A program made the translations under genes and the position numbers. This document shows positions 1-44,422 of a DNA stretch of 44,422 bases, in pieces. Under the pieces are notes generated by a model, which worked only from the letters and a program-made list of their open reading frames with translations, was not told the DNA's origin and made no database searches. Numbering within the stretch: the stretch's first letter is position 1; every line of letters starts with the position of its first letter. Source of the DNA: Thauera aminoaromatica S2 (GTDB lineage: Bacteria; Pseudomonadota; Gammaproteobacteria; Burkholderiales; Rhodocyclaceae); NCBI RefSeq assembly GCF_000310185.1, contig NZ_AMXD01000017.1, forward strand, positions 1 to 44,422. Reading direction: 5' to 3'.

Positions 1-902
1 TCGCCGCCCGCCGCGATGCGCTCGCCGAGGCCGCTGCGGCGCTCAAGCAGGTCGAGGAGCTGCGCCTGCGCACCGAGCACGAGGCCGCGCCGGTCCGCGC
101 CCGCGTGGCCGAGCTGCGCCTCGCGCTGCAGGCCGCCGAACTCGCGGTTGCCCAGTTCGAGGAGCGCCTCGTCGAGGCCCGCGCCGACGAGGCGGCGCTC
201 GCGCCGCTGCTCGCCGCCGAGCCCAAGGAATCCACCCTGCAGCGCGAAGTCGCCCGCCTGGCGCGCGAAATCGCCGAGCTTGGCGCGGTCAACATGGCCG
301 CGCTCGACGAGCTCACGACCGCCTCCGAGCGCAAGGGCTACCTCGACGCGCAGACCGAGGACCTGCTGCAGGCCATCGACACCCTGGAAGATGCCATCCG
401 GCGCATCGATCGCGAGACGCGCGAGCAGCTTCAGGACACTTACAATACGGTCAATCGGCAGTTCGGCGCCCTGTTCCCGCAGTTGTTCGGCGGCGGACGG
501 GCGGAACTGGTGCTGACCGGCGAGGAGATCCTCGACGCCGGCATCCAGATCGTCGCCCAGCCGCCGGGCAAGAAAAACGCGTCGATCCATCTGCTCTCGG
601 GCGGGGAAAAGGCACTCACCGCGATCGCGCTGGTGTTCTCGATGTTCCAGCTCAATCCGGCCCCGTTCTGCATGCTCGACGAGGTGGATGCGCCGCTGGA
701 CGACACGAACACCGAGCGCTATGCGAACATGGTCAAGCGCATGTCCGCACAGACGCAGTTCATCTTCATCAGCCACAGCAAGATCACGATGGAATTCGCG
801 CAGCAGCTGGTGGGGGTGACGATGCAGGAGCAGGGCGTCTCGCGGGTGGTGGAAGTCGATATCGAAGAGGCGCTGCGCCTGGCCGACCCGGCCGCAGCGT
901 GA
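1..902 (+). CDS. smc: Chromosome segregation protein SMC, C-terminal part (5'-truncated)
   Basis: This is the C-terminal end of the SMC ATPase, which dimerises through its hinge and works with ScpA/ScpB to compact and segregate the chromosome. The reading frame (codons beginning at base 3) is open from the left edge, so only about the last 299 residues are present. The first ~120 residues are Ala/Glu/Arg-rich and look like the returning coiled-coil arm. They are followed by the C-terminal half of the ABC head: signature motif LLSGGEKALTA, Walker B with D-loop (FCMLDEVDAPLDD), and the H-loop region (FIFISHSK). The order and spacing are those of a functional SMC head. zipA starts 37 bases downstream on the same strand, a common betaproteobacterial arrangement (smc-zipA-ligA). 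The hinge and N-terminal Walker A lie outside the window, so completeness cannot be judged. Confidence 0.97.
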   Translation, partial: AARRDALAEAAAALKQVEELRLRTEHEAAPVRARVAELRLALQAAELAVAQFEERLVEARADEAALAPLLAAEPKESTLQREVARLAREIAELGAVNMAALDELTTASERKGYLDAQTEDLLQAIDTLEDAIRRIDRETREQLQDTYNTVNRQFGALFPQLFGGGRAELVLTGEEILDAGIQIVAQPPGKKNASIHLLSGGEKALTAIALVFSMFQLNPAPFCMLDEVDAPLDDTNTERYANMVKRMSAQTQFIFISHSKITMEFAQQLVGVTMQEQGVSRVVEVDIEEALRLADPAAA

Positions 903-939
903 CGCAGGACAAGCTACACGGAGCAATTCTGGGATCCAA

Positions 940-4103
<3,164 letters not shown>

Positions 4104-4182
4104 TGCAGGCCAGGTCTGCTTGGCGCATGATCGCGCCCGCTGCTGCGTCGCAACCCCCTCTATTCATGGGAGAGCAAGAAAA

Positions 4183-5088
4183 ATGAAGAAAGTCACCAAG
4201 GCGATTTTTCCTGTGGCCGGCATGGGCACGCGCTTCCTGCCCGCCACCAAGGCGAGCCCGAAGGAGATGCTGCCGATCGTCGACAAGCCCTTGATCCAGT
4301 ACGCCGTTGAAGAGGCGGTCGCCGCCGGCATCACCGACATGATCTTCATCACCGGTCGTACCAAGCGCTCGATCGAGGACCACTTCGACAAGGCCTACGA
4401 GCTCGAGACCGAGCTCGAGGCGCGCGGCAAGAAGCAGCTGCTCGAGATCGTGCGCCAGACGGTGCCGAAGGGCGTCAACTGTATCTACATCCGCCAGTCC
4501 GAGGCGCTCGGCCTCGGCCATGCCGTGCGTTGCGCCAGCCACGTGGTGAGCGACGAGGCCTTCGCGGTGATCCTCGCCGACGACCTGCTCGACAACAAGG
4601 ATGGCACGCCGGTGTTGAAGCAGATGGTGGATGTGTACAACTATCACCGCTGCTCGGTGCTCGGCACGATGAATGTGCCGCGCGAGGAAACCCGCAGCTA
4701 CGGCATCGTCAGCACCGAATCCGACAAGGGCCAGGTGCAGCGCATGACCGGCATCGTCGAGAAGCCCAAGCCCGAGGAAGCACCGACGACCCAGGCCGTG
4801 GTCGGTCGCTACATCCTGACCCCGCGCATCTTCGATCACATCCGTGCGTTGAAGCCCGGCGCCGGTGGCGAGTACCAGCTCACCGACGCGATCGCATCGC
4901 TGCTCAAGGAGGAGGCCGTGCTGGCCTTCCAGTTCGACGGCGTGCGCTACGACTGCGGTTCGAAGCTCGGCTACCTGAAGGCGACGATCGAGTTCGGGTT
5001 GCGCCATCCGGAAACTGGTGGCGACTTCGCGGCCTACCTGAGCGGGCGCTTCGGCGCCGAAGGCAAGGCGGCGAAGGCAGCCAAGTAA
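4183..5088 (+). CDS. galU: UTP-glucose-1-phosphate uridylyltransferase GalU
   Basis: GalU makes UDP-glucose from UTP and glucose 1-phosphate, the precursor for LPS core, exopolysaccharide and other glucosylated products. The 301-residue protein matches the usual family length. It carries the nucleotide-binding loop ([17 protein letters not shown], residues 14-30), followed by [11 protein letters not shown] and the EKPKPEEAP region typical of bacterial GalU. The ATG at 4183 is preferred over an in-frame upstream ATG at 4120 because [15 protein letters not shown] is the conserved N-terminus and a purine-rich ribosome site (GGGAGAG) lies just upstream. It follows ligA by 79 bases and ends before a strong hairpin that separates it from the convergent cytochrome cluster. 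Confidence 0.97.
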
Positions 5089-5117
5089 GTCCCGTCTCGC
5101 GCGTCGAGGCGGGTCGG

Positions 5118-5145
5118 AAACGGGCGGCCCGCGGGTCGCCCGTTT
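5118..5145. terminator. Hairpin terminator between galU and the convergent cytochrome cluster
   Basis: A 9-base perfect inverted repeat (AAACGGGCG / CGCCCGTTT, arms 5118-5126 and 5137-5145) flanks a 10-base loop. It lies 29 bases after the galU stop, and its right arm touches the stop codon of the 503-aa cytochrome gene on the other strand. The A-rich/T-rich arm ends make it a plausible terminator in both directions, though the T-run is only three bases long. Confidence 0.65.
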
Positions 5146-6656
5146 CACATCGTCTTGAGGTATTCGAGCAGGTCCGCCTTGTCCGCGGCGGGGAGAGTGG
5201 TTCCGAACGCGTGACCACGGTTGCTGCCACCACGGGCCCCGACGTCGTGCACGGTGCCGATGCGTTCGGCCTCGGGGCCGTGGGTGACGAAGCCGACCCG
5301 GTCCGGATCATAGACGTCGTAACCGCGCCAGAAGCGGGTCGGGCGCTGCGCGGGCGGTTCGAGCAGGTCGCGCAGCGAGGGCACCGAGCCGTTATGCAGG
5401 TATGGCGCGCGCAGCCAGATGCCGTCGAGGAAGGCGGCGACGTAGCCGGTCAGCGGGGCTTCGACCAGGCCCGGACGCTCGATGCCCATCCCGGCCACCA
5501 CCTGATTCGCTTCGCGCGCCGCGCGTTCGTTCCATGTCGCGATGCGCTCCGCGCTGGTGCCGACCTCGGCAAGCGGGATCACCGTTCCGGTGCGCGCCGA
5601 TGCGTGGCAGCCGGCGCAGGTCGTGTCGAACACCTGCTTGCCGCGCGCTACAGCGGCGGTATCGACTGCGAACGGATACGGCGGCGCACGTTTCGCCGAA
5701 ACGTATTCGATGAGCCAGCGCACCTCGCCGAGAAACTCGGCGTTGTCCTTGGGTGGCGCGCCGAGCAGGCCGAGCGCGGAGTCGATCACCACCGAATACG
5801 CGTCGTGGCTGTCGCCGGCGAAGTTCATGCGCATACCCTGATCGGCGCGGTACTTGCCGAGGTTCCACAGCGAAGGCATGTCGGTCGGGCCGAAACTGTC
5901 GTCCATCGGCCAGCGGATCATGAAGTACTTGGTCAGGTTCATCGCATCGTCGCGGCCGCGGCCCCAGGGCGGGAAATCGTCGCGGTACAGCCAGGCGAAC
6001 TGCTGTTCGCGCTCGAGCAGGCGCTTGCGCGTGATCGGGATGATCACGAAGCGATAGAGCAGGCGGTCGATGAAGGACAGGTCGGTGACCAGATTGATCT
6101 CGGCCATCAGGTTGTCGGCGTTGAAGCGTGGGTCTTTCGCGCAGTCGACCAGAAAGCGGAAGAAGGCCCACAGGTTCAGCGTGTGATTGGGGCCGGTCGG
6201 CACGAAAGTCGGCGCCGCATCGGCCTGGGTGCGGTAGCTCGTGGTGTGGCAGGACGCGCAGTTGTTGGCCACGCGCGGAAAGCCCACCACCTTCTTCGAG
6301 AAGCCGACCGGCAGCTCCTGGCCTTCTTCCCACACCACGCCGAAGGCGGCGTAGCCGCCCGGGCCCGGCAGCTTGTCGGGAAACATCCGCGGCAGCACGT
6401 AGAAGATCCAGTAGGGGATGCCGGCATCGCGTTCGGCACCGATCGAGCCGTACTTGAAGCGCATGTCGGGATCGCGGGTGATCCATTCCGGCTGCGCTTC
6501 CTCGCGAAAGAACTTGTACCAGGCGAAGGCGCCGCCGGCGGCGCCGAGCGCGAGCAGCAGGAGCAGCGCAACGAGCAGGCTGCGGCCGGTGTTGCGGCGC
6601 CGGCAGACGAGCCGGGTGGGGCGCGGCCCCGGATTCGTGCAGGGGGCGAATTTCAT
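5145..6656 (-). CDS. Membrane-anchored di-haem cytochrome c, RoxA-like (503 aa)
   Basis: Predicted periplasmic di-haem c-type cytochrome held by one N-terminal membrane segment (about residues 25-47). Two haem-attachment motifs are visible: CASCH at 133-137 and CAGCH at 347-351. After the second haem comes the conserved stretch WLRAPYLHNGSVP (414-426), and the C-terminus (TTLPAADK...LLEYLKTM) resembles the end of di-haem peroxidase/RoxA-type proteins. It is a clear paralogue of the 515-aa protein encoded just upstream in the operon (16-base gap): both begin their soluble part with FKYGS, share LPGPG and EEG..LPVG..K before haem 1, and share the APYLHNG block. A GAGGAG ribosome site supports the ATG. 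It is the last gene of the five-gene cluster. Known relatives include rubber oxygenases and peroxidase-like proteins; the substrate here is unknown. Confidence 0.8.
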   Translation of the reverse strand: MKFAPCTNPGPRPTRLVCRRRNTGRSLLVALLLLLALGAAGGAFAWYKFFREEAQPEWITRDPDMRFKYGSIGAERDAGIPYWIFYVLPRMFPDKLPGPGGYAAFGVVWEEGQELPVGFSKKVVGFPRVANNCASCHTTSYRTQADAAPTFVPTGPNHTLNLWAFFRFLVDCAKDPRFNADNLMAEINLVTDLSFIDRLLYRFVIIPITRKRLLEREQQFAWLYRDDFPPWGRGRDDAMNLTKYFMIRWPMDDSFGPTDMPSLWNLGKYRADQGMRMNFAGDSHDAYSVVIDSALGLLGAPPKDNAEFLGEVRWLIEYVSAKRAPPYPFAVDTAAVARGKQVFDTTCAGCHASARTGTVIPLAEVGTSAERIATWNERAAREANQVVAGMGIERPGLVEAPLTGYVAAFLDGIWLRAPYLHNGSVPSLRDLLEPPAQRPTRFWRGYDVYDPDRVGFVTHGPEAERIGTVHDVGARGGSNRGHAFGTTLPAADKADLLEYLKTM

Positions 6657-6672
6657 GGCGGCACTCCTCGCA

Positions 6673-8220
6673 TCAGAAGGTCTTCAGGTACTCGACCAGC
6701 GCATCCTTGTCCGCGGCGGGCAGATCGGTGCCATAGGCCGGGCCTTCGTGACCGCTGTTGCCGTTGCCCGGCAGCGTGGTGTCGAACAGGAAGTGATCGG
6801 TTGCGGTCTGGGCCCTGCCCGTCGGCGCGGCGCATTGCGCAGGATCGGCAGCGCTGGCGAAGCCGACCCGCAACGCATCGATCAGCGTGCCGCCGCGCAC
6901 AAAGCACGTCGGCCGAGCGAAGGCGGGCTCGAGCAGATCGCGCAGGGTGGGCACGGAGCCGTTGTGCAGGTAGGGCGCGCGCAGCCAGATGCCGTCGAGC
7001 GGCATGTTGGCGTAGCCCCAGGTCTTGCGGAAATGGCGGAAACGATGCGGATAGCCCGCATAGAGGGTCGCCTGATTGACCGCCAGATCCCGGGTGTAGG
7101 AATCGAGCCGGGCGGGGTCGGTGGCGATGTCCGCGATCGGGGTGACATGGCCGACCTTCGGCCCTGCGAAGTCGCTGCCGCTCGCGCCGTGGCAATCGGC
7201 GCAATAGCGCGCATACAGCGCCGCGCCGCGCGCGGCGAGTGTCTTATCCACCGGCAGCGGCCACGCCGGCGGGCCGAGGTCGAGCAGCCAGGCCTCGACC
7301 CGGGAGATTGCCGCCAGGTCGATGGTGGGGGGCGTGGTGCCGGTACCGAAGGCTGCACTCTTGTTGCGCTCCTCGGTGTGGGTGTTGTTCCCGTCCCAGT
7401 GCAGTTCCATGCGCTCGCCATCGTCACGTTGCATGCGCTTGCGCTGGTTCCAGATCGACGGAAAATCGGCGGCGCCGAGGCGCTCGCGGGCAGGAAGTCG
7501 TTGCACCGGAAAATTGAACAGGACCTTTGCGGCGTTGAAGGTGTCGACCCGACCCGGCCCCCAGGGCGCTTGCGCGGACACGAAGCCAAAGCGCGCGCGC
7601 AGCATCAGCAGGCGCTCGCGCATCAACGCGATCGCCACCGGATAGACGAGGTAGCGATCGACGAGCCCGAGTCCGCCGCTCAGGCGCTCGATCTCCGGCA
7701 CGATGAACTCACGCGAGAAGGTCGGGCCAGCGGCGCATTCGAAGAAGAAGCGCTGGAAGGCGAGAATGTCGAAGCGATGGGCGGGCATGCCGACGACCAG
7801 GCGTGCGGGCGCAGCGGGCGTGTCGCGAACGAGGCCGGCGTGGCAAGCGGCGCAGTTGAGGAAGACGCGATCGATGCCGAGGTGGCGCCGCTTCGACACG
7901 CCCACCGGCAGGTCGCGGCCTTCCTCGAAAATCAGGCCGAGCGACGCGTAGCCGGGACCGGGCAGATGTTCTGCGCACACGGTCGGCAAGGCCTGCCAGA
8001 TCCAGTACGGGAAGCCCGATGCGCGCTCGCCGCCGGTCGAGCCGTACTTGAAGTGCTCCACCGGGTCTGCATGGACGACCGGCTCGTCCGGCACGAACCG
8101 CACGAGGGCATAGCCGCCCGCGAGCAGGAGCAGCAGCCAGGGCAGCAGCACGAGGATGCGGAGCAGCGTGCGCGCGAGGCGCAGGCGATGCGTTGTGGGG
8201 ACGGACTCGGGCGTGTTCAC
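6673..8220 (-). CDS. Membrane-anchored di-haem cytochrome c, RoxA-like (515 aa)
   Basis: Predicted periplasmic di-haem cytochrome with an N-terminal membrane anchor (about residues 20-41, Leu-rich, after a short basic cytoplasmic tail). Haem motifs are CAACH (123-127) and CADCH (340-344), 217 residues apart, almost the same spacing as in the downstream 503-aa paralogue (214). The block DGIWLRAPYLHNGSVPTL (409-426) is nearly identical in the two. Between the haems there is a conserved APWGPGRVDTFN stretch and a WDGNN segment not seen in the paralogue. The start is GTG at 8220 with a GAGGT ribosome site five bases upstream. An oxidoreductase role at the outer face of the inner membrane follows from the haems and the anchor. 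The reaction is not known. Confidence 0.8.
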   Translation of the reverse strand: MNTPESVPTTHRLRLARTLLRILVLLPWLLLLLAGGYALVRFVPDEPVVHADPVEHFKYGSTGGERASGFPYWIWQALPTVCAEHLPGPGYASLGLIFEEGRDLPVGVSKRRHLGIDRVFLNCAACHAGLVRDTPAAPARLVVGMPAHRFDILAFQRFFFECAAGPTFSREFIVPEIERLSGGLGLVDRYLVYPVAIALMRERLLMLRARFGFVSAQAPWGPGRVDTFNAAKVLFNFPVQRLPARERLGAADFPSIWNQRKRMQRDDGERMELHWDGNNTHTEERNKSAAFGTGTTPPTIDLAAISRVEAWLLDLGPPAWPLPVDKTLAARGAALYARYCADCHGASGSDFAGPKVGHVTPIADIATDPARLDSYTRDLAVNQATLYAGYPHRFRHFRKTWGYANMPLDGIWLRAPYLHNGSVPTLRDLLEPAFARPTCFVRGGTLIDALRVGFASAADPAQCAAPTGRAQTATDHFLFDTTLPGNGNSGHEGPAYGTDLPAADKDALVEYLKTF

Positions 8221-8268
8221 GGTGACCTCGGATCTGCAGGACGGTGCGGTGCGATGTCGGAGCGCCGA

Positions 8269-10410
8269 TCACCCTGTCGGGACTCGGCAGGGCGCGAGGG
8301 TGGCGTACGGATGGGCAAGCACGTCGGCGCTGCGTACGCCACTTGCCTGCAGCACGTGCTCGAGCAGATCGCGCATCGCCGCCAGGTCGGGCGACTGCAG
8401 GAAGGCGCCGGCATGCGCGGCAGCGGGCGGCGGCATCGGGGTTTTCGAGCGGGCTGCGGGCGGCAGCCGGTTCATGTCCAGCCGATGGAGCATGCGTTGC
8501 GCACAGGTCGCGAGATTGGCGCGTACCTGTGCTTCGTCGCCGTGCAGGAAGCCGGGCGGGAAGGCGGTGTTCTCGGCATGACACTGGCTGCACTGGCGCA
8601 GGAAGGGCTGCAGGTCGGCGGGCCAGTGCGTCGTGCGGGACCGGGTGACATCGGCCATCAACGCGGGTGGAGGCGCTGCGGCGGCGGGCGGGGCAGGAAC
8701 GTCCTCGCCGAGCCCGCGTAGCAGCGGCGCGAGCAGGGCCATCCGGCGTGCCGGGCCGCCCGTCAGCGCATCGTCCTGACCGGCGACATTTGCCTGCGCG
8801 AGGGCCTCGACGGCGTGCCCGAGCGGCTCGAGGTCATCGACGAGTTCGAGGGCTGCCACGATCGCCTCGGCCGCGCTCGGCGACCCCGGCAGGTGGGCGC
8901 TGCCGTCGTCGCCACCAAGCCGCAAGGTGGTGATGGCTTCCCCACTGCTGGCGCGGATCGGACCACCCGCCCTGGCAGTGAGCGCGAAGCGGATCGGCCA
9001 GCCGGATGCCGGGTCGTGGTCCTTCGCGATGGCCAGCGTCACACCGGTGTGCGCGCTCGACCCGGACAACTCGAGACGGTCGAGGATGCCGTCGGCGCTG
9101 CGCCCGCCGTCGAGCCTGATGCGCGCCTGCAGCCGGACCTCGGATCCGCGCGCGCAGTCGAGGTCGAGCCGCGTTGCGTCGGTGGCCCGGCGCAGGGTGC
9201 AGCTCAGGTCGATCTCCCGCGCTGCAGGCTGTGGCATGCGCGCGAGGGCGCGCTCGATGCGCGCAAGGTCGGCGCGCGAGAACAGAGTCCCGAGCAGGTG
9301 GATGAAGCGCATCACGTCGCCCGGGTCGCGTCCGCGCCAGTGCTCGATCGGCGCCCGCAGCGCGAGCGGATCGAAGACCGCCGGAATGTCCGCATAGCGC
9401 ACGAGCTCGGCATCGCTCGGGGGCGCAATCCCGCCCTCGATGCCGGCGAAGGGCTGGCGGTTGGGGATTTGCGGATCGGGAATGACGAGGCCGTCCGGCC
9501 AACGCGCCTGCCAGTTGGCGAGCAGCGGATCCACCAGGCGGTTCGTGGCATCCGCGCGCGCGACCGGCGCCCCGGTGCCGATCAGCCGCTGGCGCAGCGC
9601 GTGCAGCAGCGCCTGGGCACGGCAGTCGATGCCGGCCTGCGGGGTGGCGAGGGCGCAGCCGTCCCGCCACAGGCGCTGGGCCACGCCGAGGCGATTCGCG
9701 CGTGCGGTCGCGGCGTCGATCGCTTCAGGCACATCGACGCCGTGACGCCAGGGCAGACCCTGATAGTCGAGGCCGGTCGCAGCCAGGCGTGCGGCGACCG
9801 GCGGGCTGGCGCTGGTCTCGTCCCACGACGGGCGCGAGAAGATCGGCGCCTCGTTCTGGTGGCAAGCGAGGCAGAGCGTACGGTTCGCGGCGACCACCCG
9901 CGGCCTTGCCCCGGCGCGGTAGTCGAGCACGAGCTGGAACTCGAAGCGACCCGCATCCTCGTTGTAGCTGATCACCTCGAGCGCCTCGGCACGTTCGTGG
10001 TGCGCGACGTACAAGCGGTCCTTCAGGTAGAGGTGTCCCGCGGGTGCGTCGCTTGCCGGCTCACCGGTGACCGCGGCCACCACACGCGGAAAACGGAAGG
10101 CATCGACGTCTCCTGCGGCGTGGCGCTGCAGCGAGCGCCCGAGCGGGATCAGCACGATCGCCAGTCCGCCGTTCGGGTCCTCGCCATCGAGCTGCGCACG
10201 CACGCGTTGGAGCAGTGCGGGGAACGGGAAGGGCACCTGCTGCGCGCCGTTCGCCCCGCGCTCGAGCAGGCGATCGAACAGCGACCGCCCGTGCGGCGAC
10301 GGTGCGCGGTCGACCTCGGCGGCATTGGCCGGAGCCATGAACACGCTGCCGAACAGCGCGCCCAGCAGCACCGGGAGCACATGGCGGGAGACAGGACGAG
10401 ACAGTCTCAT
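8269..10410 (-). CDS. Secreted di-haem cytochrome c family protein of unknown function (713 aa)
   Basis: A signal peptide (about residues 1-31, ending near APANAAEV) targets this protein to the periplasm. It has two CXXCH motifs very far apart: CLACH (180-184), in a striking context ACHQNEAPIFSRPSWDET, and CSQCH (607-611), near the C-terminus in a small c-type domain ending in KTPMPPP, which may supply a Met ligand. About 420 residues with no haem motif lie between them. It lacks the APYLHNG block of its neighbours, so it is a different family. The ATG at 10410 is chosen over the longer open frame because it starts the signal peptide and is preceded by AGGGGA. It sits third in the cluster, 71 bases after the lipoprotein gene and 48 before the 515-aa cytochrome gene. 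Function is not recognised. Confidence 0.75.
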   Translation of the reverse strand: MRLSRPVSRHVLPVLLGALFGSVFMAPANAAEVDRAPSPHGRSLFDRLLERGANGAQQVPFPFPALLQRVRAQLDGEDPNGGLAIVLIPLGRSLQRHAAGDVDAFRFPRVVAAVTGEPASDAPAGHLYLKDRLYVAHHERAEALEVISYNEDAGRFEFQLVLDYRAGARPRVVAANRTLCLACHQNEAPIFSRPSWDETSASPPVAARLAATGLDYQGLPWRHGVDVPEAIDAATARANRLGVAQRLWRDGCALATPQAGIDCRAQALLHALRQRLIGTGAPVARADATNRLVDPLLANWQARWPDGLVIPDPQIPNRQPFAGIEGGIAPPSDAELVRYADIPAVFDPLALRAPIEHWRGRDPGDVMRFIHLLGTLFSRADLARIERALARMPQPAAREIDLSCTLRRATDATRLDLDCARGSEVRLQARIRLDGGRSADGILDRLELSGSSAHTGVTLAIAKDHDPASGWPIRFALTARAGGPIRASSGEAITTLRLGGDDGSAHLPGSPSAAEAIVAALELVDDLEPLGHAVEALAQANVAGQDDALTGGPARRMALLAPLLRGLGEDVPAPPAAAAPPPALMADVTRSRTTHWPADLQPFLRQCSQCHAENTAFPPGFLHGDEAQVRANLATCAQRMLHRLDMNRLPPAARSKTPMPPPAAAHAGAFLQSPDLAAMRDLLEHVLQASGVRSADVLAHPYATLAPCRVPTG

Positions 10411-10481
10411 GCTCGTTCCCCTGCGCGATCTTGCGGGCCGCGGACGCAGCCGCCGCCCGCAAAACCACGCGCGGACCGTTC

Positions 10482-11405
10482 TCAGCCACCCCCTGCCGCG
10501 GCGGCGATCAAGCGCTGCTGGGTGCCGCTCCAGCAATCCTGATCGACCTGGCCGGTCTTCAGGAACGCTTCGCGACTCGCCGCGATCATCTGCGCGTTGT
10601 GGAGGACGAAGTTCACCACGAAGGCGCGGTCCATGTAGGCCCGACCAAGGTAGAAGCCCGGGTAGACCATGCGGATCTCGTCGCGGATCGCGAAGCCGTT
10701 GCGGCCCGCGAGCAGGTCGGGCATGCGCCGGTAGCCCGGCAGTTCATCGGTGAAGGCGTAGTCGATGATGATGGATTCGCGCCGGCCGTCGAGCAGGCTC
10801 TGGCCGCAGTAGAGCTTCGCCGGGAACAGCAGCCACTGGTCCTTGCCGCCGACATTGAGCTTCTGCAGCGGGGTGTCCGCGCTTTCCTCGACGAGGCCGA
10901 GCTTGCGCAAGGTGGTGAGATCCTCGATGCGGTTACGCAGCAGGCGCTCGTCGCGGTAGAACACCTTGCCCTTCCACAACATCTCGCCAACGAGGTCGAG
11001 CTTGCCGCCCGCCACATTGACCAGCAAGCCCTTCAGGCCGCCGCCGGCGATCTCGGACAGGCGCAGCTTGCCGCTGCCACCGCGCGGGAAGAACAGGTCG
11101 CCGTCGAACGCGCCGTCGGGGATCGGCCCGGCGCTCAGGCGCGCATAGATCTGGTCGACCTGCTCCTGGTCGAGCTGCGCGATGTTCTGCGGCGTGATCT
11201 TGTACAGGTCGGCCGTCGACAGCGGATGGCGATGTTCCAGCCAGGCGAAATCGGGCTTGCCGGCATAGCCTTCGGCATGCGGGGCGAAGGCGATCTCCGG
11301 CGCCCGCTCCCCGTCGTCGTCGAACAGGCCGCATCCCGTGACCGCCATGGCGGCCAGCATGCAGACGGCGAGCGCCCCAAACGGCCAGTGCGAGATCCTT
11401 GTCAT
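10482..11405 (-). CDS. Lipoprotein of unknown function within the cytochrome cluster (307 aa)
   Basis: The N-terminus (MTRISHWPFGALAVCMLAAMAVTGCG) is a typical lipoprotein signal with the lipobox VTGC, so the mature protein should be anchored through Cys24 and face the periplasm. The rest is soluble, with no CXXCH and only a few cysteines, and matches no family I recognise. A segment YPGFYLGRAYMDRAFVVNF near residue 260 and a basic/aromatic region around WLLFPAKLYCGQ look like a folded core. The ATG at 11405 has GGGGGA eight bases upstream. An alternative ATG at 11420 would spoil the lipobox position and overlaps the ribosome site. It starts 17 bases after the stop of the 854-aa di-haem gene, which suggests co-expression and a shared job, perhaps as substrate-binding or scaffold partner of the cytochromes (inference). 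Confidence 0.7.
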   Translation of the reverse strand: MTRISHWPFGALAVCMLAAMAVTGCGLFDDDGERAPEIAFAPHAEGYAGKPDFAWLEHRHPLSTADLYKITPQNIAQLDQEQVDQIYARLSAGPIPDGAFDGDLFFPRGGSGKLRLSEIAGGGLKGLLVNVAGGKLDLVGEMLWKGKVFYRDERLLRNRIEDLTTLRKLGLVEESADTPLQKLNVGGKDQWLLFPAKLYCGQSLLDGRRESIIIDYAFTDELPGYRRMPDLLAGRNGFAIRDEIRMVYPGFYLGRAYMDRAFVVNFVLHNAQMIAASREAFLKTGQVDQDCWSGTQQRLIAAAAGGG

Positions 11406-11422
11406 GATGAAGTCCCCCATGC

Positions 11423-13987
11423 TCAAAGCGTTGCGAGGAAGGCGATCAGGGCGTTCTTGTCGGCCTCGGACAAGTCCTCGCCAAAGCGGTGGCCCGCGTT
11501 CTCGACCTCGGCGGTGCAACTGCTGTACACCTGCTTGATCAGGTAGGGGCGCGCGCGCAGCGCCTCGACCAGGCCGTTCGGCTTGCCGGTCACTTCCCGC
11601 GCGACGGCCTGGAGGTCGGCAAGCACCTTCCTCGCGCTCTCCTTGCCCAGGCGCTTGGCGAGGCTGCGCTCGAGCTCGTCGGGCGCGGTCTTCGCGCGCA
11701 CGAGATCGACGATGAAGGCCTTGTGCTGGAAGTTGCCCAGCGTGCTGGCGGTCACGCCGCGGCCGTCGATCTCGCTCGGGATCGTCAGTTCAAAACCGAG
11801 CAGGCGTTCCTTGTCGGTGCCGTCCCATAGCCGCGGGCCGAGGCGCAGGGTCACGTCCTCGTTCAGCAGCGTCACCTTGGGGATGCGCTGGGCGGGATTG
11901 AGCAGCGCCTGCATCGACAGGGTGTACAGCTTGAATCGGCCTTCGACGCTCGGGTCGTACTCGAAGCAGGCGGGCTGGCGCTCGGCGGGCAACAGCTTGA
12001 CATTGCTCGCATCGACGTAGCGCGGACGCTGGGCATAGAAGTCGTTGGCGGCGTTGTGCGGTTTGCCGCAAAGCTCGGGGCCGAGCGCGTTGTTGTGCAG
12101 GAAGGGGGCGTGCGCCCACAGGTTGAGCAGCGAGATGTTGCGGTAGTGGCCGCGGCCACCGTCGCCGGGTTCCTTGACGTTAGGGTCGGGCGGCTGTGCG
12201 CGCAGGGTTTCGGAGCCGTATTCCTGCCAGACGTGGCCGGCCATGTGGTTCGAGTGCAGGGCGCGGCAGCGGAAGGTGCCGACCTCGGACACTGCGGTGG
12301 GGCCATCGTTGCCCAGCCAGTCCTCGCGCAGCCCCGTCTTGAGGTCGAGCTTGTGGAAATCGAGGCCGGCAAGCTGGCCAGTCGCGGCCGCGGGCTGACT
12401 CGAGTGGCAGCGTGCGCAGCCATTGGCGAACACTTCACGGCCACGCGCGACCGCACCCGCTCCGAACGTGCGTTCGAGATCGGCGATCAGGTCCTGATCG
12501 GTGTAACGCGCGCCGGGGTTGGCAACCCGCAGCGTGTTCTCGCGTGCCTCGCGCAGGTCGGTGGCATGGCCTTCGGCCGACATGAAGAAGTCGAGAATGT
12601 TTCCCAAGCGGTCCTCGACGGCGCGGAAGTTCGGGCAGTCCCGCCTACACTGGCCGATGTCGAAGGGCGTCTGGCCAAAGCCGCGTTGTTGCGGATCGAG
12701 CTGGCGCAGGTCTGCAAGGTGATTGACCCAGCACTGCTCCGAGCACGAGCCGATGTTGAAGTACACGCGCTGGATGGCTTCGAGCGCGCCGATCGAGTCC
12801 TCACCGCCCTTGAGGATGTGGTGTACGGCTTCCTTGTGCAGGGACTTCTCCCAGCATTTGCCGTTGCGGCCCGGCTCGCACCAGCACCGGGTCTCGTCGT
12901 CGCCCTTGGCGCAGGAGGCGGTCTTGCGCCACTTGATCACGGACTCGTTGGCGAAGGTCGGACGCTTGCCGAGATTGATCAGTGCGTTGATCGTGCCGGG
13001 ATTGTTGACCTGGTCGGTCGGGATCGCCGAGGTGTCGCTGGTTCCCGGCCTGGCATGGGCGAACATCTGCCATTCGAGGGTGTTCGATGCCATGCCCGAG
13101 ACCATGATCTCGGAGACGCGCGTGTATTGGTTGCCGATCAGCCCCTTGATGTTCTCCCATGCCGGGCGCGCCGGGTCAGCCGGGGGGTTGAGCGGATCGA
13201 AGGCGATGTGGCAGGAACCGCAGGAGGTGCCGATCAGGAAGGGGGGCTCGATGGCACCGTCCTGGAGGTGGGAGCGGGCCGCCTCGCCCCGGCCGCCGGC
13301 GGCGGCGATCGGCCGGTTATAGCCTTCCCAGGTGCCCGGGCTGCCGTTGAGCTTCAACCAAGCTGCGCGGTCGAAGCGCGGGTTCGGAAACTTGCGGATG
13401 CCCAGTGCGCCGGTCGAGGTGCCGAAACGCAGGTCGCAGGCGTCGTGGCGCTGGTCGGCTGGGCCATGCACATCGCCGGGCTTCAGCGCTGCATCGCGGA
13501 AGTCGCAGGCCGGATCGCGGTAGCCGCTGCGCCCGACATGGGGGAGGAGTTCCTCGTCGCCCGGACACCAGTCGAGACCGTAGGTCTCGTCCAGGCTCTT
13601 CGCCGGGCAGTCGGGGCTGCCGGGCACGCAGCAGGCCGGATCGTTGATGATGCCCCAGGCGCGGAAGCGGTCGCCGCGCTCGTCGCTGCGCAGCACGCGG
13701 AACCAGTCGATCAGCACGCCCACCCGCTGCTGGAACACGTAGGTGTGGAAGCGCTCGTTGCCGGCAGTGGCCTTGAACCAGATCAGCCGTCCGGCGCATT
13801 CGGACTCGTTCAAGCCTTCCCGCGCGCAAGCCTCGTAATACGGGAGGTCCTGGGCATGAATTCTTGCCGGCGTCGACGCGGGCGAGGCGGCGGGCGCATC
13901 AGCGATTGCCAGGGGAAGGGGCGGGGCGAGCATGGCGGCAATGAAGACAACGGCCGCCAACACCACCTGCGATGATGGACGCATCAT
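11423..13987 (-). CDS. Di-haem cytochrome c peroxidase / RoxA-like protein (854 aa)
   Basis: First gene of the cytochrome cluster. The product has a signal peptide (about residues 1-30) and two haem sites, CGSCH (256-260) and CARCH (524-528). After the second haem come a GPTAVSEVG segment and NLWAHAPFLHNNALGP (622-637), the counterpart of the APYLHNG block in the two smaller paralogues. It ends with LSEADKNALIAFLATL, the usual end of di-haem peroxidase-like proteins. The region before and between the haems is rich in further cysteines (for example C119, C120, C127, C141, C359, C368, C370, C378, C415, C419, C447, C451), suggesting disulfides. It is much longer than classical cytochrome c peroxidases (about 320-350 aa) and somewhat longer than rubber oxygenase RoxA (about 680 aa). 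The start at 13987 is supported by AGGAGA; a second ATG follows at once. Periplasmic oxidase or peroxidase activity is likely; the substrate is unknown. Confidence 0.8.
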   Translation of the reverse strand: MMRPSSQVVLAAVVFIAAMLAPPLPLAIADAPAASPASTPARIHAQDLPYYEACAREGLNESECAGRLIWFKATAGNERFHTYVFQQRVGVLIDWFRVLRSDERGDRFRAWGIINDPACCVPGSPDCPAKSLDETYGLDWCPGDEELLPHVGRSGYRDPACDFRDAALKPGDVHGPADQRHDACDLRFGTSTGALGIRKFPNPRFDRAAWLKLNGSPGTWEGYNRPIAAAGGRGEAARSHLQDGAIEPPFLIGTSCGSCHIAFDPLNPPADPARPAWENIKGLIGNQYTRVSEIMVSGMASNTLEWQMFAHARPGTSDTSAIPTDQVNNPGTINALINLGKRPTFANESVIKWRKTASCAKGDDETRCWCEPGRNGKCWEKSLHKEAVHHILKGGEDSIGALEAIQRVYFNIGSCSEQCWVNHLADLRQLDPQQRGFGQTPFDIGQCRRDCPNFRAVEDRLGNILDFFMSAEGHATDLREARENTLRVANPGARYTDQDLIADLERTFGAGAVARGREVFANGCARCHSSQPAAATGQLAGLDFHKLDLKTGLREDWLGNDGPTAVSEVGTFRCRALHSNHMAGHVWQEYGSETLRAQPPDPNVKEPGDGGRGHYRNISLLNLWAHAPFLHNNALGPELCGKPHNAANDFYAQRPRYVDASNVKLLPAERQPACFEYDPSVEGRFKLYTLSMQALLNPAQRIPKVTLLNEDVTLRLGPRLWDGTDKERLLGFELTIPSEIDGRGVTASTLGNFQHKAFIVDLVRAKTAPDELERSLAKRLGKESARKVLADLQAVAREVTGKPNGLVEALRARPYLIKQVYSSCTAEVENAGHRFGEDLSEADKNALIAFLATL

Positions 13988-14180
13988 GTTCGTTCTCCTG
14001 CTCTGTCGGATCGGCAGGGACGAAGGCATCCGAAGCGGACACCCGCAGGGACGCGCTGTGCAGATCGTCGGGCACAACTGCACCCGCGCTCTGCGCTTTG
14101 CGCAGCGAAGCTCTCTGTCGGTTCTGGGCGCGCATTACCGCGTGTCCGCGGCGCGCGCTCCATTCATTTGTGGTACTTCC

Positions 14181-14209
14181 GTGATAGCAGGAAAGCGGGC
14201 ATTTGCAAA
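14181..14209 (-). promoter_or_regulatory. Candidate sigma-70 promoter of the cytochrome cluster
   Basis: On the minus strand TTTGCA (14204-14209) and TATCAC (14181-14186) are separated by 17 bases, each matching four of six consensus positions. Transcription would begin near 14174, leaving a leader of about 187 bases before the ATG at 13987. The whole 311-base gap 13988-14298 holds only this candidate, the typA terminator and the leader; I see no small gene or clear operator in it. Confidence 0.35.
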
Positions 14210-14244
14210 CCGTGCGCTGCGTTTGTGGCAAGCGCCCGGATGGC

Positions 14245-14279
14245 AAGACGCCCCGCGGGCAGAACCGGCGGGGCGTCTT
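14245..14279 (-). terminator. Terminator after typA
   Basis: A 12-base perfect inverted repeat (AAGACGCCCCGC, 14245-14256; GCGGGGCGTCTT, 14268-14279) with an 11-base loop starts about 20 bases after the typA stop on the minus strand. The stem is strong. The following T-run is weak on the minus strand (TCTT) and slightly better on the plus strand. It separates typA from the downstream cytochrome operon. Confidence 0.7.
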
Positions 14280-14298
14280 TCGTTCGAGCGGCCTGAGA

Positions 14299-16116
<1,818 letters not shown>

Positions 16117-16150
16117 GGAGGAGGGCGGCGAAGTCTTTGAAAGGGCGAGG

Positions 16151-16159
16151 ATTCTAGCA
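16151..16159 (-). promoter_or_regulatory. Extended -10 promoter element for typA
   Basis: On the minus strand TGC-TAGAAT forms an extended -10 element (TGnTAnAAT type). No good -35 is present at the expected distance. Transcription would start about 28 bases before the typA ATG. The element is the exact mirror image of the one serving the divergent gene. Confidence 0.6.
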
Positions 16160-16196
16160 CGTGCTGTGGCAGCGCAGCATGGATTTCTGAGGGGCG

Positions 16197-16205
16197 TGCT
16201 AGAAT
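16197..16205 (+). promoter_or_regulatory. Extended -10 promoter element for the MTAP/MTIP-type gene
   Basis: TGC-TAGAAT on the plus strand is an extended -10 element without a convincing -35. The predicted start lies near 16212, giving a short leader that contains a strong ribosome site (AAGGAGGT, 16221-16228) ahead of the ATG at 16238. Confidence 0.6.
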
Positions 16206-16237
16206 CGCGCGCCTCAGCCAAAGGAGGTCTCTTCACC

Positions 16238-16975
16238 ATGCTCGCGATCATCGGCGGCAGCGGACTCACCCAACTGTCGAACATGGAGATCGAGCGCCGC
16301 GAGGTCGTGCGCACACCCTACGGCGAGCCCTCCGGCGCACTCGCCTTCGGGCGCGTCTGCGACGAGCCGGTCGTCTTCCTCGCCCGCCACGGCTACGGCC
16401 ACACCATCCCGCCGCACTTGGTCAATTACCGCGCCAACATCTGGGCGCTCAAGCAGGCCAAGGCCACCGGCATCGTCTCGGTGGCCTCGGTGGGCGGCAT
16501 CCGCGCCGACCTGGCGCCGGGCACGCTGATCGTCCCGAACCAGATCATCGACTACACCTGGGGGCGCAAGAGCACCTTCTTCGAGGGCGGCGACACGCCG
16601 GTGCGCCACATCGACTTCACCGAGCCCTACGACGAGACCCTGCGCCACCGTCTGCTCGCGGCGATCGCTGCGGCCGGCGACAGCGCGATGGATGGCGGGG
16701 TGTACGCGAGCACGCAGGGCCCGCGCCTCGAGACCGCGGCGGAGATCGACCGCCTCGAGCGCGACGGCTGCGACATCGTCGGCATGACCGGCATGCCCGA
16801 GGCGGCGCTGGCGCGCGAGCTCGAGCTGCCCTACGCGGCGATCGGGGTGGTGGTGAACTACGCCGCGGGGCGCTCGTCGAGCGCGCACGGCATCCACTTC
16901 GACGACATCGAGCTGGTGTTGCAGGAGTCCATGGTGCGCGTGCGCGCCGTGCTGGAGGGGCTGTGCCATGTCTGA
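16238..16975 (+). CDS. S-methyl-5'-thioinosine (or thioadenosine) phosphorylase
   Basis: Member of the PNP/MTAP nucleoside phosphorylase family, which splits a purine thionucleoside with phosphate and so recycles the by-product of polyamine and quorum-signal synthesis. The 245-residue protein starts MLAIIGGSGL (phosphate-binding GGSG at 6-9) and shows RHGYGHTIPPHLVNYRANI, YASTQGPRLETAAEID (about 157-172) and GMTGMPEAALARELELPYA (about 181-199), all family hallmarks. Its short length resembles the methylthioinosine phosphorylases described in Pseudomonas more than classical MTAP, so MTIP is the preferred call; sequence alone does not settle the base specificity. The start is fixed by AAGGAGGT and by the conserved N-terminus. 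It overlaps the next gene by eight bases. Confidence 0.88.
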   Translation: MLAIIGGSGLTQLSNMEIERREVVRTPYGEPSGALAFGRVCDEPVVFLARHGYGHTIPPHLVNYRANIWALKQAKATGIVSVASVGGIRADLAPGTLIVPNQIIDYTWGRKSTFFEGGDTPVRHIDFTEPYDETLRHRLLAAIAAAGDSAMDGGVYASTQGPRLETAAEIDRLERDGCDIVGMTGMPEAALARELELPYAAIGVVVNYAAGRSSSAHGIHFDDIELVLQESMVRVRAVLEGLCHV

Positions 16976-17507
16976 TCGACCGGTCGAGGAGCGCGATGCG
17001 ATGAAGCGGATCGAGAGCGGGTTCGAGCACGTGCTGTTCACCAGCCGCTGGCTGATGGCGCCGGTGTATTTCGGCCTCGTGCTGGCGATGGTATTGCTGC
17101 TGGTGAAGTTCTCCAAGGAGCTGTTCGGGCTGTTCGCGCAGATCTGGAGCGCCTCGGGCAGCGAGCTGATCATCGGCGTGCTGTCGCTGGTGGACGTGGC
17201 GCTGATCATGAACCTGCTGATCATCATCATGTTCAGCGGCTACGAGAACTTCGTGTCCAAGATGGAGGACCTGCACACCCACCGCGACCGCCCGGAGTGG
17301 ATGGGACACATCGGCTTCTCCGACCTCAAGCTCAAGCTGATCGGCTCGATCGTGGCGATCTCCGGGATCGAACTGCTCAAGGCCTTCATGAACGCCCACA
17401 ACCTCACCGACCGCCAGCTCGGCTGGATGGTGGGCATCCACGTGACCTTCCTGTTCTCGGGCCTGCTCTACGCCGCCATGGATCGCCTGGCGGGGAAGGG
17501 GCACTGA
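16968..17507 (+). CDS. YqhA/UPF0114 family inner-membrane protein
   Basis: A 179-residue integral membrane protein with four hydrophobic segments (about residues 29-48, 66-90, 123-141 and 152-171). The motifs ESGFEHVLFTSRWLMAPVYFG near the N-terminus and MFSGYENFVSKM after the second segment are typical of the UPF0114/YqhA family. The function of the family is not established. Its ATG lies inside the end of the phosphorylase gene (eight-base overlap), so the two are probably translated from one message, yet no functional link is obvious. It ends 40 bases before the stop of the convergent glnD gene. Confidence 0.88.
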   Translation: MSDRPVEERDAMKRIESGFEHVLFTSRWLMAPVYFGLVLAMVLLLVKFSKELFGLFAQIWSASGSELIIGVLSLVDVALIMNLLIIIMFSGYENFVSKMEDLHTHRDRPEWMGHIGFSDLKLKLIGSIVAISGIELLKAFMNAHNLTDRQLGWMVGIHVTFLFSGLLYAAMDRLAGKGH

Positions 17508-17544
17508 GCGCGCCGCGAGCGCATCCGGAGCGCGCCGCGAGCGC
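17506..17544. repeat. 17-base tandem direct repeat between convergent genes
   Basis: Two identical copies of GAGCGCGCCGCGAGCGC (17506-17522 and 17528-17544) separated by five bases fill the gap between the YqhA-family gene and glnD. The first copy overlaps the stop codon. No clear T-run follows, so a terminator role is doubtful. Confidence 0.75.
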
Positions 17545-17546
17545 GG

Positions 17547-20123
17547 CTAGACCTGCAGCCGCTCCAGCAGCTCGCGCTCGATCCTCAGCACCTGCGCGTC
17601 CTGGTTGAGCACGTGGCCGGTGAGCAGGAAGGTGTCCTCGACGCGCTCGCCCAGGGTGGCGATCTTGGCGGTGTGCAGGCGGATGCCGTGCTCGGCGAGC
17701 ACCGCGGCGACGTCGTAGAGCAGGCCGGGGCGATCGGCGGCGGTGAGCGAGAGCACGTGATGGCGGCCGGCCTCGTCGGGACGGATGCTGACCTCCGGGC
17801 TGATCGGGAAGTGCTTGACCTGCCTCGACATTCTCCCGCGACTCGGGCGCTCGGGCAGCCCCGGTTTCTGCAGGCGGGCGGTGAGCTCGTGCTCGATCAG
17901 GATCACGATGTCGCGGTAGGCGGCCTGTTCGCCCGGGTCCTGCAGCATGAAGCTGTCGAGCGCGTAGCCGTGGCGGGTGGTGTGCACCTTGGCGTCGACG
18001 ATGGTGAAGCCCATGCGCCCGAAGAAGCCGGTCAGGCGCACGAAGAGGTCCTTCTGGTCGCGGGTGAACACCATGACCTGCACGCCGTCCTCGTCCTCGG
18101 CCACGCGCGCTTTCACCACCGGCTCGTCGGATTCGGTGCGATAGTACAACAAGCGGGTGTGCCAGGCGATCTCCTCAGCGGAGTGGCGCATGAAGTACAC
18201 CGGGTCGAGCCGGGCCCACAGCGCGTCCTCGACGCCGGGGCGCAGGCCGTGGAAGCGCAACTGGCGGCGGGCGTCCTCGAGGCGGCCGTCGAGGCCGAGC
18301 GCCTCCTTGGCGGTGGCGCCGCGCAGCAGGCGCTGGGTGGCGAAGAACAGATCCTCGAGCAGCTTGCCCTTCCAGCCGTTCCACACCTTGGGGCTGGTGC
18401 CGCGGATGTCGGCGTGGGTGAGCAGGTAGAGCGCGACCAGGCGACGCTCGTCGCGCACGACGTCGGCGAAGCGCTGGATGACCTCGGGGTCGGAGGTGTC
18501 TTCCTTCTGTGCGACCCGCGACATCGTGAGGTGTTGCTCGACCAGCCACACGACCAGTGCGGTGTCGTTCGCGTCCATGCCGTGCTGGGTGCAGAATTCG
18601 CGCGCGTCGGCCATGCCGAGCGTGGAGTGGTCGCCGCCGCGGCCCTTGGCGATGTCGTGGAAGAGCGCGGCGACGTAGAGCAGCCAGTGGCGCTCGAAGG
18701 CCATGATCAGCCGCGTCATCAGCGGGTATTCGTGCGCGTGCTCTCCCATCGTGAACCGGCGCACGTTGCGCAGCACCATCAGGATGTGCTGGTCGACCGT
18801 ATAGACGTGGAAGAGGTCGTGCTGCATCTGGCCGACGATGCGCCGCCACGCCGGGATGTAGCGCGACAGGATGCCGTACTCGTTCATCTTGCGGAACACC
18901 CGCACGATACCGCGGCGCTGCTGCAGGATCTGCAGGAAGAGGACACGGTGCGCGGGGTCGGCGCGAAACGCGGCATTGACCTGATTGCGGTGGATCCACA
19001 GCGCGCGCAGGGTGCGCGCCGTCATGCCCTTGAGCTCGGAGCGCTGCTGCAGCAGCAGGAAGCATTCGAGCAGCGCGGAAGGGTGGCGCTCGAAGACGTC
19101 CTCGTCGCGGATGTCGAGCAGCTCGCGCACGACCTGGAAGCGCGCGTTGACCACGATCGCGGCGCCGCGGTCGGGGAAGATCACGCTGCCGTAGTTCTGC
19201 AGCAGCACGGTGTTGAGCTGCATCACCATCTTGGCGGTGACGTAGTAGCGCTGCATCAGCACCTCGGAGGCGCGCCGGGTGGGCGTGGCCTCGATGCCGA
19301 GGATGCGGGCGAGCTTTTCCTGGTGGTCGAAGAGCAGGCGGTCCTCCGCGCGCCCGGTGAGATGATGCAGGCGGATGCGGATGTGCTGCAGGAAGCGCTC
19401 GATCGCGCGCAGTTCGCCGGCTTCGCTGCCGGTGATGAGGCGGTGGCGGGCGAGGTCGCGCCAGCTGTGGCCAAGCCCGGCCGCGCGTGCGATCCAGCCC
19501 AGCATCTGCAGGTCGCGCAGCCCGCCGGGGCTCTCCTTGCAGTTGGGCTCGAGGGCGTAGGGCGTGTCGTTGAAGCGGGCGTAGCGTTGTTCCTGCTCGA
19601 GCAGCTTGGCCTTGTAGAAGGCGCGCACGTCGAGCGCTTCGCGGTAGCGCGCGCTCAGCTCGGCAAACAGCGCCGGGTCGCCGGCGAGCAGACGCGCCTC
19701 GAGCAGGTTGGTCTGCACGGTGATGTCGTCGGCGGCGGCGATCATGCATTCGTCGACCGTGCGCACCGCATGACCGACCTCGAGCCCGCAGTCCCACAAC
19801 GCGCCGACCAGCGCCGACAGGCGCGCCTTCAGCGCCTCGTCGGGCGGTGTGGATAGCAGCACGAGCAGGTCGACGTCCGAGGCGGGGAAAAGCTCGCCGC
19901 GCCCATAGCCGCCCACCGCCACGAGCGCGGCGGAGGCGGGCATCGCGCACGCCGTCCACAGGCGGACGAGCTCGTGATCCACCAGTCGAGCGCGGCCCTT
20001 GAGCAGGATGGAGGTCTGCGGCCGCCCCTGATAGGCGTCGCGCAGCTGCGCCGTGCCCTCGACGAGACGTTGGCGTGCCGTGGTGGCAAGGGTGTGCAGC
20101 TCGTCGGTGAGGGCGTCGTTCAT
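17547..20123 (-). CDS. glnD: Bifunctional uridylyltransferase/uridylyl-removing enzyme GlnD
   Basis: GlnD senses glutamine and adds UMP to, or removes it from, PII signalling proteins (GlnB/GlnK), thereby controlling nitrogen assimilation. The 858-residue protein is full length. Domains in order: nucleotidyltransferase with GGYGRGELFPASDVD (71-85, metal-binding D83/D85); a PII-uridylyltransferase helical region with LEPNCKESPGGLRDLQ (191-206); an HD hydrolase domain with ALFHDIAKG (HD at 489-490); and two C-terminal ACT domains (about 680-755 and 788-858) that bind glutamine. The ATG at 20123 is chosen because the longer open frame overlaps the map stop and adds non-conserved residues. It lies 22 bases downstream of map, so map-glnD is probably one transcript. 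Confidence 0.97.
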   Translation of the reverse strand: MNDALTDELHTLATTARQRLVEGTAQLRDAYQGRPQTSILLKGRARLVDHELVRLWTACAMPASAALVAVGGYGRGELFPASDVDLLVLLSTPPDEALKARLSALVGALWDCGLEVGHAVRTVDECMIAAADDITVQTNLLEARLLAGDPALFAELSARYREALDVRAFYKAKLLEQEQRYARFNDTPYALEPNCKESPGGLRDLQMLGWIARAAGLGHSWRDLARHRLITGSEAGELRAIERFLQHIRIRLHHLTGRAEDRLLFDHQEKLARILGIEATPTRRASEVLMQRYYVTAKMVMQLNTVLLQNYGSVIFPDRGAAIVVNARFQVVRELLDIRDEDVFERHPSALLECFLLLQQRSELKGMTARTLRALWIHRNQVNAAFRADPAHRVLFLQILQQRRGIVRVFRKMNEYGILSRYIPAWRRIVGQMQHDLFHVYTVDQHILMVLRNVRRFTMGEHAHEYPLMTRLIMAFERHWLLYVAALFHDIAKGRGGDHSTLGMADAREFCTQHGMDANDTALVVWLVEQHLTMSRVAQKEDTSDPEVIQRFADVVRDERRLVALYLLTHADIRGTSPKVWNGWKGKLLEDLFFATQRLLRGATAKEALGLDGRLEDARRQLRFHGLRPGVEDALWARLDPVYFMRHSAEEIAWHTRLLYYRTESDEPVVKARVAEDEDGVQVMVFTRDQKDLFVRLTGFFGRMGFTIVDAKVHTTRHGYALDSFMLQDPGEQAAYRDIVILIEHELTARLQKPGLPERPSRGRMSRQVKHFPISPEVSIRPDEAGRHHVLSLTAADRPGLLYDVAAVLAEHGIRLHTAKIATLGERVEDTFLLTGHVLNQDAQVLRIERELLERLQV

Positions 20124-20145
20124 GTGCGGGCCTGCGACGGATTCT

Positions 20146-20976
20146 TCAGCCAGCCGTTGCGAAACGGGCAGCGACGAGCTCGGGCGGGGGCGGGCACCCG
20201 GCGGAAAGGGTGAGCACCTCGACACCGGTCTCGGTGACCACCACCGTGTGCTCCCACTGCGCCGACAGGCTGCGGTCCTTGGTGACGATGGTCCACCCGT
20301 CGGGCAGCTCGGAGATCGCCGCCTTGCCGGCGTTGATCATCGGCTCGATGGTGAAGATCATGCCGGGCTCGAGCGTGGGGCCGGTGCCGGCCTTGCCGTA
20401 GTGCAGCACCTGCGGTTCCTCGTGGAACTTGCGCCCGATGCCGTGGCCGCAGAACTCGCGCACCACCGAGAAGCCGTTGCCTTCGGCGTGCTTCTGGATC
20501 GCGGCGCCGATGTCGCCGAGGCGGCCGCCGGGCTTGACGGTGGCGATGCCCAGCCACATGCACTCGTAGGTGATCCGCGTCAGGCGGCGGGCGACGATGC
20601 TGCACGCCGAGTCCCCGCCGAGCAGGAACATGCGGCTGGTGTCGCCGTGGAAGCCCTCCTTGATCACCGTAATGTCGAGGTTGACGATGTCGCCCTTCTT
20701 GAGCGCCTTCTCGCCCGGTACGCCATGGCAGACCTGGTGATTGACCGAAGTGCAGATCGACTTGGGGTAGGGCTTGTAGCCGGGCGGTGCGTAGTCGAGC
20801 GGGGCCGGGATGGTGCCCTGCACGTTCACCATGTAGTCGTGGCAGAGGCGGTCGAGCTCCCCGGTGGTCACGCCGGGGACAACGAACGGCTCGATGTAGT
20901 CGAGCACCTCGGCGGCGAGCCGGCAGGCCACGCGCATCTTCTCGATCTCTTCGGGGGTCTTGATGACAATGCTCAT
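20146..20976 (-). CDS. map: Type I methionine aminopeptidase
   Basis: Map removes the N-terminal methionine from new proteins. The 276-residue product carries the five metal ligands of the family: D101 (NLDITVIKEG), D112 (GDTSRMF), H178 (GHGIG), E211 (TIEPM) and E242 (QWEHTVVV). It is about ten residues longer than the E. coli enzyme, with a Pro-rich tail (GCPPPPELVAA). The ATG at 20976 gives the conserved start MSIVIKTPEEIEKMRVAC. No strong ribosome site is visible. It is divergent from rpsB, a common bacterial arrangement, and is followed closely by glnD. Confidence 0.98.
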   Translation of the reverse strand: MSIVIKTPEEIEKMRVACRLAAEVLDYIEPFVVPGVTTGELDRLCHDYMVNVQGTIPAPLDYAPPGYKPYPKSICTSVNHQVCHGVPGEKALKKGDIVNLDITVIKEGFHGDTSRMFLLGGDSACSIVARRLTRITYECMWLGIATVKPGGRLGDIGAAIQKHAEGNGFSVVREFCGHGIGRKFHEEPQVLHYGKAGTGPTLEPGMIFTIEPMINAGKAAISELPDGWTIVTKDRSLSAQWEHTVVVTETGVEVLTLSAGCPPPPELVAARFATAG

Positions 20977-21142
20977 TGTTGTGTGTTCTGTGTCGGGGCG
21001 GGAAAGCGGGAAGGCTATCGCAAGCGCCGCGCCGCAGCAAACCCGGTATCCGCGCAAACCGCATGCCAACCGATGCCTTCGCCATTTCCGCGGCGGGTAC
21101 CCGCGAGGCTTGTGTCGGCCTGGGTTTCAATCCGCTTCAGCC

Positions 21143-21170
21143 TTGAGCACGATGCGGCCGGCGTGATAAC
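21143..21170 (+). promoter_or_regulatory. Candidate promoter of rpsB
   Basis: TTGAGC (21143-21148) and GATAAC (21165-21170) are separated by 16 bases, each matching four of six consensus positions. It lies in the 394-base gap between map and rpsB (20977-21370) and would start transcription near 21177. Confidence 0.45.
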
Positions 21171-21176
21171 ATCGTG

Positions 21177-21370
21177 GGCTTGTCTGCATGTGCAGGCAAA
21201 ATCCGCACGCCTTGCGGCACAGGGTCCTTCCGGGGCCTGCTCGACATCCTGCGTTCCGGCTCCGGCCGGGACGGGGACGCGCAAATCCCGGGGGGCAGCG
21301 TGGTGAACCGGTTTCCCGGTCGCCCATCCGCGAGGCGGAGGTTCAACCCTTGTACAGTTTGGAGCAACAC
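21177..21370 (+). promoter_or_regulatory. Long rpsB leader, possible S2 autoregulatory region
   Basis: If the promoter above is right, the rpsB message has a leader of about 195 bases, unusually long for this operon-dense region. It contains GC-rich segments able to pair, for example GAACC near 21304 with GGTTC near 21350. Ribosomal protein S2 is known to repress rpsB-tsf through the leader in other proteobacteria. I cannot match a specific consensus structure here, so autoregulation is an inference. The ribosome site is TTGGAG just before the ATG. Confidence 0.35.
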
Positions 21371-22126
21371 ATGTCCGTCACGATGCGTCAGATGCTGGAA
21401 GCCGGCGTCCACTTCGGTCACCAGACCCGCTTCTGGAACCCGCGCATGGCCCCCTACATCTTCGGCCAGCGCAACAAGATCCACATCGTCAACCTCGAAA
21501 AGACGATGGCGAAGTACAACGAAGCCATGGAGTTCGTGCGCAAGCTCGCCGCGAACCGCGGCAACATCATGTTCGTCAGCACCAAGCGCCAGGCGCGCGA
21601 GATCATCGCCGAGGAAGCCCAGCGCGCCGGCATGCCCTACGTCGACGAGCGCTGGCTCGGCGGCATGCTGACCAACTTCAAGACCGTCAAGCAGTCGATC
21701 AAGCGCCTCAAGGAAGTCGAGGCGATGATGGAAGACGGCTCGATCGAGCGCCTGTCCAAGCGCGAGGCGCTGACCGTGCGCCGCGAACTCGAGAAGCTGC
21801 AGAAGTCGATCGGCGGCATCAAGGACATGGGCGGCCTGCCCGACGCGCTGTTCGTCATCGACGTCGGCTACCACAAGATCGCCATCACCGAAGCCCAGAA
21901 GCTCGGCATCCCGGTCGTGGCCGTGGTCGACACCAACCACTCGCCCGAAGGCGTGGACTACCTGATCCCGGGTAACGACGACTCCTCGCGCGCCATCCGC
22001 CTCTACGCCCGTGGCGTGGCCGATGCCGTGCTGCAAGGCCGCAGCCAGGTGCTGCAGGAAATCGTCGATGCCGGCGGCGACGAGTTCGTCGAGGTCGAGG
22101 AAGAAGGCTCGCAGGAACAGGCCTGA
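21371..22126 (+). CDS. rpsB: 30S ribosomal protein S2
   Basis: S2 joins the small subunit late in assembly and is needed for S1 binding. The 251-residue protein has the standard signatures: [20 protein letters not shown] near the N-terminus, [15 protein letters not shown] (about 101-115) and the [24 protein letters not shown]-type block split across about 177-200. The C-terminal tail is acidic. The start is the ATG at 21371, giving MSVTMRQM with TTGGAG upstream; longer in-frame starts add non-conserved residues. tsf follows after 165 bases containing a strong terminator-like hairpin. Confidence 0.99.
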
Positions 22127-22135
22127 TCCTCAGCG

Positions 22136-22159
22136 AAGGGGGCCCGCGGGGCCCCTTTT
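22136..22159 (+). terminator. Rho-independent terminator or attenuator between rpsB and tsf
   Basis: GGGGCCC (22139-22145) and GGGCCCC (22149-22155) pair around a three-base loop. The stem extends by a G-U and two A-U pairs, and four T residues follow. This is the clearest intrinsic terminator in the window. It lies ten bases after the rpsB stop and should lower read-through into tsf. Confidence 0.85.
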
Positions 22160-22291
22160 GCAATCCGGGTGGCGCTTGCGAATCCCGCAACGTGCGCCCC
22201 GCACAATTCCCGATGTCGCGCCGATGGCCCTCCGGTGCGCTGCGCGGCATCCGCGTTTCGAATGTCAAACCGAACCTATTCAGGAGCTAGC

Positions 22292-23188
22292 ATGGCGGAA
22301 ATTACCGCAAGCATGGTCAAGGAACTGCGCGAGAAGACCGACGCGCCGATGATGGAATGCAAGAAGGCGCTGGCCGAAGCCGCCGGCGACATGGGCAAGG
22401 CCGAAGAGATCCTGCGCGTCAAGCTCGGCAACAAGGCCTCCAAGGCTGCCGCCCGCATCGCCGCCGAAGGCGTGGTCGGCATCGACATCTCGGCCGACGG
22501 CAAGCTCGGCTCGATCATCGAGGTCAACTGCGAGACCGACTTCGTCGCCAAGAACGACGACTTCCTGGCCTTGGTGCAGAACTGCGCCGGCCTCGTCGCC
22601 GCCAAGAGCCCGGCCGACGTCGCTGCCCTGTCGGCGCTGCCGCTGGGCGAGGGCACCGTCGAGTCGACCCGCACCGCGCTGGTCGGCAAGATCGGCGAGA
22701 ACATGTCGATCCGCCGTTTCGCCCGCATCGAGGCCAAGGGCAAGCTGTTCTCCTACATCCACGGCGGCGCCAAGATCGGCGTGCTGCTGGACGTGGTCGG
22801 CGGCGACGAGCAGCTCGGCAAGGACATCGCGATGCACATCGCCGCGTCCAAGCCGAAGGCGCTCGACGCCTCGGGCGTGTCGCAGGACCTGATCGATGCC
22901 GAGCGTCGCATCGCGATCGAGAAGGCCCGCGCCGACAACAAGCCCGAAGCGATGCTGGAAAAGATCGCCGACGGCACCGTGCAGAAGTTCCTCAAGGAAG
23001 TGACCCTGCTGGCCCAGGTCTTCGTGAAGGCCGAGGACGGCAAGCAGACCATCGAGCAGCTGCTCAAGGCCAAGGGCGCCTCGGTCGCCGGCTTCACGCT
23101 GTTCATCGTCGGCGAAGGCATCGAGAAGAAGGTCACCGACTTCGCCGCCGAAGTGGCCGAACAGGCCGCCGCTGCCGCCAAGAAGTAA
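22292..23188 (+). CDS. tsf: Translation elongation factor Ts
   Basis: EF-Ts is the nucleotide exchange factor that recharges EF-Tu with GTP. The 298-residue protein shows the N-terminal UBA-like domain with [16 protein letters not shown] (about 15-30), the core motif [14 protein letters not shown] (about 77-90) and the conserved [12 protein letters not shown] and IAMHIAA segments of the two core subdomains. Ribosome site AGGAGC precedes the ATG. The 132 bases between the rpsB terminator and this gene may hold a separate tsf promoter, though I see no convincing -35/-10 pair. The stop codon is part of the AAGGAG ribosome site region of pyrH. Confidence 0.99.
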
Positions 23189-23198
23189 GGAGAAGAAC

Positions 23199-23912
23199 GT
23201 GTCCGCCGCCTACAAGCGCATCCTGCTCAAGCTCTCCGGCGAAGCCCTGATGGGCGACGACGCCTACGGCATCAACGAGGAGGTCGTCAGCCGCATCGTG
23301 TCCGAGGTCGCCGAGATCAGCCGTCTCGGTGTCCAGGTCGGTGTGGTGATCGGCGGCGGCAACATCTTCCGCGGCATGAAGGGCGCGGCCTCCGGCATGG
23401 ACCGCGCCACCGCCGACTACATGGGCATGCTGGCCACGGTGATGAACGCGATGGCGCTCGCCGACGCGATGCGACGCATGGGGCTCGAAGCGCGCGTGCA
23501 GTCCGCGCTGCGCATCGACCAGGTGGTCGAGCCGTACATCCGCGGGCGCGCGATCCGTCATCTCGAGGAAGGCCGCGTGGTCATCTTCGCGGCCGGTACC
23601 GGCAACCCCTTCTTCACCACCGACACCGCCGCGGCGCTGCGCGGCGCCGAGATCGGTGCGCAGATCGTTCTCAAGGCGACCAAGGTGGACGGCGTCTATA
23701 CTGCGGATCCGAAGAAGGACCCGCAGGCGCAGCGCTACCATCGCATCAGCTTCGACGAGGCGATCGGGCGCAACCTGCAGGTGCTCGACTCGACCGCGTT
23801 CGCGTTGTGCCGCGACCAGAAGCTTCCGATCAACGTGTTCTCGATCTTCAAGCCCGGCGCGCTCAAGCGTGTGGTGATGGGCGAGGACGAAGGCACGCTG
23901 GTCCATTCCTGA
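23199..23912 (+). CDS. pyrH: UMP kinase
   Basis: PyrH phosphorylates UMP to UDP, the committed step to UTP and CTP; it is a hexamer of the amino-acid-kinase fold. The 237-residue product has KLSGEALMG (11-19), the [12 protein letters not shown] glycine loop (about 48-59), [15 protein letters not shown] and the [19 protein letters not shown] stretch (about 129-147) that binds UMP. The start is a GTG, with AAGGAGAA just upstream overlapping the tsf stop; it gives the conserved start [16 protein letters not shown]. Position between tsf and frr is the standard order. Confidence 0.99.
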
Positions 23913-23930
23913 CCTCCGGAGAGGGCTTGC

Positions 23931-24488
23931 ATGATTTCCGAACTCAAGAAGAACATCGAGCAGAAGATGCTGAAGTCGGTCGAGGCGCTCAAGACCGACC
24001 TCGCCAAGGTGCGCACCGGCCGCGCCCACACCGGCCTGCTCGATCACGTGATGGTCGAGTACTACGGTTCTATGGTGCCGGTGAACCAGGTCGCCAACAT
24101 CACCCTGATCGACGCCCGCACGATCGGCGTGCAGACCTGGGAAAAGCCGATGCTCGGCAAGGTCGAGCGCGCGATCCGCGACAGCGACCTCGGCCTCAAC
24201 CCCGCGAACATGGGCGAACTGCTGCGCGTGCCGATGCCTGCGCTCACCGAGGAGCGCCGTCGCGACCTCACCAAGGTGGTGCGCCACGAGGGCGAGACCG
24301 CCAAGGTGGCGATCCGCAACCTGCGCCGCGACGGCAACCAGCAGCTCAAGGATGCGGTCAAGGACAAGGCGATCTCCGAGGACGACGAGCGTCGCGGCGA
24401 GGACGAGATCCAGAAGCTCACCGACCGCTATGTAGCCGAGATCGACAAGCTGCTCGCCCAGAAAGAGCAGGAACTCATGCAGATCTGA
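23931..24488 (+). CDS. frr: Ribosome recycling factor
   Basis: RRF, with EF-G, splits ribosomes after termination. The 185-residue length is exactly usual. Hallmarks are [23 protein letters not shown] (residues about 24-46, split domains), [18 protein letters not shown] and LTEERRRDL followed by the ...[19 protein letters not shown] helix. A GGAGAGGG ribosome site precedes the ATG. It is 18 bases after pyrH, clearly in the same transcript. Confidence 0.99.
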
Positions 24489-24504
24489 TCCGCGTGCGCG
24501 GATC
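24487..24504 (+). terminator. Hairpin at the end of frr
   Basis: GATCCGCG and CGCGGATC (24487-24494, 24497-24504) form a perfect 8-base inverted repeat that overlaps the frr stop codon. No T-run follows, so it may be a partial terminator or an RNA-stability element between frr and uppS rather than a true terminator. Confidence 0.4.
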
Positions 24505-24540
24505 GGCTGTATCGTCAACGGGCACGACAGGAGGCGGAGC

Positions 24541-25308
24541 ATGATCGGAGGGCTGTTCAGGAGTTCCACCCGCGACATTCCCGACGTCTCGCAGGTGCCG
24601 AAGCACATTGCCGTCATCATGGACGGCAATGGGCGCTGGGCGCGCAAGCGCATGCTGCCTCGCGTCGCGGGGCATGCGCGCGGTGTCGAGGCGCTGCGCG
24701 CCACCGTGCGCGGCTGCGTCGATCGCGGGGTGGAGTACCTCACCGTGTTCGCGTTCAGCTCCGAGAACTGGCGCCGCCCGCAGGACGAGGTTTCTTTCCT
24801 GATGCAGCTCTTTCTGAAGTCGCTGCAGAAGGAGATCCGCCGCATGCACGACAACGACATGCGCTTCCGCGTGATCGGGGACCTCTCGAAGTTCGATCCG
24901 CGGCTGGTGGACATGATCCGCGAGGCCGAGACGCTCACCGCCGGCAATGGCGGACTCAACTTCACCGTCGCGGCCAACTACGGCGGTCGCTGGGACATTC
25001 TCGATGCGATGTCGCGCCTGATGGCGCGCGAACCGGGGCGCCTGGAACGCTTCACCGAAGATGAGATCGCCTCCGAGCTGTCGATGAGCTTCGCGCCGGA
25101 GCCCGATCTCTTCATCCGCACGGGTGGCGAGAAGCGCATCAGCAACTTCCTGCTCTGGCAGCTCGCCTATACCGAGCTCTACTTCACCGACGTGCTCTGG
25201 CCCGACTTCGACGACGGTGCGCTCGGGCAGGCCATCGGCTCCTATCAGGGGCGGGAGCGGCGCTTCGGCCGCACCAGCGAGCAGCTCAAGGCCGACGCCG
25301 GGGAATAG
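24541..25308 (+). CDS. uppS: Undecaprenyl diphosphate synthase (ditrans,polycis)
   Basis: UppS adds cis-isoprene units to farnesyl diphosphate to make the C55 carrier lipid for peptidoglycan and O-antigen. The 255-residue protein has the catalytic aspartate in IAVIMDGNGRWA (D28), FAFSSENWRRP (about 77-87) and the C-terminal RTGGEKRISNFLLWQLAYTE block (about 196-215), all characteristic of cis-prenyltransferases. AGGAGGCGGAGC lies immediately before the ATG. It competes with the hpn genes later in the window for farnesyl diphosphate. cdsA starts seven bases after its stop. Confidence 0.98.
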   Translation: MIGGLFRSSTRDIPDVSQVPKHIAVIMDGNGRWARKRMLPRVAGHARGVEALRATVRGCVDRGVEYLTVFAFSSENWRRPQDEVSFLMQLFLKSLQKEIRRMHDNDMRFRVIGDLSKFDPRLVDMIREAETLTAGNGGLNFTVAANYGGRWDILDAMSRLMAREPGRLERFTEDEIASELSMSFAPEPDLFIRTGGEKRISNFLLWQLAYTELYFTDVLWPDFDDGALGQAIGSYQGRERRFGRTSEQLKADAGE

Positions 25309-25315
25309 GGCCTCC

Positions 25316-26137
<822 letters not shown>

Positions 26138-26142
26138 TCCTC

Positions 26143-26158
26143 CACGGCTTCCGCCGTG
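26143..26158. repeat. Short hairpin between cdsA and dxr
   Basis: CACGGC-TTCC-GCCGTG is a perfect six-base stem with a four-base loop. Read on the minus strand the loop is GGAA, a GNRA tetraloop, and GGAGCA precedes it, so it faintly resembles the REP units at 42381-42520. No T-run follows. Confidence 0.45.
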
Positions 26159-26182
26159 CTCCTTCCGCAACGGATTCTCCCC

Positions 26183-27385
26183 ATGCCTGACCCCGCACCG
26201 CAGCGCCTGACCGTCCTGGGCGCAACCGGCTCGATCGGCCAAAGCACGCTCGATGTCGTCGCCCGTCACCCCGACCGTTTCGAGGTCTTCGCGCTCAGTG
26301 CGCAGCGCCAGGATGACAAGCTGCTCGAGCAGTGCCTGCGTTTTTCGCCGCGCTTCGCGGTGATGGGCGATGCGACCGCTGCCGAACGCCTGCGCGCGGG
26401 ATTGCGCGCAGCGGGTCGCGACACCGAGGTGCTATGCGGTGAAGAGGCGCTCGAGCGTGTCGCCGCCGCCGACGAGGTGGCCATGGTGATGGCCGCGATC
26501 GTAGGCGCGGCCGGCCTGCGCCCGACCCTGGCCGCCGCGCGCGCGGGCAAGAAGGTGCTGCTGGCCAACAAGGAGGCCCTGGTGCTGTCGGGCCGCTTGC
26601 TGATCGATGCAGTGGCCGCAAGCGGGGCGGTCCTGCTGCCGATCGACAGCGAGCACAACGCGATCTTCCAGGCCCTGCCCGCCGGCTACGCGCGCGAACC
26701 CGCGCGCGCCGGCGTGCGCAGGGTGTTGCTGACGGCCTCCGGCGGCCCCTTCCGCACGGCGCCGATCGATTCGCTCGCGAATGTCACCCCCGAGCAGGCC
26801 TGCGCCCATCCCAACTGGGTCATGGGACGCAAGATCTCGGTCGACTCCGCGACCATGATGAACAAGGGCCTGGAGGTCATCGAGGCGCATTGGCTGTTCG
26901 GCGCCCCGGCGGACATGATCGAGGTGGTCGTGCATCCGCAGAGCGTGATCCACTCGATGGTCGACTACGCCGACGGCTCGGTGATCGCACAGCTCGGCAA
27001 CCCCGACATGCGCACCCCGATCGCCAACGCCATGGCCTGGCCCGAGCGCATCGACGCGGGTGTGCGCCCGCTCGACCTGTTCGAGATCGCCCGCCTCGAT
27101 TTCGAACGTCCGGACTTCGCCCGCTTCCCCTGCCTGAAGCTGGCCTTCGACGCGCTGCGCGCCGGCGGCACGGCGCCCGCCGTGCTCAACGCCGCCAACG
27201 AGGAGGCGGTCGCCGCCTTCCTCGACCATCGCATCGGCTTCCTCGACATCGCCGCCGTGATCGCAGCGAGCCTGGAACGCAGCCGGCCGGGCGCGGTCGA
27301 TTCGCTGGAGGCGGTTTTGGCCGCCGACGCGCACGCCCGCGAACTCGCGCGGGACGAGATCTCCCGACTTCGCCGCGACCGATGA
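26183..27385 (+). CDS. dxr: 1-deoxy-D-xylulose-5-phosphate reductoisomerase
   Basis: Dxr converts DXP to MEP with NADPH, the first committed step of the non-mevalonate isoprenoid pathway and the target of fosmidomycin. The 400-residue protein has the NADPH-binding [10 protein letters not shown] (13-22), [12 protein letters not shown], the metal/substrate region [12 protein letters not shown] (about 152-163), and [23 protein letters not shown] split across about 212-234. The ATG at 26183 is preferred to a GTG at 26156, which would start inside a hairpin. Its stop overlaps the rseP ATG (ATGA), so the two are translationally coupled. Confidence 0.98.
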
Positions 27386-28746
27386 CTCTCTTCGATTACC
27401 TGGTTCCCTTCGCGCTTGCCCTCGGCCTGCTCATCCTCGTCCACGAACTCGGCCACTACCTCGTGGCACGTTGGTGCGGGGTCAAGGTGCTGCGCTTCTC
27501 GATCGGCTTCGGCAAGCCGCTGCTGCGCCATACCGCCGGCAGCGACGGCACCGAATGGGTGCTCGCCGCGTTCCCGCTCGGCGGCTACGTCAAGATGCTC
27601 GACGAGCGCGAGGCGCCCGTAGCGGCACCCGAGCTGCACCGCGCCTTCAACCGCCAGAGCGTGTATCGGCGTTTCGCGATCGTCGCCGCCGGGCCGCTCG
27701 CCAACTTCCTGCTCGCGATCGCCCTCTACTGGGGCCTCTTTGTCGGCGGCACCGAGGAACTCAAGCCTCGCGTGGCGTTGTCCGACACGCCGGCGATCGC
27801 GCAGGCGGCGGGGGTGCGCGAGGGCGACCTCGTGATCGCGGTGGACGAGGAGCCCGTGCGCAGCTGGCAGGACCTGCGCTGGGTGCTGCTGCGCCACGCG
27901 CTCGACAACCGCGAGGTGGTGCTGCGCGTACGCACCCTGGAGGACGTCGATGCCTTCCGCCGCATGGATCTCTCGGGCGTGGCGATCGACGAGGGCAACA
28001 CCGACCTGATCGCGCGCCTCGGCCTGCGCCCCTGGCGTCCGGCGCTTCCGGCGGTGATCGGCAGGATCGCGGATGGCAGCGCTGCCGAACGTGCGGGACT
28101 GCAGGTCGGGGATCGCGTGCTGGCGATCTCGGGCACGGCGGTCGCGGCCTGGGCCGACCTCGTGCGCCTGGTGCGCGAGGCGCCCGGACGCGCGCTCGAC
28201 TTCGAGATCGACCGTGCGGGCGGGGTGGTAGGGCTTGTGGTGACCCCGGACGCGGCCGAGGAGGGCGGGGCGCGGATCGGCCGCATCGGCGTGGGGGTGG
28301 GCGAAGCCGCGACGGGCGGCATCGAGATGTTCGGCGAGATCCGCTACGGTGTGCTCGAAGGCCTCGCGCGCGCGGTTCGGCAGACCTGGGAGACCAGCGT
28401 GCTGAGCCTGAAGATGATCGGCCGCATGCTCACCGGCGAAGTGTCCTGGAAGAACCTCTCCGGACCGGTCACGATCGCCGACTATGCAGGTCAGACCGCC
28501 CAGCTGGGCTTGGCGCACTACCTCAAGTTCGTGGCCTTGATCAGCATCAGCCTGGGGGTCCTGAACCTGCTGCCCATCCCGGTTCTGGATGGGGGGCACT
28601 TGTTGTACTATACGGTCGAAATCATCAAGGGCGGTCCGATCCCGGAGCGCATCATGGAGGTCGGTCAGCAGATCGGCCTCGCCCTCCTGGTGATGTTGAT
28701 GGCATTCGCCTTCTACAACGATCTCAATCGTCTTATTTCCGGCTGA
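27382..28746 (+). CDS. rseP: Site-2 protease RseP (sigma-E pathway, regulated intramembrane proteolysis)
   Basis: RseP cuts anti-sigma factors inside the membrane to release the envelope-stress sigma factor. It is a zinc metalloprotease: the motif HELGH (21-25) lies in the first membrane segment and the third ligand in PIPVLDGGH (about 399-406) in a late segment. Two PDZ domains lie between (about 100-190 and 200-285), the second with [17 protein letters not shown]. At 454 residues it matches the E. coli protein. It starts within the end of dxr (four-base overlap), and bamA starts eight bases after its stop, linking envelope-stress control with outer-membrane assembly. Confidence 0.98.
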
Positions 28747-28754
28747 ACTCCCGC

Positions 28755-31109
28755 ATGAATCGCAAGCTCCTGCCCGGGCTCCTGGTGGCCCTTTTTGCCG
28801 CAGCGCCGGCCCTCGCCTTCGATCCCTTCGTGGTCAAGGACATCCGCGTCGAGGGCATCCAGCGCACCGAGGCGGGCACCGTGTTCAACTACCTGCCGGT
28901 CCGCGTCGGCGAGACCTTCACCGAGGCGCAGGCCGCCGATGCGATCCGCGCGCTGTTCGCCACGGGTTTCTTCAGCGACGTTCGCATCGAGACCGAAGGC
29001 AACGTCATCGTGGTGGTGGTGGACGAGCGCGCAGCGATCGCCGACATCACCTTCGACGGGGTCAAGGAGTTCGACAAGGACGCGCTCAAGAAGGGCTTGC
29101 GCGAGGTCGGCCTCGCCGAATCGCGCATCTTCGATCGCTCGTTGCTCGAGCGCGCGGAGCAGGAACTCAAGCGCCAGTACCTCTCGCGCGGCAAGTACGC
29201 GGCCACGGTCACGACGACCGTCACGCCGCTCGAACGCAACCGTGTCGGCATCAACTTCAAGGTGGACGAGGGGGGCGTGGCCAAGATCCGCCAGATCCGC
29301 ATCGTCGGCGCGAGGGCTTTCGAAGAAGAAGATCTCCTCGACGAGATGCAGCTCACCACGCCCGGCTGGTTGACCTGGTACACCAAGAACGACCAGTACT
29401 CCCGCCAGAAGCTCTCGGCCGACCTGGAGACCTTGCGCTCCTGGTACCTGAACCAGGGCTACCTCGACTTCAACATCGACTCCACCCAGGTCTCGATCAC
29501 ACCGGACAAGCAGGACATCTACATCACGGTGAACATCACCGAGGGCGAGAAGTACACCGTCACCGGCGTGCGCTTCACCGGCGACCTGATCCTTCCCGAG
29601 GCCGAATACCAGGCGCTGACGAAGATCCGACCGGGCGAAACCTTCTCGCGCGAACGCCTGACGGAGACCACCAAGGCGATCACCGACCGCCTTGGCAACG
29701 AGGGTTATGCCTTCGCCAACGTCAATGCCGCGCCGGAAGTCGACAAGGTCAAGCGCGAGGTGGCCTTCACCGTATTCGTCGATCCGGGTCGGCGGGTTTA
29801 TGTGCGCCGCATCAACGTCGGCGGCAACACCAAGACGCGCGATGAGGTGGTGCGCCGCGAGATGCGCCAGATGGAAGGGGGCTGGTACGACGCGGCGGCG
29901 ATCAACCGCTCGCGTACGCGCATCGACCGCCTCGGCTTCTTCGACGAGGTGACCGTCGAGACGCCGGCGATACCGGGCACGACCGACCAGGTCGACGTGA
30001 ACTTCACCGTCAAGGAACGCCCGACCGGAAACCTGATGCTCGGCGCCGGTTTCTCCAGCTCCGAGAACATCGTGCTGTCGGCGTCGATCTCGCAGCAGAA
30101 CCTGTTCGGCAGCGGCAACGCCCTGACGCTCGGCCTCAACACCAGTCAGTCCAGCCGCACGCTCGCGCTGTCCTTCACCAACCCCTACTACACGGTGGAC
30201 GGCATCAGCCTGGGTTGGGACCTGTACCACCGCACCTACGACGCCGACGAACTCGACTCGGTGTCGCCGTACAAGACCGTCTCGACCGGCGCCGGCATTC
30301 GGCTCGGCTGGCCGATCGCGGAAGACGACCACGTTAACTTCGGGCTCACCGCCGACCGCACCGAGATCACCACGTACAACGCGAGTCCGCTGCTCTACAA
30401 GGATTTCTGCAAGGAAAACGGCCTCGACAACCCCAGCGGCGTCGGCGACTGCACGGTTGACAGCCTGCTGTTGACCGTCGGCTGGTCGCGCGACGGTCGC
30501 GACAGCTTCACCTATCCCCGCAGCGGCGTGTATCAGCGTGTCTATGGCGAGGTCACCGTCCCGGTTGGCGATCTGCGTTACGGCAAACTCGGCTACCAGT
30601 ACCAGCACTGGTTCCCGATCGGAACCGACTACGCCCTGATGCTCAACGCGGACGTCGGCTACGCCAAGGGCTTCGGCGGCAAGGACGTACCCTTCTACAA
30701 GAACTACTACGTCGGCGGCATCGGCTCGGTACGCGGCTTCGACCAAGGCTCGGTCGGCCCCAAGTACAAGGATACCGACGGCGACATCAGCTCGACCGGC
30801 GGCACCCGCAAGGCCGTCGCCAACGCCGAGTTCTTCTTCCCGATGCCGGGCGCGGGCAAGGACCGTTCCTTCCGCATCTCGGCCTTCCTCGATGCCGGCT
30901 ACGTCTGGGGCAGGGACGAAGAACCGCTCGGCGGCGGCACTTTCGTGGATCAGAACATCCGTTTCAGCGATCTGCGCTACAGTACCGGCTTGGCATTCTC
31001 GTGGAGCTCGCCGATCGGCCCGTTGAAGTTCAGCTTCGGCCATCCGCTCAAGAAGGAAGAGAACGACGAGATCCAGCGGTTCCAGTTCCAGCTCGGCAGC
31101 GTGTTCTGA
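28755..31109 (+). CDS. bamA: Outer-membrane protein assembly factor BamA
   Basis: BamA is the core of the BAM complex that inserts beta-barrel proteins into the outer membrane. The 784-residue protein has a signal peptide (about 1-21, ending APALA), five POTRA domains (starting at FVVKDIRVEGIQR; each about 75-80 residues, to about 420) and a C-terminal 16-strand barrel. The barrel contains the loop-6 motif VRGFDQGSVGP (around residue 658) and ends in aromatic Phe (QFQLGSVF), as outer-membrane proteins usually do. Two cysteines in a short DFCKEN...GDCTV loop (around 551-569) could form an extracellular disulfide. It is followed at 34 bases by its chaperone gene skp. Confidence 0.99.
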   Translation: MNRKLLPGLLVALFAAAPALAFDPFVVKDIRVEGIQRTEAGTVFNYLPVRVGETFTEAQAADAIRALFATGFFSDVRIETEGNVIVVVVDERAAIADITFDGVKEFDKDALKKGLREVGLAESRIFDRSLLERAEQELKRQYLSRGKYAATVTTTVTPLERNRVGINFKVDEGGVAKIRQIRIVGARAFEEEDLLDEMQLTTPGWLTWYTKNDQYSRQKLSADLETLRSWYLNQGYLDFNIDSTQVSITPDKQDIYITVNITEGEKYTVTGVRFTGDLILPEAEYQALTKIRPGETFSRERLTETTKAITDRLGNEGYAFANVNAAPEVDKVKREVAFTVFVDPGRRVYVRRINVGGNTKTRDEVVRREMRQMEGGWYDAAAINRSRTRIDRLGFFDEVTVETPAIPGTTDQVDVNFTVKERPTGNLMLGAGFSSSENIVLSASISQQNLFGSGNALTLGLNTSQSSRTLALSFTNPYYTVDGISLGWDLYHRTYDADELDSVSPYKTVSTGAGIRLGWPIAEDDHVNFGLTADRTEITTYNASPLLYKDFCKENGLDNPSGVGDCTVDSLLLTVGWSRDGRDSFTYPRSGVYQRVYGEVTVPVGDLRYGKLGYQYQHWFPIGTDYALMLNADVGYAKGFGGKDVPFYKNYYVGGIGSVRGFDQGSVGPKYKDTDGDISSTGGTRKAVANAEFFFPMPGAGKDRSFRISAFLDAGYVWGRDEEPLGGGTFVDQNIRFSDLRYSTGLAFSWSSPIGPLKFSFGHPLKKEENDEIQRFQFQLGSVF

Positions 31110-31143
31110 GCTGCGGGCGAAACAGTTTCATCCGGAGGCATAA

Positions 31144-31644
31144 TTGAAAGTCAGTACCCTCTCCCTGGTCGCACTCGCTGTGCTCGGCCTTTCCCAGACC
31201 GCGTTCGCCGAAACCAAGATCGGCTTCGTCAATTCCGATCGCGTCATGCGCGAAGCAGCGCCCGCCGTGCGGGCGCAGCAGCGGCTGGAGAAGGAGTTCG
31301 AAAAGCGCGACCAGGAGCTGCAGCGCATCGCGCGCGACCTCAAGTCGATGCAGGAAGACCTCGAGCGCAACGGCCCGACCATGGGCGACAGCGACCGTCG
31401 CAACAAGGAACGTGCGTTCAACGAGCTCAACCGCGACTTCCAGCGCAAGCAGCGCGAGTTCCGCGAAGACCTGAACCAACGCCGTAACGAGGAACTCGCC
31501 TCGGTGCTCGACAAGGCCAACCGCTCGGTCAAGCAGATCGCCGAGCAGGAAAACTACGACATCATCTTCCAGGAAGCGGTGTACGCGAACCCGCGCATCG
31601 ACATCACCGACAAGGTCATCAAGACCCTGTCCGACGCCAAGTAA
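31144..31644 (+). CDS. skp: Periplasmic chaperone Skp/OmpH family
   Basis: Skp is a trimeric periplasmic chaperone that carries unfolded outer-membrane proteins to BamA. The 166-residue precursor has a signal peptide (about 1-22, ending QTAFA) and a long charged helical region (about 45-130, rich in Glu, Arg, Lys and Gln) matching the tentacle coiled coil of the family, with IGFVNSDRVMREAA as the start of the body. The start codon is TTG at 31144, with GGAGG five bases upstream. No ATG or GTG in frame would keep the signal peptide: the next Met is about residue 35. It lies between bamA and lpxD as in many proteobacteria. Confidence 0.95.
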   Translation: MKVSTLSLVALAVLGLSQTAFAETKIGFVNSDRVMREAAPAVRAQQRLEKEFEKRDQELQRIARDLKSMQEDLERNGPTMGDSDRRNKERAFNELNRDFQRKQREFREDLNQRRNEELASVLDKANRSVKQIAEQENYDIIFQEAVYANPRIDITDKVIKTLSDAK

Positions 31645-31657
31645 GACTGGTCGCCCG

Positions 31658-32692
31658 ATGTTCCGACTGCACGAGCTGGTCGATCGCCTGGGCGGCGAGA
31701 TCGCGGGAGACGGCGATGTCGCGGTTTCGCGCGTCGGCACGCTGGACAAGGCGGGGGAGGGCGATCTCGCCTTCCTTGCCAACCGCAAGTACCTGTCGCA
31801 GGTCGGCGAGTGTGCGGCAAGTGCGCTGATCGTCACGCCCGACCTGCGCGAGGCGCTGGCCGGGCGCAACCTGATCCTGACCGCCGACCCCTACCTGTAC
31901 TTCGCACGCGTCGCGCAGCTGTTCAATCCGCCCCCCGCGGCGCGTCCCGGTATCCATGCGCTCGCCGCGGTCGCCAGCACCCTGCCGGCCAGCGTGCAGG
32001 TGGGACCCGGCGCCTCGATCGAGGAAGACGTGGTGCTCGGCGAGGACGTGGTGATCGGGCCCAACTGCCACGTGGGGCGCGGCACTCGCATCGGGCGCGG
32101 CACCCGGCTCTATGCCAACGTCAGCATCTACCACGACTGCGTGATCGGCGAGGACTGCATCCTGCATTCGGGCGTGGTCATCGGCGCAGACGGCTTCGGC
32201 TTCGCGCGCGAGAAGTCCGGCGCCTGGGTCAAGATCCCGCAGACCGGCCGTGTGGTCCTCGGCAACGACGTCGAGATCGGCGCCAACACGACGGTGGACC
32301 GCGGTGCGCTCGACGACACCGTGATCGGCGATGGCGTCAAGCTCGACAACCTCATCCAGATCGCGCACAACGTGCGCGTGGGCGAGCACACGATCATGGC
32401 CGGCTGCGCCGGGGTCGCGGGCAGCGCCCGGATCGGCGCGCGCTGCATGATCGGCGGCCAGGCCGGCATCTCCGGACACCTGAGCATCGCCGACGACGTC
32501 GTGGTGTCGGCGTGGACCCTGGTCGCCAAGTCGATCGCCAAACCGGGCGTCTACACCGGCAACCTGCCGCTGCAGACGCATGGCGACTGGGTGAAGAACT
32601 TCTCCCACCTGCGCCACCTCGACGCGCTCGCCAGGCGCGTCCGCCAACTCGAACAAAACAGCGACGGTCCCGACGACCGCTCGCAGGGCTGA
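31658..32692 (+). CDS. lpxD: UDP-3-O-(3-hydroxyacyl)glucosamine N-acyltransferase LpxD
   Basis: LpxD adds the second hydroxyacyl chain to the lipid A precursor. The 344-residue protein has an N-terminal uridine-binding domain (about 1-100), then a left-handed beta helix of hexapeptide repeats (about 101-310; repeated I/V-G-x-x pattern) holding the catalytic histidine in IQIAHNVRVG (H237), and a C-terminal helix (LRHLDALARRVRQLEQ) that binds acyl carrier protein. It starts 13 bases after skp, and its stop is six bases before the fabZ ATG. Confidence 0.98.
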   Translation: MFRLHELVDRLGGEIAGDGDVAVSRVGTLDKAGEGDLAFLANRKYLSQVGECAASALIVTPDLREALAGRNLILTADPYLYFARVAQLFNPPPAARPGIHALAAVASTLPASVQVGPGASIEEDVVLGEDVVIGPNCHVGRGTRIGRGTRLYANVSIYHDCVIGEDCILHSGVVIGADGFGFAREKSGAWVKIPQTGRVVLGNDVEIGANTTVDRGALDDTVIGDGVKLDNLIQIAHNVRVGEHTIMAGCAGVAGSARIGARCMIGGQAGISGHLSIADDVVVSAWTLVAKSIAKPGVYTGNLPLQTHGDWVKNFSHLRHLDALARRVRQLEQNSDGPDDRSQG

Positions 32693-32698
32693 GCCATC

Positions 32699-33133
32699 AT
32701 GGACATCAAGGAAATCCTGCAGTACCTGCCGCACCGCTATCCCTTCCTGCTCGTCGATCGCATGCTGGAGATCGAACCGGGCGTGCGTGCGCGCGGGCTG
32801 AAGAACGTGACCATGAACGAGCCCTTCTTTCCGGGGCACTTCCCGCACCACCCGGTGATGCCGGGCGTGCTGATCATCGAGGCCATGGCCCAGGCTGCGG
32901 CGCTGCTGTCGTTCAAGAGCACCGGCGTGAAGCCCGACGACAACTCGGTGGTGTACTTCGCGGGCATCGACAACGCGCGCTTCAAGCGTCCGGTGGTGCC
33001 GGGCGACCAACTGATCTTCGACGTCGAGATCACCCACGCCAAGCGCAACATCTACAAGTACAAGGCACGTGCCAGCGTCGACGGCGAGCTCGCCGCCGAA
33101 GCCGAGCTGATGTGCGCGATCAAGACGCTATGA
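32699..33133 (+). CDS. fabZ: 3-hydroxyacyl-ACP dehydratase FabZ
   Basis: FabZ dehydrates 3-hydroxyacyl-ACP in fatty acid synthesis and so competes with LpxA/LpxD for the same hydroxyacyl-ACP pool. The 144-residue hot-dog protein begins [20 protein letters not shown] and has the active-site block [19 protein letters not shown]; by analogy with E. coli, the catalytic pair is H47 and E61. It is wedged between lpxD and lpxA, overlapping lpxA by four bases (ATGA). Confidence 0.99.
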
Positions 33134-33900
33134 TTCACCCGACCGCCATCGTCCATCCGGGTGCGAAGCTCGGCGCCAACGTCAGCGTCGGGGCCTATTC
33201 GCTGATCGGCGAGAACGTCGAGATCGGCGACGGCACGCGCATCGGCCCGCACGTCGTGGTCGAGGGCCACACCCGCATCGGCCGCGACAACGAGATCTTC
33301 CAGTTCTGTTCGATCGGCGCCAGCCCGCAAGACAAGAAGTACGACGCCGAGCCCACCCGGCTCGAGATCGGCGACCGCAACACGATCCGCGAATTTTGCT
33401 CGTTCAACGTCGGCACCAGCCAGGACGCGCACGTCACCCGCGTCGGCAACGACAACTGGATCATGGCCTACGTGCACATCGCGCACGACTGCCAGGTCGG
33501 CGACCACACCATCTTCGCCAACAACGCCACGCTCGCCGGCCATGTCCATGTGGGCGACTGGGCGATCCTCGGCGGCTTCACCGGGGTGCATCAGTTCTGC
33601 CGCGTCGGCGCGCACAGCTTCTGCGGTGTCGGTACCGTGCTGCTGCAGGATCTGCCGCCCTTCGTGACCGTGGCGGGCAACCCGGCCAAACCGCACGGCA
33701 TCAACAGCGAAGGCCTCAAGCGCCGCGGCTACAGTGCCGAGGGCATCGCCGCGATCAAACGCGCCTACCGCGCGCTCTACCGCAGCGGCCTCACGCTCGA
33801 CGAGGCGCGCCAGCGCGTCGCCGAGATCGCCGCCGGGCAGGCCGAGGCCGCGCCCTTCGCCGCCTTCATCGCGGACTCCGGTCGCGGCATCGTGCGCTGA
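33130..33900 (+). CDS. lpxA: UDP-N-acetylglucosamine O-acyltransferase LpxA
   Basis: LpxA performs the first step of lipid A synthesis, moving a hydroxyacyl chain to UDP-GlcNAc. The 256-residue trimeric enzyme consists of hexapeptide repeats forming a beta helix (about 1-185) followed by a helical tail ([20 protein letters not shown]). The catalytic His is H119 in [11 protein letters not shown]. The glycine-rich acyl-length ruler region lies around [13 protein letters not shown] (about 145-157). It begins inside the fabZ stop. Confidence 0.99.
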
Positions 33901-33940
33901 GCATGATCCGCTGCACGGCGCGGGCCGCGTCTCGAACGGC

Positions 33941-35098
33941 ATGAAGATCCGCATCGCCATGGTCGCCGGGGAGACCTCCGGCGACCTGCTCGCGAGCCAC
34001 CTGATCCGAGCGCTCCGCCGCCATCTGCCCGACGCGGAGTTCTTCGGCATCGGCGGGCCGAAGATGCAGGCCGAAGGCTTCGACGTGCGCTGGCCCTGCG
34101 AGCTGCTCGCGGTGCATGGCTACGTCGACGCGCTCAAGCGCTACCGCGAGCTCTCCGGCATCCGCCGCGCGCTGCTCGCGCAGATCCGCGCCGAGCGCCC
34201 CGATGCCTTCATCGGCGTGGATGCGCCCGATTTCAACCTGTGGCTCGAAGGCAAGGTGCGCGACGCCGGCATCCCGGCGATCCATTTCGTCGGCCCGTCG
34301 ATCTGGGCCTGGCGGGGCGGGCGGATCAAGCGCATCGCGCGCTCGGTGTCGCACATGCTGTGCCTCTTCCCCTTCGAGCCCGAGCTCTACGAGCGTGCCG
34401 GCGTGCCGGTGAGCTATGTCGGCCACCCGCTCGCCGACGAATTTCCGCTCGAGCCCGACCGCGCCGCTGCGCGCGAACGCCTCGGCATTCCTCTCGAGCG
34501 CGGCGTGGTGGCGATGCTGCCGGGGAGCCGGCAGTCCGAAGTGCGCAACCTGGCCGACATCTTCATCGGCACCGCGAAGACTTTGCACGAACGCGATCCG
34601 GAGCGCCTCTTCCTGGTCCCGCTGGCCACCCGCGAGACGCGCCAGATCTTCGAGGAGGCGCTGCACCGCAACGATGCGGGCGGGCTGCCGATCCGCATGC
34701 TGTTCGGTCACGCCGTCGAGGCGATGACCGCAGCCGACGTGGTGCTGGTGGCGAGTGGAACGGCAAGCCTGGAGGCGGCGCTGCTCAAGCGCCCGATGGT
34801 GATCACCTACCGCATCGGCAAGTGGCAGTACCGCCTCATGAAACGAATGGCCTACCTGCCCTGGGTGGGCCTGCCCAACATCCTGTGCGGCGAGACCGTG
34901 GTGCCGGAGCTTCTCCAGGACGAGGCCGACCCGGAACACCTTGCCGCCGCGATCGACGACTGGTTCGCCGACGATGCGCGGCGCGCGGCGGTCGCGGCGC
35001 GCTTCTCCGACCTGCATCGCACCCTCCGGCAGGACACCGCGCGGCGCGCCGCGGAGGCGATCCTGCCCTACCTCGACAAGGCGGGACCAAAGGCATGA
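33941..35098 (+). CDS. lpxB: Lipid-A-disaccharide synthase LpxB
   Basis: LpxB is a GT19 glycosyltransferase that condenses UDP-diacylglucosamine with lipid X to give the lipid A disaccharide. The 385-residue protein starts [20 protein letters not shown] and shows [26 protein letters not shown] (about 110-124), LPGSRQSEV (about 192-200) and the [17 protein letters not shown] stretch (about 270-286), all family landmarks. The ATG at 33941 is chosen because the conserved N-terminus begins there; the gap to lpxA is 40 bases. Its stop overlaps the rnhB ATG. Confidence 0.98.
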
Positions 35099-35706
35099 AC
35101 GCCGAGCTGTTCGATCCCGGACTGCCGTCCTCCAGCCTGATCTGCGGGGTCGACGAGGCTGGCCGCGGGCCGCTGTGCGGGCCAGTGGTCGCCGCTGCGG
35201 TGATCCTCGATCCCGCACGCCCGATCGAAGGCCTGGCCGACTCCAAGAAGCTGAGCGAGGCCGCGCGCGAGCGCCTCGCACCGCTGATCCGCGCTCGCGC
35301 GCTGGCCTGGGCGGTGGCCGAGGCGAGCGTCGAGGAGATCGACCGCCTCAACATCCTGCACGCCACCATGCTGGCCATGCAGCGCGCGGTGATGGCGCTC
35401 GGGATCGCGCCGGCCGAGGTGCGCATCGACGGCAACCGCTGCCCCAAGCTGCCCTATCCGGCGCGGGCGATCGTCAAGGGCGACGCCACCGAGCCATCGA
35501 TCTCGGCGGCCTCCATCCTCGCCAAGACCGCACGCGATGCGGCCATGCGCGAGCTCGACGCGCAGTGGCCGCAGTACGGGCTGGCCGCTCACAAGGGCTA
35601 CCCGACCGCCGCCCACCTTGCGGCGCTCGCGGCGCACGGCGTGCAGGCCTTCCACCGGCGCAGCTTCGCGCCGGTGAAGAAGCTGCTCGAGCGCCGGGAT
35701 GAGTGA
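35095..35706 (+). CDS. rnhB: Ribonuclease HII
   Basis: RNase HII cuts RNA/DNA hybrids and single ribonucleotides in DNA. The 203-residue protein has the catalytic [15 protein letters not shown] (D20, E21), [14 protein letters not shown] (third acidic residue) and [16 protein letters not shown] (about 137-152, with the fourth). It overlaps lpxB by four bases upstream and the methyltransferase by eight bases downstream, so all three are one translational unit, as is usual behind lpxB. Confidence 0.98.
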
Positions 35707-36532
35707 GCCGCAGCTCAAGGCGCTGGCATCGCGTGACAACGCCTTCGTCAAGCGCCTGCATGCGCTCGCGCACTCGGCACGCGACCGCCGCAAGCTCGAC
35801 GAGACCGTGCTCGACGGCGCCCACCTGGTCGAATCCGCGCTCGCGGCGGGCGTGGCCTTGCGCGCGCTGGTGGTGTCGGAATCCGGCCTGCTGCGCGAGG
35901 AGCACCGCCGCCTGCTCGCGGCGGCGCCGGCAGAGGTGCCGCGCTACCGCCTGGGCGATGCCTTGTTCGCGCATGTCAGCCCGGTCGACAGCCCCGCCGG
36001 CTTGCTGGCCACCATCGCCATGCCGGCGAGCACGCCGAGCGCCCCGGGCGACGCCAGCCTGATCGTGGTCGACGGCGTGCAGGACCCCGGCAACCTCGGC
36101 AGCCTGCTGCGCACCGCGGCCGCGGCCGGCATCCGCCACGCGCTGCTCGGTGAGGGCTGCGCGCAGGCCTGGTCGCCGCGCGCGCTGCGTGCCGGCATGG
36201 GCGCGCAGTTCCTTGTCCGGATCGAGGAGGGCTGCGAACTGCTCGCCCGACTGGAGAGCTACCCGGGTCTGTGCCTGGCCACTGCCCTGCGCGAGGACGC
36301 CCACCAGCTCTACGAGCTCGACCTGCGCGGCCCGGTGGCCTGGCTTTTCGGGGCGGAAGGGCAGGGACTTTCCCCGGCCCTGCTGGCGCGTGCCGACGGC
36401 TGCGTGATCATCCCGATGGCGGCCGGCATCGAATCCCTCAACGTCGCCGCGGCCGCGGCGGTCTGTCTGTTCGAGCAGGCGCGTCAGCTCCGCGCCACGG
36501 GGACGATCCGAGGCGTGAATTTTCCTTCTTGA
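35699..36532 (+). CDS. SpoU/TrmH-family RNA 2'-O-methyltransferase
   Basis: A SPOUT methyltransferase, probably acting on rRNA or tRNA with S-adenosylmethionine. The 277-residue protein has an N-terminal substrate-binding domain (about 1-105) and the three knot motifs: [16 protein letters not shown] (125-140), [10 protein letters not shown] (217-226) and [18 protein letters not shown] (238-255). The exact target cannot be read from sequence; relatives behind rnhB are usually annotated only as RNA methyltransferase. It starts eight bases inside rnhB. A possible -35 (TTGACT) straddles its stop, so the next gene may have its own promoter. Confidence 0.92.
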
Positions 36533-36643
36533 CTCGGGCGCAGGCTTGCTTCCATGCTTTCCGCATTCCAAGCGGGGCACGGCGGACGCCGCGACAGACC
36601 CCGAGGACGAGACCAGGGGTGGTAGCGCCCCGCGAGGAGGATG

Positions 36644-37156
36644 ATGGAAAAGTACGCCAAGACACCCAAGGGACAGGACGAGATCGCGCATCGCACGCAC
36701 GGCCTCGGGCTGCGCGCCCGCCGCCTGCTGATCCTGGTCGATGGACAGCGCAGCGTCGAGGATCTGTGTGCCCTTACCGGCGACGCGAAGATTGCGGCTG
36801 CGCTCGGAGAACTCGCCGACGCAGGGTTCATCGCGCCTAGCGCCGGGATGACCGACCCGCCCGAAGCCAGCATACGCGAAGGACAGCCGGCGGCAGGCGC
36901 GGCGCCGGTCGCGCGGGCGCACACCGGCCACACCGCCAGCCTGCCGCTCGCGCGCGACTTCATGATCAACACCCTGCGCACCTTCCACGGCCCCTACGGC
37001 AAGCTCGGCCTGGTCAAGCGTGTCCATGCGACCCGGAGCAGCAGCGAACTGCGCGCGCTGATCGCCGAATGGAAGGAGTCGATCGACGAGTCACGCCTCG
37101 GCCGCAAGCGGGCGGACGAGCTGCTCGCGCTGCTGGAGGAGGTGCTGCCGGGCTGA
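36644..37156 (+). CDS. Hypothetical protein, possible winged-helix N-terminus (170 aa)
   Basis: Not a family I recognise. The soluble 170-residue protein has three visible parts: residues 1-65 form a helix-rich unit (TPKGQDEIAHRTHGLGLRAR, then LLILVDGQRSVEDLCAL and a closing helix), which reads like a small winged-helix or regulator domain; residues 66-100 are Ala/Pro-rich and probably flexible; residues 101-170 are helical (LPLARDFMINTLRTFHGPYG... ending ELLALLEEVLPG). There are two ATGs in frame (36641 and 36644). The second is better spaced from the GAGGAGG ribosome site. The 108-base gap before it holds a weak promoter candidate (TTGACT 36529-36534, CATGCT 36553-36558) and nothing else clear. 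A 72-base gap separates it from yaaA. Confidence 0.8.
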   Translation: MEKYAKTPKGQDEIAHRTHGLGLRARRLLILVDGQRSVEDLCALTGDAKIAAALGELADAGFIAPSAGMTDPPEASIREGQPAAGAAPVARAHTGHTASLPLARDFMINTLRTFHGPYGKLGLVKRVHATRSSSELRALIAEWKESIDESRLGRKRADELLALLEEVLPG

Positions 37157-37228
37157 AGGCGGTGTTGCGGGGCGATTCGCGTTAACATCCGGCCATCCGG
37201 CTCCGCGCCGACACAGCGAACAGAAGGC

Positions 37229-38014
37229 ATGATCCTCGTCATCTCCCCCGCCAAGGCGCTCGACTACGAGACGCCGATCACCGTCTCCACCTACACCCGG
37301 CCCGACTTCCTCGACGATTCCGCAGCGCTGATCGAGGTACTGCGCGAGAAATCGCCCGCCGAGATCGCCGAGCTGATGTCGCTCTCGGATCCACTCTCCA
37401 CGCTCAACGTGGCGCGCTACGCGAGCTGGTCGCGCCCATTCAGCCCCGACAATGCACGGCAGGCTCTGCTGGCCTTCAACGGCGACGTCTACGAGGGACT
37501 CGATGCGAGGAGCCTGACCGCGGACGAACTTGGCTGGGCGCAGGACCACCTGCGCATCCTCTCCGGCCTCTACGGCGTGCTGCGCCCGCTCGACCTGATG
37601 CAGGCCTACCGCCTGGAGATGGGCACCCGGCTGGCCAACCCGCGCGGCAAGAACCTCTACGAGTTCTGGGGCGAGCGCATCACCGACGCGCTCAACGGCC
37701 TGCTCGCGCGCGAGGAAGACGCCGGGCGCGAGCGTGTGCTGCTGAACCTCGCCTCCGACGAGTACTTCAAGTCGGTCAAGCCCAAGAAGCTGAAGGGGCG
37801 CATCGTCACCCCGGTGTTCGAGGACTGGAAGGGCGGGCGCTACAAGATCATCAGCTTCTACGCCAAGCGCGCGCGCGGGCTGATGAGCCGTTACGTCATC
37901 ACGAACCGCATCGACGAGGTCGACGCGCTGCAGGGCTTCGACGCCGAGGGCTACGCCTTCGCCGCCGACGCGTCCGATGCCGATACCCTGGTCTTCCGCC
38001 GTCGCGAGGAGTGA
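37229..38014 (+). CDS. yaaA: Peroxide stress protein YaaA (DUF328)
   Basis: YaaA lowers free intracellular iron and protects against hydrogen peroxide in E. coli, where it is under OxyR control. The 261-residue protein has the full family pattern: [14 protein letters not shown] at the start, [11 protein letters not shown] (about 84-94), [22 protein letters not shown] (about 111-132, split), [12 protein letters not shown] (about 172-183) and [13 protein letters not shown] (about 210-222). Its stop overlaps the GTG start of the carboxypeptidase gene (GTGA). I see no OxyR site, but the upstream gap is short. Note that the di-haem peroxidase-like cluster elsewhere in the window could also relate to peroxide, though the two are far apart. 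Confidence 0.96.
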
Positions 38015-39156
38015 ACGTGCTGAAGATCAGCTCCAGCTTCGACTCCGGCGCGATCGAGGTCGTGCGCCTCGACGATCCGGCCGACATCCGCCTGCGCCTG
38101 CGCAAGGACAACGCCGCCGACTTCCACCAGTGGTTCCACTTCCGCCTGATGGGCGCGGCCGGCAAGCCGGTGCGCATGGTGTTCGAGAACGCCGCGGGCG
38201 CGGCCTATCCGGACGGATGGCGGGACTACCGCTGCGTCGCCTCCTACGACCGCCAGAACTGGTTCCGCATCGCCGGCACGCGCTACGAGGACGGGCAGCT
38301 GATCGTCGAGCACACGCCCGAGCGCGACAGCCTCTACTACGCCTACTTCGAGCCCTATTCGCACGAGCGTCACCTCGACCTGCTCGCGCGCGTCGAGCTC
38401 TCGCCCCACGCCCGCGTGCGCAACCTCGGCAGTACGGTGGATGGGCGGGACCTCGACGTGGTGACGGTCGGGCGCGACGCGCCGGGACGGGTGCCGGTGT
38501 GGATCATCGCGCGCCAGCATCCCGGCGAGACCATGGCGGAATGGTTCGTCGAGGGCCTCCTCGAGCGCCTGCTCGACAATGCCGACCCGGTCGCGCGCAA
38601 GGTGCGCGAGCACGCCGTGCTGCACATCGTGCCGAACATGAACCCGGACGGCGCGGTGCGCGGCAACCTGCGCACCAACGCCGCCGGGCGCAACCTCAAC
38701 CGCGAATGGCGCGCGCCCGACCCCGTCGCCAGCCCCGAGGTCTTCCTGGTGCGCGCGGAAATGGAGCGCACCGGCTGCGCGCTCTTCCTCGACATCCACG
38801 GCGACGAGTCGCTGCCCTACGTGTTCTTCTCCACCGCCGAGGAGGTGCCTGGCTTCACCGCCGCGGCGGCGGCCGCGCAGGCGCGCTTCGTCGAGACCCT
38901 CCTCATGGTCAGCCCCGACTTCCAGACGCAGGAGGGCTACAAGCCCGGCCGCTTCGGCGAGGAACTGCTGACGCTGGCGAGCAAGTGGGTCGCCAACCAG
39001 TTCGGCTGCGTGTCGCTGACCCTGGAGATGCCGTTCAAGGACAACATCATCCTGCCCGACGGCCACGTCGGTTGGAACGGTGCGCGCAGCAAGCGCCTGG
39101 GCGCGGCCATGCTCGATCCGATCCTGCGCCACCTGCGTGAGGGCGGCGAAGGCTGA
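38011..39156 (+). CDS. Cytosolic M14-family zinc carboxypeptidase
   Basis: A zinc peptidase of the M14 family, cytosolic (AGBL/CCP-like) subfamily: no signal peptide, an N-terminal beta-sandwich domain (about 1-125) and a catalytic carboxypeptidase domain (about 130-378). The zinc ligands are visible as HPGE (H170, E173) and H263 in LDIHGDE; NPDG (211-214) and GRNLNREW (226-233) bind substrate; E339 in LTLEMPFKD is the likely catalytic acid. Eukaryotic relatives shorten glutamate tails on tubulin; the bacterial substrate is unknown. The 381-residue protein starts with GTG overlapping the yaaA stop by four bases. Confidence 0.9.
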
Positions 39157-39218
39157 TCGGGAGGGGAGGCGGTGGCGAGTGGACGTGGCGGCGACGTGCA
39201 GCTGCGTCCCCGCTTCAC

Positions 39219-39236
39219 GGCCGCGAGGCCGCGGCC
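39219..39236. terminator. Hairpin between convergent M14 peptidase and hpnE
   Basis: GGCCGCG-AGGC-CGCGGCC is a perfect 7-base stem with a four-base loop, placed in the 96-base gap between two converging genes. There is no T-run on either strand, so intrinsic termination is uncertain. Confidence 0.35.
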
Positions 39237-39252
39237 GGATTCACCGAGCGGA

Positions 39253-40578
39253 TCAGGCCTTGTGCCCGATCTCGGCGAGGATCGCGGTCGCGCAGGCCAC
39301 ACCCGAGCGCACCGCGGATTCCAGCGTCGCGGGGTAGTCCGAATCCAGGTAATCGCCGGCCAGCCACAGTCCGGGCAGCGGGGTGCGGATGCCGGGGCGG
39401 AAGACGCCTGGCCGACACGCGAAAGTGGCGCGCTTTTCGACGATGACCTGCGACCACTCCGGGGCTGGCAGACGGCGACCGAGCTGGCGTTCGAGCTGGG
39501 CGTGCACCGCGAGGACGAGCTCGTCGCGCGCGAGCGCCTCGTGCGGGCCGTGGGCGCTGATCACGCACGAGAAGAGGCCCTCCGGCCCGCCGAGCTGGCC
39601 GCGGTCGAAGACCCACTGCGCCGGCCCGGCGGTGCTGCCCGAGGCCAGGCCGATCATCGGCTCGGGGAGCTGCTGGCCGCGTCCGAGGGCGAGATAGACG
39701 GACACGATCGGCTCGTGCTCGAGCGCGTCGATCTGCGCCACCAGGCGCTCGCAACCGCCGACGGAGGCGAGCAGCGCTCCGGCATGGTAGGGCGCGGTGG
39801 CCACCACCACGTGAGGCCAGGGGTGGCTGCCGGGGTCGCCGTCGAGGCGGTAGCCGCCGGCCACCCGTTCGACGGCCTCGATCGCGTTGCCGGTGCGCAG
39901 CCTGCCGCGGCGCACACCGATGTAGCGCGCCGCCGGCACCGGGAAGAGCTCGGACAGGTCGGTGCGCGGCAGCAGCAGCTCGCTGGCGGCGGCACCCGCA
40001 CCGAGGCTGTCGCGCAGCACGTTCGCGAAGACCTGGGCCGAGGCCGCGGCGGCCGGGGTGTTGAGCGCCGCCACGCACAGCGGCTCCCAGATCAGCTGGC
40101 ACAGGGTCGGAGTCTGGCGGGTCTCGGCGAGCAGGGCGTCGACCGTCATCCCCGGATCGGCCAGGCGGAAGCCGCGTCGCTTCAACCAGAGCATGAGGCG
40201 CAGCATCGCCAGGCGGTCGGCCCAGTGCAGCCCCTGCGCACGCAGCAACCCCACGGCGAGGTGGAAAGGCGCCGGCAGGGACGCGGCCTTCAGGTGCAGG
40301 CGGCCGGGGACGTGCAGGGTCAGCGGCAGGTGGGCGAGCTGCTTGGGCGACACGCCGGTGAGGCGCAGCAGGCGGGTAAGCTCGCTGTAGGCGCCGATCA
40401 GGATGTGCTGGCCGTTGTCCACCCGCCAGTGGTGGTCCTTGTGCACCACGCGGGCGCGTCCGCCCATGGTGTGCGAGCGTTCGAACACGGTGACATGCAC
40501 CCCGGCGCGGGCCAGCTCGACCCCGCAGGCGAGCCCGGCGTAGCCCGCGCCGATGATGGCGACGACCGGCACGCTCAT
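39253..40578 (-). CDS. hpnE: Hydroxysqualene dehydroxylase HpnE
   Basis: HpnE is a flavoprotein of the amine-oxidase/phytoene-desaturase type that reduces hydroxysqualene to squalene, completing the three-step route from farnesyl diphosphate. The 441-residue protein has the FAD Rossmann motif at the N-terminus (IIGAGYAGLACG, about 8-19) followed by FERSHTMGGRAR, DNGQHILIGAY (about 54-64), and the C-terminal FAD-binding segment LPGLWLAGDYLDSDYPATLE, split across about 402-421. It lies 67 bases downstream of hpnD, in the order hpnC-hpnD-hpnE. No squalene-hopene cyclase gene is present in the window. Confidence 0.93.
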   Translation of the reverse strand: MSVPVVAIIGAGYAGLACGVELARAGVHVTVFERSHTMGGRARVVHKDHHWRVDNGQHILIGAYSELTRLLRLTGVSPKQLAHLPLTLHVPGRLHLKAASLPAPFHLAVGLLRAQGLHWADRLAMLRLMLWLKRRGFRLADPGMTVDALLAETRQTPTLCQLIWEPLCVAALNTPAAAASAQVFANVLRDSLGAGAAASELLLPRTDLSELFPVPAARYIGVRRGRLRTGNAIEAVERVAGGYRLDGDPGSHPWPHVVVATAPYHAGALLASVGGCERLVAQIDALEHEPIVSVYLALGRGQQLPEPMIGLASGSTAGPAQWVFDRGQLGGPEGLFSCVISAHGPHEALARDELVLAVHAQLERQLGRRLPAPEWSQVIVEKRATFACRPGVFRPGIRTPLPGLWLAGDYLDSDYPATLESAVRSGVACATAILAEIGHKA

Positions 40579-40645
40579 GGCCGGAGGTTCCGGCTGCCGT
40601 GCCAGCTCGGTCCCGCGCGCTGGGTGCGCTTCCCTGCGGGCGTGC

Positions 40646-41479
40646 TCATGCGCGGAACCAGGTCGTGCCCGCGAGCCACACCTTGCGCAGCGGGGTCAGG
40701 GAGGTGCGGCGGTCGAGCACCAGGAAACCGTCGCGCGCGATTTCGCGCAGCAGGGTGCGGTAGATCGCCGCCATCACCAGGCCGGGGCGCTGCGCCTTGC
40801 GGTCGATCGCGGGCAACTGGGCGAAGGCCTGGTCGTAGAACTTCTCCGCGCGCTCGGCCTGGAAGGCCATGAGCTCGCGGAAGGCGTCGGAGTAGCGCGC
40901 CTCGAGGAGATCCTTGGCGGGCACGTTGAAGCGCTGCAGGTCCTCGATCGGCAGGTAGATGCGCCCGCGGCGGGCGTCCTCGCCGACGTCGCGGATGATG
41001 TTGGTGAGCTGGAAGGCCAGCCCGAGGTCGTGCGCATACTTGAGCGTCTGGCGGTCCTGGTAGCCGAAGATCTCGGCAGCGAGCAGGCCGACGACGCTGG
41101 CGACGCGGTAGCAGTAGAGCTGCAGGCCCTTGAAGTCGAGGTAGCGCGTCTGCGACAGGTCCATCGCCATGCCGTCGATGATCTCGAGCAGCTGCTCCTG
41201 CGGCAGGCGGAAGCCCTTCAGCACGTCCTTGAGCGCATGTCCGACAGGGTGGGTGGGCAGGCCGCCGTAGATGCGCCCGACCTCCTGGCGCCACCACTCG
41301 AGCTTGGTCTGCGCGAGCGAGAGGTCGTGGCATTCGTCGACCACGTCGTCCACCTCGCGGCAGAAAGCGTACAGGGCGGTGATCGCCTGGCGGCGCTCGG
41401 CGGGCAGGAACATGAAGCTGTAGTAGAAGCTCGAGCCGCTCTTGGCGGCCTTGTCCTGGCAGTAGTCGTGTGGATTCAT
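40646..41479 (-). CDS. hpnD: Presqualene diphosphate synthase HpnD
   Basis: HpnD joins two farnesyl diphosphates to presqualene diphosphate, the first step of the bacterial HpnCDE squalene pathway. The 277-residue all-helical protein has both aspartate-rich motifs: DDVVDE (44-49) and DVGED (164-168) in a NIIRDVGEDARRGRIYLP context. It is a member of the squalene/phytoene synthase family. Its N-terminus MNPHDYCQDKAAKSGSSFYY, with the ATG overlapping the hpnC stop (ATGA), fixes the start. Distinguished from HpnC by its tandem position and by the second motif being DVGED rather than DVAVD. Confidence 0.95.
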   Translation of the reverse strand: MNPHDYCQDKAAKSGSSFYYSFMFLPAERRQAITALYAFCREVDDVVDECHDLSLAQTKLEWWRQEVGRIYGGLPTHPVGHALKDVLKGFRLPQEQLLEIIDGMAMDLSQTRYLDFKGLQLYCYRVASVVGLLAAEIFGYQDRQTLKYAHDLGLAFQLTNIIRDVGEDARRGRIYLPIEDLQRFNVPAKDLLEARYSDAFRELMAFQAERAEKFYDQAFAQLPAIDRKAQRPGLVMAAIYRTLLREIARDGFLVLDRRTSLTPLRKVWLAGTTWFRA

Positions 41480-42324
41480 CCGAGTTTTCCGTAATTCAGC
41501 GCGCGCCAGCCCAGGCGCGCCCAGTCGCCGCGACCAAGCGCGGGGCGGTGGTGGAAGACATCGTAGCCGACCGCCTCGATCCCTTCGAGAATGCGCAGCC
41601 CGCCCAGCACGACCAGTCGCAACTCCCAGCCGACGCGCCCGCGCAGGGTACGGGCGAGCGGGGCGCCGTCGAGCATCATCGTGCGAGCACGCCGCACCTC
41701 GAAGGCCATCAGCGCGCGCCAGTCCTCGCCCGGGCTGCGTTCGCCGCGGGCGAGCGCGTCGAGCGCGGGCTCGTCGAGGCCAAAGCGGGCGAGATCGTCG
41801 AGCGGCAGGTAGATGCGCCGCTTTTCCCAGTCGACCGCGACGTCCTGCCAGAAGTTGATCAGCTGCAGGGCGGTGCAGATCGCGTCCGAGCGGCGCAGGT
41901 TCTCCGCGTCCGCCGCGCCATACAGATGCAGCATCAGGCGCCCCACCGGGTCGGCCGAGCGCCGGCAGTAGTCGCGCAGCTCTGCGAAGTCGGCGTAGCG
42001 CGTCTTGCCGACGTCCTGCATGAAGGCGTCGAGCAGGTCGCGGAAAGGCTGCAGCGGCAGCGCATGGGTATGTATCGCACGGCCGAGGCGGGCGAACATC
42101 GGCGCCAGCGTCGCGTCGGCCACCGGCCGGCCCTGCGCGCAGGCCTCGAGCCCGAGCTGGTAGTCGTGCAGGCGCGCCAACCGCGCCACCGCGGGCGCGT
42201 CGCCCTCGTCGGCGACGTCGTCGGCCCCGCGCGCGAAGGCGTAGATCGCCTCCACCGGCTCGCGCAGGCGGGCCGGCAACAGCAGTGAGGCGACAGGGAA
42301 GTTCTCGTAGTGCTCGACCGGCAT
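41476..42324 (-). CDS. hpnC: Hydroxysqualene synthase HpnC
   Basis: HpnC converts presqualene diphosphate to hydroxysqualene. The 282-residue protein is a paralogue of HpnD with DDVADE (35-40) and DVAVD (161-165) in the QLINFWQDVAVDWEKRRIYLP region. The start VEHYENFPVASLLLP is the recognisable HpnC N-terminus and supports the ATG at 42324. No ribosome site is evident. It is the first gene of the minus-strand hpnCDE unit and is divergent from the ABC transporter genes; the region between the two carries REP-like repeats. Confidence 0.95.
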   Translation of the reverse strand: MPVEHYENFPVASLLLPARLREPVEAIYAFARGADDVADEGDAPAVARLARLHDYQLGLEACAQGRPVADATLAPMFARLGRAIHTHALPLQPFRDLLDAFMQDVGKTRYADFAELRDYCRRSADPVGRLMLHLYGAADAENLRRSDAICTALQLINFWQDVAVDWEKRRIYLPLDDLARFGLDEPALDALARGERSPGEDWRALMAFEVRRARTMMLDGAPLARTLRGRVGWELRLVVLGGLRILEGIEAVGYDVFHHRPALGRGDWARLGWRALNYGKLG

Positions 42325-42380
42325 CGGGGCAAAGGAGCGGCGGGATCCGCAGGGTGCCGCAGTATATCCGCACGCCCCGT

Positions 42381-42404
42381 GGAGAAGCGGCGCAAGCCGC
42401 GAAC
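42381..42404 (+). repeat. REP-like unit 1 (GCAA tetraloop hairpin)
   Basis: Unit of the form GGAGAAGCGGC-GCAA-GCCGCGAAC: a five-base stem (GCGGC/GCCGC) closed by a GCAA loop, with GGAG upstream and GAAC downstream. It lies in the 267-base gap between hpnC and the ABC ATPase gene and pairs with the inverted unit at 42447-42471. Confidence 0.75.
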
Positions 42405-42446
42405 ACGGCGGTTCGCCAATGGGGGCTTCGCAATCTCCACCGCCGC

Positions 42447-42471
42447 ATTCGCGCCTTGCGGCGCTCCTACC
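42447..42471 (-). repeat. REP-like unit 2, inverted orientation
   Basis: Read on the minus strand this is GGTAGGAGCGCC-GCAA-GGCGCGAAT. It keeps the GCAA loop, but its stem is GCGCC/GGCGC instead of GCGGC/GCCGC: two base pairs are exchanged on both sides, which preserves pairing. The GTAGGAGCG core is the classical REP sequence type of pseudomonads and xanthomonads. Confidence 0.75.
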
Positions 42472-42496
42472 GGAGGCATCGCACCGGGAAGCGCAT

Positions 42497-42520
42497 GCAG
42501 GAGCGGCGCAAGCCGCGAAC
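42497..42520 (+). repeat. REP-like unit 3
   Basis: GCAGGAGCGGC-GCAA-GCCGCGAAC, identical to unit 1 over the last 19 bases (AGCGGCGCAAGCCGCGAAC without its first variant bases). It lies 24 bases before the first in-frame ATG of the ABC ATPase frame and 71 before the preferred start. Confidence 0.75.
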
Positions 42521-42591
42521 CTTTTGCGCAGGGCAATGACACAATGGCGTCCATCATTCCGCTCTCCAGCCCCGTGCCACGAGGCCTTCCG

Positions 42592-43269
42592 ATGCTGCAG
42601 CTCGACGACGTCACCCGCATCCTGCCCGGCGCCCCCGCGCGCGTGCTGTTCGAGCGCCTTGCGCTGCGGGTCAAGGCAGGGGAGTGCGTGGCGATCGTCG
42701 GCGAGTCGGGCTCGGGCAAGTCGACCCTGCTCAACTGCATCGCCGGCCTGGAACCGATCGACGGCGGCACGATCCGGGTCGGCGAAACACCCATCGAGCG
42801 CCTCGACGACGACGCCATGGCGCGCCTGCGCCGTAGTCACTTCGGTTTCGTGTTCCAGGCTTTCCACATCCTGCCCCACCTGAACCTGCTGCAGAACGTG
42901 GCGCTCCCCTTGTGGCTGCTCGGCATCGCGGAGGCCGAGGCCGCGCGCCGCGCACAAGAGATGCTCGGCCGCGTCGGGCTGCGCGCGCGCGCGCCGGATC
43001 CGCCGCAGCAACTGTCCGGGGGTGAGCTGCAGCGCGTGGCGATCGCGCGCGCGCTGGTACATCGGCCTCACCTGGTGCTGGCGGACGAGCCCACCGGCAA
43101 CCTCGACCCGGGGCGAGCGAGCGAGGTACTCGACCTGCTGCTCGGCCAGATCCGCGACAGCCGCGCCGCCGGCGTCATGGTCACGCACTCGCGCAGCGCG
43201 GCGGCGCGCGCCGACCGCGTGCTGGAACTTCGAGCCGACGGGCTGCATGACGTCACGGGGCATCCGTGA
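42592..43269 (+). CDS. ABC transporter ATP-binding protein (LolD/MacB type)
   Basis: ATPase subunit of a two-component ABC system. The 225-residue protein has Walker A GESGSGKST (37-45), the Q-loop in VFQAFHILPHLN, the signature LSGGELQRVAIARAL, Walker B LVLADEPTGNLD and the H-loop VTHS. The combination of ADEPTGNLD and a FtsX-like permease partner places it in the LolD/FtsE/MacB group, which powers mechanotransmission rather than classical import. The ATG at 42592 gives MLQLDDVTRI and has GAGG eight bases upstream; an ATG at 42544 would add 16 non-conserved residues. Its stop overlaps the GTG start of the permease gene. The substrate is unknown. Confidence 0.93.
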   Translation: MLQLDDVTRILPGAPARVLFERLALRVKAGECVAIVGESGSGKSTLLNCIAGLEPIDGGTIRVGETPIERLDDDAMARLRRSHFGFVFQAFHILPHLNLLQNVALPLWLLGIAEAEAARRAQEMLGRVGLRARAPDPPQQLSGGELQRVAIARALVHRPHLVLADEPTGNLDPGRASEVLDLLLGQIRDSRAAGVMVTHSRSAAARADRVLELRADGLHDVTGHP

Positions 43270-44422
43270 GCGTGCCTCTTCGACGCATCTTCCTGGCCAG
43301 CCTGCTGCGCCGCCGCCTGGCGAGCGCCCTGTCGCTGCTGGCGATCGCGCTCGGCGTGGCGCTGGGGCTGGCGGTGCATCTGATCCACGGTGCCGCGCTC
43401 GACGAGTTCGGCCGCGGCATGCGCGCGGTGGCGGGCAAGGCCGACCTGCAGGTGGTGGGGCCGCGCGACGGGTTCGACGAGGCCTTGTTCGCCACCCTGG
43501 CGCGCCGGCCCGAAGTGGCGGCGGCGAGTCCGGTGCTGGAGATCGAGGCGCGCCTGCCCGGGCGCGAGGAGAGCCTGCGCATTCTCGGCGTGGACCTCTT
43601 CCGGGTGCTGCGCGTGCAGCCCGGGCTGATGCCGCTGGCAGAGGGCGGCGGGGACCTGCGCTTCGCGGCACTGCGTCCCGGCGTGGTGTTCCTGAGCGAC
43701 GACGCCCGGCAGCGCCTTTCCGCGCCGGGGCGCTCCATGGAAGGCGAGGTGCTGCCGCCGGCGCTCGTCGACGCCCGCATCGCGGTGCAGTCGGGCGTGC
43801 GCCGCCTGGTGCTCGAGGCGGGTGGGCGGGTGCCTGGCGCAGGCGGCGTGCTCGGCGTCATGGACCTCGGCGCAGCGCAGCAGGCCTTCGCACGCATCGG
43901 CGTGTTGAGCCGGATCGACCTGCGCCTGGCCGAGAGCGTTTCCCCGGCGGCGGCGCAGGCGGCCTTGTCCGCCCTGCTGCCACCGGGGATCGCCTTGCGC
44001 ACACCCGAGGCGGCAGCGGGCGAGCTCGGCTCGCTGTCGCGCGCATACCGGGTGAACCTGACCATGCTGGCGGCGATCGCGCTGCTGACCGGCGGCTTCC
44101 TCGTGTTCTCCACGCAGCTGCTGTCGGTGGCGCGGCGGCGGCGCGAGTTCGCGCTGCTGCGCGCGCTCGGTCTGGTGCGCGCCGAGCTGATGCGCGGTCT
44201 GCTTGCCGAGGGCGCAACGGTGGGCGTGGTCGGCGGGCTGCTCGGGGTCGTGCTCGGCCACGCCCTCGCGGCGGGCGCCTTCCGCCTGGTGGGGGGCGAC
44301 CTCGGCGCGGGCTTCTTCCGCGGCGTGGCGCCACAGCTGGCGTTCGACCCCGCGGCGGGCCTGGCTTACCTGCTGCTGGGCGTGGCCGCCGGTGTCGCCG
44401 GCACCTGGCTGCCGGCGCGTGC
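43266..44422 (+). CDS. ABC transporter permease, FtsX/LolE-like (3'-truncated)
   Basis: Open from a GTG at 43266, which overlaps the ATPase stop by four bases, to the right edge of the window: 385 codons with no stop. The product begins with a membrane segment (about residues 13-38, Leu/Ala-rich after an Arg-rich start), continues with a long periplasmic domain (about 45-255; for example GKADLQVVGPRDGFDEALFATLARRPEV), and then a cluster of membrane segments starting near residue 265 (YRVNLTMLAAIALLTGGFLVFSTQLL). Between them is the coupling motif REFALLRALGL typical of FtsX/LolCE/MacB permeases. A second group of segments is cut off. With the ATPase it could export or extract lipids or lipoproteins; the nearby hopanoid genes make a lipid substrate tempting but this is unproven. 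Confidence 0.9.
   Translation, partial: MSVPLRRIFLASLLRRRLASALSLLAIALGVALGLAVHLIHGAALDEFGRGMRAVAGKADLQVVGPRDGFDEALFATLARRPEVAAASPVLEIEARLPGREESLRILGVDLFRVLRVQPGLMPLAEGGGDLRFAALRPGVVFLSDDARQRLSAPGRSMEGEVLPPALVDARIAVQSGVRRLVLEAGGRVPGAGGVLGVMDLGAAQQAFARIGVLSRIDLRLAESVSPAAAQAALSALLPPGIALRTPEAAAGELGSLSRAYRVNLTMLAAIALLTGGFLVFSTQLLSVARRRREFALLRALGLVRAELMRGLLAEGATVGVVGGLLGVVLGHALAAGAFRLVGGDLGAGFFRGVAPQLAFDPAAGLAYLLLGVAAGVAGTWLPAR

Follow-up and report, generated by a model that had tools for sequence, protein, structure and literature searches.

A conserved five-gene cassette encoding four di-heme proteins and a lipoprotein in Thauera aminoaromatica S2, with a possible role in oxidation of envelope lipids

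Five genes of Thauera aminoaromatica S2, here called A to E, form a conserved unit that encodes four di-heme proteins and one lipoprotein. They were analyzed in a 44,422-nucleotide stretch of contig NZ_AMXD01000017.1 (the window). The account that we favor, tentatively and with somewhat less than even confidence, is that they constitute a horizontally moving, operon-like cassette that oxidizes a hydrophobic envelope substrate, which we infer to be probably unsaturated and of a lipid type. There is as yet no explanation for the widespread RoxA-like di-heme proteins that lack rubber activity; here, a RoxA-like pair is fixed in a conserved five-gene unit with three more families, two of which (B and C) match no family model.

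Arrangement, conservation, and mobility of the unit

All five genes lie on the minus strand: A (11423..13987), B (10482..11405), C (8269..10410), D (6673..8220, with a GTG start), and E (5145..6656). An earlier reading made from the letters alone (the sequence-only reading) had described five co-directional minus-strand genes with gaps of 16–71 bases, and the ORFs at 5145–13987 agree, with gaps A-B, B-C, C-D, and D-E of 17, 71, 48, and 16 bases in the window. typA (14299..16116, minus strand) flanks the set upstream, and galU (4183..5088, plus strand) is its convergent downstream flank. No Rfam match was obtained at gathering scores in the window, and no sigma-70-like promoter was found in 5000–14400, where seven terminator-like sites were present versus 4.9 expected.

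A GTDB genome scan was performed with A as the query, which biases the locus list to loci holding A. Among the 61 loci found, 40 held A-B-C-D-E complete, in the same order and on one strand; the remaining 21 comprised 17 interrupted by a contig end and four true variants. Full order and strand were kept in 40 of the 44 loci not interrupted by a contig end, indicating that the arrangement is more than chance. Median gaps over conserved loci were 15, 38, 15, and 15 bases (A-B, B-C, C-D, and D-E, respectively). B came directly after A in all scanned loci holding both (58/61); three other genes separated A and B in locus L109, where, as at some other loci, gene picks were mechanical and included some spurious ORFs. 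Pairwise distances of the five proteins were correlated (Pearson 0.83–0.95, 28 loci), and the A-E distance correlation was reached by 0 of 1000 permutations. Scattering in relatives, which the sequence-only reading had named as a finding that would refute a single system, was thus not seen, and the order, strand, and co-varying distances support the proposal in the sequence-only reading that the genes act as one system. Among the papers listed in literature searches for this gene set, no title or abstract opening described the five-gene cluster.

Copies from Pseudomonas and Azotobacter nested inside the Thauera/Azoarcus group in a quick tree (SH-aLRT only, midpoint root). Taken together with the varied neighbors and co-moving distances, this nesting suggests that the set travels as a cassette. 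Its presence is patchy within Thauera. A survey covering ~1.5 kb to either side of typA found that typA and galU are neighbors with no cassette between them in 16 of the 29 genomes from this genus; in one relative (a 68% complete genome), only the end of E was left between the two genes. The placement between the core genes galU and typA noted earlier holds for this strain and four congeners, but the cassette has no fixed home: a fixed insertion site was rejected because the site varies inside Thauera and between genera. An ORF cluster overlapping typA, recognized by eye, was present in 4 of 61 loci, all from Thauera. A constant extra neighbor, such as a regulator or transporter, was also rejected since the commonest neighbor cluster was found at 7 of 61 loci, as judged by a coarse clustering that omitted pairs of at least 88% identity and also caught antisense ORFs.

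Hosts include Nitrotoga with all five genes and Nitrospira with a MAG locus cut by a contig end. Both are nitrite oxidizers and therefore odd hosts for a catabolic pathway. Several deep rows of the tree are MAG contigs (Nitrospira, Vicinamibacteria, and Ardenticatenales) that are possibly misbinned. A class-level search with B, in genome samples for which only 2–6 candidates per genome were scored, matched 3 of 369 genomes including its own, one of these being a weak match with two stops. Neither B nor C had a match in the plasmid collection.

Features of the five proteins

Family alignments comprised 31 A, 34 B, 22 C, 23 D, and 23 E sequences. Each included the window protein plus a share of the full-length sequences (30/60, 33/58, 21/32, 22/42, and 22/41, respectively) picked for spread. 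Two CXXCH motifs, and no more, occur in each of A, C, D, and E, confirming the eight heme sites counted in the sequence-only reading; these lie on the minus strand at 13208..13222 and 12404..12418 in A, 9859..9873 and 8578..8592 in C, 7840..7854 and 7189..7203 in D, and 6246..6260 and 5604..5618 in E. Every Cys and His of these motifs is invariant in the family alignments. The block previously seen in three of the four heme proteins was also found, as APFLHNN in A and APYLHNG in D and E, and is absent from C. N termini, read by eye, fit the proposed locations, with one hydrophobic helix as a probable membrane tether in D and in E and signal-peptide-like sequences, consistent with secretion, in A and C.

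D (515 aa) and E (503 aa) share 38% identity over 471 columns (E-value 3e-121, profile alignment). Both matched the RoxA region of Pfam (E-values of 1.9e-16 for D and 4.7e-17 for E), and the D profile matched RoxA structure 4b2n (E-value 1.5e-16). Each has two CXXCH motifs and the sequence APYLHNGSVP, with heme and block His invariant in 23/23 sequences of each family, and every D sequence retains the C-terminal axial His, as do 22 of the 23 E sequences, the remaining one having a gap there. RoxA positions were assigned from sequence only, for D via a weak stretch of the 4b2n match (i-Evalue 0.18) and for E via the D-E profile alignment. By this assignment, RoxA W302 and F317 correspond to W275 and F291 of D. 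In the D family, the Trp302 place is W in 23/23, and the Phe317 place holds F in 20, L in 2, and Y in 1 of 23; in the E family, the W302 place is F in 12, W in 8, L in 2, and Y in 1, and the F317 place is L in 23/23.

Searches of curated families, by which the sequence-only reading had proposed to place the proteins, gave a divided result. D scored 167.5 with NF040606 ('di-heme-cytochrome C peroxidase'), above the cut-off of 150, and E scored 146.9, just below it; all 23 aligned E sequences matched this model at E-values of ≤1e-5. Scores with the RoxC/B/A models of NCBIfam were 75.5/58.7/54.4 bits for D and 58.0/51.9/43.6 bits for E versus curated cut-offs of 900–1000. None of the five proteins matched Pfam CCP_MauG at an E-value of ≤1. 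None reached the MauG or MbnH family models at cut-off, and MbnH was represented solely by TIGR04039, with an E-value of 0.089 for the gene E protein. As judged from these profiles, D and E are paralogous RoxA-type di-heme proteins of ~500 residues that fall far below the Rox cut-offs.

A (854 aa) is an exported di-heme protein and a distant relative of RoxA. Its landmarks are CGSCH (residues 256–260), CARCH (524–528), His631 in PFLHNN, and His833 in a C-terminal GH. Both heme His, His631, and His833 are invariant in 31/31 sequences, so that no member of the family lacks the C-terminal axial His. C (713 aa) is also an exported di-heme protein (CLACH at 180–184 and CSQCH at 607–611). It matched no Pfam or NCBIfam family at cut-off, and its fold search gave no match (best E-value 0.09).

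B (307 aa) lacks heme. Its identification as a lipoprotein was upheld by a lipobox ending in VTGC, the Cys of which is conserved in 32 of the 34 sequences aligned. The +2 residue varies among G (14 sequences), D (11), S (4), and E (3), a mixture that gives no consistent signal for outer-membrane sorting. The predicted structure (pLDDT 82.1) matched 4mve in Foldseek with a probability of 1.00 and an E-value of 6e-4, with weak TM-scores of 0.30 (query length) and 0.58. Retinoic-acid-binding barrels came after 4mve, and the other 49 matches listed had probabilities of ≤0.57. No Pfam family matched at least two of the 34 aligned sequences. B is thus predicted, from its modeled structure, to be a lipoprotein with a lipocalin-like barrel. 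W144 is its sole invariant Trp (34/34) and lies within a conserved LWKGKVF stretch.

Related proteins in other bacteria and candidate functions

On Rhizobium johnstonii pRL11 and a Sinorhizobium fredii plasmid, one run of genes encodes an old-yellow-enzyme protein, a D-like protein, a small protein, an E-like protein, an A-like protein, a GMC oxidoreductase, and a patatin-like phospholipase, the Sinorhizobium patatin match being below the Pfam cut-off. Identities to the cassette proteins were 45%/43% for the D-like proteins, 41% for the E-like proteins, and 26% over residues 57–851 for the A-like proteins. A-like genes in two further genomes adjoin GMC oxidoreductases that are 43–48% identical to the rhizobial one, and at one of these loci a patatin gene is on the other side of the GMC oxidoreductase. 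D-like genes in two genomes and on one named plasmid have animal-heme-peroxidase-family (PF03098) genes within a few genes. These lipid-linked relatives are in loci without B and C, and around full five-gene loci no lipid-enzyme gene was found as a constant neighbor. A pattern search did not find the PFxHN block in A-like proteins of the rhizobia and of loci L161 and L164, which thus may not work like A. For the 434-aa and 398-aa neighbors at locus L076, Pfam and NCBIfam were uninformative, as was a PDB search with the latter. With a defined cassette, and with rhizobial relatives that share one run with a phospholipase-like gene, the question of the substrate is directly testable.

Oxidation of a hydrophobic substrate, one of two roles suggested by the sequence-only reading, gains indirect support from the RoxA residues and from the gene company of A, D, and E relatives. 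In this scheme, O2 would bind to the N-terminal heme of D, which would then oxygenate an unsaturated lipid, such as a fatty acid, at its double bond. The (hydro)peroxide would be turned into a stable product by E, in which the oxygen-side Phe is missing, and possibly by A as well; C may pass or buffer electrons, and B, predicted to be barrel-shaped, could hold the hydrophobic substrate or product at a membrane surface. A more specific form of this proposal, speculative and rather unlikely to be right in every part, is that the five proteins work as an assembly line in the envelope, mobile as one cassette and dedicated to oxylipin-type oxygenation of lipids, in which B, as a lipocalin-like lipoprotein, would draw unsaturated lipid from the membrane, the anchored RoxA-type dioxygenase D would oxygenate it, E and the third di-heme family, A, would process the hydroperoxide, and C would supply or drain electrons.

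The system is comparable, by description rather than by direct sequence comparison, to PA2077/PA2078 of Pseudomonas aeruginosa, the oleate diol synthase pair (10S-DOX and 7,10-DS) of the FadCcp subfamily (PMC4496055). Those two are adjacent RoxA-like di-heme paralogues in the periplasm with the MauG-type block, and D and E are likewise in tandem. PA2077, like D in the alignment used here, keeps the Trp302 place, whereas PA2078 does not, and PA2078 has Phe at the 317 place where E has Leu. PA2077 and PA2078 are 634 and 624 aa, longer than D and E, which have an N-terminal anchor and are accompanied by A, B, and C. PA2078 activity was intact after heme-His mutation (PMC4496055), so a RoxA-like sister protein need not use its hemes. 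RoxA, RoxB, and RoxC resemble D and E in having two hemes, the PYxHNGSVP block, and the C-terminal axial His, with putative W302/F317 equivalents in D (PMC6311187, PMC10837239); RoxC, like E, is without F317. Unlike these enzymes, D and E are shorter, anchored by an N-terminal helix, and part of a five-gene unit. RoxC proteins, which are RoxA-like, have no rubber activity according to unpublished results cited in a review, which guesses at cell-wall unsaturated fatty acids as RoxC-group substrates (PMC10837239).

Peroxide defense, the second suggested role, appears unlikely, although several results point toward it. A, D, and E would then serve as cytochrome c peroxidases, using electrons donated by C to reduce H2O2 or lipid hydroperoxides. 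The NF040606 scores of D and E fit this role, and at two loci that are unrelated to each other, an A gene is found close to one and the same gene trio, a DyP-type peroxidase among it. NF040606 is, however, a name and not a tested function, and the classical Pfam CCP/MauG model was matched by no protein. As aligned here, D also carries the RoxA oxygenase residues, W always and F in 20/23.

It is distinctly improbable that the heme proteins are an electron-transfer chain fed by a GMC or quinoprotein dehydrogenase. A-like genes do occur beside GMC oxidoreductases in three lineages, and 6 of the 61 loci have, 1–5 kb upstream, a gene identified by eye as PQQ-alcohol-dehydrogenase-like, but no dehydrogenase constantly adjoins the five genes. 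Eight hemes in four dissimilar proteins, together with a heme-free lipoprotein, exceed the needs of a relay.

Protein maturation is more doubtful still. The di-heme proteins would here oxidize a residue of a partner, namely W144 of B, in the manner of MauG and of MbnH/MbnP, with which the set would have in common a di-heme enzyme carrying a MauG-type block and a candidate partner protein. The invariance of W144, the PYxHN/PFxHN block in A, D, and E, and the position of B directly behind A are consistent with this, but W144 may be structural given its conserved surroundings, genes A and B are separated in L109, rhizobia have A-, D-, and E-like genes but no B with them, none of the proteins scored at cut-off with a MauG or MbnH model, and the partner here is putative.

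A true rubber or polyisoprenoid oxygenase system of the RoxA/B kind is very improbable, and membership in that group was rejected: D has RoxA-type motifs and putative W302/F317 equivalents, but scores of 44–76 are far under the cut-offs, and proteins of ~500 aa with a membrane anchor differ from the secreted 70-kDa enzymes. Pseudomonas di-heme genes with a 380-aa partner belong to a different, more distant group.

Conservation of the five genes

The five genes picked out by the sequence-only reading are real. All five open reading frames were confirmed on the minus strand: A (11423-13987, 854 aa), B (10482-11405, 307 aa), C (8269-10410, 713 aa), D (6673-8220, 515 aa), and E (5145-6656, 503 aa), with intergenic gaps of 17, 71, 48, and 16 bases for A-B, B-C, C-D, and D-E, respectively. 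A motif search bore out the count of exactly two CXXCH motifs in each of A, C, D, and E, and a lipobox is present in B. The closest named relatives of A are from Thauera MAGs (best, 94% identity), which points to a Thauera-like source genome for the window.

Whether the genes keep their order elsewhere, a check proposed in that reading, was answered with 61 loci collected by scanning one genome per species with A as the query. The order A-B-C-D-E was retained on the same strand in 40 of the 61 loci. Seventeen of the other 21 reach a contig end or stop no more than 200 bases short of one; four are true variants, comprising three with A-B-C without D-E (L059, L076, and L079) and one without C (L068). 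Median gaps across loci were 15, 38, 15, and 15 bases from A to E. For the 28 loci with all five proteins full-length, Pearson correlations between their pairwise distances ranged from 0.83 to 0.95, and the A-E value was reached by none of 1,000 permutations. Coarse clustering found no constant neighbor gene beyond the five, the commonest cluster occurring in 7/61 loci. The five genes are one unit. RoxA-like di-haem proteins, to which its enzymes belong, are already known as a type; no description of the gene set as a five-gene unit, or of two of its families, was found in a literature search of titles and abstract starts, mostly outside subscription journals.

Two loci showed additional genes. 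At L109 (10068-18231), A is separated from B-C by genes for a beta-propeller protein, a protein with a FecR domain, and one of 141 aa, and a short second B-like gene precedes A in the most distant locus, L079 (9377-9868).

Protein families of the cassette

D and E are paralogous along their full length, with 38% identity across 471 alignment columns. Both match the RoxA-like Pfam region, and the D profile matched the RoxA structure 4b2n with an E-value of 1.5e-16. Their scores against the rubber-oxygenase families RoxA, RoxB, and RoxC were 44-76 bits, with cut-offs of 900-1000. For NF040606 ("di-heme-cytochrome C peroxidase"; cut-off, 150), D scored above (167.5) and E below (146.9). Trp302 of RoxA bridges the haems (PMC4496055), and Phe317 contributes to holding O2 (PMC6311187). 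As placed by profile alignments in which the 4b2n stretch is weak on its own, the Trp302 position of D is W in 23/23 sequences and the Phe317 position is F in 20/23. By the same placing, through that weak stretch, the former position in E is F in 12, W in 8, L in two, and Y in one of 23 sequences, and the latter is L in 23/23.

By profile comparison, A corresponds to D and E at its second CXXCH and at its PFxHN block; its C-terminus, including a GH motif, aligns weakly to that of RoxA (E-value of 0.00067). In A, His631, His833, and the His residues of both haem sites were invariant in 31/31 sequences. C had no Pfam or NCBIfam match at cut-off and no relationship to A by profile comparison, and its model (pLDDT 80.2) had no fold match in the PDB (best E-value, 0.09). 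No family was found for B in Pfam and NCBIfam searches. The B model (pLDDT 82.1) matches 4mve (probability 1.00, E-value of 6e-4), followed by weak matches to retinoic-acid-binding barrels; the predicted fold is a lipocalin-like barrel.

Gene company of relatives and the likely substrate

The main evidence on the substrate is the gene company of relatives. On Rhizobium johnstonii pRL11 and Sinorhizobium fredii pSF45436e (L149:4541-16893 and L150:8733-20641), one co-directional run, in part annotated as hypothetical, encodes in order an old-yellow-enzyme, a D-like protein, a small membrane-like protein, an E-like protein, an A-like protein, a GMC oxidoreductase, and a patatin-like phospholipase, the Sinorhizobium patatin match being below the Pfam cut-off. 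Identities were 45% and 43% for D, 41% for E, and 26% for A (over residues 57-851). A-like genes occurred in 21 plasmid records, every one rhizobial, and D-like matches in 65, of which 19 span at least 80% of D; B and C had no match in the plasmid records searched. Among 398 sampled genomes of the phylum, own genome counted, A-like genes were present in five, and the D profile (E-value ≤ 1e-20) matched 31, near full length in four.

Elsewhere, A-like genes stand with a GMC oxidoreductase (L161), with a GMC oxidoreductase and a patatin (L163), or with C and a mono-haem protein (L162). A trio including a DyP-type peroxidase lies 2.3 kb from the A-like gene of L164 (14020-18029) and also follows A-B-C in the unrelated locus L076 (13745-17729), conserved at 50-66% identity. 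An animal-haem-peroxidase-family gene lies within a few genes of a D-like gene in two genomes and a Qingshengfaniella plasmid, and a GMC/hydrolase fusion adjoins one D-like gene. Cyclooxygenases and fungal diol synthases belong to the animal haem peroxidase superfamily. Four A-like proteins (L149, L150, L161, and L164) gave no hit in a pattern search for the PFxHN block, which counts against simple transfer of function; the C-terminal GH is present in three of them (L149, L161, and L164).

The best-supported picture is that a hydrophobic, probably unsaturated lipid would be oxidized in the envelope. D may act as the oxygenase, E and A would handle its product, C would move electrons, and B would bind the lipid. 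Rival explanations are peroxide defence as the role of the cassette, electron relay as that of the haem proteins, and MauG-like maturation of B. For lipid oxidation, the oleate diol synthase pair PA2077/PA2078 of Pseudomonas aeruginosa, as described, may serve as a working model. There, the first di-haem protein produces a fatty-acid hydroperoxide that is toxic by itself and is removed by the sister protein, whose activity stays intact when its haem His is mutated (PMC4496055).

The L164/L076 trio consists of a family-less 434-aa protein, the DyP-type peroxidase, and a family-less 398-aa protein that is catalase-like by eye. A second, shorter form at L162 (8723-13696) and L108 (8173-13190) has A-like and C-like genes, then a 255-258-aa protein with one CXXCH; B, D, and E are absent beside them.

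Movement and loss

In a quick tree of A (59 rows), copies from Pseudomonas fluorescens (two) and Azotobacter chroococcum (one) were nested in a 15-row group (SH-aLRT 99), flanked on both sides by Thauera rows; the inner forks joining them to Azoarcus were weaker (90 and 85). Of 28 relatives from the window's genus, 10 were found to carry C. A TypA search of 29 genomes of the genus, followed by inspection of ~1.5 kb of flank, found A adjoining typA in five (the window's own counted), typA and galU adjacent without the cassette in 16 (six of which have C elsewhere), and a cut contig or other arrangement in seven. The remaining genome (G011, 68% complete) carries a scar between typA and galU (L146:2426-2512), where nothing of the cassette persists except the last 23 residues of E, at 87% identity, which points to cassette loss. 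This survey and scar indicate that the cassette occupies more than one site within the genus and was lost at least once.
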